Origin: Nitrososphaerota archaeon
GTDB lineage: Archaea; Thermoproteota; Nitrososphaeria; Nitrososphaerales; Nitrosopumilaceae
Direction of reading: 5' to 3'
Length of the DNA: 64,000 bases
Assembly: GCA_028867755.1 (NCBI GenBank)
Contig: JAGWFT010000001.1
Location: 970,727-1,034,726 of the forward strand
Below the pieces are notes generated by a model that saw only the letters and a program-made list of their open reading frames with translations, did no database searches and was not told the DNA's origin. Made by a program: the position numbers and the translations under genes. Each line of letters begins with the position of its first letter. Positions within the stretch are counted from its first letter, which is position 1. This document shows, in pieces, positions 1 through 64,000 of the stretch.

Positions 1-1
1 G

Positions 2-295
2 ATGGAAGAAATTAGGGGAGCGGTTCTAAAATATTATGGAACTACAGTGCGGGTTTTTGGACACAAGCTTCCGCCAAATTTTGAAAATGAATTTTCAAAA
101 ACAATTGCAGATACGTCGGTTAAACTAGAAAAGGTAATCAAAAACATAGCACAGAACGCCGGCTCAAAAATGAAGAAAAAAAATTCATCAAAAAATAATT
201 CAGAGCCAAACTATGAAGAATACATCTTGGTTGAAATTGTAAACAGGGCAATGGCCAAAGTATTCGAAGACAACGGTTCCATGGTTCAAAAGTAA
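2..295 (+). CDS. Hypothetical protein, possibly 5'-truncated by the window edge
   Basis: I do not recognise this family. The visible part is 97 residues, with a Lys/Asn/Ser-rich stretch around residues 56-70 separating an N-terminal alpha/beta-looking part from a short helical C-terminus. The ATG is the second base of the window, so the true start may lie upstream. It converges on the DUF371 gene with only one base between the stop codons. No signal peptide or membrane segment is visible. Confidence 0.5.
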   Translation: MEEIRGAVLKYYGTTVRVFGHKLPPNFENEFSKTIADTSVKLEKVIKNIAQNAGSKMKKKNSSKNNSEPNYEEYILVEIVNRAMAKVFEDNGSMVQK

Positions 296-296
296 T

Positions 297-713
297 TCAT
301 ACCACTTCTATTGCAAAGACACCTTTTGTTTCAGGACTTTGCAGAATCTTTATCATCTTTCTTGGAATCATGTCAGACGCCAAATCACAATTAGTGGCCA
401 GAGTTCTCGGGCACACAAAAGCGCTTTTTCTAATTACGATATCATGAGGATTTGTCAGAGTCAACTTGTCATTTCCTCTGCCTTTTACTTTGAACGTAAA
501 ATCCTTCACTGTGATTGTACAACTAACATGAGATTTTGAATTTTGCAAAAGTTGCTTCATTTTTTCTGGAATGTCGTTGCATCCAGAGCTTGCACTTACT
601 CCGATGATGCAGTCACCATTTACTGTAAGATTTGACTCTGTTGTTATCTCAATTGTTTTTGGATGAAGTGATCTTATGTTTTCATGACCATAGAAAGGGA
701 TCTCAAAACGCAT
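297..713 (-). CDS. DUF371 family protein
   Basis: A 138-residue protein that matches the archaeal DUF371 family by its layout: an N-terminal strand-rich part with a small-residue motif (GVSASSGC, near residue 39) and a C-terminal part ending in ETKGVFAIEVV. The family is of about this length and has no assigned function. It is transcribed away from psmA, and both probably have their promoters in the roughly 50 bp between them. The family call is by recognition, and function is unknown. Confidence 0.75.
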   Translation of the reverse strand: MRFEIPFYGHENIRSLHPKTIEITTESNLTVNGDCIIGVSASSGCNDIPEKMKQLLQNSKSHVSCTITVKDFTFKVKGRGNDKLTLTNPHDIVIRKSAFVCPRTLATNCDLASDMIPRKMIKILQSPETKGVFAIEVV

Positions 714-765
714 GATCTGTCACTTGTATAAACTTAAATTAAACCTTCAAAGGTAGAATTTTGAA

Positions 766-1506
766 ATGCTTCCAGCAGCAGCAGGTTATGATAGAGCAAT
801 TACTGTGTTTTCTCCTGACGGTAGACTTTACCAAGTAGAGTATGCAATTGAGACCGTAAGAAGAGGCACTCTTGCAATCGGAGTTAAATGCAAAGAGGGA
901 ATTGTCTTGGCAGTTGAAGAAAAGCCAAGAAAGCTACAAAATTCTGATATTACACAAAAAATATTCCAAGTCGACGATCACATTGGGGTAGCAGCAGCAG
1001 GATACATTCCTGATGCAAGATCTCAGGTAGACAACGCTCGATTCTTTTCACAGAGTAACAGGATGATCTACGATGAACCAATCGAGGTCGAATCAGTTGC
1101 AAAGCATCTTGCTGACCAATGTCAACAATTTACCCAGTATGCAGGTGTAAGACCATTTGGTGTTGCGCTGATAATTGCAGGCATTGACAAAAGCGGCAGT
1201 ACAATTTACCTAACTGACCCAAGTGGCACCTACATTTCCTATGATGCAGTTGCAATAGGCGCAGGCGCAGATCAGGTAACCGAGTATCTTGAAAAGTTTT
1301 ACAAAAGAGATATGGCACTTGATGATGCAGCAGCACTTGCAATAGAATCGATATATCTTGTAAGCGAAGAAAAAGAAGGAGTCAAACACATCAAAATGGC
1401 TCAGATTCTAAATGAATCCAAAGTCATGACAAGAACTGCTGAAAAAGATATTGAAAAGTATGCCGTTAAAGCCAAAGATAACATTTCAAAAAGACAGCAA
1501 AAGTAA
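766..1506 (+). CDS. psmA: Proteasome subunit alpha
   Basis: A 246-residue alpha subunit of the archaeal 20S proteasome, forming the outer rings and gate of the cytoplasmic protease. The N-terminus has the diagnostic alpha signature (GYDRAITVFSPDGRLYQVEY, residues 7-26), followed by AIETVRRGT. The N-terminal extension means it is not an autocatalytic beta subunit, and no catalytic N-terminal Thr is expected. Full family length. The ATG start is supported by the fixed distance to the alpha signature. It lies upstream of the SPOUT methyltransferase and the ribosomal operon. Confidence 0.96.
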   Translation: MLPAAAGYDRAITVFSPDGRLYQVEYAIETVRRGTLAIGVKCKEGIVLAVEEKPRKLQNSDITQKIFQVDDHIGVAAAGYIPDARSQVDNARFFSQSNRMIYDEPIEVESVAKHLADQCQQFTQYAGVRPFGVALIIAGIDKSGSTIYLTDPSGTYISYDAVAIGAGADQVTEYLEKFYKRDMALDDAAALAIESIYLVSEEKEGVKHIKMAQILNESKVMTRTAEKDIEKYAVKAKDNISKRQQK

Positions 1507-1545
1507 CATCTAGTATTTTATAACGCACCCAAGTTATTTGCAATA

Positions 1546-2361
1546 TTGAAAATATCCGTAGCCATTCCAGACTCCTCATTAAGTGAAGAGCCCTCGCCTA
1601 TGGGAAAGGCGTTAAAAATCTCTGAGATTGCACGTGCCTGTGCCGTCTTTCGTGTAAAGACAATCTATCTGTACCATGAAGCTGATGGTAGAGATAGTGA
1701 CAGGTCACTTTTGCGTACCACCTTGCGTTTTCTTGAAACCCCACAGTACCTCCGTAGAGCAATGTATAGAAAAACAGACGAGCTTCAGTTTGCAGGCAGT
1801 CTTAGCCCTCTTAAGATCCCATCTCATGTGCAAACTCCAGACCCTCACAAGATAAAACAAGGTGATGTTCGTGATGGGGTTGTTGTTTTTGCCAGAGGAA
1901 AAAAATTTGTCGATGTTGGATTTGAACAGTTCATTCCGTATTATGGACCTGATGAAGTAGGAAAAAGGATCACAGTTCAGTTCAAAGAGGAATTTCCAAA
2001 TCTTTCCGTAAAACAGATCAGACGGGAAGAGATCAAACAGTATTGGGGATATGAAGTCAAAGAGGCATCTGGCCTGAGCAATGTTCTTTCTGCTTGGGAT
2101 TCTTTTGTCATATTTACATCAAGAAAAGGAAAACTTATTCATAAAACTCAAAAGTATTTCCAAGAGATTTCAAATTCCGAGGTGCTTGTGGTGTTTGGTT
2201 CTCCAAAAAGAGGGGTGCACGAGATTCTAGGAAAAGCATTAGGAAATGTTCCAAAATCGCAGATCTTAAACTTCTTTCCAGATCAAGCTACTGAAACAGT
2301 CAGACTTGAAGAAGCAATACTTGGGACACTTGCGATCTTAAACATATTGTCACGTAACTAG
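1546..2361 (+). CDS. SPOUT-type RNA methyltransferase (COG2106 family)
   Basis: A 271-residue protein of the C9orf114/COG2106 family, SAM-dependent RNA methyltransferases with the knotted SPOUT fold. Seen here: an N-terminal alpha/beta part (KISVAIPDSSLSEEP), an OB-like insert around residues 95-160 (QGDVRDGVVVFARGKKFVDVGF) and a C-terminal knot region (VLVVFGSPKRGVHEIL, then LEEAILGTLAILNIL). Archaea commonly carry this gene just ahead of rpl3, as here. The start is TTG. The rRNA target in archaea is inferred, not shown. Confidence 0.75.
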   Translation: MKISVAIPDSSLSEEPSPMGKALKISEIARACAVFRVKTIYLYHEADGRDSDRSLLRTTLRFLETPQYLRRAMYRKTDELQFAGSLSPLKIPSHVQTPDPHKIKQGDVRDGVVVFARGKKFVDVGFEQFIPYYGPDEVGKRITVQFKEEFPNLSVKQIRREEIKQYWGYEVKEASGLSNVLSAWDSFVIFTSRKGKLIHKTQKYFQEISNSEVLVVFGSPKRGVHEILGKALGNVPKSQILNFFPDQATETVRLEEAILGTLAILNILSRN

Positions 2362-2390
2362 TTTTAATATTCCATAATGCAAACGATCTG

Positions 2391-2495
2391 ATGTTGAACG
2401 AAAAGAAATTTTTTCTGTTTGCAATTATGGCTGGAATCGCAGGAATTATTATTGGAAGTATAGTTATTACAATACATCTTGTGCATTTTTTATAG
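2391..2495 (+). CDS. Small single-pass membrane protein
   Basis: A 34-residue reading frame: a short charged head (MLNEKK) and one long hydrophobic helix rich in Ile, Gly and Ala (FFLFAIMAGIAGIIIGSIVI). An AT-rich, TATA-like stretch (GTTTTAATATTCC) lies 19-31 bp upstream, fitting a leaderless or short-leader transcript. It sits between the SPOUT gene and rpl3. No function can be assigned; it could also be chance, but the TM composition and own promoter favour a real gene. Confidence 0.5.
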   Translation: MLNEKKFFLFAIMAGIAGIIIGSIVITIHLVHFL

Positions 2496-2583
2496 AAACT
2501 TGAAGTTTTGCAAAAAAATAATGACAAGATGCATTTTCTGATAATAGACTTATAATGGGGTATTCGACATTTAGCGTTTATCC

Positions 2584-3576
2584 ATGGGTCATAGGAAGCA
2601 TAGTCAGCCAAGGAGGGGAAGCCTTGCATATTTGCCAAGGGCAAGAGCGAAAAGCATGGAGGCAAGAATACGCACTTGGCCTAAATTTGAAGGCGATCAG
2701 CCAAAACTGCAGGGCTATGCCGGATTCAAAGCCGCATGCATGCGTATTGCAAGCATTGACGATAGAGAAAAGACCCCTAATTTTGGCAAACAACTTGTAA
2801 GCCTTGGAACCATTGTTGTTACTCCGCCTATGACAATTATCGGAATTCGAGGATACTCAAAAGACAGATACGGCCTTGATTCTGCTTTTGACATTTATGC
2901 AAAAGATCTCCCAAAGGAATTATCAAGACTGTTTACTACAAAGCACGACGAAAAAGGACTTGAGAAAGCAGAAAAGTCACTTGGCAAGATAAATGATCTT
3001 TTTGCTATAGTGTCTGTGACACCAAGTCACATCGGACTTGAACAAAAGAAACCATATGTGTTTGAGGTTGCAGTAAAAGGCGGCGACATTAAAACACAAT
3101 TTGCATTTCTCAAAGATCTTTTAGGCAAAGAAGTAAAAATTGATCAAGTTTTTCAAAAAGGCGCTGAAGTTGATGTTGCCGCAATAACAAAAGGAAAGGG
3201 ATTTGAAGGCCCAATTGCAAGATGGGGAGTTAAAAAGAAACAACACAAATCAAGAAAGAGTGTAAGAGCTCTTGGTACTCTGGGTCCTATCAGTCCTGCA
3301 ACAATCATGTACACTGTGCCAAGAGCAGGCCAAAGAGGATTCCATCAAAGAATACAATACAATAACAGAATAATGATAATGGGAAATTCTACTTCTGAAG
3401 AATACAAAATCAATCCTTCCGGTGGATTCAAACATTTTGGTGTAGTAAAAGGTGATTACATTATTTTGCGCGGTTCAATTCCTGGAACTTATCGAAGATT
3501 GGTAAAGCTTCGCACACCAGAGCGACCAAAACTATCAAAGATAAACCAACCAAAAGTTTTGGAGATAATGCTATGA
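2584..3576 (+). CDS. rpl3: Ribosomal protein L3 (uL3)
   Basis: A 330-residue archaeal/eukaryotic-type L3, a large-subunit protein binding 23S rRNA near the peptidyl-transferase centre. The N-terminus MGHRKHSQPRRGSLAYLPR and the tryptophan-finger region (KGKGFEGPIARWGVKKKQHKSRK, about residues 200-222, quoted in part) are typical. First gene of the ribosomal operon. Its stop overlaps the ATG of rpl4 by 4 nt, so translation is probably coupled. Confidence 0.96.
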   Translation: MGHRKHSQPRRGSLAYLPRARAKSMEARIRTWPKFEGDQPKLQGYAGFKAACMRIASIDDREKTPNFGKQLVSLGTIVVTPPMTIIGIRGYSKDRYGLDSAFDIYAKDLPKELSRLFTTKHDEKGLEKAEKSLGKINDLFAIVSVTPSHIGLEQKKPYVFEVAVKGGDIKTQFAFLKDLLGKEVKIDQVFQKGAEVDVAAITKGKGFEGPIARWGVKKKQHKSRKSVRALGTLGPISPATIMYTVPRAGQRGFHQRIQYNNRIMIMGNSTSEEYKINPSGGFKHFGVVKGDYIILRGSIPGTYRRLVKLRTPERPKLSKINQPKVLEIML

Positions 3577-4388
3577 AAGCTCCAGTCCTCTCCCTTTCTG
3601 GTGCAAAAGACGGCGAAATAGAATTACCGTTGGTATTTTCTACCCCATTAAGAAGTGACTTGATTCACAAGGCGCATATTCATTTAGAGTCCCACAATTT
3701 TCAAAGACAAGGCCGATATCCAAACGCCGGTATGGATGTAGTTGCCGAGTCAAATAGCCCCCCAACAGGACATCATGCAGCAAGAGTTGCACGTATGCTT
3801 GGAGGTGGAGGAGGAAGACAAGGCCAAGGTGGTGGTGTGGCAATGGTACGAAAAGGAAGACAAGCACATCCTCCTGTTGCTGAAAAAGTCGTATACAAGT
3901 TACTTAACAAAAAAGAAAACAAACTTGCACTGTGTTCGGCAATTGCAGCAACTGCATCTTCGATACTTGTAAAACTAAGAGGCCACAGGATTGACAAAAT
4001 CGAATCATTCCCAGTTGTTTTATCTGATCAGATAGAATCTGTATCAAAATCAAAAGAAATTTCCAAGATTTTTGACTCGTTAAACTTTTCTCAAGATGTT
4101 GCACGACTTGAATCAAGACTCAAGCGTCGTTCTGGAAAACCAAGATTGCGTGGAAGACACACCAAAGTAGGCAAAAGCATTCTGCTTGTGGTAAAAGATT
4201 CAAAAAGTCTTGCCAAGGCATGTGGCTCTATGCCAGGTGTTGATGTTGTCGAAGCTAAAAACCTAAGTGTCATCCACTTGGCACCTGGAGCAAAACCAGC
4301 AAGACTGACAGCATTTTCAAAAAGTGCTATAGACGAGCTTGCCAAACTAAAATCCACACACCTTGAATTAATGGTGACACTAAAATGA
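3573..4388 (+). CDS. rpl4: Ribosomal protein L4 (uL4, archaeal L4e type)
   Basis: A 271-residue L4 of archaeal/eukaryotic type, which lines the peptide exit tunnel. The Gly/Arg-rich loop (VARMLGGGGGRQGQGGG, about residues 72-88) and the following RKGRQAHPP mark the tunnel-constriction loop. It overlaps both rpl3 and rpl23 by 4 nt (ATGA junctions). Length is normal for the archaeal form. Confidence 0.95.
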   Translation: MKAPVLSLSGAKDGEIELPLVFSTPLRSDLIHKAHIHLESHNFQRQGRYPNAGMDVVAESNSPPTGHHAARVARMLGGGGGRQGQGGGVAMVRKGRQAHPPVAEKVVYKLLNKKENKLALCSAIAATASSILVKLRGHRIDKIESFPVVLSDQIESVSKSKEISKIFDSLNFSQDVARLESRLKRRSGKPRLRGRHTKVGKSILLVVKDSKSLAKACGSMPGVDVVEAKNLSVIHLAPGAKPARLTAFSKSAIDELAKLKSTHLELMVTLK

Positions 4389-4651
4389 ACGTAGACGAAG
4401 CAACTCACATCATCCTCAAACCATATGTAACTGAAAAGACATTTGCGCTAGTTGAAAACGAAAGCAGGATTTGTTTTCTAGTAAGAGAAAACACTACAAA
4501 ACCAAAGATATTGGAAGCAGTAAAGGTACTCTACAACGAGACTCCAATAGGGGTTAACGTATGTAGAACAGTATACGGAAAAAAGGCATTTGTCAAGTTT
4601 GACACAATTGAAAAGGCAAGAGACCTTGCAACTAAGATAGGAATGCTATAA
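4385..4651 (+). CDS. rpl23: Ribosomal protein L23 (uL23)
   Basis: An 88-residue L23, located at the tunnel exit, where it docks SRP and the translocon. Typical segments are ILKPYVTEKTFALVE near the N-terminus and NVCRTVYGKKAFVKF near the C-terminus. It overlaps rpl4 by 4 nt. The next ribosomal gene is rps19 only 41 bp later; the usual rpl2 gene is not between them. Confidence 0.95.
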   Translation: MNVDEATHIILKPYVTEKTFALVENESRICFLVRENTTKPKILEAVKVLYNETPIGVNVCRTVYGKKAFVKFDTIEKARDLATKIGML

Positions 4652-4692
4652 TATGGTCCTTCGTGAAGCAACTCAGATAATGGTGGAACTAG

Positions 4693-5088
4693 TTGGTTAA
4701 AGAATTCAAGTACCGTGGAATGGCAATCGAGGAATTACAAGGACTGTCACTTGAAAAGTTATTCGAACTTTTGCCATCACGTGCAAGAAGATCGCTGACA
4801 AGAGGAATTACTGATGGCAAGAGAAAATTGCTAGAAGAGACCAAACTTGCAAAGGCAGGCAAGCTCAAGGGACCTATCAAGACCCATCTACGAGATCTCA
4901 TAGTTTTACCATATATGACAGGATTAACAATTAGCGTATTTTCTGGCAAGGAATTCAAACCTGTAGAGATCAAACCAGACATGGTTGGTCACTATCTTGG
5001 AGAATTTGTAATGACTAACAAACGAGTTATTCACGGCGCACCTGGTGTGGGAGCATCAAGGTCCAGTTTGTACGTCCCATTAAAGTGA
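4693..5088 (+). CDS. rps19: Ribosomal protein S19 (uS19)
   Basis: A 131-residue S19, a head protein of the small subunit. Conserved features: [21 protein letters not shown] at the start (quoted in part), [17 protein letters not shown] in the middle, [27 protein letters not shown] near the end. The start is TTG with GGTGG 6 bp upstream; no later ATG would keep the conserved N-terminus. It directly follows rpl23, where rpl2 would be expected. Confidence 0.95.
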
Positions 5089-5093
5089 TTGTT

Positions 5094-5549
5094 ATGCATT
5101 TTGGATATTCTTTTCAAAATTATGATAAAACACGACATGTCCGTGCAGCTCTGCGAGAAAAGACAATCTCACACAAGCACGCACGTGAAATTGCAGTAAC
5201 AATCAAAGGAATGTCAATCGAAAAGGCAAGAAGCTATCTGCAAGCAGTTGTTAATTTAGAGCGAGCAGTGCCATTTCGAAGATACAATAATGAAGTGGGA
5301 CACAAGTCAGACACTGGAGTAATGTCAGGCCGATATCCAAAAAAGGCCGCAACTGAATTTTCAAGACTACTTGATAACTTGGAATCAAATGCAGAGTATC
5401 GCGGAATGGACCTTGACAGATTAAGAATAATCAACGCAACTGTACACAAGGGAAGAAAAATAGAAAGATTTATTCCACGTGCACAGGGAAGAGCAACGCC
5501 AAAAATCGATATTCTAACACATGTGGAGCTAGTAGCTCAGGAATTCTAA
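5094..5549 (+). CDS. rpl22: Ribosomal protein L22 (uL22)
   Basis: L22 of 151 residues, lining the exit tunnel. Family marks include YDKTRHVRAALREKTISHKHA, AVTIKGMSIEKARSYL and the hairpin ending RAQGRATPKIDILTHVEL. I chose the ATG at 5094; an in-frame GTG at 5085 overlaps the rps19 stop but only adds MIV. It is one base from rps3. Confidence 0.95.
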   Translation: MHFGYSFQNYDKTRHVRAALREKTISHKHAREIAVTIKGMSIEKARSYLQAVVNLERAVPFRRYNNEVGHKSDTGVMSGRYPKKAATEFSRLLDNLESNAEYRGMDLDRLRIINATVHKGRKIERFIPRAQGRATPKIDILTHVELVAQEF

Positions 5550-5550
5550 C

Positions 5551-6324
5551 ATGTCATCAGTAAAAAATGTAATTCAAGACAGCTACAAACTTATGCTTTT
5601 GAAAGATTATCTAAGAGAAGCAATCAAGGAAGCAGGTTTTTCAGCAGTTGATATTCAGAAAACTCCAACAGGTACTCGAGTCGGGTTGCACGTAACAAGG
5701 CCAGGAATTGTCATTGGCAGAAAAGGCAGTGGCATTCGTGATCTTACAAAAGTTTTAGAAAAAGACTTTGGACTTAAGAGCCCACAGATTTCAGTAATCG
5801 AGATTCCACGCCCAGAGCTTGAACCAAGTGTCATGTGCAACAGAATGTCACAGCACCTTGCAAGGGGAACTGCATTTAGACGAGCTGTAATGTGGACACT
5901 GCAAACAATCATGGAAGCAGGTGCAATGGGTGTACAAATCACAATATCTGGAAAACTAAGAGGAGAGCGTTCATCATTTGAAAAACATAGCAAAGGAATA
6001 CTGCCACGAGCAGGATACCAGGCAGGAATTGTAGTGTCAGAAGACATTGCACACGTGGAGACCAAAATGGGCCTCATTGGTGTCAGAATAAGAATTGCAA
6101 GAAAAGAATACTATATTCCAGAATTTGAGTTAAAGATAAGAAAGACACCAGCACCAAAACCAAAACCAGTCGAAGAAATAATCGTAGATCCAACAGCTGA
6201 GGTAATTGAAGAGCCAAAAATTGACCCAACAAAACCACGAACAGAAAGCGAAGAGATTGAAAGAGAAGAGAAGCTAATAGAACAAGTTGAGGTCTACGAA
6301 GAAGTCGAGGAGGAGCTCAAGTAA
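5551..6324 (+). CDS. rps3: Ribosomal protein S3 (uS3) with a long acidic tail
   Basis: A 257-residue S3 at the mRNA entry tunnel. The KH-domain motif is clear (VTRPGIVIGRKGSGIRDLTKVLEKDFG, about residues 49-75, quoted in part). The last 45 or so residues form a Pro/Lys then Glu-rich tail (EEIEREEKLIEQVEVYEEVEEELK), which is longer than in bacterial S3. The stop TAA shares its last base with the rpl29 ATG. Confidence 0.95.
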   Translation: MSSVKNVIQDSYKLMLLKDYLREAIKEAGFSAVDIQKTPTGTRVGLHVTRPGIVIGRKGSGIRDLTKVLEKDFGLKSPQISVIEIPRPELEPSVMCNRMSQHLARGTAFRRAVMWTLQTIMEAGAMGVQITISGKLRGERSSFEKHSKGILPRAGYQAGIVVSEDIAHVETKMGLIGVRIRIARKEYYIPEFELKIRKTPAPKPKPVEEIIVDPTAEVIEEPKIDPTKPRTESEEIEREEKLIEQVEVYEEVEEELK

Positions 6325-6527
6325 TGACTCGACTGAAGATGAAAACTATACGTGAGCTAAACGAGACTGACCTAAAGGACAGACTTGATCAGTTACGCTC
6401 AGAGCTGACAAAGCTTAGAATCGAGTCATCAAAAGGAACATTACGAAAAGATAGCGGTAAAGTAAAGCCTACGCGAAGAGATATTGCACGAGTACTAACA
6501 AGATTAAACGAGTTGAGAAAAAAATGA
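6324..6527 (+). CDS. rpl29: Ribosomal protein L29 (uL29)
   Basis: A 67-residue helical L29 (IRELNETDLKDRLDQLRSELTKLR, then [17 protein letters not shown]), near the tunnel exit. The start ATG sits in TAATG with the rps3 stop; GGAGG lies about 10 bp upstream. An alternative ATG is at 6339. It overlaps rnp1 by 4 nt. Confidence 0.94.
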   Translation: MTRLKMKTIRELNETDLKDRLDQLRSELTKLRIESSKGTLRKDSGKVKPTRRDIARVLTRLNELRKK

Positions 6528-6790
6528 TAACAAAAGAAAACATCGCATCACATGAATTGATTGGATTGGAAGCACAGATTGTAGAATCTACTAATAAACA
6601 GATAATTGGTCTTGCAGGAAAAGTTGTAGACGAAACAAAATCCATGTTTACATTAAGAACTCAAAAAGGCAACAAAAAATTCCCAAAAGCAGAATCGCAC
6701 TGGAATTTTAGCTTCAATAACGATCAAGTCAAAATTGACGGCGCAAGACTAACCAAGAGGCCATACGAAAGAATGGGAGTAAAAGCATGA
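6524..6790 (+). CDS. rnp1: RNase P protein component 1 (Rnp1/Pop4/Rpp29)
   Basis: An 88-residue Rpp29-family protein, a subunit of archaeal RNase P that helps tRNA 5' maturation. It has the SH3-like Sm fold pattern: [12 protein letters not shown], then [20 protein letters not shown], and the C-terminal RPYERMG. Its place between rpl29 and rps17 is the classic archaeal arrangement. It overlaps both neighbours by 4 nt. Confidence 0.92.
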
Positions 6791-7110
6791 CTAGAAACAT
6801 AGGGCTGCAAGTTACTACACCAAAATCAGAATGCAAAGATGACCACTGTCCATTCCATGGCACTCTTAGCGTAAGGGGCAAACTCATCCAGGGAAAAGTA
6901 GTAAGTGCAAAAGCTCCTAAAATGGTTGTAGTGCAGCAAGAGGCTCCAAAGTTTGTGCCAAAATACAAAAGATATGCACGTAGCCAAAGCAAGATTCATG
7001 CTCACAGGCCGCTCTGCCTTGATGTCAAGGAAGGCGATATTGTGCTGACTGCAGAATGCAGACCGTTATCAAAGAGTGTGTCATTTGTAGTTGTGGAGGT
7101 TGTGTCATAA
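6787..7110 (+). CDS. rps17: Ribosomal protein S17 (uS17)
   Basis: A 107-residue archaeal S17. The archaeal N-terminal piece with a Cys pair ([16 protein letters not shown]) precedes the OB core ([26 protein letters not shown], quoted in part). The final base of its stop is the A of the rpl14 ATG. Confidence 0.95.
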
Positions 7111-7547
7111 TGACAGCAACAAAGAGTCGTGCAGTTTCTGCAAAAGGTGTACAAGAATTCAGGCCATATGTCACAAGAGCCTTGCCACTTGGAGCCCAAG
7201 TTGTCTGTGCAGATAATACCGGTGCCAAGATCCTCGAGATAGTGATGGTACAAAAGACAAAGACCAGAGTGGCAAGATACCCATCAGCAGCAGTAGGAGA
7301 TTTTGTAAACGTTGTAGTAAAAAAAGGCCCGGGTGAGCTCAGGGGCCAGATATTTGGTGCAGTGATAATTAGACAAAAGTATGCAGTTCACAGATTAAGC
7401 GGTGTTAGAGTTACATTCGAAGATAATGCAGCAGTACTTGTTACTCCAGAAGGCGAGATAAAGGGAACGGAGATCAAAGGACCGGTTGCAGTAGAAGCTT
7501 CAGAGAAATGGCCAAGGATAGCAAACCTGGCATCAATGGTGGTATAA
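7110..7547 (+). CDS. rpl14: Ribosomal protein L14 (uL14)
   Basis: L14 of 145 residues. The signature ALPLGAQVVCADNTGAKILEI near the start and the C-terminal LASMVV are typical; GPGELRGQIFGAVIIRQK forms the core. The ATG at 7110 shares a base with the rps17 stop. A longer frame reaches back to 7056 but would overlap rps17 by 55 nt and is not needed. Confidence 0.95.
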   Translation: MTATKSRAVSAKGVQEFRPYVTRALPLGAQVVCADNTGAKILEIVMVQKTKTRVARYPSAAVGDFVNVVVKKGPGELRGQIFGAVIIRQKYAVHRLSGVRVTFEDNAAVLVTPEGEIKGTEIKGPVAVEASEKWPRIANLASMVV

Positions 7548-7548
7548 C

Positions 7549-8097
7549 ATGAAGCCTACTATTATGCGAAACAGAATGTTGTACATGGCATCGGCACATC
7601 TTATCAGTAAACAAATGGCTGCTCCGCTTTCTGATGATCTGCAAGAAAAATATCATCAACACAGTGCTAGAGTGATAGAAGGCGATAGCGTAAAAGTTCT
7701 TAGAGGCGAATTCAAAGGAATCGAAGGCAAGGTTACTAATGTTTCAACTGAAAAAAGAGGAATAGCAATTGAGGGAATAAAACGTGAAAAACTCAAAGGG
7801 GGAAACGTCGACATTTACATTCACACATCTAAAGTAATGATAACTACTCTAAATCTACAAGACAAGTGGAGACAGAGCAGACTTGAAGGGCAAAAGCCAA
7901 AGACTGCAAAACAAAAACCTGCCGTAGTAGAGCAAACAGATGCTGCAAAACCAAAAGAAGAGACTCCAAAACCAAAAGAGCAACCAAAGAAAGAGGAAAA
8001 GAAAGAGCAAAAGCCAAAACAAAAAGAAACAAAAGCAGCTGAAAAACCACAAAAGACGGAGAAAAAATCTCCAAAATCAAAAAAGAGTGATAAATAA
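7549..8097 (+). CDS. rpl24: Ribosomal protein L24 (uL24) with a Lys/Glu-rich C-terminal extension
   Basis: The first 115 or so residues are an ordinary archaeal L24 with the KOW motif (GDSVKVLRGEFKGIEGKVTNV). The remaining 65 residues are a low-complexity tail of Lys, Glu, Pro and Gln (KPKEETPKPKEQPKKEEKKE and so on). Such tails are probably disordered and RNA-binding. The stop overlaps the rps4e start by one base. Confidence 0.94.
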   Translation: MKPTIMRNRMLYMASAHLISKQMAAPLSDDLQEKYHQHSARVIEGDSVKVLRGEFKGIEGKVTNVSTEKRGIAIEGIKREKLKGGNVDIYIHTSKVMITTLNLQDKWRQSRLEGQKPKTAKQKPAVVEQTDAAKPKEETPKPKEQPKKEEKKEQKPKQKETKAAEKPQKTEKKSPKSKKSDK

Positions 8098-8813
8098 TGG
8101 TAAGCATAGCAGGAAGTAAGAAACTAAAAAGACAGATGGCCCCACTTTTCTGGGGAATTACAAGAAAGGATAAGAGATTTGTAGTTACTGTCAAGCCAGG
8201 AGGCCACAAAAAAGATATCTCTATCCCAACTGCAGTATTTGTACGTGATACTCTAAAACTTGCAACAACGCTTCGAGAGACCAAGTCAGTCATTTATGGA
8301 GGAAAGATAACAGTGGACGGAATTGTCCGCAAGTCACTTCACCACGGGATTGGACTGATGGATGTAGTAGAGCTGCAAGGAGTGCAAGAAGTATACCGAC
8401 TTGTTCCAAAAGATTTGACTGTCTTAAAACCAATTACAATAAACGCATCTGAGAAGACAAAAAAATTATTGAAGGTGACCAAAAAAGTCACAATTAAGGA
8501 TAAAAAAACACAGATAGGATTTCATGACGGAAGAATTCTAATCTCTGATGCCAAAGTAAGCGTAGGCGATACCTGTCTTGTCCAAGTTCCACAAATCAAG
8601 ATCCTCGATGTGATAAAACTCGAGAAGGGCGCACAAGTAATTGTGACAAGTGGTGTAAACGTAGGAAAGATGGGCAAAGTGGCAGAAATAAAGGAAGGAA
8701 CATTCGTATTGCCAAAAAGAGCCTTGGTTGATATTGGAGAAAGACAGATCGAGATTCCGTCTGACCTAATCATGGCAGTTGGAAAGGACAAACCAGTAAT
8801 ACAAATAGAGTGA
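8097..8813 (+). CDS. rps4e: Ribosomal protein S4e (eS4)
   Basis: A 238-residue S4e, found only in archaea and eukaryotes. The S4-like RNA-binding part (SIPTAVFVRDTLKLA, KITVDGIVRKSLHHGIGLMDVV) is followed by a KOW-like part (QVIVTSGVNVGKMGKVAEI). It lies between rpl24 and rpl5, as usual in archaea. Confidence 0.95.
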   Translation: MVSIAGSKKLKRQMAPLFWGITRKDKRFVVTVKPGGHKKDISIPTAVFVRDTLKLATTLRETKSVIYGGKITVDGIVRKSLHHGIGLMDVVELQGVQEVYRLVPKDLTVLKPITINASEKTKKLLKVTKKVTIKDKKTQIGFHDGRILISDAKVSVGDTCLVQVPQIKILDVIKLEKGAQVIVTSGVNVGKMGKVAEIKEGTFVLPKRALVDIGERQIEIPSDLIMAVGKDKPVIQIE

Positions 8814-8818
8814 TAGTA

Positions 8819-9340
8819 ATGTCTCAAAAAATGGAATCAATAATGAAAAAAATAACAGTTGCAAAGGTAGTGCTCAATATGGGAGTGGGCAAGTCAGGGG
8901 ACCCAATAGAAAAAGCAAAGCGTGCGCTAGAGCAAATATCTGGCCAAAAACCAAACCCTAGAGCAGCCAAGGCCACCCAAAGAGACTGGGGTGTACACAA
9001 GGGAGAACCAATAGGTGTTGCAGTAACAATACGAAAAAAACCCGCACTTGAATTAATAAAAAGACTAATTTCAGCCAAAGGAAGTCAGCTCAAGGGCTCA
9101 TCATTTGATGAGTTTGGCAATGTTTCTTTTGGAATAAGAGAACATATCGATATTCCTGGAGTAAAGTATGATCCTGATGTTGGAATCGTTGGATTGAATA
9201 TCACAATTTCATTGACAAGGCCTGGATTTGGTATCAGATTTAGAAGCAAGCACAAGGCAAGCATTGGCAACACCCATAGAATAACTGCCCAGGATGCAAA
9301 GGATTTTCTTGCCCGTGAGTTTGGAGTCCAAGTGGTATAG
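8819..9340 (+). CDS. rpl5: Ribosomal protein L5 (uL5)
   Basis: L5 of 173 residues, binding 5S rRNA. Typical segments: ITVAKVVLNMGVGKSGDPIEKA and SSFDEFGNVSFGIREHIDIPGVKYDP. I use the ATG at 8819 (MSQKMESIMKK); a GTG three codons earlier overlaps the rps4e stop. Confidence 0.95.
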   Translation: MSQKMESIMKKITVAKVVLNMGVGKSGDPIEKAKRALEQISGQKPNPRAAKATQRDWGVHKGEPIGVAVTIRKKPALELIKRLISAKGSQLKGSSFDEFGNVSFGIREHIDIPGVKYDPDVGIVGLNITISLTRPGFGIRFRSKHKASIGNTHRITAQDAKDFLAREFGVQVV

Positions 9341-9341
9341 T

Positions 9342-9521
9342 ATGGCAAAGAATAGAGAATATGCAGTTACAGGCAGAAAAGAGCACAAATTTGGCAAAGG
9401 CTCACGATGGTGTAAAAGATGCGGTGACTATAATGCTGTTATTCAAAAATATGACCTGACACTGTGCAGGCGATGTTTCCGAGAAGTAGCTGTTTCATTG
9501 GGGTTTAACAAATTTAGGTGA
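9342..9521 (+). CDS. rps14: Ribosomal protein S14 (uS14), zinc-binding type
   Basis: A 59-residue S14 with the zinc ribbon intact: CKRC (residues 23-26) and CRRC (residues 38-41). The start ATG lies one base after the rpl5 stop. A longer upstream frame to 9294 lies inside rpl5 and is rejected. Confidence 0.94.
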   Translation: MAKNREYAVTGRKEHKFGKGSRWCKRCGDYNAVIQKYDLTLCRRCFREVAVSLGFNKFR

Positions 9522-9525
9522 AAAT

Positions 9526-9918
9526 ATGCCAACAACTAATATCTTAGCAAACTTGTTTGTGACACTATACAACAGCGAGGCACGAAGAAAGGGAGACTGT
9601 GTAGTTCTTCCTACCTCAAAACTTGCAACCGAGGTACTCAAGACGCTACAAAATCACAGCTATATCGGTGAGTTTGAACACGTTGACGACAAAAGAGGAG
9701 GCAAGTTCAGGATACAACTATTGGCAAAGATAACAAAGTGCGGTGCAATTACACCAAGATTCAAGGTAAGCAAGGACGGATATGCAAGATGGGAGCAACA
9801 ATACTTGCCTTCCTATTCTAGAGGCATGCTAATTGTCACAACAAATCAAGGTGTCATGTCACACCACGATGCAGTAACAAAGGGTATTGGAGGATTATTG
9901 GTGGGATATGTCTACTGA
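9526..9918 (+). CDS. rps8: Ribosomal protein S8 (uS8)
   Basis: A 130-residue S8 with the ending typical of the family (SYSRGMLIVTTNQGVMSHHDA, then GIGGLLVGYVY). Overlaps the rpl6 start by 11 nt. Confidence 0.95.
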   Translation: MPTTNILANLFVTLYNSEARRKGDCVVLPTSKLATEVLKTLQNHSYIGEFEHVDDKRGGKFRIQLLAKITKCGAITPRFKVSKDGYARWEQQYLPSYSRGMLIVTTNQGVMSHHDAVTKGIGGLLVGYVY

Positions 9919-10465
9919 GCAAGTTGAGATACACGAGGTAACAATTACAGTACCTGATAAAGTAAAGGTATCAGAGCACCACAGAATTCTCAGTGTTGAA
10001 GGACCACTGGGCAAAACAAGAAAGAACTTTAAGAAAATCCCAGTAGAGCTTAAAATCGACGGCAAGACCATTATAGTAAAATCAGTTGGCACCCGTAAAA
10101 GAGATTATGCAATATTCAAGACAGCAGAGTCACTCATCAATACTCTCATCAAGGGGGTACAAACCGGATACACCTTTAAGATGAAGATAGTTTATGCACA
10201 CTTTCCTATCACAGTAAAAGCAAAAGATGGCAGCATCCATGTCGAGAACTTTCAAGGAGAGCGTGCACCGCGAGTATCAAAAATATTTGGTGCAACCAAA
10301 GTAGTTGCAAAAGGCGATGATGTGGTAATCACAGGGCCAGTCCTGACAGATGTTTCACAGACAGCTGCAAGTCTTCAGCAAAACACCAAAGTCAAAAATA
10401 AAGATTCTCGAGTTTTTCTTGACGGCATCTATCTTTTTGAAAAACAAGACGGAATCGAAAAGTAA
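9908..10465 (+). CDS. rpl6: Ribosomal protein L6 (uL6)
   Basis: L6 of 185 residues, archaeal type. Seen: VSEHHRILSVEGPLGKTRKNF near the start and QTAASLQQNTKVKNKDSRVFLDGIYLFE at the end (quoted in part). Start set at ATG 9908 with GGTGGG 2-7 bp upstream. It is the last ribosomal protein gene here: the usual archaeal followers (L32e, L19e, L18, S5, L30, L15) are absent downstream. Confidence 0.94.
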   Translation: MSTEQVEIHEVTITVPDKVKVSEHHRILSVEGPLGKTRKNFKKIPVELKIDGKTIIVKSVGTRKRDYAIFKTAESLINTLIKGVQTGYTFKMKIVYAHFPITVKAKDGSIHVENFQGERAPRVSKIFGATKVVAKGDDVVITGPVLTDVSQTAASLQQNTKVKNKDSRVFLDGIYLFEKQDGIEK

Positions 10466-10509
10466 TCTCAGCAAGAATTAAATCGGCTTATCCTACGAAC
10501 AAGACTGTT

Positions 10510-10583
10510 GCCGCCCTAGCTCAGCGTGGTAGAGCAGCTGACTGTTAATCAGCGGGTCGTCAGTTCAAGTCTGACGGGTGGCG
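10510..10583 (+). tRNA. tRNA-Asn (GTT)
   Basis: A 74-nt cloverleaf folds by eye: acceptor GCCGCCC with GGGTGGC (one G-U), D stem GCTC/GAGC, anticodon stem GCTGA/TCAGC with loop CTGTTAA giving anticodon GTT, T stem GTCAG/CTGAC with loop TTCAAGT, discriminator G. No intron and no encoded CCA. Confidence 0.95.
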
Positions 10584-10590
10584 CTTAATA

Positions 10591-10612
10591 TTTCTAAATT
10601 CGAATTCTGAAA
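10591..10612. repeat. Palindromic repeat, copy 1 (imperfect)
   Basis: A 22-bp inverted repeat, TTTCTAAATTC followed by GAATTCTGAAA, with two mismatched positions in the arms. It belongs to the same family as the elements at 10672 and 14668. It lies 7 bp after the tRNA-Asn 3' end. Confidence 0.7.
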
Positions 10613-10671
10613 CATTATTTTTGTTACCTGCAAATCATGATATATTGTAGTACAGCGTTTGTAGGCATGTA

Positions 10672-10693
10672 TTTCTAAATTCGAGTTTAGAAA
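10672..10693. repeat. Palindromic repeat, copy 2 (one mismatch)
   Basis: TTTCTAAATTC followed by GAGTTTAGAAA; arms differ at one position. It is followed directly by a second short inverted repeat (10694-10708). Confidence 0.7.
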
Positions 10694-10708
10694 GATCGTA
10701 TTACGATC
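10694..10708. repeat. Short perfect inverted repeat
   Basis: GATCGTA, one T, then TACGATC: a perfect 7-bp inverted repeat with a single central base, adjoining palindrome copy 2. It could be a protein-binding site upstream of the 10785 gene; too tight to form a hairpin at full length. Confidence 0.5.
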
Positions 10709-10784
10709 ACTTGTTGGTTGATTCTCTTAGACTGTATAGATCTAATACTGATCGCAACATAACCACATATGCAGGAGGTCCGCA

Positions 10785-11042
10785 TTGGCCAGAACAAGAC
10801 GCGCAAATAGGTATTGCGTGGATTGTGGAGGGAGATTAGTTTACTATCCCCGCCTTTCGAACCCAAAAGCTCCAAATGAATACAGGGTGCTGGTTTATGC
10901 TTGTCCCGACTGCACTAAAGATTTTGATAAACCAAAGATGTTTTCCATAAAGCGAAACGTGGTAGACGAGCCAATAGAGACAGTAGAAATAGAGATAGTC
11001 CAGGCCAGAGAAAAGGTCCCAGAGGCTGCAAGAGCTGTCTAG
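10785..11042 (+). CDS. Small zinc-ribbon protein
   Basis: An 85-residue basic protein with two Cys pairs, C11-x2-C14 and C40-x2-C43, an evident zinc ribbon, then an acidic beta-rich tail. Start is TTG at 10785, fixed by a strong AGGAGGT at 10773-10779. I know no function; it is probably nucleic-acid-associated given the basic N-terminus (ARTRRANR). Confidence 0.75.
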   Translation: MARTRRANRYCVDCGGRLVYYPRLSNPKAPNEYRVLVYACPDCTKDFDKPKMFSIKRNVVDEPIETVEIEIVQAREKVPEAARAV

Positions 11043-11091
11043 TGGCAAAAATGCTAAGTATTACAGTACAGAAAACAAAGCTGAAAAAAAC

Positions 11092-11418
11092 ATGCGCGTT
11101 TTCTTTACTTCAAAACTTGAGACACTATTAGAGAAAATAGAACTAGGCGACTGGCGGCAAAGGCTGCAAGAACCACTAACATACCATGAGCAGTCGCTAT
11201 CAGATAACTGGAAGTCTTGTGCCCTGGGAGAGAGAATACAAAGAGAAGGACGAGACCTTGGAAAAGTAAAGGATCTGACCCCCGAGGCCATAAAATTGGG
11301 ATTTAGTTTTGCAACTGCAATAAAGCGCAGGGATAGTACTGCTGCCTTGGATATATTAGAACAAATTGAAAAACTACCATCAATATGGCGCAGCCAAGAA
11401 GACGCAATTTCTGCATGA
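11092..11418 (+). CDS. Hypothetical helical protein
   Basis: A 108-residue, mainly helical protein with no recognised domain (start MRVFFTSKLETLLEKIELGD; later LTPEAIKLGFSFATAIKRRD). It has no TM segment. It follows the zinc-ribbon gene by about 50 bp and may share its transcript. Confidence 0.6.
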   Translation: MRVFFTSKLETLLEKIELGDWRQRLQEPLTYHEQSLSDNWKSCALGERIQREGRDLGKVKDLTPEAIKLGFSFATAIKRRDSTAALDILEQIEKLPSIWRSQEDAISA

Positions 11419-11791
11419 TTTTATCACTGTAATTTAGGCCAGTTTTTCTGCAAAAATATGGCAAAAAATGGGGTTTAACCTTTATTCGTACACCCAAAAG
11501 AAAAGCAAACTCTTACCTGGTAATGGGGGTGGTTTGACCTTTGACTGCCATATGCACGCTCAAGTGTTCAACCCCCCGCCAAAATCGCGTTTTTTGAAAA
11601 AATCACATCCTGCGTGATGCTAGGAAAATAAGCAGGGGTTTAACCTTTGAGCCTAATATCACAAAAAAAGAATTTCGCTAAAAAAGACCATTTTAGACCA
11701 TTTATGGAAATGACACTGGTATGATCTAGCAAGTTTTGTGGCAAATAGGGGGGTAAAAATAACCCAAAAGACACCAAAGAATTGGATAACG
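11419..11791. other. Intergenic region with repeated GGGGTTTAACCTTT motif
   Basis: No convincing gene. The motif GGGGTTTAACCTTT occurs exactly at 11470-11483 and 11635-11648, with a degenerate copy (GTGGTTTGACCTTT) at 11530-11543. A GGGGGTGGTTTGA run near 11524 can partly pair with TCAACCCCCC near 11568. ATCAC/GTGAT can form a small hairpin near 11600. A structured or regulatory RNA is possible but unproven. Confidence 0.4.
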
Positions 11792-11887
11792 ATGGTTCTT
11801 TGTCACAAATGTTCTGATGAAAAGCATGGGGAATGCATGGGAAAAGCTGGCATGTTTGAATGCGACTGTGAAATCTGCAAGAAATAG
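11792..11887 (+). CDS. Small Cys-rich protein
   Basis: A 31-residue frame with Cys at positions 4, 7, 15, 24, 26 and 29 (LCHKC, GEC, ECDCEIC) plus two His, suggesting metal binding. Similar mini-proteins occur at 26739, 54829 and 58658 in this window. No ORF longer than this competes on either strand. Function unknown. Confidence 0.6.
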   Translation: MVLCHKCSDEKHGECMGKAGMFECDCEICKK

Positions 11888-11952
11888 TTAGTAGAAATAC
11901 AAGCAAAATTAGCACTTACTGCTTATATCGCATATATCCATAACCTGAATCC

Positions 11953-12312
11953 GTGTCAACCCTTGATGATATAACAAAGGCAAAGATAGTCCAGATGATC
12001 TTGGATGGAAAGACAGAGGGTGCGCTTGGCAAACTAGGAGAATTTTACCGAGTTGAAACCCCGAAAATAGCAGTAGGTACAATCAAGGGAAAAAGAAGGA
12101 CTGTGTATGCAGTATACGTGCCTGCAGAAAAGAAGATTTATGCCCTAAACTCTGACATTTTTTGCAACCCCTTTGTTATTTTACACGAGTATTACCATCA
12201 TATTCGCTCAAAGCTTGGGGTGCACAAGGGCTCTGAAAGGCATGCCAATATGTATGCCAAGGACTTTATTAATTCCTATAATAAAATAATAAAGACCCAA
12301 ATCAAAACATAG
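11953..12312 (+). CDS. Putative metallopeptidase-like mini-protein with HEYYHH motif
   Basis: A 119-residue protein starting at GTG 11953. Residues 78-83 read HEYYHH, which fits the HExxH zinc-protease motif, inside a helix (VILHEYYHHIRSKLGV). A His later in RHANMYAKDF could be the third ligand. It is far shorter than most proteases, so it may be a minimal gluzincin-like fold. Activity is inference. Confidence 0.6.
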   Translation: MSTLDDITKAKIVQMILDGKTEGALGKLGEFYRVETPKIAVGTIKGKRRTVYAVYVPAEKKIYALNSDIFCNPFVILHEYYHHIRSKLGVHKGSERHANMYAKDFINSYNKIIKTQIKT

Positions 12313-12464
12313 TCGATTTTTTTTGAATTCCTGTCATTTGGTCATCAAATATGGTGTTGAAATATCTCTCTGCCTAGTTTTGGGGTGCCAAAGGTTCATG
12401 GTTTGCAAAGTTATTGCTCATGTACTAGATGCCTAAAAGGCTCTATAGTTATGTAGTTTTTGTA

Positions 12465-12911
12465 CTAGTGCTTCAAATTTTTAAGTTCTTTAAGATCTTC
12501 ATGAACTGCCAAACAATCTTCTACCACTTCTTTCCAATTTCCCCTCCTAAGAGATTCTCGTATTTTCAGAATGTTCTGAGATGCGGAATGCAATCTTTGT
12601 TCAATTTCAAGTGTCATGTTTCGTGGATTATTTGTAACTTCCAAGAATCTTGTAATTGTTCTGCAGTAGGAAAACTCTGCCAGTTCTTCATTGATTGACT
12701 TTGCAATCTTAGGATAGGAACTGCCGTATAATTCCTTGAGAATTTCAGCAAGATATTCAGGATGTTCATAACAATCTGGCAGATAACAGCCGTATTGTTT
12801 TTTCAGGATTGTTACTACCGTTTCATAAAGTGGCCTACTAATGTCTAAAAGTTTCTCTTCTATCACTGTTGCTACTAGTGCTTTTTTTGCAGTATCGCCC
12901 TCACTTGTCAT
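12465..12911 (-). CDS. NitrOD5-like domain protein
   Basis: A 148-residue cytosolic helical protein. Residues about 17-72 (IEEKLLDISRPLYETVVTILKKQYGCYLPDCYEHPEYL, quoted in parts) match the 49113 protein almost motif for motif (YGCYLPDCYEHPEYL against YHCYIPDCYEHPDYL). I recognise this as the Nitrosopumilus output domain 5 type, thought to act in signalling. The C-terminal half is a helical extension. Unlike the two copies near 50 kb it has no membrane partner. A TATA-like stretch lies at 12936-12950. Confidence 0.7.
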   Translation of the reverse strand: MTSEGDTAKKALVATVIEEKLLDISRPLYETVVTILKKQYGCYLPDCYEHPEYLAEILKELYGSSYPKIAKSINEELAEFSYCRTITRFLEVTNNPRNMTLEIEQRLHSASQNILKIRESLRRGNWKEVVEDCLAVHEDLKELKNLKH

Positions 12912-13233
12912 TCTCTACGTTTCAGATAAGGACCTTTAAAATTAAATAAATGGTTATGTGTAACATCAGAATACACAAGTATTGTTTGCTCTAGATGCAA
13001 TTGATTAGGCTTTGAAAAGAATTGACGACTTTTGACAGTGGCGAAATCTGACACAGGTTTGACATTTGGTCCATTCTTCTTATCAAGATTTGAGAGATGA
13101 AGTCCACATCTCATATTTCCAGTCCACTCTAGCAACAAAAAGACCCTCTCGTAAAACAAGGTAAAGAACAATTCACTAAATCCAAAAAATATGATTTCCT
13201 GGCTTTAAATAGACCAGATCATTTCTAGATAGC
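12912..13233. other. Intergenic region with two outward promoters
   Basis: No supported gene. On the minus strand an AT-rich TATA-like block (TTTATTTAATTTTAAAGG) is placed about 25-40 bp before the 12911 start. On the plus strand CTTTAAATAGACC at about 13203-13215 precedes the 13234 ATG by 19 bp. An 87-codon minus-strand frame in between looks like chance. Confidence 0.5.
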
Positions 13234-13503
13234 ATGGTCAGGCAGGAGGAAGGTAGCGTACCGACAAGCTACGAAGTAAAGAAGATAGTCTCCGACGAAG
13301 TCAAGCCCTTACTTGACAAGCTAGCCGAACTTGTAGACAAGCTTGAGCGCTATCACGATCACGACGTACAATTCCAGCAAAAATTGATACTTTTGATATC
13401 GCAGATGTTCAAAAACCAAGAGATCTCAATGGAGGGCTTTGACAAGCTTGATGCTTTCCTAAGAAAAGAATTCTCCTGGGGCAAAAACGAATCTACTGAA
13501 TAA
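13234..13503 (+). CDS. Hypothetical coiled-coil protein
   Basis: An 89-residue, highly charged helical protein. Residues about 12-45 (EVKKIVSDEVKPLLDKLAELVDKLERY, quoted in part) have a heptad pattern. No known domain. A TATA-like element is just upstream, so it is probably transcribed alone. Confidence 0.6.
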   Translation: MVRQEEGSVPTSYEVKKIVSDEVKPLLDKLAELVDKLERYHDHDVQFQQKLILLISQMFKNQEISMEGFDKLDAFLRKEFSWGKNESTE

Positions 13504-13587
13504 ACTACAATTTTTGCAATTTCACCTTCGAACTTGTTTAGATGAATTGATCTCCACATTAAATAGATAGATTTTGTAAAAAATCAC

Positions 13588-13929
13588 ATGGAAAAATTTG
13601 AGCTCAAGTTTTCTGTAACTAAAAAACCAACAGACAGCCAAGCAAGAAAACTTCAGGAATACTTTGGAGAGATGCCAATGGAGGAAATTCTTTCAGGGCT
13701 TTATTTTGCAAAAAGCAGATGGAGTGCAAAGGACGCAGGAGTGCTAAAGGTAGGAAGAAAAAGCATTATCAAAAAAGAGATCCATTCTGTCACGTCTGAG
13801 CAGGCTCAGTGGAGATTGAAAAACTGGAAGATGATGATTGCAAATTATAGAAGGCTAGGATACAGCTACCCAACAATATCTAGAATAAAAAAGCACTTTG
13901 TAGAGATAAGCAAAAAGCGAACTAGATAG
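13588..13929 (+). CDS. Hypothetical basic protein
   Basis: A 113-residue Lys-rich protein (pI clearly basic), with a possible helix-turn-helix-like C-terminus (RRLGYSYPTISRIKKHFVEISKK). No family recognised. Its 3' end overlaps the convergent CdvB-like gene by 8 nt. TATA-like TTAAATAGA lies about 25 bp upstream. Confidence 0.6.
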   Translation: MEKFELKFSVTKKPTDSQARKLQEYFGEMPMEEILSGLYFAKSRWSAKDAGVLKVGRKSIIKKEIHSVTSEQAQWRLKNWKMMIANYRRLGYSYPTISRIKKHFVEISKKRTR

Positions 13930-14560
13930 TAGCTTGTGTCTTTGTAGTGGAAGGCAAGTTGGACGGAAGGTCGGGGAGTGTCTGTCTGACATGGCCTTCC
14001 AGTACCGCTTGCGCTTCTTCTAAAATTAGGTTTGTCTCCGAGCTTGTCGTATCGACAACAAATTGGCTATCACCACCAACTGAAGAGCCTGCCATAATAT
14101 CTCCTAGAATATTTGACAAGTCCTGCATGGTGTTGCCTGCCTCAGGCATGAGTCCGTTCAAACTGGTTCCTAGGCCCCTTATCACGGACATGCATGGGCT
14201 CAGTGTGACAACCACGTCGCCAAGTTCGGATATAGTGTTTAATCTAATCTGTATCTGCTCCATGGCAAGTTTTGCGCCTGTTACCATAGTATTCATCTTT
14301 CTAATCTCGTGCAATTCAGTAGCATATACGTTAGAATATGGTTTGTTGTGGTTTCGTACTGCATCTACCACTTTTCTGAAAATATAATCGTCTTTTTCCT
14401 TTAGTTTTCGTGAGATAGAGTCAAGTTTTGCTATCTGAAGCTGCAGCTTTTTCTGCGCCTCATCAATCTTTGGCCTTAATGGAGCATCTGGCTTTACCTT
14501 ATCAATCACTTTTTGTGATATGCTTTCTTTTTGTGTGTTCCATTTTGCTGCAAAGTTCAT
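13922..14560 (-). CDS. CdvB-like ESCRT-III (Snf7-family) paralogue
   Basis: A 212-residue protein with the ESCRT-III layout: a basic helical N-terminal core (APLRPKIDEAQKKLQLQIAKLDSISRKLKEKDDYIF, quoted in parts), a second helical block (TGAKLAMEQIQIRLNTISELGDVVVTLSPCM), an acidic C-terminal region and a Pro-rich LPDLPSNLP near the end that resembles a MIM2 motif for CdvC binding. ESCRT-III proteins drive membrane scission. No cdvA or cdvC lies beside it, so it is one of the dispersed paralogues. Confidence 0.75.
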   Translation of the reverse strand: MNFAAKWNTQKESISQKVIDKVKPDAPLRPKIDEAQKKLQLQIAKLDSISRKLKEKDDYIFRKVVDAVRNHNKPYSNVYATELHEIRKMNTMVTGAKLAMEQIQIRLNTISELGDVVVTLSPCMSVIRGLGTSLNGLMPEAGNTMQDLSNILGDIMAGSSVGGDSQFVVDTTSSETNLILEEAQAVLEGHVRQTLPDLPSNLPSTTKTQATI

Positions 14561-14667
14561 AATTTTGACTGTGCCTTGATCTGAATTGATATTTTAAACA
14601 TTCATGTTCTGCAAACTAGTGTAACTGCAGTGACAGGGTGCAATAGTTACAACAAAGTTCTACACTT

Positions 14668-14715
14668 TTGATAATTAATGTTTCTAAATTCGAATTTAGA
14701 AACATTAATTATCAA
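14668..14715. repeat. 48-bp perfect palindrome behind the thioredoxin gene
   Basis: The left arm (14668-14691) is TTGATAATTAATG followed by TTTCTAAATTC; the right arm (14692-14715) is its exact reverse complement. The core is the same TTTCTAAATTC/GAATTTAGAAA as at 10591 and 10672. It begins 5 bp after the stop codon of the leftward thioredoxin gene, so the mRNA could form a 24-bp hairpin. Probable terminator or 3' processing element, or a mobile palindrome. Confidence 0.85.
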
Positions 14716-14720
14716 CACGG

Positions 14721-15845
14721 CTAGCCAAACGTAAAGGTAAAGATTTGAAATCCTGGCTTTGCAATAAGGGTAAGTGTGTGCGAGCCTGCCTGCTGCGATG
14801 AGATGACATTGTACAACCTGTTGTCAGATACGTGAACTGTGTCATTTTGAAGGTCTTGCCCTGCATCGCTGCTGGTAACAGGAACTCCATCAAGCAGCAC
14901 CTGCACATCAACATTGGGGCCTGCAGCTACAATGTGCACATCTTTTGCAAAGTAGGGAAGCACAATTTTCCCAGTGTCAGAAGCCAGCTTCATGCTGTCT
15001 GACAGGTTCTGCCAGCTTCCATCCAAGTAGAAATTGTCTTGTTGCAAGTTGGAAGGAAGTGTGTATGTCACTGTAAGGTTTGGATGAAAACCTTCTTGGT
15101 TTCCAAGAAAGCTTCGACCTGTTGCAAAGTCATATCCAAAATAAAGTTCTGGTGTTTGCTGGTCAGAAAACTGGTGCGGCGCAATATCTGCTAGTGGCAT
15201 GCTTGCATTGACATTTAGTCCAAGTGCCTGTGATCGTTGGTCCAAGAGTTGTTGTATAGTTTTTTCTGTTTGATCGTAATCTCCTTCTCCAAAGTGTACA
15301 TGTCGTATGTGTCCAAGATAGTCTGTCATGTATTCTGCAGGCCAGTACCTGTTGCCAAATGCATCCCATGTATTGTGATCGCTGTCTAGTACCACAGGAT
15401 ATGTTATGTTGTATTTTTGCACTGCCATCTTTACGTTATCAATATTTTTTTCAAACTCAAATTCTGGTGAATGGATTCCAACTATTAGCAATCCCTTGTC
15501 TGCATACTTTGCATTCCAGTCTTCAAGATAGGGAAGGGTTCTAAGACAGTTGATGCAACTGTATGTCCAGAAATCATAAAGCACCACTTTGTTTTTCATT
15601 GCTTCTTTTAGCGCATTAGGTGTTGTGTTGACGTAACCTGAAATTCCAACCAAGTCTGGTGCCACTGGATACTGGCTTTCGTTTGATGCTGACAATGACG
15701 CATTGCCAGAAATTGGTTGCGCTAGATTCGAATTTTCACTTATTGCAGCCTTGTCTAGTGACATAAAGTATACTGCAATGCCAGCTATTGCGACTGCTAC
15801 AATTATTCCAGTAATTATTGCACTTTTGATCTCTTTTTTCATCAT
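14721..15845 (-). CDS. Membrane-anchored DipZ/TlpA-type thioredoxin with C-terminal beta domain
   Basis: A 374-residue protein: N-terminal anchor helix (residues 8-28), a Ser/Asn-rich linker, a redoxin domain with the active site C97-x2-C100 (YSCINC) and the later Pro-containing YWPAEYM loop, then a C-terminal beta domain (about residues 230-374) like that of DipZ. It faces outside. It directly follows ccdA (1 bp between the genes), and the two reconstitute a split DipZ: CcdA passes electrons across the membrane and this protein delivers them to outer substrates. Confidence 0.85.
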   Translation of the reverse strand: MMKKEIKSAIITGIIVAVAIAGIAVYFMSLDKAAISENSNLAQPISGNASLSASNESQYPVAPDLVGISGYVNTTPNALKEAMKNKVVLYDFWTYSCINCLRTLPYLEDWNAKYADKGLLIVGIHSPEFEFEKNIDNVKMAVQKYNITYPVVLDSDHNTWDAFGNRYWPAEYMTDYLGHIRHVHFGEGDYDQTEKTIQQLLDQRSQALGLNVNASMPLADIAPHQFSDQQTPELYFGYDFATGRSFLGNQEGFHPNLTVTYTLPSNLQQDNFYLDGSWQNLSDSMKLASDTGKIVLPYFAKDVHIVAAGPNVDVQVLLDGVPVTSSDAGQDLQNDTVHVSDNRLYNVISSQQAGSHTLTLIAKPGFQIFTFTFG

Positions 15846-15846
15846 G

Positions 15847-16581
15847 TTATCCTCCTAGCAGGGCGTTGTTTAGCAATGGGAAACTGGCAATGGCTGCAAG
15901 CTGGTTTGTGTACACCAAGACTCCAAGCAGTACTATGAGAGCGCCCATGATGATTGAATAATACTTCAAGTGTTTGCTCATTGACTTGATGAATCTCGTA
16001 AACCTCGAAAAGAACACGCCCATTAGTATGAATGGCACTCCAAGTCCAAGTGAGTAGCTAAGCAACAAAACAAACGCATGGCTTGGCGAGGTAGCGGCAA
16101 GTGTCAAGATGCTGCCCAAGATGGGGCCTATGCAAGGAGTCCAGCCTGTTGCAAAGGCAAGACCGAAGACAAAAGAAAGAGGATAGCTTGCTTTTGCCCT
16201 GCTTGGAATTATCTTCTTTTCAAAATTCAATTTTGATATCTTTGATGACAATAGCATAAAGATCCCAAATGCAATTATTATGATGCCGCCAAGATGATTA
16301 AAGTCTGCAAGTAACTTTCCTGCATTAGTTGACACTACGCTGTTGAGCACAACACCTAGAACTGAAAAAACAACTGTAAATCCGGCTACAAAGAATATGG
16401 TATTTAGCAAAATGTTCAGCCTGCTTGCAACCAAGTTTACTGTGCCGTTGGTTCTCTGGAGCTCAGATAATGTGGTTCCAGAAATGTATGCAAGAAACGC
16501 AGGAATCATGGGAAGAATGCACGGGGCAAGAAAAGAGCTCAGTCCTGCCAAGGCTGCGATTCCTATGCTTAGTTCTACCAT
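15847..16581 (-). CDS. ccdA: CcdA-family thiol-disulfide transmembrane transporter
   Basis: A 244-residue protein with six hydrophobic helices. The two reactive Cys are in the family contexts FLAPCILPMIPAF (C21) and GWTPCIGPILG (near residue 150). CcdA/DsbD proteins carry reducing equivalents from cytosolic thioredoxin to extracytoplasmic partners. It is the first gene of a two-gene operon with the DipZ-like thioredoxin. Confidence 0.9.
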   Translation of the reverse strand: MVELSIGIAALAGLSSFLAPCILPMIPAFLAYISGTTLSELQRTNGTVNLVASRLNILLNTIFFVAGFTVVFSVLGVVLNSVVSTNAGKLLADFNHLGGIIIIAFGIFMLLSSKISKLNFEKKIIPSRAKASYPLSFVFGLAFATGWTPCIGPILGSILTLAATSPSHAFVLLLSYSLGLGVPFILMGVFFSRFTRFIKSMSKHLKYYSIIMGALIVLLGVLVYTNQLAAIASFPLLNNALLGG

Positions 16582-16781
16582 GCATTAGATGATCTCTTTT
16601 TTTATTAATACCTTGTTCCAAATCTACTCCAAATCATATCTCTAGGCTTTGGGACAAGAATTTCCTATGGGCCACAAAGTAACTATTACAATACTATGGC
16701 GAGCTGGTATCACCATAGGGCTCGTATGCAAACTAATTCTATATGAATAAAGTTCTAAGCCAATGAAAGGCTTGACAATCT

Positions 16782-16901
16782 ATGGCTTCAAACGAATCAG
16801 ATGAATCTTACCCCACATCTACTACAGAAAATATCCAAGAAGAGACTTCAGAAGTAGATGCAACCGCAGACGAACAAGAAGAAAATCCAAAATTAGAATA
16901 A
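16782..16901 (+). CDS. Small acidic protein
   Basis: A 39-residue frame, very rich in Glu, Asp, Ser and Thr with almost no hydrophobic residues (MASNESDESYPTSTTENIQ and on), so intrinsically disordered. Stands alone between ccdA and bioF. Function unknown; the biased composition and clean ATG argue mildly for a real gene. Confidence 0.45.
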   Translation: MASNESDESYPTSTTENIQEETSEVDATADEQEENPKLE

Positions 16902-16945
16902 AGACATCTCTAATTTTGGGTACCATCTTTTTCTACTTGGCTATA

Positions 16946-18073
16946 TCATATAATGCCAAACTTTTTTCCGGCCCTTTCAAACACGTCTAGTGATTTTGCA
17001 ATGCTCTCATCTGTTAGCCACGAAGTAACAGAAATCCGAATTCTTGCAGAGCCAAGCTGTACAGTAGGATACCTTATTGGCTGTGCAAAAACGCCATTAC
17101 TTGACAAATACCTGCCAAATTCCAATGTTTTTTTCTCATTTCCAATTATGACAGGAATTATCTGGCTCTGTGACTCTATTTGGTATCCGCATGACTCTAG
17201 GCCTTTTCGCATCATGTTTGTGTTTTTCCATAGCTTGACTCTTTTTTGCTCTCTGTTTGAGGATATCTTGTCTAGTGCAACTTGGACTAGAAAGTTTGGC
17301 AGAGCAGAGGTGTAGATAAAAGGCCTTGAGGTGTTAATTGCAAGATCAATGACTTCTTTTTTTGATGCAACATATCCACCAAATGCGCCAAGGCCCTTGC
17401 TGAGGCTGCTGATGTATACATCTATTTTTTTAGACACTCCAAGATATTCTGCAGACCCGCGGCCGTCAGAGCCTGCAACAAAATCCCCGTGGGCATCATC
17501 TAGAATTAAAATCGCATCATGTTTTTTGCACAGCTCTGTTATCTCTTGCAGCCTTGAAAAATCACCATTCATGGAAAAGATGCCTTCAGTAACTACAAAC
17601 TTGCGACGCCTGTCTTTTTGCAGTCTTTTTTCCAGGTCTTGCATGTTGTTATGTTTGTAGATTGCCTTTCTTGCATGCGTTAGTCTACAGGAGTCTATGA
17701 TGCTTGCATGGTTGAGCTCATCGCTTAGTATCACGTCATCTTTTTGTGGCAAAATTGAGATTGCCCCCAGGTTTGCCATGTATCCAGTTGGAAATACAAG
17801 TGCGGATTCCTGGCGCTTGTGTCTTGCAAGTCTTGTCTCTAGTTTTTTAAATAAATTGTCGTTGCCTGAAATCAGCCTTGAGCTTGACTGGGTCTGCATC
17901 GGGAAAATCTTTGTGTATCCTAGTCCAAGGTAATCATTGGAGGACAGATTGACAAGTTTTTTTCTTTTTATGATAACGTATGGACCTAAAACTCTGGCAT
18001 CGTGCAGACTGCGATATAGATTAGATCTTATTCTACCAAGTCTTGCATTTATGAAATTAAATTTAGGCTTCAA
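16946..18073 (-). CDS. bioF: 8-amino-7-oxononanoate synthase
   Basis: A 375-residue PLP enzyme joining pimeloyl thioester and alanine, the first ring-building step of biotin synthesis. Seen: NDYLGLGYTK, the fold-type I core LILDDAHGDF and the PLP lysine K226 in SSLSKGLGAFGG. Overlaps bioB by 11 nt and lies downstream of it. Family length is normal. Confidence 0.93.
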   Translation of the reverse strand: MKPKFNFINARLGRIRSNLYRSLHDARVLGPYVIIKRKKLVNLSSNDYLGLGYTKIFPMQTQSSSRLISGNDNLFKKLETRLARHKRQESALVFPTGYMANLGAISILPQKDDVILSDELNHASIIDSCRLTHARKAIYKHNNMQDLEKRLQKDRRRKFVVTEGIFSMNGDFSRLQEITELCKKHDAILILDDAHGDFVAGSDGRGSAEYLGVSKKIDVYISSLSKGLGAFGGYVASKKEVIDLAINTSRPFIYTSALPNFLVQVALDKISSNREQKRVKLWKNTNMMRKGLESCGYQIESQSQIIPVIIGNEKKTLEFGRYLSSNGVFAQPIRYPTVQLGSARIRISVTSWLTDESIAKSLDVFERAGKKFGII

Positions 18074-19043
18074 GGCCTATCTTTGATATCATCTCAAAGT
18101 CCTCAACTGGGGAATTTCCCCCTATCGTGAGATAGCCGCCAGTAATGATGCCGTTAGCACCGCCAAGAAGGGCTTTTTCCTGCTCACTTGACAGATACAC
18201 TTCTCTGCCTCCGGCTATCTTTAGGATGGTCTTTGGCATGAGGAATCTAAATACTGCTATTGTGCGCAGGATCTCAGACAGTGAGAGCCTTGGCTGAACC
18301 TCAAGTGGAGTTCCTTTTTGCGGAACAAGTATGTTTATCGGGCATTCTTCTGGGCTAAGGCCTGCCAAGTCAAGACCAAGCTCAAGTCTTTGCATTCTTG
18401 TCTCTCCCATGCCAATGATTCCACCGCAACACAGCTCAAGACCTACCTTTTTTACTATTTGGTTGGTGTTCATCCTGTCGTCATATGTGTGCGTGGTGCA
18501 TATCTTGGAGAAGAAGCTTCTTGATGATTCAAGATTGTGGTTGTATCTTTTTACTCCAAGCTCTTTGAGTTGCAACGCCATGTGCTCATCTATGAACCCA
18601 AGCGAGCAGTTTACCTCGATTCCAACTTTGTCATTTATCTCTTTGATGATATCGCAAATTTGAGCAAAATCGTTTTGAGTTGGGCCTCGCCATGCGCACA
18701 CAAGACAAAAGCTTTTGACGCCATTGTCTTTTGAGAATTTTGCATTTTGTACTATGGTGTCAGCAGGCAGCAGCTTGTATGTGTCAATTCCGCTCTTGTA
18801 GAATGCAGACTGTGAGCAAAACGAACAGTCTTCTTGGCATTTTCCTTTTTTTGCATTGATTAGAGCTTCGACATCGACTAGATTGCCACTGATCTCTCGT
18901 GTGATCTCATTTGCGGCATTTGATAAAAAGTGTAATGATTCGTCTGATACGTTGACAAGTTTTTCAGCTTCTTCTTGGGTGATGGTGTGACCTGACAGCA
19001 CCTTGTTCTTGCATAACGTGATAAACTCAATCTCTTGGCTCAC
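18063..19043 (-). CDS. bioB: Biotin synthase
   Basis: A 326-residue radical SAM enzyme inserting sulfur into dethiobiotin. The cluster-binding motif is C69-x3-C73-x2-C76 (CQEDCSFC), and the further Cys/Arg of the 2Fe-2S site are plausible (FCLVCAWRGP; KIAGGREVYL). Second gene of the bioA-bioB-bioF run; about 95 bp after bioA. Confidence 0.95.
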   Translation of the reverse strand: MSQEIEFITLCKNKVLSGHTITQEEAEKLVNVSDESLHFLSNAANEITREISGNLVDVEALINAKKGKCQEDCSFCSQSAFYKSGIDTYKLLPADTIVQNAKFSKDNGVKSFCLVCAWRGPTQNDFAQICDIIKEINDKVGIEVNCSLGFIDEHMALQLKELGVKRYNHNLESSRSFFSKICTTHTYDDRMNTNQIVKKVGLELCCGGIIGMGETRMQRLELGLDLAGLSPEECPINILVPQKGTPLEVQPRLSLSEILRTIAVFRFLMPKTILKIAGGREVYLSSEQEKALLGGANGIITGGYLTIGGNSPVEDFEMISKIGLEA

Positions 19044-19138
19044 AACATGATTTTTCTGACTCTATTAATTAAGATTATTATGGTAAACCAGTGATATGCC
19101 TATGGTTTACTGTTTTTTTAAAATACTGCCAAGACTTG

Positions 19139-20452
19139 TCATATCTTTTTTGCAACCTTTCTGATAGTGTCTATTGTCCCATCAATCAAAAAGTCAAGTT
19201 CTGTTTCTGGTATCGCAAGAGGGGGTACAAGCATGACTATGTGGCCAAGCGTTCTGAGGTAAATCTTGTGTTTTTTTGCCTCGCTGAAGATCTTTTTCTG
19301 TATATTTTTCTCAGGTGCAACAGGTGATTTTCTTGCCTTGCTGCTGACAAGCTCTATTCCCATTAACATTCCCTTGTGTCTTACGTCTCCGACCAGTTCT
19401 AGTTCTGATATCTCATCTACTCTCTTTTGTAGTTGCAAGGAGCGTTTTTTGACTTGGGAGATAATGCTGTATTTTTTGTAAAGTGAAAGGTTTGAGATTG
19501 CAGTTGCACAGGCCAGCGGATTTCCTGTAAATGTGTGCCCGTGGAAAAAGTGCCGCATGTCTTGGTATCTTCCCAAGAAAGCGTCATAGACCTTTTTGCT
19601 TGCAAGCGTGGCTGCAAGAGGAAGATAGCCAGCAGTTAGCATCTTGCCAAAAGAAACTATATCCGGGATGCTTTTCTGGCTCTGGTATTCTATCATGGAA
19701 CCCAGTCTTCCAAAACCTGTAGCAATCTCATCAAGAATGAATAAAACGTCGTGTTTTTTGCACAGGGCGCCGATCTTTCTCTGAAATCCGTCTGGGTATA
19801 TGATGACGCCGCCAGCTACCTGGGCTCCGCTTTCCATGACAAAGGCAGCAATGTTGTCATTTTGTGAGAGTGTTTTTTCTATCCTATCTATGCATTTATC
19901 CTGAAATTCTTCCAAAGTAAAGCCGCTTGGTATTCTGTAACTGTTTGGTACTGGAATTCTAATTGTAGGAAACAGCGTTGATTTGTATCTTGAAAAAAAA
20001 GAATGAACATATCCCAATGACATTGCACCAATGGTATCTCCATGATATCCATTTTCAAGTGTGACAAACTTTGTTTTTTTCTTCTTGCCCTTGTTGTGCC
20101 AGTACTGCAAGGCCATCTTTGCAGAAATTTCCATTGCAGTAGAGCCATCGTCTGAATAAAACACCTTGTGCATGCCAGGAGCTAGCCCCACAAGCTTTGC
20201 CGCAAGGTCTTCTGCCTTGTCATTTGTCAGGTTGAAAAGAGACGAGTGCTGTAGTTTCCTTGTCTGTGTTATCATTGCCCTTACAAGTTCATCTTTTGAG
20301 TGACCCCATACGTTGCACCACATGCTTGCAACCCCATCTAGCATGCGGTTTCCTTTAGAATCTTGGAGCCACATGCCTTTTCCACTTGTTATAACATCAA
20401 AGTCTGGCCATTGATTCATCTGTGTATATGGATGCCAAACATAACTGTGCAT
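19139..20452 (-). CDS. bioA: Adenosylmethionine-8-amino-7-oxononanoate aminotransferase
   Basis: A 437-residue class III aminotransferase making 7,8-diaminononanoate. The N-terminal VWHPYTQM is diagnostic for BioA; DE at 241-242 and PLP lysine K270 (SFGKMLTAGYLPLAA) complete the active site. First gene of the leftward biotin operon; divergent from bioD. Confidence 0.95.
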   Translation of the reverse strand: MHSYVWHPYTQMNQWPDFDVITSGKGMWLQDSKGNRMLDGVASMWCNVWGHSKDELVRAMITQTRKLQHSSLFNLTNDKAEDLAAKLVGLAPGMHKVFYSDDGSTAMEISAKMALQYWHNKGKKKKTKFVTLENGYHGDTIGAMSLGYVHSFFSRYKSTLFPTIRIPVPNSYRIPSGFTLEEFQDKCIDRIEKTLSQNDNIAAFVMESGAQVAGGVIIYPDGFQRKIGALCKKHDVLFILDEIATGFGRLGSMIEYQSQKSIPDIVSFGKMLTAGYLPLAATLASKKVYDAFLGRYQDMRHFFHGHTFTGNPLACATAISNLSLYKKYSIISQVKKRSLQLQKRVDEISELELVGDVRHKGMLMGIELVSSKARKSPVAPEKNIQKKIFSEAKKHKIYLRTLGHIVMLVPPLAIPETELDFLIDGTIDTIRKVAKKI

Positions 20453-20532
20453 GTGGCAGTCTCTAAACTGGTCACATTAATAATTATTTTAAACATGGTA
20501 TCATACGGTGAATTATTAAACAACAAGTGTGA
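20453..20532. promoter_or_regulatory. Divergent bioA/bioD promoter with inverted repeat
   Basis: Two mirror-image arms lie in the 80 bp between the starts: TTAATAATT (20476-20484) and AATTATTAA (20510-20518). TCACA (20471-20475) and TGTGA (20527-20531) extend the symmetry. The AT arms sit where TATA boxes of leaderless divergent transcripts would be. This looks like a shared promoter/operator, perhaps for a biotin-sensing repressor. Confidence 0.5.
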
Positions 20533-21234
20533 TTGTCTACTGTGAAATCATACTTTATCACAGGAACTGATACTGGTGTTGGCAAGACTGCTATTACTGC
20601 TGCACTTGCAGCCTCTCTTAGAAAACGTAACATAGATGTTGGCGTGATGAAGCCAGTTGCAAGCGGAGTTGCAAGAAAGACTGGATTTAGGTCGTCTGAT
20701 GTTGCATTGTTGCACGAGGCGGCTCAAGTAAACGATAAAGAAGAGATGATAAACCCAGTGTTCTTACCGCTATCTGTATCTCCATTTGATGCAGCCAAGA
20801 TACTAAATCTAAAAATAGATATGAAAATCGTGTTTGAAAGATTTCACTCTCTTCTCAAGGCACACCAGATGTTGCTTGTAGAGGGCATTGGTGGAATAAT
20901 GACTCCGATTGCAAGGGATTTTTTTGTTGCAGACATGATAAAAGAGATGGAACTAGAAACCATCATTGTTACACGTGCGACTCTTGGTACACTAAACCAC
21001 ACCATCATGACAGTGAAGATGTGCAAAGAATATGGAATTACAGTCAAGGGCATTATAATTAATTACTTTGACGAAAAAGGAAGCCCAGCAGAAAGAAATG
21101 CCCCGTCAACTTTGCATGAAATTACTGGCCTGACAATTCTTGGAACAGTTCCTTTTGTAAAAGACTATCAAAAGCTAGAGACAATGACAAGTGCTGTAGA
21201 AAAAAATGTCAACTTGGACTTGTTCATATCCTGA
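20533..21234 (+). CDS. bioD: Dethiobiotin synthetase
   Basis: A 233-residue P-loop enzyme making dethiobiotin by ATP-dependent carboxylation. Walker A GTDTGVGKT (11-19), KPVASGVA and VEGIGGIMTPI are family marks. Start TTG at 20533; a GTG at 20542 is an alternative. Its 3' end overlaps the next convergent gene by 11 nt. The pathway genes for pimelate supply (bioC/bioH or bioW) are not in the window. Confidence 0.93.
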   Translation: MSTVKSYFITGTDTGVGKTAITAALAASLRKRNIDVGVMKPVASGVARKTGFRSSDVALLHEAAQVNDKEEMINPVFLPLSVSPFDAAKILNLKIDMKIVFERFHSLLKAHQMLLVEGIGGIMTPIARDFFVADMIKEMELETIIVTRATLGTLNHTIMTVKMCKEYGITVKGIIINYFDEKGSPAERNAPSTLHEITGLTILGTVPFVKDYQKLETMTSAVEKNVNLDLFIS

Positions 21235-21769
21235 AGATCTTCAGCTTTGTCTGTTTCTTGCCTGCGGAAAAACCGATTAGATCATTTATTATGTTTGCAA
21301 ATGTAAATTGATCCTTATCTAGGGAATAAATTTTGGCATCTGACGAAATTGGTTTGTCTGTGACAAGCCATATGTTTTCAGACTTTGGCTGGATTTTTTT
21401 TATCTTGTTTACCTGCTCGTTTATTTCTTGTACCTTGTCTGTCTTTGAAAAACAAATGATTATTGCATCCTCTGGGGACAAGGAAAGTGTCTTGGTATCA
21501 GGTACTGCAACATCGATATCAACAGAATCAAGTTCTGTCTTTCGCTGGCTTGGAATCAAGGCAACTGTTAACATATAGTGGGTGAGACCTTCTGCCAATG
21601 CTCCTCGAGTTTCTGGCTTGTTGCCTCCTATCTTGTCAAGATTGGGCACACAATGGCTAAAAATTGCATTTATGGTCTCTGAGCTCTCGCCCTGTGCAAT
21701 GTCTGAGAGTATTCGCCTCTCTTCATAGTCAGAGATGGCTTGGTACAATATGTCTTTTAGCTCCAACAC
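21224..21769 (-). CDS. Hypothetical protein
   Basis: A 181-residue alpha/beta protein without a recognised family. The N-terminal third is helical (ELKDILYQAISDYEERRILSDIAQG), the rest contains alternating strands (DVAVPDTKTLSLSPEDAIIICFSK, quoted in parts) that resemble a small nuclease or Rossmann-like core, but no catalytic motif is certain. It converges on bioD. Confidence 0.55.
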   Translation of the reverse strand: MLELKDILYQAISDYEERRILSDIAQGESSETINAIFSHCVPNLDKIGGNKPETRGALAEGLTHYMLTVALIPSQRKTELDSVDIDVAVPDTKTLSLSPEDAIIICFSKTDKVQEINEQVNKIKKIQPKSENIWLVTDKPISSDAKIYSLDKDQFTFANIINDLIGFSAGKKQTKLKIFRI

Positions 21770-21906
21770 AGACCTGATGTCATGATGATAATTAAAACAT
21801 AATCAATAAACCCAAAACATGCAAATCAGACACTGCTTTAAATTGTAGATATATTGCACGGAATTCTATCGCAGATAACCTGTTATCTATACCCAAATAG
21901 TATGTT

Positions 21907-22494
21907 TTATTTTTTGAATTTTTTGCTTGTGTATCTTGTCAGTCCTACTTTTTTTAGCTCTTCGGATTCTCTGAGAACTGATTTATGCTGGTTTTCTTTG
22001 TACTGTTTTAGTTTTTTTCGCAGATCAGAAAATTCATTTGCCAATATCTTTGCTGCATACAGGCCAGCGTTTGCAGCCTTGTTTACGCCAACTGTAGCAA
22101 CTGGTGAACCAGTGGGCATCTCTGATATGGATAAAAGAGAATCTAGCCCCCCAAAAGCAGAAACCTTGAAGCGGTCTGACTGGCCCTTGTCGTTATACAC
22201 CATTATTGGCACACCTATAACAGGTATTACAGTGTGTGATGCAATCATTCCTGGAAGATGTGCAGATCCGCCGGCTCCTGCAATTATTACCTTGAATCCT
22301 TCTCTTTCAGCGTGTCTTGCATAATCTAGCAGTCTTGTAGGAGTTCTGTGTGCTGATACTATCTGGTCTTCGTGTTTTATCCCAAACTCGTCTAGAATCA
22401 TTGCTGCTGAATGCATTATCTTGCTATCAGAACTTGAGCCCATGATTATTCCAACCAAGGGTTTTTTCAAATAAGTCATAAGATGGTGCGGCAT
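21907..22494 (-). CDS. purE: N5-carboxyaminoimidazole ribonucleotide mutase
   Basis: A 195-residue class I PurE, converting N5-CAIR to CAIR in purine synthesis. GIIMGSSSDSKIM (about residues 16-28), SAHRTP and AGAGGSAHLPGMIA are the active-site segments. Start may be the ATG at 22494 or the one at 22479 (MTYLKKPLVG). The first ATG sits on one copy of a 15-bp direct repeat that flanks the integrase module. Its partner purK is 2.5 kb upstream, split off by that module. Confidence 0.92.
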   Translation of the reverse strand: MPHHLMTYLKKPLVGIIMGSSSDSKIMHSAAMILDEFGIKHEDQIVSAHRTPTRLLDYARHAEREGFKVIIAGAGGSAHLPGMIASHTVIPVIGVPIMVYNDKGQSDRFKVSAFGGLDSLLSISEMPTGSPVATVGVNKAANAGLYAAKILANEFSDLRKKLKQYKENQHKSVLRESEELKKVGLTRYTSKKFKK

Positions 22495-22508
22495 TGAATT
22501 TTAATAAA
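22494..22508. repeat. Candidate attachment-site repeat, left copy
   Basis: TTGAATTTTAATAAA, repeated exactly at 24352-24366 in the same orientation. The pair encloses the tyrosine integrase and zinc-finger gene. It also overlaps the purE start region, where it would read as an AT-rich promoter on the minus strand, so chance similarity of AT-rich promoter DNA is possible. Confidence 0.4.
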
Positions 22509-22514
22509 GGTTTA

Positions 22515-23702
22515 ATGGAAAACACACCACATCAAATAGTTCCTATTAACCTAAAATCGCCTAAAACAAAGTCAATGAGGCGTACCAATGACCGATGTTT
22601 TGCACTCTCTGCAAGCGCAATTAAATCTGAGAAGACAAAAAGCTCCTATATACGTTGCCTTAACGCATTTTTGGATTTTAGTCATATCAAAGAGTATGAC
22701 GACCTTCTCAAGCTTGCTGACAAAAAAATTCAGGAGATGGTAGAAGACTATGTTGTGAAGCTCAAGACAAGTGACCTGAATCCAAACACAATTCCGTCAA
22801 AACTTCTGGGAGTTCAGCACTTTCTGGTTATGAATGACAAGATCATAAACTGGAAGAAAATCCACAAAATGTATCCTGAAAAAGTCCAGTCTACTGGAAA
22901 ACAAGCTTGGACAACTGAGGATCTACAAAAAATGCTCGGAGTATGTACAAATCTTAGGGCTAAAGCCATACTTTTGGTCTTTGCAAGCACATCTGCAAGG
23001 GTTGGGGCTATTCCTATGTTGAAGATTAGAGATATTACAGACTGGACGCAAACAGATGATTCTTCGCCAAATCGAAGAGGATGTAAGAAAATTGTCATTT
23101 ATGCAAGCTCAAAGGAAGAATATACTAGCTTTCTGACACCAGAAGCAAGTAAGGCAGTAGAGGAATATCTCCAAAAGAGACGTATTGACGGTGAGAAAAT
23201 AACTGGGGATTCACCACTATTCCGTAATCTATATCAGGATAACACAGTTGACAGTGTAAAGCCAATCTCGTATCATTATCTCATGGATTTGGTAAAGACA
23301 ATAGTCAAAAAAGCTGGTCTCTCAAGGAACAAGGCAAACAGGAGATTTGAGGTTCAAACCGTTCATGGCTTTAGAAAACGATACAATACAATCCTGAAAA
23401 ACAATAAGGAAATCAATTCCAATATTGCCGAGAAGCTAATGGGCCACAAAAATGGACTTGATGGAGTCTATTTTGTGCCTACCATAGAGCAGTGTTTTGT
23501 AGAATTTCAAAAGGCAATCAAGGATCTTACTGTAGATGAGTCTGAAAGGTTACTTGTTCAGAATAGAAGCCTGGAAACTAGGTTATCTGAGATGGAGAAT
23601 CTGGAAGATGAAATTCAGAGACAGAAACAGGCTATTGCATATTTGTTGAGTAAAGATTCCGAAGGTCAAAACAAGCTTCAACTACAAGCTAACACCAAAT
23701 GA
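22515..23702 (+). CDS. Tyrosine recombinase/integrase
   Basis: A 395-residue phage-type integrase (from ATG 22515). An N-terminal SAM-like core-binding part is followed by the catalytic domain: R162 (TSARVGAI), H284-x2-R287 (HGFRKRYN), H311 (LMGHKNG) and the nucleophile Y319 (GVYFVPT). A coiled-coil tail follows (about 345-385). A longer TTG start at 22494 would overlap purE. All catalytic residues are intact. It separates purE from purK, suggesting insertion or a resident recombinase. Confidence 0.9.
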   Translation: MENTPHQIVPINLKSPKTKSMRRTNDRCFALSASAIKSEKTKSSYIRCLNAFLDFSHIKEYDDLLKLADKKIQEMVEDYVVKLKTSDLNPNTIPSKLLGVQHFLVMNDKIINWKKIHKMYPEKVQSTGKQAWTTEDLQKMLGVCTNLRAKAILLVFASTSARVGAIPMLKIRDITDWTQTDDSSPNRRGCKKIVIYASSKEEYTSFLTPEASKAVEEYLQKRRIDGEKITGDSPLFRNLYQDNTVDSVKPISYHYLMDLVKTIVKKAGLSRNKANRRFEVQTVHGFRKRYNTILKNNKEINSNIAEKLMGHKNGLDGVYFVPTIEQCFVEFQKAIKDLTVDESERLLVQNRSLETRLSEMENLEDEIQRQKQAIAYLLSKDSEGQNKLQLQANTK

Positions 23703-23896
23703 ATCAGTAGAATGCATGTTTAACGCATGCACAGGTCGATCCTAGACTATATCCAATGGAATTTCGTTTGATATGACATGAGTCTGTCTGACAAAATAAT
23801 AAATTCAAATTTTTAATTCAAGAGAAGCAACAGCTAGCTAGAGCGTAACTTTAACTCAATCTGATTCTTCAAATTGAAACAACCCTTTGTAATTTT

Positions 23897-24010
23897 ATGC
23901 CGACATGTAAAGAATGTAATCTTGATTTCTACTCAAATGAAGGCCTTCAATTACACGTAGAAAAAGCACATGGAAAAACAGATCCTAACAAATTAGATTC
24001 GTTTTCATAA
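23897..24010 (+). CDS. C2H2 zinc-finger mini-protein
   Basis: A 37-residue frame with a classical C2H2 finger: C4-x2-C7-x12-H20-x4-H25 (CKEC ... LHVEKAH). Probably DNA-binding. It follows the integrase by 194 bp and lies inside the 15-bp repeats, so it may be the element's regulator or excisionase-like partner. Confidence 0.65.
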   Translation: MPTCKECNLDFYSNEGLQLHVEKAHGKTDPNKLDSFS

Positions 24011-24118
24011 AATTTAAGATATGAAGGTTCTAAAACCGATTTGAATAGTTGATAGCTTGGAGGCATCTCTATATCAAACGAGAATCTTTTTATCTTTACA
24101 TGATAAGTGTGTCTAGCC

Positions 24119-24178
24119 TTCAAAGGGGCTAGCAGGGAAATCAAGTGAACGCGTTACGTGGATCTCCTTCCCTTTGAG
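24119..24178. repeat. Inverted repeat, possible structured RNA or recombination site
   Basis: TCAAAGGG (24119-24126) and CCCTTTGA (24171-24178) are exact reverse complements around a loop of 44 nt that contains the palindrome AACGCGTT. AGGGAA and TTCCCT inside offer an alternative pairing. GC-richer than its surroundings. Lies between the zinc finger and the right direct repeat. Confidence 0.45.
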
Positions 24179-24351
24179 GGCTATCTAACACTATTACAAA
24201 TATCTCTACTAAATAACCTTTGAATGATTTTAATAACATTGACCCAAAAATAGAACGACACAATACCTAGTCCCTCCGATTCTCACTCTAAATTGATTTT
24301 CAACTCTGAATCATGATCAAAAATAACCTTGAATTCAATGTGTTTAATACC

Positions 24352-24366
24352 TTGAATTTTAATAAA
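24352..24366. repeat. Candidate attachment-site repeat, right copy
   Basis: TTGAATTTTAATAAA, identical to 22494-22508; 1.86 kb separates the copies. No extension of the identity on either side. Confidence 0.4.
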
Positions 24367-24439
24367 CTCAGCGATTTACCTGATTTCCCTAAACCTTGTC
24401 TTATCGCGTGAAAATTCAATCTTTTAAATTATATGAACG

Positions 24440-25021
24440 ATGGATTGTACATTCTTTATGCAAAACTCCCCACTTGAAGTAAGACGGGCATTTGGGATCT
24501 TGTTTATCGGAGTTGCAATCTCTGTTGGCTCTGCCTCTATTCTAAGTGAGGCGGCATTTGAGAACAAAGACCCCATTTATTATTATGCCATAATCTGGTT
24601 TGGCAGCTTTGCAATAACATTTGGAGCAGTTCTTGGTAAATTCAGGCACATACTTGCATCAATAAGGGGCAGGATGAAAAATAGTGTGAGCTGGCCTGCA
24701 CCAGTAAAAGCGATAAATGGGCTGTGCTGGGCAGCACCGTTTGCAGCAATAGGTGCCTTTCCGCCGTTGTACCAGTATCTAATTTTGCTTGGAATAGGTC
24801 TTGGCAATGCATCAACATATGTATTCATGAAAAAATTCAGCAGTCTTGCAAATCATGAGCAAATAATAGTTGGTGCAATCTCGCTTGCAGCAATCCCGCT
24901 TGCTGTTTTTATTGATACATCATTTGTATCAAACCAGACAGTTGCAGTGATAGTTTCCAGGATTATGATAGCTGCAGCATATGGTGCAGGGGGAATCTAC
25001 GCCCTTGCAGTAAAAAAATAA
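24440..25021 (+). CDS. Multi-pass membrane protein
   Basis: A 193-residue protein with about five hydrophobic segments (GILFIGVAISVGSASIL; AIIWFGSFAITFGAVLG; AINGLCWAAPFAAIGAF; LILLGIGLGNASTYVF; IVGAISLAAIPLAVFI; IMIAAAYGAGGIYALAV). The ATG at 24458 (MQNSPLEVRR) is an equally likely start. No family recognised. It ends 5 bp from the convergent purK stop. Confidence 0.65.
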   Translation: MDCTFFMQNSPLEVRRAFGILFIGVAISVGSASILSEAAFENKDPIYYYAIIWFGSFAITFGAVLGKFRHILASIRGRMKNSVSWPAPVKAINGLCWAAPFAAIGAFPPLYQYLILLGIGLGNASTYVFMKKFSSLANHEQIIVGAISLAAIPLAVFIDTSFVSNQTVAVIVSRIMIAAAYGAGGIYALAVKK

Positions 25022-25026
25022 TTATC

Positions 25027-26178
25027 TCAATCCAAAGGCTCAAACTTGATAGAGTTTCTTGCCGACTCTGCTCTGCTAATGAGTGCATCTATGTCCTTTG
25101 CATCGTCTGTGTCTACTATGTTGATGTGGCCTAGCTTGCGCTGAGGTTTTGCCTCTTCTTTGTTGTACATTTTCAAGTAAACTCCTTTTTTGCCATCTAG
25201 TGTTATTGGCTTGTATCTGCCTGAGAAGTTTTTTGGACCCAATATGTTGCGCATCACGGTGTAATGTTTCAGCTTGGTGCTTCCAAGTGGAAGGCCTAAG
25301 ATGGCCCTTAGATGCTGTTCAAATTGCGATGTATCGCTTGATTGTAGTGTATGGTGTCCAGAGTTATGCACTCGCGGTGCTATCTCATTGATTAGAACAT
25401 TATTTTCGCGTGTAACAAACATCTCTATGCCAAAAACGCCCGCCCCATGTAAGACCTTCATGGTATTTTCTGCAATCCTTTGAGCCTCCTTGGCTACTTT
25501 TGGGTCAACTCTTGCTGGCGCGATTGTAATCTCAAGTATGTTTTCTTTGTGTATGTTTTCTACAATCGAGTACGTTGCAATCTCGCCGTTGGTATTTCTT
25601 GCAGCAATCACAGAGACTTCCATCTTAAAATCAACATATCTCTCAACCATCATCTGCCTTCCTTCAAAGAGTTTGTACGCAGATTTAACCTGGCCCTCAT
25701 TTTCAATTTTAAAATTACCTCTGCCATCATAGGCATCACGCCTTGCTTTTAGCAGGACTGGATATCCAAATAACGAAATTTTTTTCCTGAGATCAGAAAG
25801 CGACTCTATTGAAAAAAATTCTGGTACTGGAATATTGTTGTCTTTGAGAAAAGTTTTCTGCATGAACTTGTCTTGTATTGTTCTAAGGGTTGCAGGCGAT
25901 GGATTTACCGATACCGATGTCTTCAATGATTCCAAAACCTGACTATCTCCAGATTCTATCTCGTAGGTCATTATGTCTGATTGTAATGATAATTCTACTA
26001 TGGCGTTTTTGTCCTTAAAGTCAGCAACAATCTGTCTTGCACCTGCCTTTGCAGCCGGGCAATTCTTTGTAGGATCTAAGACTATGACATCTGATATGTG
26101 CTCTGGCATATTCTTTGCAGCCTCAGTCAGCATCATTCCAAGCTGCCCGCCTCCTATTATTCCAAGAATTTTTGGCAC
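25027..26178 (-). CDS. purK: N5-carboxyaminoimidazole ribonucleotide synthase
   Basis: A 383-residue ATP-grasp enzyme that carboxylates AIR with bicarbonate and ATP, feeding PurE. Seen: GIIGGGQLGMMLTEAA at the start, the ATP-grasp core (FGYPVLLKARRDAYDGRGNF) and the ligand loop NEIAPRVHNSGHHT. Normal length. It would normally sit next to purE. Confidence 0.94.
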   Translation of the reverse strand: MPKILGIIGGGQLGMMLTEAAKNMPEHISDVIVLDPTKNCPAAKAGARQIVADFKDKNAIVELSLQSDIMTYEIESGDSQVLESLKTSVSVNPSPATLRTIQDKFMQKTFLKDNNIPVPEFFSIESLSDLRKKISLFGYPVLLKARRDAYDGRGNFKIENEGQVKSAYKLFEGRQMMVERYVDFKMEVSVIAARNTNGEIATYSIVENIHKENILEITIAPARVDPKVAKEAQRIAENTMKVLHGAGVFGIEMFVTRENNVLINEIAPRVHNSGHHTLQSSDTSQFEQHLRAILGLPLGSTKLKHYTVMRNILGPKNFSGRYKPITLDGKKGVYLKMYNKEEAKPQRKLGHINIVDTDDAKDIDALISRAESARNSIKFEPLD

Positions 26179-26268
26179 TATGCAGATTCGCCACTGGTTT
26201 TAAAAATAGTTACCTCTTTGCAGCATAAACGTTTGAAAGTTTATTACCTCTCCAAAGTTAGCTAATTC

Positions 26269-26685
26269 ATGGCACTAAAAGCTGCACTCATAATGTCAGT
26301 AATCTCAATAATTATGATAGCTATCTATGGTGTAGATGTTATTGCAGCTGGCCCTAATGCAAGTTCTGCTGGAAAAACAGGATTTCTTCCAATGAGTGCC
26401 TCTGTTCGAGGCTCTGTGTTTGGGATGATTCCATCTGCAATGCTAATTGCATCGTTTTTCATTACAAGAAAAGAGCCATCTAGTGCTCTTGGGGCCTTGA
26501 TGATAATTGGTGGGGCTCTGATTATTGTTGGCACCGGCGTCATACTGGCAATACAGGGAAGTCAGTCTCAAGACTCCTCACGGGTCATGCGAGAGTTTGG
26601 GGCGGTACTAGGAATAGGAATCATCATAGTGTTTCTTGGAGGCCTTAAAATCCGAGGGTCGCGAAAAGCTCGTGCATCTGCATAA
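26269..26685 (+). CDS. Four-helix membrane protein
   Basis: A 138-residue protein with about four membrane helices (LIMSVISIIMIAIYGVDVIA; VFGMIPSAMLIASFFI; LGALMIIGGALIIVGTGVIL; FGAVLGIGIIIVFLGGL) and a short basic tail. Charged linkers are few. No family recognised. Divergent from purK with about 90 bp between the starts. Confidence 0.65.
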   Translation: MALKAALIMSVISIIMIAIYGVDVIAAGPNASSAGKTGFLPMSASVRGSVFGMIPSAMLIASFFITRKEPSSALGALMIIGGALIIVGTGVILAIQGSQSQDSSRVMREFGAVLGIGIIIVFLGGLKIRGSRKARASA

Positions 26686-26738
26686 TTCTAGCCAGTATAG
26701 TGCAAATCTTCAAACGCAAGTGCAATGTTATCTCATTT

Positions 26739-26879
26739 ATGCATGTTTGTGCAAAATGCGGGCAAGATGCCAAAAAGCTATATGATTGTGAGCATACCCA
26801 TGACCAAGAATACTGTGTTGAATGTTATACCGAGCTGCATTATTACCTGACTGAAAGCCCGAAAAAAGATTCAACCTAG
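26739..26879 (+). CDS. Small zinc-binding protein
   Basis: A 46-residue frame with C4-x2-C7, C17, His19/His21 and C26-x2-C29 (VCAKC, DCEHTHDQEYCVEC), resembling a B-box or cross-brace zinc fold. Clean ATG. Function unknown; a candidate protein-interaction module. Confidence 0.65.
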   Translation: MHVCAKCGQDAKKLYDCEHTHDQEYCVECYTELHYYLTESPKKDST

Positions 26880-26931
26880 ACACAAATATTTTGCTAATTG
26901 ATGGTGTGTGTAAGTAGGCGGGGCTGTTCAA

Positions 26932-27150
26932 TTAAGAGCGAACAATTTTTTCTGCCAGTGCTAATTTTGCATCCATTATGCCAGACAAGGCATTCTCAAT
27001 TCTGGCCAAGTGTTCGTTTACTCCTTCTGCATCGTTTCTTAGATTTCTTAGCTTCATTGCCTCGACTTCTAATGTTATGTCCGAAATGTATTGTGTGAAT
27101 ACATCTGAAAACGAAGTCTTTTTCGTATCTAATACAAGATCGCGGCTCAT
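26932..27150 (-). CDS. Small helical hypothetical protein
   Basis: A 72-residue protein that is almost wholly helical from residue 15 on (YISDITLEVEAMKLRNLRND, then VNEHLARIENALSGIMDAKLALAEKI). No domain recognised. Possibly a coiled-coil oligomer. Confidence 0.6.
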   Translation of the reverse strand: MSRDLVLDTKKTSFSDVFTQYISDITLEVEAMKLRNLRNDAEGVNEHLARIENALSGIMDAKLALAEKIVRS

Positions 27151-27379
27151 GTCATTATCTACATATCAGGATTATAAAAGGCTGGTCTGCCAAAAATGGA
27201 AATGATAACAATTACTCACATCTTTGGTGTTTTTTTATACTAGAATACTGATTCTTAGTTTTATTTCTAGAAGAGGCCAAGTCAGCTATTGACCTGTATG
27301 TCTCACAGAGTTACAGATCATAAAACATTTCTAATTAACCAAGTTTTTATTTTAATAATTTAAAACATGATGTCTTTTT

Positions 27380-28165
27380 TCAATCTAGAAGATCTTTTAA
27401 GTTGTCAAACTCGCTTTTTGTAATATCGCATCCACCTTTGGAATCCATCTTTTTCTTCATCCTGTCAAATCTTTCTGCCAGTAATGAAAGTTCGATTGGT
27501 TGTCCGTTTTCCTCATTTGTCAAGTCAATATAGTATTTTACTCTCTCTTCAAATTTATCAGGTGTAATTTCTTTAATTAAAACCTCGCCAGTGGCTATGA
27601 TTTTGGCCATCTTCTCTCTTTGCTTTTGTTCCAGTTTTTTCTTTTCTGATTCTATCTGCTGTCTGTGGTCTTCGTATCCTACTTTCATTTCTTTTAGTTC
27701 AGTCTCTAATTTAGAAAGAACACCGTTTACAGCCTCAAACACCTCTTTGTCATTTTCCACATTTGCCTGAGGCCCTCTTGATGTCTTTGAATCTCTGGGC
27801 TGGATCTCTATATGAGATCCTTCTAATTGCTCATCTACAGCTAATCTTACAATCATTGGCTTTGGGTTCTTTTTTGCTACCAGCCCAAACGCTACAGAAC
27901 CAAATCCTGCAAATGTCATTCCTATCAACAAATATTGAAAGATGAGAATTACCTGATGCAATGGCGGATATCCCATCTGGCGTAGCATCCCGGCAGCGCT
28001 CATGGTATTGCCATTTGATAATGAACCGATAAAAGTGTGAACTGTATTGGTCAGAAAACTTGGCGAGTAGTAATATGCTGGTATTGAAATTATTGCAAGT
28101 AGTGCGCCTGCAGCTACTGGTACAAATCTCATTCTATACCAGATAAAACCGAATCTAATATCCAC
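27380..28165 (-). CDS. Two-TM membrane protein with a cytosolic coiled coil
   Basis: A 261-residue protein: TM1 about residues 14-33 (FVPVAAGALLAIISIPAYYY), TM2 about 72-95 (VILIFQYLLIGMTFAGFGSVAFGLVA), then a long charged coiled coil (about 140-195) and a helical C-terminal domain. No family recognised. It borders the filament locus; a role as membrane tether or sensor is only a guess. Confidence 0.6.
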   Translation of the reverse strand: MDIRFGFIWYRMRFVPVAAGALLAIISIPAYYYSPSFLTNTVHTFIGSLSNGNTMSAAGMLRQMGYPPLHQVILIFQYLLIGMTFAGFGSVAFGLVAKKNPKPMIVRLAVDEQLEGSHIEIQPRDSKTSRGPQANVENDKEVFEAVNGVLSKLETELKEMKVGYEDHRQQIESEKKKLEQKQREKMAKIIATGEVLIKEITPDKFEERVKYYIDLTNEENGQPIELSLLAERFDRMKKKMDSKGGCDITKSEFDNLKDLLD

Positions 28166-28486
28166 TTGTTTGTAATAATGACTGACATCACGTTCTAGAC
28201 TATGATATGAAAATCATACCCTAGACTTTGGTTTTTCTGTAAAATCTATCTGAACCTGTATTTCAAAACTTTTTGCAGTCTATGCCGCTATGATTACAAA
28301 CAGGCTTTTATCTGCCTGTGGAGACTTCTTGATGCCATTTTGTAATTCCAGAAAATTACATTTCACTATTGTAGTACTTTGTCACTTGAATAACGCGATA
28401 TGTTTTCAAGTGATTTCCAAAATTGGAATTTGTTATCTAGAAAATATCCTACTCTTTAAATATAATTTCAAATGAATTTTTATGTA
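28166..28486. other. Intergenic region
   Basis: No supported gene; the one small frame (28290-28475) has no sensible composition. ATTCTACTCTTTAAATATAAT-type AT-rich sequence just before 28472 (CTTTAAATATAATTTC) is a likely TATA box for the KaiC-like gene. Confidence 0.4.
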
Positions 28487-29224
28487 ATGAGTGCACCACA
28501 AGTCAAAGTAAGAACAGGAGTGCCTGGTTTTGATTCTGTAATTTCTGGTGGATTTCGAAGGGGAAAGACCATTGTTCTATCAGGTCCTCCAGGTAGTGGG
28601 AAAACAACATTTGGAATGCAGTTTCTCTATTTTGGTGCAAAAGATTTTGACGAGCCGGGAATCTTTGTAACTCTTTCTCAGAGTCCAGATGAAATAAAAA
28701 ATGACTTCAAGTCGTTTGGATGGGATGTTCAAAAATTATTTGATGATGGAAAGATGATAATAATAGACGCGCGACCGTTTAAGATGGAAGACGGGTTTAT
28801 CGCACTAGATGAATCACTCTACAGGGGAGAGTCATTACCATTTATGCATCTCACTCAGTTGATACTAAGTAGCATAAAGCGAATAGGTGCAAAGAGATTG
28901 GTGATTGATTCTCTTACGGTGCTTGGCATGCAGTATACTAACAGCTTTTACACAAGGCGAGGACTGCAGGGAATGGTTCATACACTCGAAGACCAACAAT
29001 GTACCTCTCTATTGGTATCTGAAGAGAACAAGACAGACAAGACACCTTTTGAGTGGCACGTTGTGTCAGGTATTGTACTATTGCATCACGTAAGAAAAGA
29101 GGATACGATGGAAAGGGCAATTCAAGTGATTAAAATGCGTGGTACAAAGCACAGCGAGCAAATATTTCCAATTAAACTCACAGAATCAGGGTTGCAGATA
29201 ATTCATCCTAGGATAGTTCCCTAG
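28487..29224 (+). CDS. KaiC-like RecA-superfamily ATPase (single domain)
   Basis: A 245-residue KaiC-type ATPase from ATG 28487; an in-frame ATG at 28472 adds five residues. GVPGFDSVISGGF leads into Walker A GPPGSGKTT (33-41); LVIDSLTVLGM is the Walker B strand and IKMRGTKHSEQIFPI the KaiC C-terminal signature. These proteins act as phosphorylation-dependent switches; the archaellum protein ArlH is a distant relative. The KMRGTKH ending points to the general KaiC group rather than ArlH. Converges on the TrmB-like gene (2 bp apart). Confidence 0.85.
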   Translation: MSAPQVKVRTGVPGFDSVISGGFRRGKTIVLSGPPGSGKTTFGMQFLYFGAKDFDEPGIFVTLSQSPDEIKNDFKSFGWDVQKLFDDGKMIIIDARPFKMEDGFIALDESLYRGESLPFMHLTQLILSSIKRIGAKRLVIDSLTVLGMQYTNSFYTRRGLQGMVHTLEDQQCTSLLVSEENKTDKTPFEWHVVSGIVLLHHVRKEDTMERAIQVIKMRGTKHSEQIFPIKLTESGLQIIHPRIVP

Positions 29225-29226
29225 TT

Positions 29227-30081
29227 TTACAGATGTATGTTCTTAGATCCAGCCCAGATGGACTGGAATAGCATACGCATAGAGTAAATCATGGCTTCTG
29301 AGTCTGTCCATACTGCTGATATCTCTTGGTTTGATTGGCTCAAGTTCTTGATAAAGAAGACAAGCTCGCTATCATCCCTGACTATAAAACATAGGTTATC
29401 TCTCATGCTGTCAGGCATTTTTCTCACTTTGGATCTATCAATATCATCAAATATGTACATTGATTTATCCGATGTCAAGGCCAACAGCTTAAGATCAATC
29501 TGGGCTTTATCAAGTGGCTCAAAAAAGTCAGAATGATAGAACTTGAGAAAGTCTTTTTCTGAGCCCCACACAAAAAATTCTTTTTTGGCATTTGAGATCA
29601 TCTCTTTTATCTTGCTGTGAATCTGGTTTGTCCCTTGCAGCATCTGGAATTTGTTTTCTTTACTTTCAGAAGCGACATTAAATTCAGGAATGCTGTTCCA
29701 TAGGTCTACTATGTTTTTTTCTTGTTTTTCAAGTGTATTTACTCGCTCTTTTTCTGCATTTACCAAAACCCAAATTGCTTTGTTTAACGGCTCGGCAGAA
29801 AACTTGATTGGATGCTGGAATGTTGCAGAGACCAATCCTTTGTTTTGCAATGTTGTAAGCAGGTGGTATGTCTCTGTTCTGGGAAGTTTTAATGCTTTAC
29901 AAATATCTGGGGCTTTTTTTGAGCCATACTTGCCAAGAAATATGTAGACTTTGCATTGATTTGGCGTGAGCCCATACTTGGCAAGCTCATCTTTTAGCTT
30001 GTCAACTGATAACTTGTGTTCATATAATTTTGAATCTGAGACAGAGTCAAATATTGTGATTTGCGTCTCCTCATCTCTCAT
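29227..30081 (-). CDS. TrmB-family transcriptional regulator, copy 1
   Basis: A 284-residue regulator. The winged HTH is about residues 25-95 (LAKYGLTPNQCKVYIFLGKYG ... PRTETYHLLTTLQNKGLVSA, quoted in parts), then a coiled-coil linker (NAEKERVNTLEKQEKNIVDLW) and a C-terminal effector-like domain with the family's PLD-like segment (GSEKDFLKFYHSDFF). It is a close paralogue of the 49487 gene. The two copies bracket the filament locus. Confidence 0.85.
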   Translation of the reverse strand: MRDEETQITIFDSVSDSKLYEHKLSVDKLKDELAKYGLTPNQCKVYIFLGKYGSKKAPDICKALKLPRTETYHLLTTLQNKGLVSATFQHPIKFSAEPLNKAIWVLVNAEKERVNTLEKQEKNIVDLWNSIPEFNVASESKENKFQMLQGTNQIHSKIKEMISNAKKEFFVWGSEKDFLKFYHSDFFEPLDKAQIDLKLLALTSDKSMYIFDDIDRSKVRKMPDSMRDNLCFIVRDDSELVFFIKNLSQSNQEISAVWTDSEAMIYSMRMLFQSIWAGSKNIHL

Positions 30082-30234
30082 TGTTCTTCACCTTGTATCT
30101 TGGTCTGATGTATTGGGGGCACGTCAAACACTGATCGACTTTGGTCATTTGTTGCCCTTTTATGTGTATACATTTTATTAAATATGATGGTTTTACATCT
30201 CATATAGTAATTTATTTTAATTTTGTTCATGAAT

Positions 30235-30777
30235 TTATATAATATTTATTTCATCTATTGGAACATCAAAGATCGATTTGAACGAGAATTTGGCTCTAGA
30301 CTGGGCTGTCTGCGTAAATGCAATCTCTGCAGGTAACTCGTGGGTTGTAAGAAAAACACATCCTAAGTCTTTTTTAAGGCCTCTGGCAACTAGGTCATCA
30401 ACTGCCTGTTTTATCTTGGTGGCTCGGTCTAACTCTGATTTTACCTGCTCTGCTGCTTTAAAGTATAATTCCAGTTCCCCTTTTAACCCGATTCCGTCAA
30501 ATATTGATATTGAATCAAGATTGTACCAGTTATTTTTTTGATCTTTTTTCTTGACGCTTTTTTTCTTTTTTGGGTCGTTTGTGACACCTTCTATTTTTTG
30601 TCGCATATCTTGCAATTCAGCTGAATTTGTAGAATCAGTTGCGCGAAGTTTTTCCCCGATTAATCCTGATAGCTCGCCTGATCGGTTCTTTAATTGCCCT
30701 ATGTTGCTATCTAGCATCTGCTGTAATTCGGTTATAGTTCTAAACGACTTGATTTTTTCTTGTGTCATCTGGCTCAA
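30235..30777 (-). CDS. Unknown cytosolic protein of the filament locus (A)
   Basis: A 180-residue soluble protein: N-terminal coiled coil (about 1-60), a Lys-rich linker (KKKKSVKKKDQKN, about 75-87), then an alpha/beta C-terminal part (GELELYFKAAEQVKSELDRA; CVFLTTHELPAEIAF). No family recognised. Its start overlaps the stop of the 30774 gene by 4 nt, and it ends the leftward operon. Confidence 0.65.
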   Translation of the reverse strand: MSQMTQEKIKSFRTITELQQMLDSNIGQLKNRSGELSGLIGEKLRATDSTNSAELQDMRQKIEGVTNDPKKKKSVKKKDQKNNWYNLDSISIFDGIGLKGELELYFKAAEQVKSELDRATKIKQAVDDLVARGLKKDLGCVFLTTHELPAEIAFTQTAQSRAKFSFKSIFDVPIDEINII

Positions 30778-31265
30778 ACTTTTCCTATCTGGGCTGCTGA
30801 CGTATCCATTGTTATTGCATCATCTGAGCTTGAGCTTGGTATTCGTTTTAGCTTCTTGGCGCCTTCCTTTAAGAAAGATATCTTTTTGTTCTTTATTTCT
30901 CTGTCAGTTCTTGCCATGGAGATGATGGCAGGTATTGAATATTTCAGGACATTAGCAGTTTCGTCCAGTGTGAGATGATCAAACCTCTTTGTTTCAGACT
31001 TGTAGTTTGGTTTGATGATTAGTAAATCCAAGTTTGGAGTCAAGACAATGCGAAAGTCTTCTGGTAAGCTTAAAAGTTGTGGATGCAAGTCAACAGAAAA
31101 TGAAAGATATGAAGTAATTATTTTCAAAGAGTTGTACAAGTCGTCTATGATGTTTACTTTTTCCTTGTCTATTTCATATACCTGAACAGCTTCGTCTACT
31201 AGGTCCTCCATGGCCTTTACTGCTGCTGCTAAATTTTCATCACTTGCGTTTGCTTCTGAGGGCAT
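30774..31265 (-). CDS. Unknown cytosolic protein of the filament locus (B)
   Basis: A 163-residue soluble protein, helical at the start (AAAVKAMEDLVDEAVQVYEID), with a strand-rich centre (DFRIVLTPNLDLLIIKPNY) and a Lys-rich, Ser-rich tail. No family recognised. Follows the LamG pilin gene by about 90 bp and is coupled to the next gene by an ATGA overlap. Confidence 0.65.
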   Translation of the reverse strand: MPSEANASDENLAAAVKAMEDLVDEAVQVYEIDKEKVNIIDDLYNSLKIITSYLSFSVDLHPQLLSLPEDFRIVLTPNLDLLIIKPNYKSETKRFDHLTLDETANVLKYSIPAIISMARTDREIKNKKISFLKEGAKKLKRIPSSSSDDAITMDTSAAQIGKV

Positions 31266-31354
31266 TACCCAAAAAATGGCTTTTTTATATAAAGAATATG
31301 TGTATGTAAGTTAAAGTTACAACAGAGAACTGAATTTTTGTGTTGCCCAAAATA

Positions 31355-33850
31355 TTACGTTACCCTTACCACGCCAATATACTGGGTCACAAAGAATGGC
31401 TCGCCCTTTTGGTCATATCCACTTAGAAACGCGTACATTCTATAGCGTCCAGGAGTAATGTCTCCGTTTGCGTTCTGTGAAGGAGTTAATGCTGGAGGGC
31501 TAAAACAAACAGATAGCGTAGAGCCAACAGTAAAAATCGAACTATCTGTTAGTTGTTCATGAGGGTTTCCGCCAAATCCACAGTTCACCGACCCATATGC
31601 CTGGCTCGCATCAATGGTTTCAAATGTCACTCTAGTATTGTCTGTAAGCCATGCAGCATTAGGCCCAGGGTTGTAAACGTAGACATTTCCGTCTTGGCCG
31701 TGCTGATAAGTATAGTATGCAGGAAATGGTGTATCTGGATGTGGAACTTGAAGCATTGAGTTTGACTGTCCTGTGATTGCCGAGTTGTCAATTTCTAGCT
31801 TCATTGGGAGCTGTCCATTATTGAGTTGACTGACAAAGGTCATCTGAAGCTGCAACCTCTGGTTTGCTGTGAGTGTAACCTGTGGTAATGCGATAGAGTA
31901 ATTGTATTGCCCCCATGTATTGCTTGGATTAGAATAGGCACCAAATGAATCTGCAAAATTCATTGCAAAGCTTGAGCTTGTTGCAAGGTTCCCATTAGAT
32001 ACCAGATTACCATTTTGATCTACTATGTTTATTACAAAATTGATCTTGTGTGCTGCTGTACCGTAGTTTGTTTTATACAAATCAGCTATCTGGTTTGTAG
32101 GTGATGTTGTCAAAGCAACACTGTTCCAGTGAATCAAGTCATCTAGATAACCTGTAAAATAATTTATGCCGCTTGAGCTGTCATCTCGACCTACAGACCA
32201 TTTACTAGAAGGGTGGGAGTTACAATTAGAACATGAAACCCCTCCATTGGTTGCCTTTTGAACTCCGTCTACATATAGTGTGCACGTATCTGTACTGCCA
32301 GCATATGATCTTACAGCAATGAAATGATGCCAATTGCCATCATTGTAGGCATTTGCAGTAGGAGTTTCACAACTTATGACAGGGCTTAGATTTGACTTGC
32401 CAGCATATCTGAATAATAATTTGCCTGCATTTGCGCCGTTATCCAGTCCTATCTCATAAAATGGCTGCGAATCACCATTAGAACCAATTCGAAATATTAC
32501 CTGTCTTGCAGACGAGCTGGTCTTAAACCACCCAGATGTGGAATCTGTAGAACCCATATCGTTAACGCCTCCTTTTATGCTGGCGTCCATGTATTGTGAG
32601 TTGGCACCGTTAAAAAAACACCCCCCAGAGCCATACTGTCCATTTGCAGAAGTACACGTTGGTTTAGCACTATTGCTACCCAAAGTAAGCGCGTGGCCTG
32701 CATCAACATTTCCTGTAGACTCGGCAGCAGTAGTTGCTAGCGGCCCATCCTCAAAATGATAAATCATCATGTTGTTGTTTGTGGGCAGTGTTGTTGCAAC
32801 TGGGCTGCTCAAGTATCGAAGCGTAGCATTCCATTTTCCTGCATTCATGTCAATTGTTATGGTGTCATTGTTGGTGTAGAAATTCTGCGTTCCAGCAGTA
32901 TCCATCTGGATTATTTTTCCTCTAGTGTCAGCTGCTACAGAATGCATTTCATATCCATTTAGGGCATCTGTAGTTTCCTGATGTAAAATTAATTGGCTGT
33001 CATCAACACTAACTGCAGAAAGTCCGCTTGTGGTAAGAGACGTTTGGCTCTGAGTAGCGCTTGGAACCTGGGAGATGTTGACAACCGAGAGAGCATAATT
33101 TCCTTGATGTGCGTTCTGAATAGTTGCGTTGAATTCCTCTGAAGATCCAATCTCACCTGACAAGGTGCATGTCCATTGGAAAAGTGCCGTTTCACCGTTT
33201 TGTATTGTTGTATAAGATGGCGGTGCGGCAGTTGGCGGACAACTGGGCGTTGCTCCACCTGAAATAAAATTCAACACAGGAGTAACATTTGTCATTATTG
33301 CATTATTTGACATGTTGTTTGTTACCGCTAAAATTACTGTTGTGCTAAATCCATCTGGGACAATATTTGGAGTTGTAAAAAGTTGTATGGATATGGGTGC
33401 AGAAGCTGCCGAGTTTATGGTAAACTGTTGTTCATTGCCTCTTGATGTTACCAGTTTGATATTGTATTGATTTGAAGGATTGACGTAAACAGGTATGTTT
33501 TGTCCTATGTTAGTTAGTGTACTGCTAGGCACTACAAGCGTGCTGCTTGGTGTATAGCTGTAAACCCAATCAGTCTTTGACATGTTTTGAACCCATATTT
33601 TTGTAAAGTTGATTGGAAGAGTGCCAGTGTTTGCAACAGTTATGTTAAGCTTAGAGCCTGAAACCTCGACGTTAGAAATCTGAAATTTCTCTTTATTGGT
33701 ATCTAATAACTGCTGATTTTTTCCCAACACTGATTGGTTGTATCCATTTAGAATATTCATGCTATAGGTAATGTAAGTTACTGTACTTGTGAGTGCAATT
33801 ATGGCAAACACGGCTCCTACCACAGTAGATAGCGCTCTTCGGGATTTCAT
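31355..33850 (-). CDS. Large pilin-signal surface protein with LamG-like domain (probable tip adhesin)
   Basis: An 831-residue protein. The N-terminus has a class III (prepilin) signal: basic KSRRA, probable cleavage before LST, then a long hydrophobic helix. Next come Ig-like beta domains (KLNITVANTGTLPINFTKIWV) and a concanavalin/LamG-type domain at about 365-600 (YHFEDGPLATT, GGCFFNGANSQYMDAS, VSVGRDDSSS-type segments, DDLIHWNSVAL). The remaining C-terminus is further beta-rich. Overlaps the upstream pilin by 4 nt. Likely a filament-borne adhesin; ligand unknown. Confidence 0.8.
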   Translation of the reverse strand: MKSRRALSTVVGAVFAIIALTSTVTYITYSMNILNGYNQSVLGKNQQLLDTNKEKFQISNVEVSGSKLNITVANTGTLPINFTKIWVQNMSKTDWVYSYTPSSTLVVPSSTLTNIGQNIPVYVNPSNQYNIKLVTSRGNEQQFTINSAASAPISIQLFTTPNIVPDGFSTTVILAVTNNMSNNAIMTNVTPVLNFISGGATPSCPPTAAPPSYTTIQNGETALFQWTCTLSGEIGSSEEFNATIQNAHQGNYALSVVNISQVPSATQSQTSLTTSGLSAVSVDDSQLILHQETTDALNGYEMHSVAADTRGKIIQMDTAGTQNFYTNNDTITIDMNAGKWNATLRYLSSPVATTLPTNNNMMIYHFEDGPLATTAAESTGNVDAGHALTLGSNSAKPTCTSANGQYGSGGCFFNGANSQYMDASIKGGVNDMGSTDSTSGWFKTSSSARQVIFRIGSNGDSQPFYEIGLDNGANAGKLLFRYAGKSNLSPVISCETPTANAYNDGNWHHFIAVRSYAGSTDTCTLYVDGVQKATNGGVSCSNCNSHPSSKWSVGRDDSSSGINYFTGYLDDLIHWNSVALTTSPTNQIADLYKTNYGTAAHKINFVINIVDQNGNLVSNGNLATSSSFAMNFADSFGAYSNPSNTWGQYNYSIALPQVTLTANQRLQLQMTFVSQLNNGQLPMKLEIDNSAITGQSNSMLQVPHPDTPFPAYYTYQHGQDGNVYVYNPGPNAAWLTDNTRVTFETIDASQAYGSVNCGFGGNPHEQLTDSSIFTVGSTLSVCFSPPALTPSQNANGDITPGRYRMYAFLSGYDQKGEPFFVTQYIGVVRVT

Positions 33851-34332
33851 GGTGGGGCTGCCTGCGTTGTAAGTGTGGTTCCTCTTTGAGTTGTAATGGT
33901 AATAGTGTCTGCACTCTTGCTCTTCCAGACTGCATTGGCAGAAAGTTTTGCTGATATGGTATACGATGCTTGCTGATTTATTGTGGCAGGCAAGGCTGTA
34001 GACATGGATAGGTAGCTGCTTATGGCCGTACTATTGACCTGCATACTAGTTATCTTTGCAGCTACTGTGCCAGTGTTTGTTAGCGTCACATTTATGATGT
34101 TTTTTGAGTTTGCTGAACCACAATTAGTACAAAATGCTACGTTTTCTATATTCAAATTTTCATTTATCTTGTTGGTCATATTTGATGAAGTGTTTATCAA
34201 TGAAGTTTCAAATGTCTTGAGATTTCCATTTGACCATGCAACTATTGAGCTGCCCAACACGGCAACACTTGTTAACAATATTGCTGTAGTGATAACACTA
34301 CTAAGACCCCTGTGAGCTCTAACAAACTTCAT
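33847..34332 (-). CDS. Minor pilin-like (ArlF/ArlG-like) protein
   Basis: A 161-residue protein with a prepilin signal (RAHRG, cleavage before LSSVITTAIL) and a beta-sandwich domain (NVTLTNTGTVAAKITSMQVNST). A CTNC motif lies at about 69-72. The layout fits a minor pilin or the stator proteins ArlF/ArlG. Overlaps the LamG gene, so the two are probably made together. Confidence 0.75.
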   Translation of the reverse strand: MKFVRAHRGLSSVITTAILLTSVAVLGSSIVAWSNGNLKTFETSLINTSSNMTNKINENLNIENVAFCTNCGSANSKNIINVTLTNTGTVAAKITSMQVNSTAISSYLSMSTALPATINQQASYTISAKLSANAVWKSKSADTITITTQRGTTLTTQAAPP

Positions 34333-34379
34333 ACATGTTTTCTTTGATTTATTCTGTCTTGGCGTGGTACTGTATGTGG

Positions 34380-34904
34380 CTAGATTGAATTTACACTCGC
34401 CTCACTTATGATCTCTTTTGGCAAAGGCTGGATTCCAGCCATTTGTTCTGCAATAATGTCATTTTCAATATCTGTTGTAACTGTCTCTTCTACAGGCTCT
34501 GGTATCTTGGAAGCTTCTTCTTGTTTTGTTTCTACTTGAGGTGCAGACGATATCTGTGATAGCTTGTAGGCAGGGCATGGAATTTGCACGCTCTTTGAGA
34601 CTACATAAATTAAAGGAAAGATTTCTTGATATATCGTATTTACAATTAATGGTATGTTTTTTTGATCAGGTTCAAGATGTTTTGATATCTCGATATCATC
34701 CCCGCAAAGAGAGGCAATACCTTCTACGGATAATTTTGTATTTGTAGGGTTTGAAAGCAAGGTAAATTTGTATTTTAATTTGATTCCAAACTCGTTGTTT
34801 TCTATCTCATCTACTGATACATCAATGTCATATTTGATGAAATCATCATGGAAATTTTTTAATTTGTTTACTGTAAACGCTGTTATCTCTATACTTGGAT
34901 GCAT
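34380..34904 (-). CDS. SecB-like chaperone candidate
   Basis: A 174-residue cytosolic protein. The first 120 residues look like the SecB fold: four strands, then helices with IVNTIYQEIFPLIYVVSKSV, comparable to the FPYARE helix of SecB, and IPCPAYKL at the end. The last 55 residues are an acidic disordered tail. It heads the leftward pilin operon, so a role holding pre-pilins for export is inferred. Sequence match is weak. Confidence 0.45.
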   Translation of the reverse strand: MHPSIEITAFTVNKLKNFHDDFIKYDIDVSVDEIENNEFGIKLKYKFTLLSNPTNTKLSVEGIASLCGDDIEISKHLEPDQKNIPLIVNTIYQEIFPLIYVVSKSVQIPCPAYKLSQISSAPQVETKQEEASKIPEPVEETVTTDIENDIIAEQMAGIQPLPKEIISEASVNSI

Positions 34905-34999
34905 TTGATCCGTATATTGAATAGATCCAGACTTAAGCCCCTGTCTGTAGCGCCATAATACATATCATACAATTAACGACTCTTCATAATACCAATTTT
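34905..34999. promoter_or_regulatory. Divergent promoter region of the filament locus
   Basis: The 95 bp between the SecB-like gene and the MoxR gene must drive both arms of the locus. AT-rich blocks (ATACATATCATACAATTAA; CTTCATAATACC) are candidates for TATA boxes. No clear operator symmetry seen. Confidence 0.4.
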
Positions 35000-36010
35000 G
35001 TGAGTAATTTAGAAGAGGTCAGTCATAGGGTAAAAGAGACAAACGCTTCAAAAGTTGTAAATGAAAATTTCAATCTCAATATCACAATATCAAAACTAAA
35101 ACGAAATACGCACGCTCTTTCAAAAAACTATGATGTCAAAAAGTATCTAGACTCAAACAAATTTACTTTCTCGCCTGAAATATCAGAGCTTATTCCAAAA
35201 GACACTCCACCGTATATAGACAACGGTGAGATGTATGTAGAAAGAATTGCAAGAGCAATGGCATTTTTCAAACAATGTGCCCTAATTGGTCCTAGCGGTA
35301 CTGGAAAGACACACATTGTATATTTTGTGGCAGAGCTTGCTGGGCTACCCTTGTGGGAGATAAATTGTGGTCTGCAAACCTCAGTTTTTGATCTTTTTGG
35401 TAGATATGTAGGCCTTGGAAAAGAGAACTGGATAGATGGCCTTATCACACTGTGGTGCAGGCATGGCGGAATTTTGTACCTTGATGAGGCCAATATGATG
35501 AAACAAGATATTGCAACCAGGCTTAACCCTATCTTAGATCAGCGTGGGCACATGGTACTGACTGAAAAAGACAATGAAATCATACAACGTCACAATGATG
35601 CTTTTCTTATAATCAGCATGAATCCAGTGTCATCAGAATTTGCAGGAACAAAACCAATTAATGCTGCAATGAGGAGGCGCATGAGTGTCTGGCTGAACTT
35701 TGATTACATGAGTGTAGGAAATAAAATTGATGAGAAAGAAATTGATTTGCTAGAGAAAAAAACTGGCATTGATAGAAAAAATGCAGAAAGAATAATACGA
35801 ATTGGTGCAGAACTACGAGAACGATACAAAAGAGGCGAACTTCCGTATGGACCGTCTATTGGGGACCTGATAAACTGGGCAAAACTGGTATCAGATGGCA
35901 CAGCTTTGAAGAGTGCAGGAGAAGAAACTATAATTGCACTTACAAGCGATGATCCTGAAATTCAAGAGATTGTAAGAAAGATAGTTCACAAAAATGCCGA
36001 TAGCCTATGA
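35000..36010 (+). CDS. MoxR-type AAA+ ATPase
   Basis: A 336-residue AAA+ ATPase from GTG 35000. Walker A GPSGTGKT (97-104), Walker B GILYLDEAN (157-165), sensor 1 in FLIISMNP, and Arg fingers near AAMRRRMSVW. MoxR/CbbQ/NorQ proteins are chaperone ATPases that pair with VWA proteins to remodel or metallate complexes. Here its VWA partner overlaps by 4 nt, and both precede the major pilin. Confidence 0.88.
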   Translation: MSNLEEVSHRVKETNASKVVNENFNLNITISKLKRNTHALSKNYDVKKYLDSNKFTFSPEISELIPKDTPPYIDNGEMYVERIARAMAFFKQCALIGPSGTGKTHIVYFVAELAGLPLWEINCGLQTSVFDLFGRYVGLGKENWIDGLITLWCRHGGILYLDEANMMKQDIATRLNPILDQRGHMVLTEKDNEIIQRHNDAFLIISMNPVSSEFAGTKPINAAMRRRMSVWLNFDYMSVGNKIDEKEIDLLEKKTGIDRKNAERIIRIGAELRERYKRGELPYGPSIGDLINWAKLVSDGTALKSAGEETIIALTSDDPEIQEIVRKIVHKNADSL

Positions 36011-37560
36011 GAAGCGAAGAGAATTTTTATGAGTATGTCTGCAGACTGTTTTATGACTTTTCTCACACAATGCCAGACGATGTTGGCCTAGTTCTTTCCA
36101 AAAAAACAGTTTATCCGCTTTTGGAGGTTGGCTCTAACCTTCATGTTGTTTTACCATTGCCAAGAATTATTGGGGATAAATACGCGTTTGAAGGAATGCT
36201 TTTTGAAAACACCATAGATGGAAAGAAAAGTCTTTGGATTCTTTTTTTGTTCACATTGTATCATCTAGCAGCACATGTAGCTATATCTGATTATCAAAAA
36301 TACAAGGAATGGCAAAAAGACAAGACTGAAGATGCAAGTTGGCTTGTAATTGACTTTATTGAGGATATTCGAGTGGCCCGATACATAGAACGTGCAGATG
36401 CAGAAATCTGGAAAAACATGTGTTTGGTTGAAAAACAGTTTGACGATTATCTTGAAAGAAGACGATCAAATAATGCTTGCAAGCAAACCCCATACGAAAT
36501 AGTAGAGGAAGAAAAGATTCGTAGCTATTTAAAGGCTAGAGCGGTAGATGGCAAGGCATCTAATGATCATGACACCATGGCAGATCTTCTATATCATAAT
36601 CGTAATTTACTCGATTTTTTCCCACGGCCTTATCATGAGCGTCATAAATCTACATGGTTGATAAAATTTGAAGATAAGGCCCCTGGGCTCTTATCATCTG
36701 AAATTTTTAATGTGCGGATAACAAAACTAGATGAATTGTGGCAAGAGCATGAATATTCAAAAAACAGGTTATACCAAAGATACAAAAAATATCTCAAGAA
36801 TCTCAAGTTTGATTCAATTGTGGTGCCAACAGGTGATTTACAAGAATACCACAAAATAAAATCAAGAATTTTGCCGCTCTTAAAAAAAATCCGTCAACAG
36901 TTACGGTTACTACCTAATTTGGTTGATTCTCCCAAAACTGATCAAATGGGCTATATTGATATGCAAATGGCAATTCAAGCAATATCATCACAAGGACAGA
37001 CAACTGAGATCTTTGAGCAAGATGAACAAAGAAGAACTGAGGAGGCATGGGTGATTTTAGTGGATAAAAGTGGCAGCATGAGATTGTTATTTGATAAAAT
37101 TCAAGAATTTGTTGTGTGCATGGCAGAATCTGCAAACGAGTTAACAGGGAAATATGATGAATGGGCTCTTTTTAGCTTTGACAATAGTTTTCAAATTCTA
37201 AAGGATTTCAAAGAAAAATACAATCAAGAAGTTCAAGCAAGGATAGGTTCTATAAAACATGGAGGTATGTCATTGTTGCCTGATGCGCTTGAATTATCAA
37301 GTATGATATTAGCAGATAATCCTAGAGAAAAAAAATATATTTTTGTCATAACAGATGGTAATCCTTCTGGATATGAGAAAATTCATGCTGCTTTCTCAAA
37401 GACTGTTAAAAAGATGGAAATTTCCGGAATAACCCTGATAGCAATAGGCGTGTCAAAAGGAACCACTCGTGCTTTTAGGAACAGTGCAAGAGGAAAAAAT
37501 CTTAATCAACTTGTGGCCAAATTCATTACTGCTTACAGAACTGCCTCTGCAGGTATGTAA
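36007..37560 (+). CDS. VWA-domain protein (MoxR partner, NorD/CbbO-like)
   Basis: A 517-residue protein without signal peptide. A helical N-terminal region (about 1-330) precedes a von Willebrand A domain whose MIDAS reads DKSGS (353-357), followed by ALFSFDNSF, GGMSLLPDAL and FVITDGNPSG. Such proteins bind targets for the MoxR ATPase via a metal ion. Coupled to the MoxR gene by an ATGA overlap and followed 57 bp later by the pilin. Confidence 0.85.
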   Translation: MRSEENFYEYVCRLFYDFSHTMPDDVGLVLSKKTVYPLLEVGSNLHVVLPLPRIIGDKYAFEGMLFENTIDGKKSLWILFLFTLYHLAAHVAISDYQKYKEWQKDKTEDASWLVIDFIEDIRVARYIERADAEIWKNMCLVEKQFDDYLERRRSNNACKQTPYEIVEEEKIRSYLKARAVDGKASNDHDTMADLLYHNRNLLDFFPRPYHERHKSTWLIKFEDKAPGLLSSEIFNVRITKLDELWQEHEYSKNRLYQRYKKYLKNLKFDSIVVPTGDLQEYHKIKSRILPLLKKIRQQLRLLPNLVDSPKTDQMGYIDMQMAIQAISSQGQTTEIFEQDEQRRTEEAWVILVDKSGSMRLLFDKIQEFVVCMAESANELTGKYDEWALFSFDNSFQILKDFKEKYNQEVQARIGSIKHGGMSLLPDALELSSMILADNPREKKYIFVITDGNPSGYEKIHAAFSKTVKKMEISGITLIAIGVSKGTTRAFRNSARGKNLNQLVAKFITAYRTASAGM

Positions 37561-37616
37561 CCGTAAAAGACACACTAGATCAGATAAACTGTCATTACCA
37601 TTTCTGGTAATAAGGT

Positions 37617-38303
37617 ATGTTCATAAAAACAAAGAACAGAAAGGCAATCAGTGCCGTGCTTACTACGCTGATTATCTTGGTGGCATCAGTAGTTCTTGGA
37701 ACAGGTGTTGTATTATTTGGTACAAGCCTTTTCCAGACAAACGCCCAATCATCGGGTCTGGCCGCCCAAGGTACTCACGTGTGGGTAAATGCAACTACCG
37801 GAATGACTAAAACCTACGTGTGGGGTGCTGCAGAAATACGAAACAGTGGAGACAAGATATTGTCTGTAGACCAGATTAGTGTTCGTGGTACTCAAATACC
37901 ATTTGCAAACTGGTACTATGACAGTAATCCAAATGACGTCACTGCCGCAAACTTCCAGTCTCAGCTTAACTATACTGGAACTGCAACAACTGCAAATCAG
38001 GTCGGTGGTGTTGTAGCAGGTGAGATGCAATCTTATGGTGCTAAGCAAAACTGTCCTACCGCAAGTGCAACCTCATTCTACATCAATGAATTTGGTTCTG
38101 CGGCAAATCCAACAAATCCAACACTGTGCTTCACACAAGCAAGTGGCCCAATCTCACTGAAGCCAGGAGGCTCAGCAATTGTGTACTTCCAAGTTCCTAC
38201 CGGAGTCTTGAGTACAGTTGATGGAGGCTCTAGCAGCAGTGTTGCAATATATGCTGGTAGCGTAGGTGCACCACAATCGGTTACTGTACAAAGCCAATCC
38301 TAG
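37617..38303 (+). CDS. Major type IV pilin/archaellin-like protein
   Basis: A 228-residue protein with prepilin signal (KTKNRKA, cleavage before ISAVLTTLII) and a hydrophobic assembly helix to about residue 35. The beta-rich body contains two Cys (about 145 and 170) that could form a disulfide. Likely main filament subunit: a hairpin and T-run directly follow its stop, which would let it be made in excess over the ATPase gene. It lacks the usual archaellin pattern, so pilin is as likely as archaellin. Confidence 0.75.
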   Translation: MFIKTKNRKAISAVLTTLIILVASVVLGTGVVLFGTSLFQTNAQSSGLAAQGTHVWVNATTGMTKTYVWGAAEIRNSGDKILSVDQISVRGTQIPFANWYYDSNPNDVTAANFQSQLNYTGTATTANQVGGVVAGEMQSYGAKQNCPTASATSFYINEFGSAANPTNPTLCFTQASGPISLKPGGSAIVYFQVPTGVLSTVDGGSSSSVAIYAGSVGAPQSVTVQSQS

Positions 38304-38304
38304 A

Positions 38305-38342
38305 GGGCCAAAAAATGCCCAAACTCTTTTCTTTTTTATTTT
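38305..38342 (+). terminator. Intra-operon terminator after the pilin gene
   Basis: GGGC (38305-38308) can pair with GCCC (38317-38320) over an A-rich loop, followed by a T-rich run (38326-38342). Archaeal termination depends mainly on T-runs. A GGAGG ribosome-binding site for the next gene follows at 38344-38348. Confidence 0.5.
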
Positions 38343-38355
38343 CGGAGGATAGCAA

Positions 38356-39900
38356 ATGAAAGAGAGATCAAACCAAACCAAAGAAATTGAAAGTTTTCTG
38401 ACAAGTCAAATTATTGATGGAAATCAAAGTCATATTCCTCCAGGATATGAGGTGGTTAAAAACTATCAATTGCAACCACCGTTTAGTTATGCCAATATTT
38501 TGTATAACCAAGAAAAATCTTCATATCTCTATTTTGTAGACGAGTCTAAACTAAATCAAGACGAAACGTTGATCTTTCAAAAATTGTATAGACTCATAGA
38601 AGAAAGCCTAGAGTCGCCAACAGAACTAAAAAGTAACCAAAATTTTGATGACCACTTGAGTATGATTCTAAAAGAAAATGAAAAAATGTTTTTGGGCCAA
38701 TCAAGTGCTAGCATGGAGAAGGTAAAGTACTATCTAAAGCGAGACATCAATGGCTTTGGTGTCATAGATCCTTTGATGCATGATATTGGCATAGAAGATA
38801 TTAGCTGTAGTGGAACTGAAAAACCTATTTTTATCTGGCATAGAAATTATGATAGCATTCCAACTAACATACGATACACATCTAATGATCTTCTAAACGC
38901 GTTTGTTTCAAGAATAGTTTTCAGGGCTGGAAAACACATAAGCTCGGCATTTCCAATCTCTGATCTTGCACTGCAAGGAAACCACAGAATCTCTGTTCTT
39001 TATCAAAAAGAGGTAACTCCAAAGGGAACAAGCTTTACAATAAGAAAATTCAAGGAAGACCCTTACACTGTTATTGATTTAATCAAGTTTGGTACAATGA
39101 GCCTCCCAGTTGCCGCCTATCTGTGGATGCTGGTGGAGTCAAAAATGTCATTTATAATAATAGGCGCCACAGGCAGCGGTAAGACAACCATACTTAATGC
39201 AATTACTGGTCTGGTTCATCCCGATTACAAAATTTTTTCAGTTGAAGATGTGGCTGAAATTAACATAAATCACGAAAACTGGTTTACTCTTGTTTCAAGA
39301 AGTGGTTTTGGCCTTGGAGGCGAAGGTGAAATTGGTTTGTATGACTTGATAAAAGCTGGTGTAAGACACAGGCCTGACTATATTGTAGTGGGTGAAATTA
39401 GAGGCTCTGAGGCTTATGTCATGTTTCAGGCCATGGCGACAGGTCACGGTGGTTTGTGCACTATGCATGCAGATAGTCTAGAATCTGCAATAAAGAGATT
39501 GCAACAAAAACCAATGGATATTCCTCCGTCATACATCTCATTGATGAACTGTGCTGTAGTGATTAAAAGAGTAAAAGAAAATTCAACAGGTCAGAGTAGC
39601 AGACGAGCTATAGTTGTATCAGAAATTATTTCTTCTGATTCATCACATGCTGCTTTTTCATGGAACCCAAAGACTGATTATTTTGATGATGACCTCAAGG
39701 AGAGTATCCTGTTTAAAAGAATGGTAGCGTCAACAGGGCGTGACATGAGGGAATTATTAAAAGAACACCAACAAAGAATCTCGATTCTAAAGTGGATGCT
39801 TGAAAATGACATTCGCAATTATAAAAAAGTAGCCGAAATAGTTGGGAAATACTATAGAGACCCAGAATCTTTGATGCAGAAAATGGAAGTAGGAGTTTAA
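38356..39900 (+). CDS. Type IV filament assembly ATPase (ArlI/FlaI-like)
   Basis: A 514-residue secretion ATPase. Walker A GATGSGKTT (270-278), Asp box FSVEDVAEI, Walker B with PDYIVVGEIRGSEA and His box TGHGGLCTMHADS are all intact. It powers filament assembly (and rotation if an archaellum). Directly followed by the platform gene with no gap. Confidence 0.92.
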   Translation: MKERSNQTKEIESFLTSQIIDGNQSHIPPGYEVVKNYQLQPPFSYANILYNQEKSSYLYFVDESKLNQDETLIFQKLYRLIEESLESPTELKSNQNFDDHLSMILKENEKMFLGQSSASMEKVKYYLKRDINGFGVIDPLMHDIGIEDISCSGTEKPIFIWHRNYDSIPTNIRYTSNDLLNAFVSRIVFRAGKHISSAFPISDLALQGNHRISVLYQKEVTPKGTSFTIRKFKEDPYTVIDLIKFGTMSLPVAAYLWMLVESKMSFIIIGATGSGKTTILNAITGLVHPDYKIFSVEDVAEININHENWFTLVSRSGFGLGGEGEIGLYDLIKAGVRHRPDYIVVGEIRGSEAYVMFQAMATGHGGLCTMHADSLESAIKRLQQKPMDIPPSYISLMNCAVVIKRVKENSTGQSSRRAIVVSEIISSDSSHAAFSWNPKTDYFDDDLKESILFKRMVASTGRDMRELLKEHQQRISILKWMLENDIRNYKKVAEIVGKYYRDPESLMQKMEVGV

Positions 39901-41367
39901 TTGATTTTGCTTTCTTTAAAAAAACTTGACCAGGGGGATTATGAAAAGAAACAAAACAAAAAGATAGAAAGAGAACTACCATATTTCATAACACTTGTAT
40001 CCTTGCTTGCATCAAGCGGGCTGGGGCCGTATACTATTTTACAAAAGATAAAAGAAATCAATCTTTTGCCAATAATTCATGGAGAAACCATAAAGATCCT
40101 CAAACGTATTGATATGCTTGGAATAGATCCTCTCACTGCACTAAATCAGACAAAAGACAAGCCGTCCTCTAGAGCTCTCGGAGAATTTCTTGGAGGTTAT
40201 GTGTCTGCTATTCAAAGTGGTGGAAATGTAATCAATTACCTAAAAAGCAAAATGTCAAGCTCATATGATAGACTTGAGAATACAGAAAAACAGTCAGTAG
40301 AGAAACTAAGCGGTACTGTGCATGGCTGGCTAACGATGCAGATTGTTGTCTTGTCCGTGTTTATTCTAGTTGCGGCCATTGGTTCAAATCCACTAAGTTC
40401 TAACGGCGCAAGTCACCCAGAACCACCATATGCACTTTTGATTTTTTCACCTATAATTTCAATCGCATTTATGAAAATGGTTCAAAAAATGAATTATTCA
40501 AACATTCCAGAAATCGCGATAAAAAAGATATTAAAATCTACTTTGCCTCCCTTTCTTGTAGGACTAGTACTGATTGCAAGCAACCTGCTTTCAGACTTGA
40601 ATGCTAATGCTTACATTTTGGGTGGTTCCTTGGTGATTGGTTCTTTATGGCTAGCAATTAAATTCAAAAAAATTTATGTTGCAAATCTACATGCAGAAGC
40701 TGCAACGCCACAAATTCTCCGAGATATCACAGAGGCAAGAAAATCTGGTATGGGACCTGAAAAATGTATCATACATGCTTGCAAGAGAAAAGATTTCAGA
40801 TCATTTAACATTGTTGCAAATACCATAGCAAACAAGCTTGAATGGGGTATTCCATTATCTAACATTTTTGAAACACTTCATAAAGAAGTCAAGAATTTCC
40901 AAGTATTAATTACTTTTAGAATATTGTTTGAAATCATCTCTTCTGGTGGGGGTAATGTCAATACACTTGATTCATTAGCTGATGCTAGTGAAAAGATCCA
41001 CGACATTTCAAAAACCAAGCGTGATATGCTTCAGCCATACGTGATAGTTGGTTTTATGGTAATTGTAATTACTGGATTTACCACTCTGTTAACAATAGAC
41101 TCTTTTGCAGACATTGATAAAGAAAAAAATCTAGTCCACAACGATAATGCACAAACATCTAGCATGCCAAATTCCTTACTTGATGTTGTTTCTATTGCTG
41201 TAATTGTACAAGCATGGTTAGCTGGACTTTTCATCGGAAAAATAACAAAGGGTGCCTATTCTGGAGGGTTCATGTATTCGATGCTACTTACTATAATTAG
41301 CATGGTTGCTATAGGAATGATCCAACTCCATGTGATAAACATAGGCTCTATTCTCCAACCATCCTAA
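39901..41367 (+). CDS. Type IV filament membrane platform (ArlJ/FlaJ-like)
   Basis: A 488-residue polytopic protein with two T2SF-like cytosolic domains (REMIERELPYFITLVSLLASSGL-type segment near residues 22-45, and RDITEARKSGMGPEKCIIHA) and about eight to nine TM helices. Start TTG at 39901, immediately after the ATPase stop. Forms the membrane base on which the ATPase acts. Confidence 0.88.
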   Translation: MILLSLKKLDQGDYEKKQNKKIERELPYFITLVSLLASSGLGPYTILQKIKEINLLPIIHGETIKILKRIDMLGIDPLTALNQTKDKPSSRALGEFLGGYVSAIQSGGNVINYLKSKMSSSYDRLENTEKQSVEKLSGTVHGWLTMQIVVLSVFILVAAIGSNPLSSNGASHPEPPYALLIFSPIISIAFMKMVQKMNYSNIPEIAIKKILKSTLPPFLVGLVLIASNLLSDLNANAYILGGSLVIGSLWLAIKFKKIYVANLHAEAATPQILRDITEARKSGMGPEKCIIHACKRKDFRSFNIVANTIANKLEWGIPLSNIFETLHKEVKNFQVLITFRILFEIISSGGGNVNTLDSLADASEKIHDISKTKRDMLQPYVIVGFMVIVITGFTTLLTIDSFADIDKEKNLVHNDNAQTSSMPNSLLDVVSIAVIVQAWLAGLFIGKITKGAYSGGFMYSMLLTIISMVAIGMIQLHVINIGSILQPS

Positions 41368-41422
41368 TGAGTATGTCACGAAAAAAGTCATACCGCCTCT
41401 TATATCATCTTTGAAGATACAT

Positions 41423-44107
41423 ATGAATAATTTGAGATACATAGCAGTAGCCTCGCTAATTGTTTTGGCAATTCTTCCACATTATGTATTTGCTGACAAT
41501 GGTAACCAGCTTGATACTACACTAATACCAAATAAAATAATTGCAAACACTGATGGTATAATTCAGGTCTACCCAAAAAGTTTTGGTAGCACAATTAGCA
41601 GTATGGTAGCTACATCATCTGATTCTTCAATAGTGCGGATTCTAGATGTAGGAAAAGATGTCTCTCATGATATTTTTAATGTAAAGATTAAGGCATTGAA
41701 CTCAGGTCAGGCAACAATTAACATGGCAGCATCAGGTTTTGCCTCTCTAGAGTTGCCAGTTACCATCTATCCAGATTCTAAAGGAGCCACGAATCTTTTA
41801 ATCAAAGCAACTCCGAAAACTTTTTCAACGTCAGGACCAAATACTGGTTATATTTCTGTAGAAACCGTCAACGCTGATGGGGTTCCGACTCCTGCATCTG
41901 TTGATACTCCAATAAAACTAAGTGTATCAGATAGTAGCATTGCAGGACTGGCCGATGATCAAATGATGATAAAACAAGGTTCATACTTTGCCATGGAAAA
42001 ATTTGCCATAGCAAAGCCTGGCAGTGTTCAAATATATGCATCTGCACCTTCAATGCAGCCTGTATCAGCATCAGTCACGATTAATAATGAGGCTGTACCG
42101 TACACACTCCAAGTTTACGCATATCCGCCAATAGTTAATGTCAATAAAGATGCAGTGTCGTATGTAATAGTCCAATTACATGACTCTGCAGGAAATCCAG
42201 TTATAGCAAAAAATGATATTCATGTATCAGTTAGTGTCGTAAATCCTGTAGACACAACATCAGTTAACACAAGCGGTCAAAGTCCATCTGTGCAGGTAAA
42301 CGATGGTTTTGTTATACAAAAGGGCTCTTACTGGGGATATGTTCCTGTTGAATTTACTGCTGGTGTGAATGCAACGTATAATGTAAATATTTCAGCTAAA
42401 GGTTACGTAATTAGTACAATTCCTGCTAGTACAACAGTTACAACTAGTACTACAGCTACTACTGGCACAACAGTGCCTGGTGGTGGAACATCTACTAGTG
42501 GTACAACAACTACCACTAGTACGACATCTACTAGTGGTACAACAACTACCACTAGTACGACATCTACTAGTGGTACAACAACCAGCGGTACGACAACTGC
42601 AACTGGTACAACAACTGCAAGTAGCACATTGGCCTCAATTTGTACATCAAATCCAATTTCAACCTCAGAGTCACAAGTACAAATTGCTGCTGTCGCACAA
42701 AATTTTGTTATGGATGACAAGACACCATGCTTTTACCCTCTTCCAATTCTTACAACAGGCAACACAGAGTTAATTGGAGTTTTAGCTTTGAAAGACTCAT
42801 CAGGTTATCCAGTGCTTGCAAAATCAGATCTATCATTTAGAATGGATTCGTCTGATGTGTCTACAGTTTCTGTACCAGGCGTGGAAATGGGGTATGGGTC
42901 TCAATCTGCCCTTGTCTTTGCTCAAATTGGCAATGCTGCCAATCCAGTAACACTAAATGTTGTTTCAGACAGTCCTCAGCAGGTAATGCCAGTCATGGCA
43001 TCTCCCTCTCAGGTGACATCAGGTTTGGTGGCTGATTCATTACTTCCAACTGTTTTGCCAAATACGCAATTCCCACTGGCGATTTACGCTACAAATAATG
43101 GCGCTCTCGGCACATTTAAGAACGATTTTACTGCCTTGATCTCTCCACAAGAAACAATCTCGCCTATACAATTGACCGTTACAAAAGGTGATCCGATATT
43201 TCTTACCGACGAAACATTGCTTGAAGGCGGCCCCCAAAATATTGCAATCACAACACCAGATTACTCATCCAATTTCATTGTGACAGGGGCATCATCAAAA
43301 CCAAATGGTATTGTACTTGGTTATCCAGATCAAATTTTTTCAAATAGTAATTTATTGTTTTCAATCGAGTTGTTGGATGATAAACAACTCCCAATACTGG
43401 CTGACAAAGATACTGATATCAAACTAGTTTCAAGTGATCCGTCTGTACTTGATGTGCCAGATAATGTGCAGATAAAGAAAGGTACCTATTATGCAACACT
43501 TGATGCTCACTCCAATTCGTCTGGCACTGCAGAGATTGCAGTACTTGCAGATGAAATACCTCTATCAAAATTTGATGTGCCAGTTACAAGCTATGCACCA
43601 GTAATAAGCATCGACTCGGCTGATCACGCGGACAATAATTCTCCACTTACAGCCACTGTGACAGCTACCTACAATCAATTACCTCTTGCAGGTCTTAATG
43701 TGGATTGGTCGGTAACAGGTGCAACAACAAAGAACGCCGATACCATTACAGACAAAGAAGGTAAAGCAACCATCTCGTTAATCACAAACGATCCTAGTAC
43801 AGTTAGTATAGAGGCAGGCGTTGGAGGAGGACCATATCAAACTGTTACAGTCGATAAGCAAGTCAGTATCAATCCGCCATTGCAGCCTCTCATCTCAACA
43901 GGCCAATCTGGGCAATCTAATTCACAGTCATCTGGTTTTACAGTAATGGGTGTTAGTCCTCTTTTGTTTATTATTCCAGGTGCAGCAGCTGCTGCATTTG
44001 TAGTTTTAAAAAAGAAACAAATGCTAGATGGAATTACCGAAAAAATCAACATTACAGATAGATTTTCAGAAATAAAAGAAAGAATGATGGACTCTGGCCA
44101 ACGATAA
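41423..44107 (+). CDS. Large Ig-like surface protein with Ser/Thr linker and C-terminal anchor
   Basis: An 894-residue secreted protein. Signal peptide (MNNLRYIAVASLIVLAILPHYVFA), many Ig-like beta domains, a Ser/Thr/Gly linker at about residues 336-405 that is probably O-glycosylated, an invasin-type domain near the end (SPLTATVTATYNQLPLAGLN), then a C-terminal membrane helix (LLFIIPGAAAAAFVVL) and basic tail. ATG 41423 is preferred over TTG 41411. It follows the platform gene by 55 bp and may be a filament-associated or cell-wall protein. Confidence 0.8.
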   Translation: MNNLRYIAVASLIVLAILPHYVFADNGNQLDTTLIPNKIIANTDGIIQVYPKSFGSTISSMVATSSDSSIVRILDVGKDVSHDIFNVKIKALNSGQATINMAASGFASLELPVTIYPDSKGATNLLIKATPKTFSTSGPNTGYISVETVNADGVPTPASVDTPIKLSVSDSSIAGLADDQMMIKQGSYFAMEKFAIAKPGSVQIYASAPSMQPVSASVTINNEAVPYTLQVYAYPPIVNVNKDAVSYVIVQLHDSAGNPVIAKNDIHVSVSVVNPVDTTSVNTSGQSPSVQVNDGFVIQKGSYWGYVPVEFTAGVNATYNVNISAKGYVISTIPASTTVTTSTTATTGTTVPGGGTSTSGTTTTTSTTSTSGTTTTTSTTSTSGTTTSGTTTATGTTTASSTLASICTSNPISTSESQVQIAAVAQNFVMDDKTPCFYPLPILTTGNTELIGVLALKDSSGYPVLAKSDLSFRMDSSDVSTVSVPGVEMGYGSQSALVFAQIGNAANPVTLNVVSDSPQQVMPVMASPSQVTSGLVADSLLPTVLPNTQFPLAIYATNNGALGTFKNDFTALISPQETISPIQLTVTKGDPIFLTDETLLEGGPQNIAITTPDYSSNFIVTGASSKPNGIVLGYPDQIFSNSNLLFSIELLDDKQLPILADKDTDIKLVSSDPSVLDVPDNVQIKKGTYYATLDAHSNSSGTAEIAVLADEIPLSKFDVPVTSYAPVISIDSADHADNNSPLTATVTATYNQLPLAGLNVDWSVTGATTKNADTITDKEGKATISLITNDPSTVSIEAGVGGGPYQTVTVDKQVSINPPLQPLISTGQSGQSNSQSSGFTVMGVSPLLFIIPGAAAAAFVVLKKKQMLDGITEKINITDRFSEIKERMMDSGQR
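42488..42592 (+). repeat. 36-bp tandem repeat coding the Ser/Thr linker
   Basis: A 36-bp unit starting ACATCTACTAGTGGTACAAC is repeated at 42488-42523 and 42524-42559, with a partial third unit to about 42592. It codes for (TSTSGTTTTTST)-type repeats. In-frame copy number changes are expected to alter linker length. Confidence 0.8.
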
Positions 44108-44108
44108 T

Positions 44109-44357
44109 TTATGATTTTATGAAGGTTATGACATTGGATAAATGCGATACAAATGACTTGCCTACTTGTTCATTTCTGCTTAGCATAAACAGCGAGAAGA
44201 ATCCTTCAAAGAAAGTCAAAATACTTTGCAAAAGATTTTGGTGAAAGAGTTGAAGTGTAGTAGAAATCACAACGACAGTAGCAGCTACAAGTACTATCAA
44301 ATAGTAAAGTGTATACCACTTAGTTTTAGGGTCATGAAAAGACGAGAAAAATCTCAT
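44109..44357 (-). CDS. Small two-TM membrane protein
   Basis: An 82-residue protein with two hydrophobic stretches (YTLYYLIVLVAATVVVIST; ILTFFEGFFSLFML). Converges on the surface protein gene with a 1-bp gap. No family recognised. Confidence 0.5.
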   Translation of the reverse strand: MRFFSSFHDPKTKWYTLYYLIVLVAATVVVISTTLQLFHQNLLQSILTFFEGFFSLFMLSRNEQVGKSFVSHLSNVITFIKS

Positions 44358-44431
44358 GAGAGAATTTCATGGTTTCCAAAATATAAGATTTGTCTACCAA
44401 TTTTGGAAATGGAACAAGGATCTAGTGTAGT

Positions 44432-45130
44432 ATGTTAATTGAAAATTTGGATCTTAACACTGTGAGAATTATCACAGCTTTGGGTATGCTTGGAATTGCA
44501 TCTTTTTTAGACATACGAAAAAGGGAGATAAATGATATTGTATGGATTGGATTTGGAGCCATTGCGTGTGTATTTGTCTTTTTCAGTGATAATTTCTGGT
44601 TGACAATCAAGACATTAGGTTTGTCGATGATAATAGTTCCTATCGCGCTTTTCATATGGCGTCTTGGTATTTTTGGGGGGGCTGATGCTTTTTGTCTTAT
44701 AGTTCTTGGCGCCTTGGTCCCCATGGCATCAATACAAAGCTCTGAGATAACTCCATTTACAACACTCACTAATGCTGCAATAATCTCTATTGTTCCGCTA
44801 TTTGTAAATCTCAGTCGAAATCTAGTTGCCATGGCAAAAAGAGAAGATATCTTTAATGGCATAGATGAGACAAGATTAACTAAACTTGTGGCACTTTTTG
44901 TTGGTCATAGGGCAAAGAACACAAAATATGGATTTTCAATGGAAAGGATTGAAGGAAACCAAAAAAGGCTTGATTTTGGATTTAGGCATGCAGAAAAGAC
45001 ACAGTTTTGTAATGCATCCACGACATGGATTACCCCTGCAATACCGTATATCCTTTACATATCTGGCGGATTTGCGATTCAGATAATTTATGGTGATGTT
45101 ATCGTCAATTTGATTAAAAGTATCCACTGA
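44432..45130 (+). CDS. Prepilin/prearchaellin peptidase (A24 family, ArlK-like)
   Basis: A 232-residue polytopic aspartyl protease. The two catalytic Asp are D27 (FLDIRKREI) and D85 (FGGADAF, the family GxGD motif with G-A in place of x-G). It cleaves class III signals such as those of the three pilin-like proteins here. Closes the filament locus. Confidence 0.87.
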   Translation: MLIENLDLNTVRIITALGMLGIASFLDIRKREINDIVWIGFGAIACVFVFFSDNFWLTIKTLGLSMIIVPIALFIWRLGIFGGADAFCLIVLGALVPMASIQSSEITPFTTLTNAAIISIVPLFVNLSRNLVAMAKREDIFNGIDETRLTKLVALFVGHRAKNTKYGFSMERIEGNQKRLDFGFRHAEKTQFCNASTTWITPAIPYILYISGGFAIQIIYGDVIVNLIKSIH

Positions 45131-45212
45131 TGTTATCCTAGAATCATGCTTTGTGTGATGGACTCTTTTTAATGCCTATTACCAAATCTTTTAATTGAAA
45201 ATATTATGTGGG

Positions 45213-45908
45213 ATGTGTGTGAAAGCACTTATTCTTTCTGGAGGTCTTGGAAAAAGACTCAGACCAATAACAGATTATCTGCCTAAGCCATTAGTGCCGA
45301 TTGATAGTATACCTATAATTGAATGGCAAGCCAGATATTTTAAAAAATTTGGAATCAAAGAAATAGTTGTCTGTGCAGGCTATCGTAATGAACAAATAAT
45401 TGATTATTTGTCAAAAAAAAATCTAGGTGTGAGGGTTAGCTATTCAATTGAAAAAACCCCTTTAGGTACTGGCGGTGCAATAAAAAATGCACGTAAATAC
45501 ATCGCTGATGAAGAGAGTTTTTTTGTCATAAATGGGGACGTTATTACAGATATTGATCTCAACAAATTAAGAGCAAGAAAAAACTCAATTGCCGTGATTC
45601 CTCTACGTAGTGCATTTGGCCTAGTACACCTTACCAAAGACAAGGTTGAAAGGTTTGAAGAAAAACCAAAAGCACTCAGCTATTGGATGAATGCTGGTGT
45701 TTATCATTTGAACTCTGAGATCATAAAATCATTGCCAACTTGTGGCAATATTGAGAATACCACTTTTCCAAAATTTGCAAGTATTGGAAATCTTTATGCT
45801 ATAAAGTTCAATAATGTTTTGTGGCGTTCTATTGATTCCCATAAAGATATTGAAGATTGTGTGATGGAAATGAAATCCATGCGATATGAAAGATTTTTGT
45901 CAAAGTGA
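45213..45908 (+). CDS. Sugar-1-phosphate nucleotidyltransferase
   Basis: A 231-residue NTP transferase (RmlA/GDP-mannose pyrophosphorylase-like). Signature LILSGGLGKRLRPITDYLPKPL, then FVINGDVITDID and FEEKPK. It activates a sugar-1-phosphate to an NDP-sugar. I use ATG 45213; a TTG at 45195 is possible. First gene of a four-gene overlapping operon. The product sugar cannot be read from sequence. Confidence 0.87.
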   Translation: MCVKALILSGGLGKRLRPITDYLPKPLVPIDSIPIIEWQARYFKKFGIKEIVVCAGYRNEQIIDYLSKKNLGVRVSYSIEKTPLGTGGAIKNARKYIADEESFFVINGDVITDIDLNKLRARKNSIAVIPLRSAFGLVHLTKDKVERFEEKPKALSYWMNAGVYHLNSEIIKSLPTCGNIENTTFPKFASIGNLYAIKFNNVLWRSIDSHKDIEDCVMEMKSMRYERFLSK

Positions 45909-46885
45909 TATGTGTGAGAATTGGGTTTAGCCTAGGCTCATTACTCTCTATTAATGAAATATTGGAATGCTCCAAAACTCTTTCTGCTTATTCTCCTGAC
46001 TCCATTTGGATTCCAGAAACATGGGGCATGGAATGCAGTTCGATGATTTCTACAGTGTCACAGCTTGCAAAAAAACCAAAAATTGGCTCATCCATAATGA
46101 ATATCTATTCGAGGACTCCAGCACTTGTCGCCATGTCTGCGGTCACACTTGATACTATTACAGCAGGTAGATTCATTTTAGGACTTGGTACTAGTAGTCA
46201 GCCAATTGTAAACGAATGGCACGGACTATATTTTACAAATCCCATTGAACGAATGAAAGAATATGTCAAAATTATACGTCTTATAATTTCAGGAAGTAAA
46301 GTTAATTATGATGGTAAAATATTTCAGTTGAGAAATTTTACACTCTTAATGCATCCTGTACGAAATCATATTCCAATATATCTTGCAGCAATAAATCAAA
46401 AAATGGTTGAGCTGACATGGGATATGGCAGATGGCGCTATATTTTATTTGAGGCCATTAAATGAGCTTCAGGCAACCATAAAAAAAATGCAACAAAAAAA
46501 GAAAATTGATGTTGCCTGTCAGCTAATAACATGTGTTTCTGAAGATGCAGAAGAGGCAATGCTACGAGCAAAAAAGACAATAGCGTTTTATGTCTCAGTG
46601 GGTAAAATTTATCGAGAATTTTTGGCAAAAAATGGCTTTAAAAATGAAACTGACAATATTTTTGAAGAATATGAAAAAACTGGGCTTCAGAACAATCACG
46701 CTTTGGTATCAGATTCAATGGTTGATGCTCTTGCAATAAGTGGAACTCCAAAAGATATTGTAATAAAATTAAAAAAATTTACAAATACAGGTATAAATTT
46801 ACCAATAATTCAATTTAATCCAATTGGGGATGTGTCCAAATCGTTTGAGTTACTTGTGTCTGCATTGGCAAGTGAGATGAGTTGA
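45905..46885 (+). CDS. LLM-class (F420/flavin-dependent) oxidoreductase
   Basis: A 326-residue TIM-barrel oxidoreductase of the luciferase-like class (IGFSLGSLLSINEI; IGSSIMNIYSRTPALVA; GRFILGLGTSS; IYLAAINQKMVELTWDMADG). These use F420 or FMN. Start GTG overlaps the previous stop (4 nt). Substrate unknown; the neighbouring thiolase suggests a CoA thioester or related compound. Confidence 0.85.
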   Translation: MICVRIGFSLGSLLSINEILECSKTLSAYSPDSIWIPETWGMECSSMISTVSQLAKKPKIGSSIMNIYSRTPALVAMSAVTLDTITAGRFILGLGTSSQPIVNEWHGLYFTNPIERMKEYVKIIRLIISGSKVNYDGKIFQLRNFTLLMHPVRNHIPIYLAAINQKMVELTWDMADGAIFYLRPLNELQATIKKMQQKKKIDVACQLITCVSEDAEEAMLRAKKTIAFYVSVGKIYREFLAKNGFKNETDNIFEEYEKTGLQNNHALVSDSMVDALAISGTPKDIVIKLKKFTNTGINLPIIQFNPIGDVSKSFELLVSALASEMS

Positions 46886-47991
46886 GACAAGTAGCTGTTG
46901 CTTCTGGTGGTCTCACCAGATTTACCAAAAATGATCTATCCCTTGAAACACTTATGGTTTCTTCTGTAAAACAAATTTTTGAAAAAACTGAGAACCTAGA
47001 ACAAAAAGACATTGATGTAGTATTAATATCGACAAATGCAAATGACAAATACTTGGCAAACATTGTATCAGAATTATGTGGAATATCACCTAAAATTGCA
47101 CATTCGATAGAAAGCCTGTGCAATTCTGGAACTAACTGCATTGTATCTGCATATTCATATATTTTATCAGGTCTTGCAAAGACTGCCCTAGTAATAGGTG
47201 CAGAAAAAACTAACAGTCCTGGGCTTGTATTGGAATGGGATAAATCTAGAGGACAGTACAAACATCCGATTTATTGGTCATCAATGTTTACAAGTGCACA
47301 TATGAGAAAATTTGGTACAACATCAGAAGATCTTGCTTATGTCTCAGCCAAGAACCACAGAAATGCACTGGATAACCCATATGCTTATTTTGATAGAGAA
47401 TACTCCTTACAAGAAATTACAGAATCAAAAAATCTGACTGAGAATGTGAGATTATTAGATTGTTCAATGTCGTGTGATGGTTCTGCTGCAGTTTTGCTTA
47501 CCTCAAGTGATATCGCCACAAAATTTACAGACAGGCCAGTCTGGATAACTGGAATAGGACAAAAGTCTACTTCTGCTGGCTTTACAAAGAATGATGATCT
47601 TACATCTATGAAATCAACTGCTTATTCTGCTTCTGATGCATACCAGATGTCTGGTAGAAAACCAACTGATGTAGATGTTGCAGAATTACATGATGCTTTT
47701 AGCATATGTGAAATTATTGAGCTTGAAGACCTTGGATTTGTAAGTAAGGGGCAGGGGTCTTCTTACGTGCACCAACTATATGACTCACATGATAGACGAA
47801 TAAATCCTCGTGGTGGTTTGATTGGTGCAGGACATCCACTTGGCGCTACAGGTATTGCTCAGACTGTAGAAATTTGTCAACAGCTACAAGGAAATGCTAA
47901 AAAAAGACAAGTGGATGGAGCAAAGGTAGGTCTAGTTCACAATATGTCTGCTGCAGCAACGTCTTCAACTGTCATGATATTGGAATCATGA
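46882..47991 (+). CDS. SCP-x-type thiolase/acyl-CoA acetyltransferase
   Basis: A 369-residue thiolase. Nucleophile C80 (IESLCNSGTN), catalytic HDAF and the C-terminal GGLIGAGHPLGATG with its His are present; the second thiolase Cys is replaced by the SCP-x style ending VGLVHNMSAA. TTG start overlaps the LLM gene by 4 nt. The following DUF35 protein is the usual partner of such thiolases. Confidence 0.88.
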   Translation: MRQVAVASGGLTRFTKNDLSLETLMVSSVKQIFEKTENLEQKDIDVVLISTNANDKYLANIVSELCGISPKIAHSIESLCNSGTNCIVSAYSYILSGLAKTALVIGAEKTNSPGLVLEWDKSRGQYKHPIYWSSMFTSAHMRKFGTTSEDLAYVSAKNHRNALDNPYAYFDREYSLQEITESKNLTENVRLLDCSMSCDGSAAVLLTSSDIATKFTDRPVWITGIGQKSTSAGFTKNDDLTSMKSTAYSASDAYQMSGRKPTDVDVAELHDAFSICEIIELEDLGFVSKGQGSSYVHQLYDSHDRRINPRGGLIGAGHPLGATGIAQTVEICQQLQGNAKKRQVDGAKVGLVHNMSAAATSSTVMILES

Positions 47992-48317
47992 CCAAATTTG
48001 AACAAGAACTAAAGAACAATAATTTTCTGTGTAGTCATTGTACTACATGTGATAAGCTAGTATGGCCACCAAGTGATTTTTGTAATAACTGTTTTAGTGA
48101 TGTTGTTTGGAAACCAGTTTCACGGTTTGCAAGACTTATCGAGTTTTCACGCAAAGACAATGAGTATTTTTGCATAGCAGAATTTGAAGAAAATATTAGA
48201 GTAATGGGAAGTATTCAGAATTCATCTAATTTGAAGATCAATCAACCTCTGTTTTTAGTAAAATGTGATTATGATGGTATCGAAAGGTTTGTGTTCGAAC
48301 CAGTTTTAACGTCTTAA
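47988..48317 (+). CDS. DUF35 zinc-ribbon/OB-fold protein
   Basis: A 109-residue acyl-CoA-associated OB protein. Rubredoxin-like zinc ribbon CSHCTTC near the N-terminus and CNNC about 14 residues later, followed by an OB core. DUF35 proteins bind SCP-x thiolases and channel the CoA substrate. Overlaps the thiolase gene by 4 nt. Confidence 0.88.
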   Translation: MTKFEQELKNNNFLCSHCTTCDKLVWPPSDFCNNCFSDVVWKPVSRFARLIEFSRKDNEYFCIAEFEENIRVMGSIQNSSNLKINQPLFLVKCDYDGIERFVFEPVLTS

Positions 48318-49109
48318 TTCTTTAAACTCGCTATCTATCTTTTCTTTCTTGAAGATCTTGATATGATCGTATACTCCAAATGAGAACAAAAGATAACTCC
48401 ACAAAAATACTATGTCTACTGGATGTCCTGTATAATACGTATTAGTAAAAGTTGTAAGCTGAAAACCGGCATCTGCAATTGTTTGTAGAATAATAGCAAG
48501 ACAAATCAGTGACCATGTGAAATTTACCTCTCCTCTAAAAAATAAAGCAACTCCAATTAGAGCTGGAACTAATAATATTGCATCAGCTATAGGATAACTT
48601 GTCGCCAGCGTATTCTCGAGCATACTAACTTTAGGATCAAAGTCATATGCCATGTAGACACTTGGAATAGATATGGCAACAGAAATCAAAATTGCAGATA
48701 TTATCATTCTCCTTGATATGGCGCGTGTAACAGGTCTTAGGTAATAAATCAAAAAACAAAAAAGTAGTGGATACCCAGATATGAAAAATACATCAGCCAA
48801 TGAAGGAAAAGGACTAATTTTGAAAACTAGTTCGTATGTTGACCATATTGTTTCTGCAATAAACCATGAAATTGAAAACCCAAGAAAAAATAACCATGCT
48901 TTACCATGATTACCAGCCTGCCTGAATCTTAAACATAACCCAGCAGATAATGCAACCTGCGCAGCAGTTACAGGAATATACACGATATCTGTTACTATCT
49001 TAACAGTCTCCTTTCCTAGAAATGTTGCAAATACTATGAGTACTCCTACAAATATTATACTATAAAGTAATGATATCTGTACACTATTTCTTGGATAATG
49101 AATATGCAA
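48306..49109 (-). CDS. Seven-to-eight-TM sensor-like membrane protein, copy 1
   Basis: A 267-residue membrane protein with about eight helices. Motifs shared with the 50810 protein: WSTYELVF-like E/Y helix, SLADVFFISGYPLLFCFLIYYLRP, and GHPVDIVFLWSYLLFSFGVYDHIKIF at the C-terminus. Similar membrane domains occur as sensors attached to bacterial GGDEF proteins and kinases, but here it is free-standing. It follows the NitrOD5-like gene by 3 bp. Its 3' end overlaps the convergent DUF35 gene by 12 nt. Confidence 0.75.
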   Translation of the reverse strand: MHIHYPRNSVQISLLYSIIFVGVLIVFATFLGKETVKIVTDIVYIPVTAAQVALSAGLCLRFRQAGNHGKAWLFFLGFSISWFIAETIWSTYELVFKISPFPSLADVFFISGYPLLFCFLIYYLRPVTRAISRRMIISAILISVAISIPSVYMAYDFDPKVSMLENTLATSYPIADAILLVPALIGVALFFRGEVNFTWSLICLAIILQTIADAGFQLTTFTNTYYTGHPVDIVFLWSYLLFSFGVYDHIKIFKKEKIDSEFKELRR

Positions 49110-49112
49110 ATT

Positions 49113-49400
49113 TTAATTCCCTATCACATTGACCATTCTTTGGACTGTACTGTCTTCAAGATGCTCCATTAATTCTATCTTGATTGATTGTGATATAGCA
49201 ACATGGGAGTTGCCAAAGACAGATTTTAGCACATTATTGAGATAATCTGGATGCTCATAACAGTCTGGAATATAACAATGATATTCCTTGTATAATTTAA
49301 TGGACACTTTGTCAAGTATGGGCTTGCCTATGTCTAAAAGTACCTTTTCAATATAAAATGACGTCAACGCTTTCATCACTTGTTTTTTATCAATATTCAT
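49113..49400 (-). CDS. NitrOD5-like domain protein (partner of membrane copy 1)
   Basis: A 95-residue helical protein that is essentially one NitrOD5-like domain (VLLDIGKPILDKVSIKLYKE, YHCYIPDCYEHPDYLNNVL). Gene lies 3 bp upstream of the membrane gene. A signalling output or adaptor role is inferred from the domain. Confidence 0.72.
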   Translation of the reverse strand: MNIDKKQVMKALTSFYIEKVLLDIGKPILDKVSIKLYKEYHCYIPDCYEHPDYLNNVLKSVFGNSHVAISQSIKIELMEHLEDSTVQRMVNVIGN

Positions 49401-49486
49401 CTAGTCAACACCTAGTTTGTCACAGCCAGAAAAGATTTTATCAAGAAACAAAAATTCTTTACAGATCTGTCTTGTGTCCATTTCTA

Positions 49487-50335
49487 CTAAGGATGTCTAG
49501 AGTTTGACCAAATGTAAGCGAATAATAATTTTAATGTATATACCATTGATAATGAATCAGTCCACATGGCAAGAATATTTTGGGGAGACTCACTTGGGTT
49601 TTTCATAAACAAAAGTAGTTCATCATCATCTTTTATGATAAAACATAGATCTTCTTTGATTTTCAATGGCATTCTTTTTACTTTGTCTTTTAACTTGCCT
49701 TCAAAAATATAGGTTGTTTTCTTTGAATTTGATGAAATGAATTGTGGTTCTACAATCGATGTTTTTATGCGTTCAAGAAACCCTGCATGATAAAATTTCA
49801 TAAAGTCTTTTTCTGATGCCAAAATCTGAATTGATTTTTTTGCATTATCAATCAAGTAGTTTATTTTTCCAGTCATTTGATTCGTGCCTTGTAATATTTG
49901 AAATCTTCCATCCTTGGTATCTTCTTTGTTGATTTTGAAGCTGGGAATAGTATTCCAGATCTCTACTAAATTCTTTTCTTGTGACTCTAGATTTTTTACT
50001 CGCTCTTTTTCTGCATTGATGAGAGTTCCTATGGCCTTATCAAGTGATAATGCTGAGAATCTAATAGGATGCTCAAAAGTGGCAGACACAATTCCCTTAT
50101 TTTGTAAATTGGTGAGAAGATAGTAAGTTTCAGTTCTTGGAATTTTCAGAGTTTTACTTATTTGTGTAGCAGTATTAGAGCCGTATTTTTCAAGATATAG
50201 ATAAACCTTGGATTGATTGGATGTAAGGCCAAATTTAGATAGCTCATTTTTGAGCTTTTCAAGTAGCATCTCATAGTCATTTGGTTTTGAGTCAAGCGAT
50301 GAGTCTAACACAGAAAAATTAGTAACAGTCGTCAT
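49487..50335 (-). CDS. TrmB-family transcriptional regulator, copy 2
   Basis: A 282-residue paralogue of the 29227 regulator over its full length (LSKFGLTSNQSKVYLYLEKYGS; PRTETYYLLTNLQNKGIVSATFEHPIRFSA; then a PLD-like effector domain LASEKDFMKFYHAGF). Sugar-binding residues of classical TrmB are not recognisable. Alone in its transcript. Confidence 0.85.
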   Translation of the reverse strand: MTTVTNFSVLDSSLDSKPNDYEMLLEKLKNELSKFGLTSNQSKVYLYLEKYGSNTATQISKTLKIPRTETYYLLTNLQNKGIVSATFEHPIRFSALSLDKAIGTLINAEKERVKNLESQEKNLVEIWNTIPSFKINKEDTKDGRFQILQGTNQMTGKINYLIDNAKKSIQILASEKDFMKFYHAGFLERIKTSIVEPQFISSNSKKTTYIFEGKLKDKVKRMPLKIKEDLCFIIKDDDELLLFMKNPSESPQNILAMWTDSLSMVYTLKLLFAYIWSNSRHP

Positions 50336-50438
50336 ATTGCGTAATTAATACAACGGTATCTTTAGAGATCTGTATGTATCATATAATTACACACTTTTGT
50401 TGTGCATAATTTAGGCGTGTGAAACTGCTTATCTTTAA

Positions 50439-50666
50439 CTACTGGATCTGCTCAGAGAGCAAAATGACTTCTTTTGCAATTCTTTGGAATTGTCTTCTGG
50501 TTGCTTCATTCATGTCATGAACTTTTTTCACTTGAATGATTTCAAACATTATTTTTATCATGGATGAAACTGTTAACTGGCTTACAGGTTTTTTGCTGAT
50601 CTGAATTTTGTCTATGTTCATTTGTTTTGTTTGTGAATTAAGCTTGTTTGCTGTCAATACTGACAT
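50439..50666 (-). CDS. Small helical hypothetical protein
   Basis: A 75-residue protein, mostly helical after residue 28 (VSSMIKIMFEIIQVKKVHDM, then RRQFQRIAKEVILLSEQIQ). No family recognised; sits between the TrmB copy and the second sensor module. Confidence 0.5.
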   Translation of the reverse strand: MSVLTANKLNSQTKQMNIDKIQISKKPVSQLTVSSMIKIMFEIIQVKKVHDMNEATRRQFQRIAKEVILLSEQIQ

Positions 50667-50809
50667 ATTTTTCTTAAGTTATATTAGCATAAAAATATGT
50701 CCTGCCAAAATTGGAAATATATTTTATTATTAACTATAGCTAAGTAACAAAATAATGTGACACAGCCTAGATCAAAGAATCATATTAATTGATTTTATCA
50801 AAACTGTTT

Positions 50810-51613
50810 CTAAATAATTTTCTGATGTTTGTAGAGTGCATATGCTATTACTAGATAGCCGGCATAATAACACATGTTCATTGGATGAGTCAGAGTGTAT
50901 TGATCAAATGTATCCAAGTAACCATACCAAATATCGCCTGTGGTAGTAAGTATGATTCCAATTAGTAGAACTAACCATGCAACCCCCAGCACTCCCTGTC
51001 TGAATATTCTTGCACCCAACATTGTTCCTGAGAGTACAATAGAAGACAAAACTACGTAAGTTAAACCACTAAAGAATGTTAAATCAGGATGCCCAATTTT
51101 ACTATAGGACAAGTAACTATACACTGATGTAATCACTATTGGAATAGCTACTACCCATGCTTTTGTCAAATACCCAATTTTTGGCTTGAAGAATCGTATG
51201 TTTGAGATGAGGTGAACTAGAACTAGTGGATAAAATGAATAAAAAACAATGTCAGCTGCGGTAAAAGTCGTATCCATTCCCAAAGTATCGTAAACTCCAT
51301 AGATGATTTCTCCGCCTGCGTTCATGGCAAGAGCTAATGCCAAAGCAAGATATGCTTTGCCAAAAACTTTTGATCCTTTGTATTGTTTTGCCACATAAAA
51401 TCCAAACACTGTTGCAATTGATGGATTGATAATGGATACAATATCTAGTAGTCCTGATGCGTCATCAGGTTTTGGAAATGCGTAGTAAAGATATGCTTGA
51501 AAGGATACGATTAGTATAGCTATTGAAATTAAAATTTTATAATTTATTTTACTTGTAAGTCGTTCTGGTACAACCTCTGGCGTCTCTGAGTCTTTTTTAT
51601 TCCACCGTAACAA
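50810..51613 (-). CDS. Seven-to-eight-TM sensor-like membrane protein, copy 2
   Basis: A 267-residue paralogue of the 48306 protein: a charged N-terminal tail of about 25 residues, then about seven to eight helices with FTAADIVFYSFYPLVLVHLI, GGEIIYGVYDTLG and the C-terminal HPMNMCYYAGYLVIAYALYKHQKII. Its start overlaps the NitrOD5-HTH gene by 17 nt, so translation is coupled. Confidence 0.75.
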   Translation of the reverse strand: MLRWNKKDSETPEVVPERLTSKINYKILISIAILIVSFQAYLYYAFPKPDDASGLLDIVSIINPSIATVFGFYVAKQYKGSKVFGKAYLALALALAMNAGGEIIYGVYDTLGMDTTFTAADIVFYSFYPLVLVHLISNIRFFKPKIGYLTKAWVVAIPIVITSVYSYLSYSKIGHPDLTFFSGLTYVVLSSIVLSGTMLGARIFRQGVLGVAWLVLLIGIILTTTGDIWYGYLDTFDQYTLTHPMNMCYYAGYLVIAYALYKHQKII

Positions 51614-52232
51614 GATGCTTTTCGCCCCTTAGCATCTGGATCATCATGCTGTTGCTGATAGATTCTTTTGTGAGTTGAACTTGCACTATTACTTTGTTTT
51701 TTTCTATCTGGATTCTAATATTTTCAAAGATTGATGCATATTTGCTTACTTTCTTACCATCCTGCGTAAATTCGTGTCCATTCACTACGAGAAATCCATC
51801 TTGGATCAACTTGTTGATTTTTCTATAGCCTGATGTCTGAGGAATATTGCAGGTCTCCAAAATATCTGAAATTATCTTGGGCTGGTCAAGTACGGCATCT
51901 ATTATGTTTTTTTTATCGTCATCACCAAATGACATTAAAATTAATTTGGCTAGATACCGATCTTCAATAGTAATCCATTCTTTAGCCTCCTTCTTAGCAC
52001 GTTCTATTGTCATCATGTGCTGTAAGAACTGTCTTTCTATGCCTTCTGCCCCATCGCCAAAAAATTCTCTTAAGACAGAATCTAGTTTGGGAAAATCTTC
52101 TGTTGCGTTAGTAAGATTTATTCCATATTTTTCAAAGAGTCTCTGTTCTATTTTATCAACTGTTTTCTGACCTAGATTATTTTTTACAATATCTCCTAGG
52201 GATTTCCCAATAAGGCTGTCGAATCCAGGCAT
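51597..52232 (-). CDS. NitrOD5-like domain fused to a winged HTH (partner of membrane copy 2)
   Basis: A 211-residue protein. The N-terminal part (about 8-70: LGDIVKNNLGQKTVDKIEQR, YGINLTNATEDFPKLDSVLREFFGDG) is a divergent NitrOD5-like domain; the C-terminal part (about 105-165) is a winged HTH (IIDAVLDQPKIISDILETCNIPQTSGYRKINKLIQDGFL, quoted in parts) followed by a strand-rich tail. This variant can plausibly bind DNA itself, unlike the 49113 protein. Confidence 0.72.
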   Translation of the reverse strand: MPGFDSLIGKSLGDIVKNNLGQKTVDKIEQRLFEKYGINLTNATEDFPKLDSVLREFFGDGAEGIERQFLQHMMTIERAKKEAKEWITIEDRYLAKLILMSFGDDDKKNIIDAVLDQPKIISDILETCNIPQTSGYRKINKLIQDGFLVVNGHEFTQDGKKVSKYASIFENIRIQIEKNKVIVQVQLTKESISNSMMIQMLRGEKHLVTVE

Positions 52233-52327
52233 GCATTTCTTGTGAGTATATGCTTAAAATGCAGTTGTATGTCATTCAAAAATGTGACAAGGCTTATTTA
52301 TCGATCTGTATTTCCCAAATATGGGAA

Positions 52328-52837
52328 ATGAGCAGGCTAATTATCGATGAAAGTAATCTTAGGAGTCTTCCAGTCAGTGAACGATTAGATAAATGCCTAG
52401 GAATACTAATGAAAGAAACAGATGAATCTCTTAGATGGGATGCTGTATGGTTAGCAGGTGAAATAGCTGAGATCAGTGGACCTGATGATCCTATCTTTGG
52501 TAAAGTATCTGATCTAATGGCATGGGTTTTAAAAAATGAAGCAAACGGGGTTGTCAAGCATGAAGCTTGTTATCAAATTGCTGCTAGGAACATGAGGGAA
52601 AAGATCCCAGACCTGATCGATGTTGCGTTAAAAGATCCTAGCATTATAGCACGACATGAGTCTATCGAGTCGCTAGGCTTGATGCGTGCTTTTGATACTA
52701 AGGAGATGCTTGCAAGAGCTACAAACGATCCAAATCCAGATGTAAAGGAAACCGCCCTTTTTGTACTAAAGAGATTGGAAAGATTGGAAAAACTAGAGGA
52801 AAATAAAAAAACCTATCAACCATCCAACATTCTCTGA
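52328..52837 (+). CDS. HEAT-repeat protein
   Basis: A 169-residue alpha-solenoid protein with about four HEAT/PBS-lyase-like repeats (SLRWDAVWLAGEIAEI; VVKHEACYQIAARNM; IIARHESIESLGLM; DVKETALFVLKRLERL). ATG 52328 chosen; the longer frame to 52250 adds a non-conserved-looking stretch. Usually a protein-binding scaffold. Confidence 0.75.
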   Translation: MSRLIIDESNLRSLPVSERLDKCLGILMKETDESLRWDAVWLAGEIAEISGPDDPIFGKVSDLMAWVLKNEANGVVKHEACYQIAARNMREKIPDLIDVALKDPSIIARHESIESLGLMRAFDTKEMLARATNDPNPDVKETALFVLKRLERLEKLEENKKTYQPSNIL

Positions 52838-52879
52838 AGAATTCAAATTTTATCCGATTAATTATTGGTATTCTATGAA

Positions 52880-53401
52880 TTAACGCTGCTCAATTTTTGG
52901 CAATTTTGGAAACCTCACTTCTCGCAAAACAGTATAGGGTGTTTTCTTTGATTCGTCTGGTAGGATCAAATCTGTGTTGTCTGCAAAAGATGCGATCTCG
53001 TCGAAGATTTTGTTTATCTCCATATCTTTTTCTAATCTTTCCAGATATTTTTCACTCCATTCCCAATTGCTATCAGGATTGCAAGAATACACTATCCAAT
53101 GAAATTTACCTTCTACAAATAATATGTCAAAAGGATACGCTCTACAATCAAATGGTCTTTGTTCATATATACTACATAATTTTTTTTCTTCATTCCAAAA
53201 AACACAATTAGAAGAGTTTTGTTTTTTTTTCAAAGCTTTGACTTTTCTGCCTTTGATATCAAGTTCTTGTATGTATAGGTCTTGAGCCTTGCCAATAGAT
53301 TTGAGTGCCTCAAAGTCAGTAGAAAAAACTAGAGGAACGGTTGAATCTGTACAGCATCCATGAGAGGCACAGTTATCACACAATCTCTTAAAACTAATCA
53401 T
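52880..53401 (-). CDS. YkgJ-family CxxCxxCC protein
   Basis: A protein of about 173 residues from ATG 53401 (MISFKRLCDNC). Cys clusters LCDNCASHGCC near the start and CSIYEQRPFDCRAYPF fit the YkgJ zinc or iron-sulfur cluster family. Overlaps the EamA gene end by 8 nt, so it probably shares that transcript. Confidence 0.8.
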   Translation of the reverse strand: MISFKRLCDNCASHGCCTDSTVPLVFSTDFEALKSIGKAQDLYIQELDIKGRKVKALKKKQNSSNCVFWNEEKKLCSIYEQRPFDCRAYPFDILFVEGKFHWIVYSCNPDSNWEWSEKYLERLEKDMEINKIFDEIASFADNTDLILPDESKKTPYTVLREVRFPKLPKIEQR

Positions 53402-54386
53402 GTTCCTTAATCTCATGTGTAGCACTTTGTTTTATTCCAACTAGCCTATTTCTAAGTAGATACAAGCCCACAAATGCGGTGGATACTGAAATTACATTTG
53501 TTATGGAAATTGTTTCGTGTAGAAATATGACAGAAAAGACTACTCCAAATGCAGAATTTATTGAATAAATCAAAATTGTTCTAACTGCGCCTATTAGTTT
53601 AAGACCTGTAACAAATAATGCTGTAGAAAGACCAATGCTGACAACACCAATTATTGCAATAGGAGGTATCTGAAGAGGGTTTATGTCTAATTTGATCTGT
53701 AATGCCAAGATGAGGCCTAGGGCAAAGCCTGCTGCCATAAATGAGGCAAGTTGGGTGATTCTTTGAGAACCTATTCTCTCGCTAACATACTTTGACATGT
53801 TAATATCAAGTGCCCAAAACAATCCTGCTGTAAGTAGAAGGATATCTCCTAGTACAAGTTTAGTCATCATCAAGCCATTGCTATAAATGTCATATCCAAC
53901 TGGTAATGCAATCATGCCAACTGTTATCATGGAAAATGGCAGTCGTTCCATTTTTTGTAATCGTTCACGAAAAACAATAATTGCAATTAATAGTGAAAAC
54001 AAAATCTCGCCATTATTTAGAACTGAGGCGTTTATTGCTGTAGAGTCATGCAAACCATAGAAATATGTAATGAGTGCAGAGCCTTCTGCAATACCTATAA
54101 AAATTAGCAAAATCAGATCTTTCTTTTTAATTTGTAAGATGGAATGGTTTTTTCTTGCAAGAGTGGTAAAAAAAATACCATTAACAATGAAGATAACAAA
54201 AGATATTGTAATAGGATTAAGATTGGATATGTCTAAAGTATCTGGAACTAGGAATGCCTTTGAAAGAATTTGACGAAAAGCTTCTAGTGTTGCAGCAATG
54301 ATAACTGCAATATATCCTAGTTTTGTGCTAGAGAATAATCCGGTATGATCGCTTCGAATTTTATCTATTCCTCCGGGTATCCCCAT
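53394..54386 (-). CDS. EamA-family (DMT superfamily) transporter
   Basis: About ten TM helices, two EamA halves (LGYIAVIIAATLEAFRQILSK ... ITYFYGLHDSTAINASVL; TKLVLGDILLLTAGLFWALDINM ... LFVTGLKLIGAVRTILIYS). Typical metabolite exporter fold; substrate unknown. Start ATG 54386 preferred: a TATA-like TTTAAGGTT lies 25-35 bp upstream. A longer frame reaches 54440. Confidence 0.85.
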   Translation of the reverse strand: MGIPGGIDKIRSDHTGLFSSTKLGYIAVIIAATLEAFRQILSKAFLVPDTLDISNLNPITISFVIFIVNGIFFTTLARKNHSILQIKKKDLILLIFIGIAEGSALITYFYGLHDSTAINASVLNNGEILFSLLIAIIVFRERLQKMERLPFSMITVGMIALPVGYDIYSNGLMMTKLVLGDILLLTAGLFWALDINMSKYVSERIGSQRITQLASFMAAGFALGLILALQIKLDINPLQIPPIAIIGVVSIGLSTALFVTGLKLIGAVRTILIYSINSAFGVVFSVIFLHETISITNVISVSTAFVGLYLLRNRLVGIKQSATHEIKEHD

Positions 54387-54477
54387 ATTCGGAAATAACC
54401 TGGCAACCTTAATAACCTTAAATAGTACCTGTATTGACAAATCGAGAAAGTAGTCTCAACTAAGTGTCCTAAAACAC

Positions 54478-54828
54478 GTGATAGGTGTCTGTTTTTTGTC
54501 GATACTTACATCTCATTATATGATTTTATGTTGCGATTATCATAATTTGAGTAAAAAAGTCAGGGAATTCAGTAAGCTCGGCTTAGGATGTGCATTTATT
54601 GGTATTTTAGTACTTTTTGCATTTCTGAATCACAACAGCTCTGGTTTTTGGCCGACAAATCAAATTAGTTGGAATACAATCGAAAAAACCCTCAGAAATG
54701 ATACTAGTGTAGATGGTTCTGCCCAAGAATATGCTGTGTTAATGGCTGCATGGATTCTTCTCATGGTTATTGGAAGTTATCTGTTTGTACACATTCATTT
54801 CCGAGTTCTCAGGGAGGAAAAAAGATAG
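54478..54828 (+). CDS. Two-TM membrane protein
   Basis: A 116-residue protein with TM helices at about 34-52 (LGLGCAFIGILVLFAFL) and 86-106 (AVLMAAWILLMVIGSYLFV) joined by an outside loop. Start GTG 54478; ATG 54520 is an alternative. No family recognised. Confidence 0.6.
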   Translation: MIGVCFLSILTSHYMILCCDYHNLSKKVREFSKLGLGCAFIGILVLFAFLNHNSSGFWPTNQISWNTIEKTLRNDTSVDGSAQEYAVLMAAWILLMVIGSYLFVHIHFRVLREEKR

Positions 54829-54939
54829 TTGTTTATTGCTTATGAGTGTAAAGCACATGAACACACTAAGTGTATGACAATACCTTGTGATTGTCAATGC
54901 CATAAGATTGATTTGAAGTCTTGTGCTTGGAAAAATTAA
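54829..54939 (+). CDS. Small Cys/His-rich protein
   Basis: A 36-residue frame starting at TTG 54829 right after the previous stop, with GGGAGG 12-17 bp upstream. Metal-ligand pattern YECKAHEHTKC, then CDCQCH and a final C. The CDCxCH core resembles the ECDCEIC of the 11792 protein. An internal ATG at 54874 would give only 21 residues. Confidence 0.5.
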   Translation: MFIAYECKAHEHTKCMTIPCDCQCHKIDLKSCAWKN

Positions 54940-54963
54940 ACAGATATAACAAAAATAATGTAT

Positions 54964-55299
54964 TTATGGAAATTTGAGGGTTGATTTTTCTAATTCAATT
55001 ATTGGGATATATAGTGACATTCCATCATTGCCTATCTTATCTACAAAATTAAATTCTCCGCTTAGTCTCTTCAGTTCTATGAATTTCTTTGGAGGCTTAT
55101 CCTTATTGATGAGGTAGTGTATCACTAATCCACCAACTGTACCAGTTTGAAGAAAAACTATGTCTTGATTGTTATAATTAATGTGATAAATCAGAGGCAC
55201 TACTCCAAGTACAGATTGCGATGAGTATAAAATTACTTTTAAAAGATCATCATAATTTTTGTATTTCATGTATGTAGTTATTGATTCTGTAGAGTCCAT
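54964..55299 (-). CDS. Hypothetical protein
   Basis: A 111-residue alpha/beta protein (VILYSSQSVLGVVPLIYHIN; DIVFLQTGTVGGLVIHYLI; GMSLYIPIIELEKSTL). No family recognised and no TM helix. Followed by an AT-rich upstream region. Confidence 0.55.
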   Translation of the reverse strand: MDSTESITTYMKYKNYDDLLKVILYSSQSVLGVVPLIYHINYNNQDIVFLQTGTVGGLVIHYLINKDKPPKKFIELKRLSGEFNFVDKIGNDGMSLYIPIIELEKSTLKFP

Positions 55300-55446
55300 A
55301 GTGTCCTATTTCCATAATAACGCATTTAAACCTAAGGCGAGGTTTTTTCTGCCTTGGAAATGTAGAGAATTAGCTATTGGTATTACTATAATTACCAACT
55401 AATATTATAACAAAGGGTTCAACTAGTATTTCAAATTAGATTAAAC

Positions 55447-56025
55447 ATGTCAGTTGTAAGAACCGAAAAATTGGTAAAATCAGATAATAAAGAGCCCAAA
55501 AGATCGTATAAATCTAAGAATCAGAGGATTGCACGAACAAGAAGGCAACGCGGGTATAATTGGGAGGATACTCTGGTTAAAAGATTCAATTCGATAGATG
55601 GTTGGAAAGCCTTTCGATTGGGGTCTCCAAGCGTAGGATTGCCTGACATATTGGCAGTGAGCACAAAGGAAAACGTCATCTACACCATTGAGGCCAAGTC
55701 TGGTACAAGCACAACATTGTATGTTCCATATGACCAGATCCTACGGTGTTTGAAATGGATTCATACTTTTGAATTATACAAAACAAGAAAAATGATAATT
55801 GCATTCAAATTTTCATCAAAGAAGCGTATTGGTACAGGAAAATACGAACACAGAGAACTACGTGAATATTACAAAATATGGGATGAATCTTATCCTGTTA
55901 CTAATTTCGTATGTACTTATGATGGTATAACATATGCACTTTTAGATGGAAAAAGAAAACAGTTAGAGCTTAAAGACTACCACATGCCATTTCCTGTAAA
56001 AAATAATTCATTAACAAGAACCTAG
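55447..56025 (+). CDS. Hjc-type Holliday junction resolvase-like nuclease
   Basis: A 192-residue protein with the archaeal Hjc core: E40 (WEDTLVKRF), D67 (GLPDILA) and E82-x-K84 (IEAKSG), the PD-(D/E)xK set, plus RLGSPSVGLPD. A basic N-terminal extension (about residues 1-36) and a longer C-terminus than the roughly 135-residue Hjc set it apart. Cuts branched DNA if orthologous. Confidence 0.8.
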   Translation: MSVVRTEKLVKSDNKEPKRSYKSKNQRIARTRRQRGYNWEDTLVKRFNSIDGWKAFRLGSPSVGLPDILAVSTKENVIYTIEAKSGTSTTLYVPYDQILRCLKWIHTFELYKTRKMIIAFKFSSKKRIGTGKYEHRELREYYKIWDESYPVTNFVCTYDGITYALLDGKRKQLELKDYHMPFPVKNNSLTRT

Positions 56026-56074
56026 GAACATAGTGTGGGCAATACGGTGAGGTCAAGGGACAATAACTTCTTTA

Positions 56075-56458
56075 ATGACAATGTATAAAATCAGACTTAT
56101 GAGTTTTGAAGATTTTGTAGATGAGCGAAGTCTAGTAAGCCATGATGCTCTTGGAACAAAAGAAATCAAGCTTAAACTTCTAGAGGTGCAAGATGATACA
56201 TCAGATCATGTGTGGAGATTTGGGGTGCGTGTAAAAGTCAAGAAGATTCTAGTTACAATAAAACACATTAAAACACAACAAGTTGAAGAAGGAGAGTTTG
56301 ATCTGCAAGAAATTGAAAGAGAGATGAAAGAAAAACGGCATTATAGTTCTACAAACAGGTGGGTGCAGACAGCTGATATCAAAAATGGATATATCCTTAG
56401 TACTAGACATGCATCATTATTAGGCGATGCGGTGGCATTGGATTATATCGTCATCTAG
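56075..56458 (+). CDS. Hypothetical protein
   Basis: A 127-residue strand-rich soluble protein (EIKLKLLEVQDDTSDHVWRFGVRVKVKKILVTI, quoted in parts). No family recognised. Converges on the flavin reductase gene with an 8-nt overlap. Confidence 0.55.
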   Translation: MTMYKIRLMSFEDFVDERSLVSHDALGTKEIKLKLLEVQDDTSDHVWRFGVRVKVKKILVTIKHIKTQQVEEGEFDLQEIEREMKEKRHYSSTNRWVQTADIKNGYILSTRHASLLGDAVALDYIVI

Positions 56459-57350
56459 TTAGAGATTTTAAAAATGAATCTGTTTTAATTGTTTGCCAGG
56501 AAAAAAACCCAGATTTATTTTCTAGTTTTCCCTCAAATAATACAAAGTTAATTCTTTGAATTCCATCTTTGTTTTTTACAATAAGTCGTTTTAGCGTGGG
56601 TTTATTTTTTAATGTTATATCTAATTTGATGCTTTGAAGATATTTTTCCAGAGCTGTTTTGTTATTCTGGCCTTTTTTTGGTTGAATGTATGGTATGTTG
56701 AGAACAGATTTTTGTGTTGTATTTTCAAGAATTAGTATCTTATTTTTTGTTCGTATCAATACACCAACGCATTTTAATATGAATTTATTTTTATTTGGCA
56801 CAAGAAAAGAATCAAAAATGTTCTTGTTGATTATGATCTTGTCTCTTGCAGGCTCTATGCTTGGACCTATGCTGAAATATCTGTTACGGTGATACACTAG
56901 GGGTTTTTCTGTGTCATTATATCTTATTGAAACAACTTTGCCTACTACCATGATGTGATCTCCTATTTTTTTGATCATGGTGAGGTCGCATTCTGCATTG
57001 ATAAGACAATTTGCAATTAACGGTATTTTCGTTTTCTTTGATTTTAGTAATTGAAATGAATTGTTGATACTTAGTTTGTCTATCTCTTTTCTTGAATATC
57101 CTCCGGCAATGCTGATAAGAGTGGCTTGCTTTTCTGATGCAACATTTATTCCAAATTGTTTCGTTTTTCTAATGTTCTCTAATGTGCTAGATCCTTCGTG
57201 AATAAACACTGCAATCAACATTGGCTCATATGAAATCTGCATGGTCCATTCAGCTGCCATGACATTTTGTCCATTTGGACCGTAAGAGGTGATAAAACTC
57301 ACTCCTGTCATGAAAAGCCGTTGCGCACTCTGAATGACTTTTTTATTCAT
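56451..57350 (-). CDS. Flavin reductase-like protein with C-terminal Nudix-like domain
   Basis: A 299-residue fusion. Residues about 1-165 are an FMN-binding split barrel (RLFMTGVSFITSYGPNGQNVMAAEWTMQIS, quoted in parts; FGINVASEKQATL; GKVVSIRYN). Residues about 188-299 look like a Nudix fold (KFILKCVGVLIRTKNKILIL; LNIPYIQPKKGQNNKTALEKYLQ), but the catalytic Nudix box glutamates are missing. The tail is probably a sensing or binding module. Confidence 0.75.
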   Translation of the reverse strand: MNKKVIQSAQRLFMTGVSFITSYGPNGQNVMAAEWTMQISYEPMLIAVFIHEGSSTLENIRKTKQFGINVASEKQATLISIAGGYSRKEIDKLSINNSFQLLKSKKTKIPLIANCLINAECDLTMIKKIGDHIMVVGKVVSIRYNDTEKPLVYHRNRYFSIGPSIEPARDKIIINKNIFDSFLVPNKNKFILKCVGVLIRTKNKILILENTTQKSVLNIPYIQPKKGQNNKTALEKYLQSIKLDITLKNKPTLKRLIVKNKDGIQRINFVLFEGKLENKSGFFSWQTIKTDSFLKSLTR

Positions 57351-57601
57351 ATTAGTTTGTCTTTATTGTGCTAAAATATTAGTCCTCCAGTTGAATTGCT
57401 AATTGGCAGGTTTAGTCTTGGGTTATCTTGTTTGTGGGAAGGTGGGTCTAAGAAATTCTGTTCTGTAAATACATAATGAGCACATAGTTTGGCTGCTTGA
57501 ATCATTCGTGCTTACCTGGTTATTGTATAGTGTTTTCAACCTCAAGATTAAGGCTAAATAGATAAGGTGAGGTTCAAAAACAAAACCTGAGGAGATGCTA
57601 T

Positions 57602-58171
57602 GTGGTCAAGAAAATAAAGAAAAAAAATGAAAAGATTAATTCTGAAAAAGAGCATCGTAAGGACAAAAATACAATAATCTCAATAGTGATAATAGTTACA
57701 GTAGTATCTACATTAGTAGTTATTTTTCATGGACTCAATAACACTCCAGCAAATTCTGGTCAAGCTGCAATAGTGGATGGAATCCAATGTGATAATGTAA
57801 CATCCTCCAATTTTCACATAAACGCACATTTGGATGTGTTTGTTGATGGAAAATCATATTTTGTTCCAGAAAAAATTGGGATTGTAAATGGTACTTGTTC
57901 ATATTGGATTCATACTACAGATAATACTGGAACCATAAACATCGAGGCTCCAATGAATGACAACTTTACATTAGGACAATTATTTGATATTTGGGAGGCT
58001 ACCGGTAGTAATCTTCCTCCTCATGGGATGCCAATAATTTACATAAATGGTCAGCAAGTAGCTTCTAGTCTAAATACTATTGAAATAAAATCGCATGATG
58101 AAATCACGGTTGTTTATGGAGTAAAACCCCAAACCCTGCCTACGTCTTACCAATTTTCGCCTGGCTTTTGA
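57602..58171 (+). CDS. Membrane-anchored extracellular protein
   Basis: A 189-residue protein: Lys-rich cytosolic N-terminus, one TM helix (about 25-42, IISIVIIVTVVSTLVVIF), then an outside domain with two Cys (C63, C92) and strand-rich sequence. GTG start at 57602 preceded by GAGGAG. No family known; common layout in this phylum. Confidence 0.65.
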   Translation: MVKKIKKKNEKINSEKEHRKDKNTIISIVIIVTVVSTLVVIFHGLNNTPANSGQAAIVDGIQCDNVTSSNFHINAHLDVFVDGKSYFVPEKIGIVNGTCSYWIHTTDNTGTINIEAPMNDNFTLGQLFDIWEATGSNLPPHGMPIIYINGQQVASSLNTIEIKSHDEITVVYGVKPQTLPTSYQFSPGF

Positions 58172-58234
58172 GATCTACCGTTTTAAGTTGCTTTTTACAG
58201 AAAACTTTATGAAAGTAGGACGAAGAGTCCATTC

Positions 58235-58582
58235 ATGATAATTCAAGAAATAACACTGAGTGGTAAAAAATATCGTTTAACACTAACTGATCAACTACTT
58301 TCGGATGTACGAAGGCTCAAGGCACTCTATAATGCAGCTTATGAGGATCCAGAAAGCTTTGAAGAAGTAAGCTCTGCCATATCTGACACTATAAACCAAA
58401 TAGCTAGTGCTGTGGAGCCAGCAGTTTCTGATAGTGATCTAGACGCTCTAATTCAAGCTGTAATGAAAGCAGTAGACGAAAAAAGCAAGGAGACTGAAGA
58501 AGCAAAAGCAAAACATGCTGCCGAGGAAAAGGCAAAAAGTGAAAAAACTAAGATACTAAAACCTAAAAAATCAAAAAAATAA
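58235..58582 (+). CDS. Small protein with Lys/Ala/Glu-rich helical tail
   Basis: A 115-residue protein. The first 75 residues look folded (EITLSGKKYRLTLTDQLLSD; NQIASAVEPAVSDSDLDALI), the rest is a charged helical tail (ETEEAKAKHAAEEKAKSEKT). No family recognised. Confidence 0.6.
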   Translation: MIIQEITLSGKKYRLTLTDQLLSDVRRLKALYNAAYEDPESFEEVSSAISDTINQIASAVEPAVSDSDLDALIQAVMKAVDEKSKETEEAKAKHAAEEKAKSEKTKILKPKKSKK

Positions 58583-58657
58583 ACAATACAAGTTGAGTGT
58601 CTAATCAGAAAACAACCCTCATATTGGTTAAATGTCATAAATACTCAGAAAATATAT

Positions 58658-58771
58658 ATGGCAACTCACTGTGAATGTGGTATCTGTGGTCACGTATCTG
58701 AAGAAGACTGTATTTTAAAAGAATGCAAGTGTTGTGTAAACTTTCACATGCGCTCTGGCCCAAAAGTATAA
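58658..58771 (+). CDS. Small Cys-rich protein
   Basis: A 37-residue frame with seven Cys (CECGIC, EDC, ECKCC) and several His, probably metal-binding. TATA-like AATATATA is directly upstream of the ATG region. Ends 1 bp before the convergent membrane gene's stop. Confidence 0.6.
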   Translation: MATHCECGICGHVSEEDCILKECKCCVNFHMRSGPKV

Positions 58772-59017
58772 TCATTTAATTTTTGATCTTCGTAATATTC
58801 CAAATACAGCAATCCCAATCCCTGCAATTCCAATAATGATGGTACAAGTTTGTATGCTTGTTAGAATCTGACAACCTACTGCATAATCCTGTGAAGTATA
58901 CGTAGAAACAATTCCTGTCATTGAATCGCAATTCTCAATTCCAGGTCTTGTGAGATAATACATTATAGATGAGATCACAATTATGGCTATGCCATAAGAT
59001 ATAGTGGTTATTTTCAT
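58772..59017 (-). CDS. Small two-TM membrane protein
   Basis: An 81-residue protein from ATG 59017 with TM helices at about 8-24 (GIAIIVISSIMYYLT) and 53-74 (TCTIIIGIAGIGIAVFGIL); the loop carries two Cys. A longer frame to 59089 adds a polar stretch with no clear signal. Confidence 0.55.
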   Translation of the reverse strand: MKITTISYGIAIIVISSIMYYLTRPGIENCDSMTGIVSTYTSQDYAVGCQILTSIQTCTIIIGIAGIGIAVFGILRRSKIK

Positions 59018-59166
59018 TGCTGGGTGTTTGTTGATATGACATTTATGTTGTAGATATGCCTGTGTTTGCTGTTTATCGTCTTGAACCAAGTTCTACAAAT
59101 ACATGGTCGATTGGTTGATAGTTCAAGTTCTGTAACTTTAAATAAGTACCATCTAAATTTTTTATA

Positions 59167-60498
59167 ATGCGTACTGAAGCGTTTCAAAAATGTATTGATC
59201 CAGCCTGCGGTTTGGAATACTTGATTACTGATATTCGTATAGAATGTGAACGTGGTCATCTACTTGATGTTAAATACAAATCAAAACCGCCTTCTTCGCT
59301 AAAAGAAGTTTTCTATAAACGAAGAAATCATGCAAATAACATATTTAATGAAAGCGGAGTTTGGAGATTTCGAGAACTGCTGAATTTCTGTCAGATTGAT
59401 ACTGAAAGTGCAGATGAATGTTCAAAATATTTGGTATCTTTGGATGGTGCAGAAGGAAGATTGTCAAAACCCTATCACATGTCAAAAGTTTCTGATTATG
59501 TAGGTGTGAAAGACATGTGGCTTCAACCAGAAGGATACAACCCTAGCGGATCTTTCAAAGATAATGGTATGACAACAGCTGTAACTCATGCAAAACTTGT
59601 CAACATAAAGAAAATAATTTGTGCTTCCACTGGCAATACCTCCGCATCAGCTGCAATGTATGCTGCAAATGAGAACATGGAGTGCGATGTATACATTCCT
59701 GCAGGTGAAGTTGCTCCAGGAAAACTAGGTCAAGCTTTTCAGTTTGGTGCCCAAGTGATTGAAATTCAAGGAAACTTTGACGATGCACTTTCAACTTCGC
59801 TTAAACGAGCAGGTGAGGTGGGAGGGTACACCGTTAATTCAGTAAATCCTTTTAGAATCGAGGGACAAAAGACAATAGTTTTTAGAGCATTAGAATCGCT
59901 TGACTGGAATGCTCCAGATTGGATTGTGTATCCAGGTGGTGCACTTGGCAACACATCTAGTTGTGGAAAAAGCTTGATGGAGTTGTATGAATGGGGATGG
60001 ATAAAAAAAATACCACGTATCGCAGTAGTTAATTCTGAGGGTGCAAATACGCTCTACACACTTTACAACGGCAAGTTTGAAGAATCTGAATTAAGATGGA
60101 ATAAGGGAAAACCAGATACAAATTTAATAAAAAAATATTATGAGTTCATGGATGAAAAAGGAATAAGGCCAAAAACAAAAGCAACTGCAATTCAAATTGC
60201 AAAACCAGCTAACATCCTAAAGGGAATCAGAGCGCTAGAATTTACTGATGGTATAGTCACTCAAGTCTCTGATAGCGAAATGCTAGATGGAATGGCTTTG
60301 GTTGGCCTAAATGGATTTGATTGTGAGATGGCCTCAGGTGCAGTTCCTGCAGGGATAAAAAAATTGATGCATGAAGAAGTTATTAAAAAAGATGATACTG
60401 TGATAGGAATTTTGACTGGTAGACAAAAGGACTCAAGCATACCTGTAGACTATCACAAGAACTCGCAGAATAGATTTGCAATTCCGCCCAGATCCTAG
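59167..60498 (+). CDS. thrC: Threonine synthase
   Basis: A 443-residue fold-type II PLP enzyme converting O-phosphohomoserine to threonine. The PLP lysine is K131 in NPSGSFKDNGM; ICASTGNTSASAAMYAA and YPGGALGNTSS form the cofactor site. The N-terminus has Cys9, Cys14 and Cys27, a zinc-finger-like region seen in archaeal enzymes. Starts at ATG with nearby TATA TTTAAATAAG. Confidence 0.92.
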   Translation: MRTEAFQKCIDPACGLEYLITDIRIECERGHLLDVKYKSKPPSSLKEVFYKRRNHANNIFNESGVWRFRELLNFCQIDTESADECSKYLVSLDGAEGRLSKPYHMSKVSDYVGVKDMWLQPEGYNPSGSFKDNGMTTAVTHAKLVNIKKIICASTGNTSASAAMYAANENMECDVYIPAGEVAPGKLGQAFQFGAQVIEIQGNFDDALSTSLKRAGEVGGYTVNSVNPFRIEGQKTIVFRALESLDWNAPDWIVYPGGALGNTSSCGKSLMELYEWGWIKKIPRIAVVNSEGANTLYTLYNGKFEESELRWNKGKPDTNLIKKYYEFMDEKGIRPKTKATAIQIAKPANILKGIRALEFTDGIVTQVSDSEMLDGMALVGLNGFDCEMASGAVPAGIKKLMHEEVIKKDDTVIGILTGRQKDSSIPVDYHKNSQNRFAIPPRS

Positions 60499-61394
60499 TC
60501 GTGTTCTGGTTCTGGAATTATGATGACTCTAATTAGACCCATCTCGTTTTTTACAACTGATATCATAGTCTTGACAATCCTACTTGTTTCATCAAGCCTT
60601 GTTTCGTCTGGTAGCAGGATATGTATTTCTGCATTAAACTCGCTGCCTGTAGGTCTTAGAAATACATCTTTTGTTTTGATTTTAAATCTCGTGAGTATGA
60701 GATTTTTTATATCTTCTATCATCTGTGGGTTGTCTACTGCATCCACTAAGACAAGTGTAGATTCACGAATTGCTGTATAGGCCATTAAAAATATGTAGCC
60801 TGCAATTATTATGCCACCGATTGCATCCATGAACTTAAAACTAGTGTAAGTGCCAACAAACACACTAGCAAATCCAACAAAAGATGCAGTGCCGTCTTTG
60901 ATTGAATTTTTAGCATCAAGTTTGAGAGATATTAGATTTGACTCCATGGCAACTTTTCTTATCAAAAATGCACGATGCAATGAAAGGCCTCCCGCTATGA
61001 CAAGTGTGACCATTGTTATCTCTGGAAAGTGAGTTTCAACATGATTGAATAATGTTCCAACTGCCCTATACGTGATGAGTGCTCCCAAGACTACAATTAT
61101 TATGGCTGCAGTAAAGGCAGCAAGTACCTCCACCTTACGATACCCAAAAGGAAACAGGGTGCTCTTCGGTTTTCTAGTCATGCTAATCCCAAACCAAACT
61201 ATGAAAGATATCATAGAGTCAGCAAGTGAGTCTAACCCGTCTGCTGTGAGGGTGATACTTCCTGTAAATATAGTTACAACTAACTCGGCCACTCCTATTG
61301 CAGCAAGTGTAATAACAGACTGTTTTGCAGCAAGTTGAGCTTTGTTTAAAACATCATGATGTCTGAGTTCTTTGTTTTTTTCTGTAGACCCCAA
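60495..61394 (-). CDS. Cation diffusion facilitator (CDF) metal exporter
   Basis: A 299-residue transporter with six TM helices. The TM2 metal site DGLDSLADS (D-x3-D) and TM5 KDGTASF-type site fit the family, followed by a cytosolic C-terminal domain (VDNPQMIEDIKNLI; EIHILLPDETRLDETS). Exports Zn, Mn or a similar divalent ion. Overlaps thrC by 4 nt at the 3' ends. Confidence 0.88.
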   Translation of the reverse strand: MGSTEKNKELRHHDVLNKAQLAAKQSVITLAAIGVAELVVTIFTGSITLTADGLDSLADSMISFIVWFGISMTRKPKSTLFPFGYRKVEVLAAFTAAIIIVVLGALITYRAVGTLFNHVETHFPEITMVTLVIAGGLSLHRAFLIRKVAMESNLISLKLDAKNSIKDGTASFVGFASVFVGTYTSFKFMDAIGGIIIAGYIFLMAYTAIRESTLVLVDAVDNPQMIEDIKNLILTRFKIKTKDVFLRPTGSEFNAEIHILLPDETRLDETSRIVKTMISVVKNEMGLIRVIIIPEPEHD

Positions 61395-61447
61395 TTTAGA
61401 ATCTAATCGATAATAACGTACATTTCGCTCTTTTTAAACGATATTGT

Positions 61448-62497
61448 CTATTGGCGTCTGAAATGCTCTTCAAGCATCCTTTTTTTCTCTGCCATGTGAA
61501 ATAATTCTTCGGTATGTCTGAACGCATCTTCTTTCTTTCTTTTAAACAACATAGCTTGCATGAGTAGGTGATTTTCTGGTACTACTATTCCGGTCTGATC
61601 GTCAGAATATGTCAATTTTACAACATCGTCTTGTACCTCGATAAGATCAGCATGTAAGTGGATCATGTTAGTGTCTTTGAAACTAAACTTGATTGATTCA
61701 GCATAATCTCTAATGTCTTTTGTTCCTTTTGCACTATACAATGTAGCTACACCGTATTCGTTTTTGTAAATACTGATTATCTCTGCCGCATTAGGTGCAG
61801 AACCATCAAATCGTATGTCCATTGAATGTACATGCATCTGCCTAGTGGGAACTTTGAAAGCACGTATGAACAAAGGCGTGTCTGCCCCCATGTAGCTTTT
61901 TACATCTTCGTCATGATGTGGCTTGTGGCTCCATTCGATAGAGTCTTTTACTTCTGTCTTCGAATCTTCCAAATCGGCCCATCTTCGAATTAATATTGCA
62001 TCAAGTCTCTTTATTTTTTTACCATATTTTTCTTTGAGGGGTTGAATGATTCTTCCCATACCTGTGACATTACAGCTTCCTTGCATCACAAATTGTCTGT
62101 CAAATGTTTTCTCATAATTCACTCTAGAGTTGAAGATGAGTTGTGCTACTGATTCTTCTCCTGTGATTTTCTCCCCTCCTTGAAAGATAGCTCGTGTATT
62201 TTTTGGCTCATAGAGTGTTTTCTTGTTTGCATATCCTGCCCCTCCCGGAGATGCATCTATTACAAGATCACAATCTGAGATTATATCTTCTATAGTTCCT
62301 GAAATATTAAAATTCTTAAAACTAGCAACCTTGTTTTTTGGGACGTAGACCTTGAAACCTCTTGATATTGCATCTGTAACCTTTTCATCAGGAGAGTGTT
62401 TTCCTATGCCTGCTACTTCTATGTCCTGATCATCTGCTATGAATTGTGCTATTCTACTTCCTATTGATCCATATCCATTTACAAAAACACGCTTCAT
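61448..62497 (-). CDS. gap: Archaeal (type II) glyceraldehyde-3-phosphate dehydrogenase
   Basis: A 349-residue enzyme. NAD(P) motif VNGYGSIGSRIA at the start, catalytic C142 in MQGSCNVTGMGR, and HVHSMDIRFDG. Close in length to the archaeal family. Works in glycolysis/gluconeogenesis, probably in the anabolic direction here. Confidence 0.93.
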   Translation of the reverse strand: MKRVFVNGYGSIGSRIAQFIADDQDIEVAGIGKHSPDEKVTDAISRGFKVYVPKNKVASFKNFNISGTIEDIISDCDLVIDASPGGAGYANKKTLYEPKNTRAIFQGGEKITGEESVAQLIFNSRVNYEKTFDRQFVMQGSCNVTGMGRIIQPLKEKYGKKIKRLDAILIRRWADLEDSKTEVKDSIEWSHKPHHDEDVKSYMGADTPLFIRAFKVPTRQMHVHSMDIRFDGSAPNAAEIISIYKNEYGVATLYSAKGTKDIRDYAESIKFSFKDTNMIHLHADLIEVQDDVVKLTYSDDQTGIVVPENHLLMQAMLFKRKKEDAFRHTEELFHMAEKKRMLEEHFRRQ

Positions 62498-62575
62498 ATT
62501 TTTTTGTTAGATGATTCCCTCTTATTTAGATACCCTTGATAAGAACTAAATAGACTCAAAATTCTGATAGAATTA

Positions 62576-63277
62576 TTGAAGATACATCTACCATCCATTG
62601 GAATTGGTGTTGGTATCGCAGCTGTTGTGATTGTAGTTTTTCTAATTTATGGACAAGGTATAATGAAAACATCTCCAGATATTGCTACTCCTCAAAATCT
62701 ACAGAACTCAAGCCAAAAGATAGGTCTTGATACTATCACAGGTAATGCATCTCCTGTGCTGGGCTCCGAAAACGCTCCAATAACAATGATAGAGTTTGGA
62801 GATTACCAATGTTTTTACTGTAATAATTTTTTTCATAACACTGAATCAGACATAGTAAAGAATTATGTCGATACAGGCAAGGTCAAGATGTACTTCAAAG
62901 ATTTTACTATAATAGGCCAGGACTCTGTCACTGCTGCAAATGCAGCACATTGTGCCCAAGAGCAAGGCAAGTTTTGGGAGTATCACGATATGTTGTATAA
63001 TAACTGGTCAGGCGAGAACACTGGTTGGGCTTCTCCTACAAACGTGTCCCAGTTTGCAAAACAATTGGATCTAAACCAAGACCAGTTTAATCAATGCATG
63101 ACTCAGACAAAGTATGCCGCAGTTGTTCGTAGCAGTGTCTCTGACGCTAATAACCTTGGTCTTACAGGCACGCCTGATTTTTTCATAATTGGGCCTGATA
63201 ATTCTGTTACGAAGGTGGTTGGAGCTCAACCATATGACGTATTTGATGAGATTTTCAAGTCTAAACTGCAATCTTGA
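62576..63277 (+). CDS. DsbA-family thioredoxin-like protein, membrane-anchored
   Basis: A 233-residue protein with an N-terminal TM anchor (about 8-26), a linker, then a DsbA fold with active site C79-x2-C82 (DYQCFYC) and the cis-Pro loop GTPDFFI. TTG start. Probably works outside the cell in disulfide formation; it could use the CcdA/DipZ-like system for reduction. Confidence 0.87.
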   Translation: MKIHLPSIGIGVGIAAVVIVVFLIYGQGIMKTSPDIATPQNLQNSSQKIGLDTITGNASPVLGSENAPITMIEFGDYQCFYCNNFFHNTESDIVKNYVDTGKVKMYFKDFTIIGQDSVTAANAAHCAQEQGKFWEYHDMLYNNWSGENTGWASPTNVSQFAKQLDLNQDQFNQCMTQTKYAAVVRSSVSDANNLGLTGTPDFFIIGPDNSVTKVVGAQPYDVFDEIFKSKLQS

Positions 63278-63383
63278 GGTATTTCTCGCGTGTTTTATCA
63301 AAAAACTAAATAAAAAATACTGTTTTATGAGATCAAATTTGACTCTCAAAATGCTTATATTTGTTACACCGAAGGTTTAGCTG

Positions 63384-64000
63384 TTGGCTGCAGGTATAGA
63401 TGACATAGCCATCTACGTTCCGAGGTTATTTGTAGATGCACGAGATTTTGCAAAAGCTCGAGGCATGGATCCAGATAAGCTTCAACGTGGACTAGGAGTT
63501 TCTCAAATGGCTATTGTAGATACTAATCAAGATCCTGCATGCATGGCAGCAAACGCATGTTTGAGATTGTTGGAGCGAAACAAAATTGCCCCTAAGGATG
63601 TTGGAAGGCTTTACGTAGCTACTGAATCCTCACTTGACGAATCAAAAGCAATGAACTCTTATGTTATAGGTATGTTGGAGCAGGTTTACGGCAATGATTC
63701 CTTGGAACATTGTGGAGGAATTGAGTGCAAATTTGCATGTGTTAGTGGTTCATATGCATTATATGATAATTCAAACTGGATTAGAGCTGGCGAAGCTGAA
63801 GGAAAACATGCAATTGTAGTTGTTTCTGACATTGCCAAATATGATCTTGGTTCTAGTGGGGAATACACTCAAGGTGCAGGTGCTGTTGCAATGCTACTAA
63901 ATGACGAGCCAAGAATTATGACTTTTGATCCAAAGGTAACATCTACTTCGATAAAAAATGAATATGATTTCTATAGACCATTTGGGAAGGAAACGCCAAT
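63384..64000 (+). CDS. Hydroxymethylglutaryl-CoA synthase (3'-truncated by window end)
   Basis: The first 205 residues of an archaeal HMG-CoA synthase of the mevalonate pathway for lipid side chains. IDDIAIYVPRLFVDARDFAKA, the catalytic Cys in IECKFACVSGSY and EYTQGAGAVAML are all in register. TTG start at 63384 with GAAGGT about 8 bp upstream. The gene runs past the window end. Confidence 0.93.
   Translation, partial: MAAGIDDIAIYVPRLFVDARDFAKARGMDPDKLQRGLGVSQMAIVDTNQDPACMAANACLRLLERNKIAPKDVGRLYVATESSLDESKAMNSYVIGMLEQVYGNDSLEHCGGIECKFACVSGSYALYDNSNWIRAGEAEGKHAIVVVSDIAKYDLGSSGEYTQGAGAVAMLLNDEPRIMTFDPKVTSTSIKNEYDFYRPFGKETP

What the first reader, a model, noticed from the sequence alone, without database searches (positions are those of the whole stretch)
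14668..14715. 48-bp perfect palindrome sharing its core with two elements 4 kb away
A perfect 24-bp-arm palindrome follows the thioredoxin stop by 5 bp. Its core TTTCTAAATTC/GAATTTAGAAA recurs at 10591 and 10672 with one or two mismatches. Long perfect palindromes are unstable in DNA, so maintenance suggests recent spread or function as terminator, processing site or protein-binding site.
Basis: seen in the sequence. Interest (0 to 1): 0.6.

Follow-up and report, generated by a model that had tools for sequence, protein, structure and literature searches.

The report
Terminus-side palindrome cluster in ammonia-oxidising archaea
The palindrome is one of two to five copies of a 28-bp two-fold symmetric, probably protein-binding, DNA site that nearly all ammonia-oxidising archaea keep in one spot of their chromosome, on the side opposite the replication origin, beside an undescribed small basic protein and a cell-division gene, which makes it a candidate for the unknown chromosome-segregation or terminus-organising site of these microbes.

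Summary
The 48-bp palindrome is real. In its own 1.64-Mb genome the 22-bp core (up to 3 mismatches) occurs only three times, all in this window. It is not a recent repeat: 221 of 250 genomes of its family carry 1-5 copies, usually in one locus of a few kb. An exact degenerate form occurs in the four families that appear to be the ammonia-oxidising archaea and in none of the other 13 families sampled from the order. Across 379 non-redundant sites the conserved unit is a 28-bp dyad, ATRTTTCWAAAYTCGARTTTWGAAAYAT. Its halves vary almost independently, and close pairs sit about 60, 71 or 82 bp apart, one helical turn between classes. That points to a dimeric DNA-binding protein, not an RNA hairpin. 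In 14 closed genomes the cluster lies 0.40-0.48 of the chromosome from orc1/cdc6; rRNA orientation and the literature put the origin at cdc6, so the cluster is on the terminus side. Neighbouring genes differ between lineages. An undescribed basic 113-aa protein (13588-13929), next to a CdvB paralog, is the best candidate binder: in several lineages a site sits at a fixed position in its promoter. I favour a terminus-located centromere-like or macrodomain-like site; a small local regulon is the main rival. Function is inferred.

The parts
14668..14715 (.). 48-bp perfect palindrome; conserved 28-bp site 14678-14705 with 22-bp core 14681-14702 (site 3 of 3 in this genome)
   Evidence: motif score 43.2 bits
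10586..10617 (.). site 1: imperfect copy, core 10591-10612 (2 mismatches); the core starts 7 bp after the tRNA-Asn 3' end
   Evidence: 36.7 bits
10672..10693 (.). site 2: core copy (1 mismatch), 81 bp from site 1 (one of the three preferred spacings)
   Evidence: 37.6 bits
13588..13929 (+). undescribed 113-aa basic protein (net charge about +15), single copy wherever found, candidate binder of the palindrome
   Evidence: present in families with the site; site in its promoter in other lineages; no known family or fold; all-helical model, pLDDT 91, pTM 0.56
13922..14560 (-). CdvB-type (ESCRT-III-like) paralog, convergent with the candidate binder
   Evidence: NCBIfam NF041005 CdvB1/B2 E=5e-43 but below its curated cut-off; Pfam Snf7 E=0.0086; adjacent to the binder gene in four families
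10510..10584 (+). tRNA-Asn at the end of the spc ribosomal-protein operon; flanks the site cluster in most Nitrosopumilaceae
10785..11042 (+). small zinc-ribbon protein gene next to sites 1 and 2

Best explanation
The palindrome is one member of a small, chromosomally unique cluster of 28-bp dyad sites bound by a dimeric DNA-binding protein, kept on the replication-terminus side of the chromosome in ammonia-oxidising archaea. The protein is most likely the product of the gene at 13588-13929. Bound dimers, phased on one face of the helix, would build a nucleoprotein complex that organises or tethers the terminus region, or acts as a centromere-like site, before or during Cdv-type division. Shown: site conservation and restriction to these families, clustering, near-independent halves, helical spacing, position relative to cdc6, co-distribution with the 113-aa protein and a fixed site in its promoter in several lineages. 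Inferred: that this protein binds the site, that it autoregulates, and the segregation or terminus function.
For: Three sites in the genome, all local; 221/250 family genomes have 1-5 sites, 125/131 of the good-quality ones. A relaxed exact pattern is found in families f1, f2, f3, f8 and absent from all sampled genomes of f4-f7 and f9-f17. No hit above 12 bits in 1.78 Mb of sampled DNA away from the locus, in genomes that have the sites. 379 sites: TTTC..TCGA..GAAA nearly invariant, arm mismatches mostly uncompensated. 65 unique close pairs: 59-61, 66-72 and 80-82 bp, plus two at 77. Distance from cdc6 0.40-0.48 of the chromosome in 14 closed genomes from f1, f2 and f8. Origin at cdc6: 14 of 15 SSU rRNA genes in the 13 of those genomes where one was found are co-directional with forks running from cdc6 to the cluster; ORB repeats and cdc6 are taken to mark the N. 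maritimus origin (PMC5797428). 42 of 205 intergenic sites lie between convergent genes, where a promoter role is not possible. The 113-aa protein shares the distribution, and the site begins at -15, about -44 or -53 to -61 of its start codon in Nitrosotalea, Nitrososphaeraceae-like, f2 and f3 lineages. In the window's genome the only ParA-family hit is an Mrp-type protein; among the other Nitrosopumilaceae checked only G088 has a strong hit.
Against: No binding, localisation or deletion data. The 4-fold-site skew changes sign about 60 kb from the cluster in three closed genomes, so the sites do not themselves set the skew switch point. The opposite-to-cdc6 position is phylogenetically non-independent and could partly reflect synteny of the spc-cdvB block. 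In Nitrosopumilus, Nitrosarchaeum and Nitrosotenuis the candidate binder's own promoter lacks the site. A few Nitrososphaeraceae with sites gave no hit to the protein, and some with the protein gave no exact site. The all-helical model matched no known DNA-binding fold.
Confidence: 0.5

Rival explanations
1. A local transcription regulon: the 113-aa protein is an autoregulator whose few operators control its own gene and a handful of neighbours (for example cdvB, the zinc-ribbon gene, biotin genes).
For: A site overlaps the promoter or start codon of the gene at fixed positions in many lineages; nearly all sites are intergenic and many are upstream of genes; in this window 14668-14715 lies 107 bp upstream of the cdvB start.
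Against: Neighbouring genes differ between lineages while the sites persist; 42 sites are in convergent intergenic regions; in lineages with the site away from the protein's promoter the sites lie 1-16 kb from the gene, and about 140 kb in G006.
Confidence: 0.3
2. A dimer-resolution (dif-like) site or fork-trap site at which a recombinase or terminator protein acts.
For: Terminus-side location; Thaumarchaea lack xerA and were proposed to use another recombinase (PMC2958812).
Against: Two to five copies per genome; full dyad rather than two arms around a 6-bp centre; symmetric sites cannot stop forks in a polar way; the skew switch is about 60 kb away.
Confidence: 0.1
3. A replication origin (ORB-like) cluster.
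For: Clustered repeats at one locus, within about 60 kb of a switch in strand skew; the sign of the GC skew alone would fit an origin here by bacterial convention.
Against: The locus lies opposite cdc6; the spc operon and nearly all rRNA genes would be transcribed head-on to forks leaving it; the N. maritimus origin is assigned to ORB repeats beside cdc6 (PMC5797428).
Confidence: 0.03
4. An RNA-level element: intrinsic terminator or processing hairpin.
For: Site 1 starts 7 bp after tRNA-Asn and the 48-bp copy lies 5 bp after a stop codon.
Against: Arm changes are mostly uncompensated, sites lie in all gene orientations, pair spacing is helical, only two to five copies per genome, no Rfam match other than the tRNA.
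Confidence: 0.04

Closest known systems
parS/ParB chromosomal centromere (e.g. Caulobacter, Bacillus)
   Same: A few copies of a conserved palindrome clustered in one chromosomal locus, in some lineages next to the gene of the presumed DNA-binding protein.
   Different: On the terminus rather than the origin side; no ParA beside the sites; in the window's genome the only ParA-family hit is Mrp-type; 28-bp rather than 16-bp site (the latter from general knowledge); the candidate binder is 113 aa with no ParB domain.
matS/MatP (E. coli terminus macrodomain)
   Same: Palindromic site confined to the terminus region, small DNA-binding protein, possible link to the division machinery.
   Different: Two to five sites in a few kb instead of about 23 over 800 kb (general knowledge); sequence and protein unrelated; division is Cdv-type.
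SegAB centromere-like sites of Sulfolobales
   Same: Archaeal, palindromic, site at the promoter of the binder's operon.
   Different: SegB motif TCTAGA-S-TCTAGA with tens of sites, mostly within genes and scattered (PMC12284271); no SegA-type gene near the sites; the binder model is all-helical, not ribbon-helix-helix.
XerA/dif of archaea
   Same: Short inverted-repeat site opposite the origin.
   Different: dif is a single site with 11-bp arms around a 6-bp centre; Thaumarchaea lack xerA (PMC2958812).
ORB / oriC elements
   Same: Conserved repeats clustered at one chromosomal locus.
   Different: The cluster is on the opposite side of the chromosome from cdc6, and the 11 cdc6 neighbourhoods examined contain no such sites.

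Membership tests
parS/ParB | ParA-type ATPase partner encoded in the genome | tested here: not met
   PF13614 finds only an Mrp-type protein in G000 (sequence read) and short partial hits of similar length in most other Nitrosopumilaceae checked; G088 and the f8 genomes have stronger ParA-type hits, far from the sites
parS/ParB | ParB-domain binder encoded nearby | tested here: not met
   no Pfam/NCBIfam match for the candidate binder
parS/ParB | binding and spreading of the protein at the site | not testable with these tools
   needs ChIP-seq
matS/MatP | site restricted to the terminus region | tested here: met
   sites cluster 0.40-0.48 of the chromosome from cdc6
matS/MatP | MatP homologue | tested here: not met
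   candidate binder has no Pfam/NCBIfam match and no PDB fold match; MatP itself was not searched for in the genome
SegAB | segA upstream of segB next to the sites | tested here: not met
   no ParA-like gene near sites
SegAB | SegB motif TCTAGA-S-TCTAGA | tested here: not met
   consensus is ATRTTTCWAAAYTCGARTTTWGAAAYAT
Xer/dif | one 28-bp site with 11-6-11 structure per chromosome | tested here: not met
   2-5 copies, uninterrupted dyad with an invariant centre
Xer/dif | XerA recombinase | not tested
   literature states absence in Thaumarchaea (PMC2958812)
ORB/oriC | located at the origin beside cdc6 | tested here: not met
intrinsic terminator / RNA hairpin | compensatory changes in the arms | tested here: not met
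   observed complementarity close to that expected for independent halves; two positions show a modest excess
local transcription operator | site at promoters of the same target genes across lineages | tested here: inconclusive
   met for the 113-aa protein gene in several lineages, not in others; 42 sites in convergent regions

The most novel reading that the evidence does not exclude
A so far undescribed chromosome-maintenance system of ammonia-oxidising archaea: a terminus-located, centromere-like or macrodomain-like cluster of palindromic sites bound by a new all-helical protein family, genetically linked to a CdvB-type gene, in archaea that lack xerA and SegAB-type genes near the sites.
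Probability: 0.4. Interest if true: 0.87.

Novelty: new variant of a known kind. Interest (0 to 1): 0.75.

Why it matters
How ammonia-oxidising archaea, among the most abundant microbes in the ocean and soil, segregate their chromosome is unknown, and a 2016 review lists the nature of archaeal centromeres as an open question (PMC5120986). This gives a defined 28-bp site, a short list of loci per genome and one candidate protein, so the question becomes testable by ChIP-seq and in vitro binding. It would also be a sequence marker for the terminus side of these chromosomes, and may connect terminus, segregation and Cdv division.

Tried and rejected
Recent repeat or mobile-element spread: rejected, only three local copies and vertical conservation. 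Origin of replication: rejected by position, rRNA orientation and literature. dif site: rejected on copy number and geometry, although the recombinase question stays open. SegAB/ParABS: no partner genes near the sites. RNA hairpin: mostly no compensation. Biotin-operon operator: suggested by bio genes beside the sites in Nitrososphaeraceae, rejected because those genes are absent near the sites in many Nitrosopumilaceae. Fold search of the candidate binder against the PDB: best E-value 1.8, nothing meaningful. Search for a shared palindrome at the skew switch point 60 kb away: nothing clear. Text search for the motif: no relevant paper. A first guess that the sites mark the exact skew switch was dropped after finer sampling.

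Full report
Observation. The palindrome at 14668-14715 is exact, with 24-bp arms, 5 bp from the stop of a minus-strand thioredoxin-like gene. The 22-bp core recurs at 10591 and 10672 with 2 and 1 mismatches; shuffles give none. The window lies in a 1.64-Mb genome, and there are no further copies there with up to 3 mismatches.

Spread across species. The same 22-mer with up to 3 mismatches is present in 221 of 250 genomes of the family, 1-5 copies each, with almost no matches to the mirrored control. A relaxed exact pattern TTTCNNAANTCGANTTNNGAAA is found in families f1, f2, f3 and f8, and in no sampled genome of the other 13 families of the order. That the four families are the ammonia oxidisers is my inference from these names and from genome sizes. 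A motif matrix gives no hit above 12 bits in 1.78 Mb of sampled DNA away from the locus, from genomes that do have the sites.

Anatomy. From 379 non-redundant sites the conserved unit is +/-14 bp: ATRTTTCWAAAYTCGARTTTWGAAAYAT. At variable positions left and right halves agree about as often as expected if they varied independently (for example 0.47 against 0.49 at position 12; a modest excess, 0.68 against 0.60 and 0.70 against 0.61, at positions 3 and 7), which fits a dimer reading half-sites and not a paired RNA. Neighbouring sites closer than 130 bp fall into 59-61, 66-72 (mode 71) and 80-82 bp, with two at 77; the classes differ by about one helical turn. The data are not phylogenetically independent, and the pairs at 66 and 77 are off phase. 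The 24-bp arms of this window's copy are the longest of all sites; the outer 10 bp per arm are not conserved.

Chromosomal position. The cluster is 0.40-0.48 of the chromosome away from orc1/cdc6 in 14 closed genomes from families f1, f2 and f8. In the window's own genome the distance is about 740 kb of 1.64 Mb, assuming that the unplaced contigs lie elsewhere. Several lines put the origin at cdc6. In 13 of those 14 genomes an SSU rRNA gene was found; 14 of the 15 copies are transcribed in the direction of forks moving from cdc6 to the cluster, and in G256 and G287 rRNA genes on both arms converge on it, one in each being co-directional only if the forks meet near the cluster and not at the geometric antipode. 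Strand-specific skew at 4-fold sites has one sign change near cdc6 and the other near the cluster. [quoted passage not shown] maritimus (PMC5797428). The second skew change is, however, about 60 kb from the sites, on the ribosomal-protein side, in G012, G023 and G024, so the sites are in the terminus region but are not themselves the switch. The sign of the GC skew would by bacterial convention suggest the opposite polarity; I give more weight to rRNA orientation and to the literature.

Neighbours. In most Nitrosopumilaceae the sites follow the spc ribosomal operon and tRNA-Asn, but the genes between and beyond them differ: zinc-ribbon, membrane proteins, DUF2299, H1-like basic protein, F420-dependent oxidoreductase, ArsR-like regulator and purC in some; biotin genes in Nitrososphaeraceae; G006 keeps sites without the ribosomal operon beside them. 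Of 205 intergenic sites, 134 are between tandem, 42 between convergent and 29 between divergent genes (simple ORF calls of at least 70 codons); convergent ones cannot act on promoters.

Candidate binder. The gene at 13588-13929 encodes a 113-aa protein with net charge about +15, found once in each of 20 genomes checked and in 70 of 151 genomes of the order, all from the families with the site; G292 of family f2 lacks both. A site begins at -53 to -61, at -43/-44, or at -15 of its start codon in lineages of families f2, f3, f8 and in Nitrosotalea. This is the pattern expected of an autoregulated DNA-binding protein. Nitrosopumilus, Nitrosarchaeum and Nitrosotenuis, including this window, lack the site at that promoter. 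The protein has no Pfam or NCBIfam family, no sequence relative in the PDB, an all-helical model (pLDDT 91, pTM 0.56) and no fold match. It sits convergent to a CdvB-type gene (NF041005, E=5e-43, below the curated cut-off), an arrangement kept in several families.

Interpretation. The most economical reading is a small cluster of dimer-binding sites with a chromosomal role on the terminus side. It resembles parS/ParB in being a local cluster of palindromes and matS/MatP in position, but meets neither membership test: no ParB or MatP domain in the candidate, and no ParA near the sites. SegB sites have another motif and number (PMC12284271), and Thaumarchaea lack xerA (PMC2958812). The main rival is a local regulon of the same protein, supported by its promoter site and by the position of the window's palindrome upstream of cdvB, and weakened by changing neighbours and convergent sites. 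Binding, autoregulation and function are all inferred; no experiment has been done.

Limits. Position and spacing statistics are not corrected for phylogeny. Several MAGs are fragmented, so absence of a gene there is weak evidence.

Noticed in passing
G012:C1 ~690-700 kb, G023:C1 ~750-760 kb, G024:C1 ~390 kb (loci L233, L234, L238, L239, L322, L323): Strand-specific 4-fold-site skew changes sign about 60 kb from the palindrome cluster, on the ribosomal-protein side, in three closed genomes; it may be the usual meeting point of forks.
   Followed up: partly
L277-L287, about 20-60 bp upstream of the 113-aa gene in Nitrosopumilus/Nitrosarchaeum-type genomes: A different conserved promoter element (TTTAGTTAAtTCtgaTTTAGCaagaTtTCTTAA-like) stands upstream of the candidate binder gene where other lineages have the palindrome.
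   Followed up: no
L045:10911-11183, L050:7041-7427, L042, L052: A lysine/arginine/alanine-rich H1-like protein gene lies beside the outermost site in several genomes.
   Followed up: no
window 42493-42557: Inverted and direct copies of TACTAGTGGTA within 65 bp.
   Followed up: no
window 13922-14560: The CdvB-type gene scores below the curated cut-offs of the CdvB and CdvB1/B2 models; its assignment to a CdvB subtype is uncertain.
   Followed up: no
G038, G083, G088, G089, G090, G136, G322, G324: Second or third Cdc6-like proteins with weaker scores, possibly on integrated elements.
   Followed up: no
G000 (own genome): No SSU rRNA gene was found in the 112-contig assembly, which is otherwise rated 99.95% complete.
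   Followed up: no
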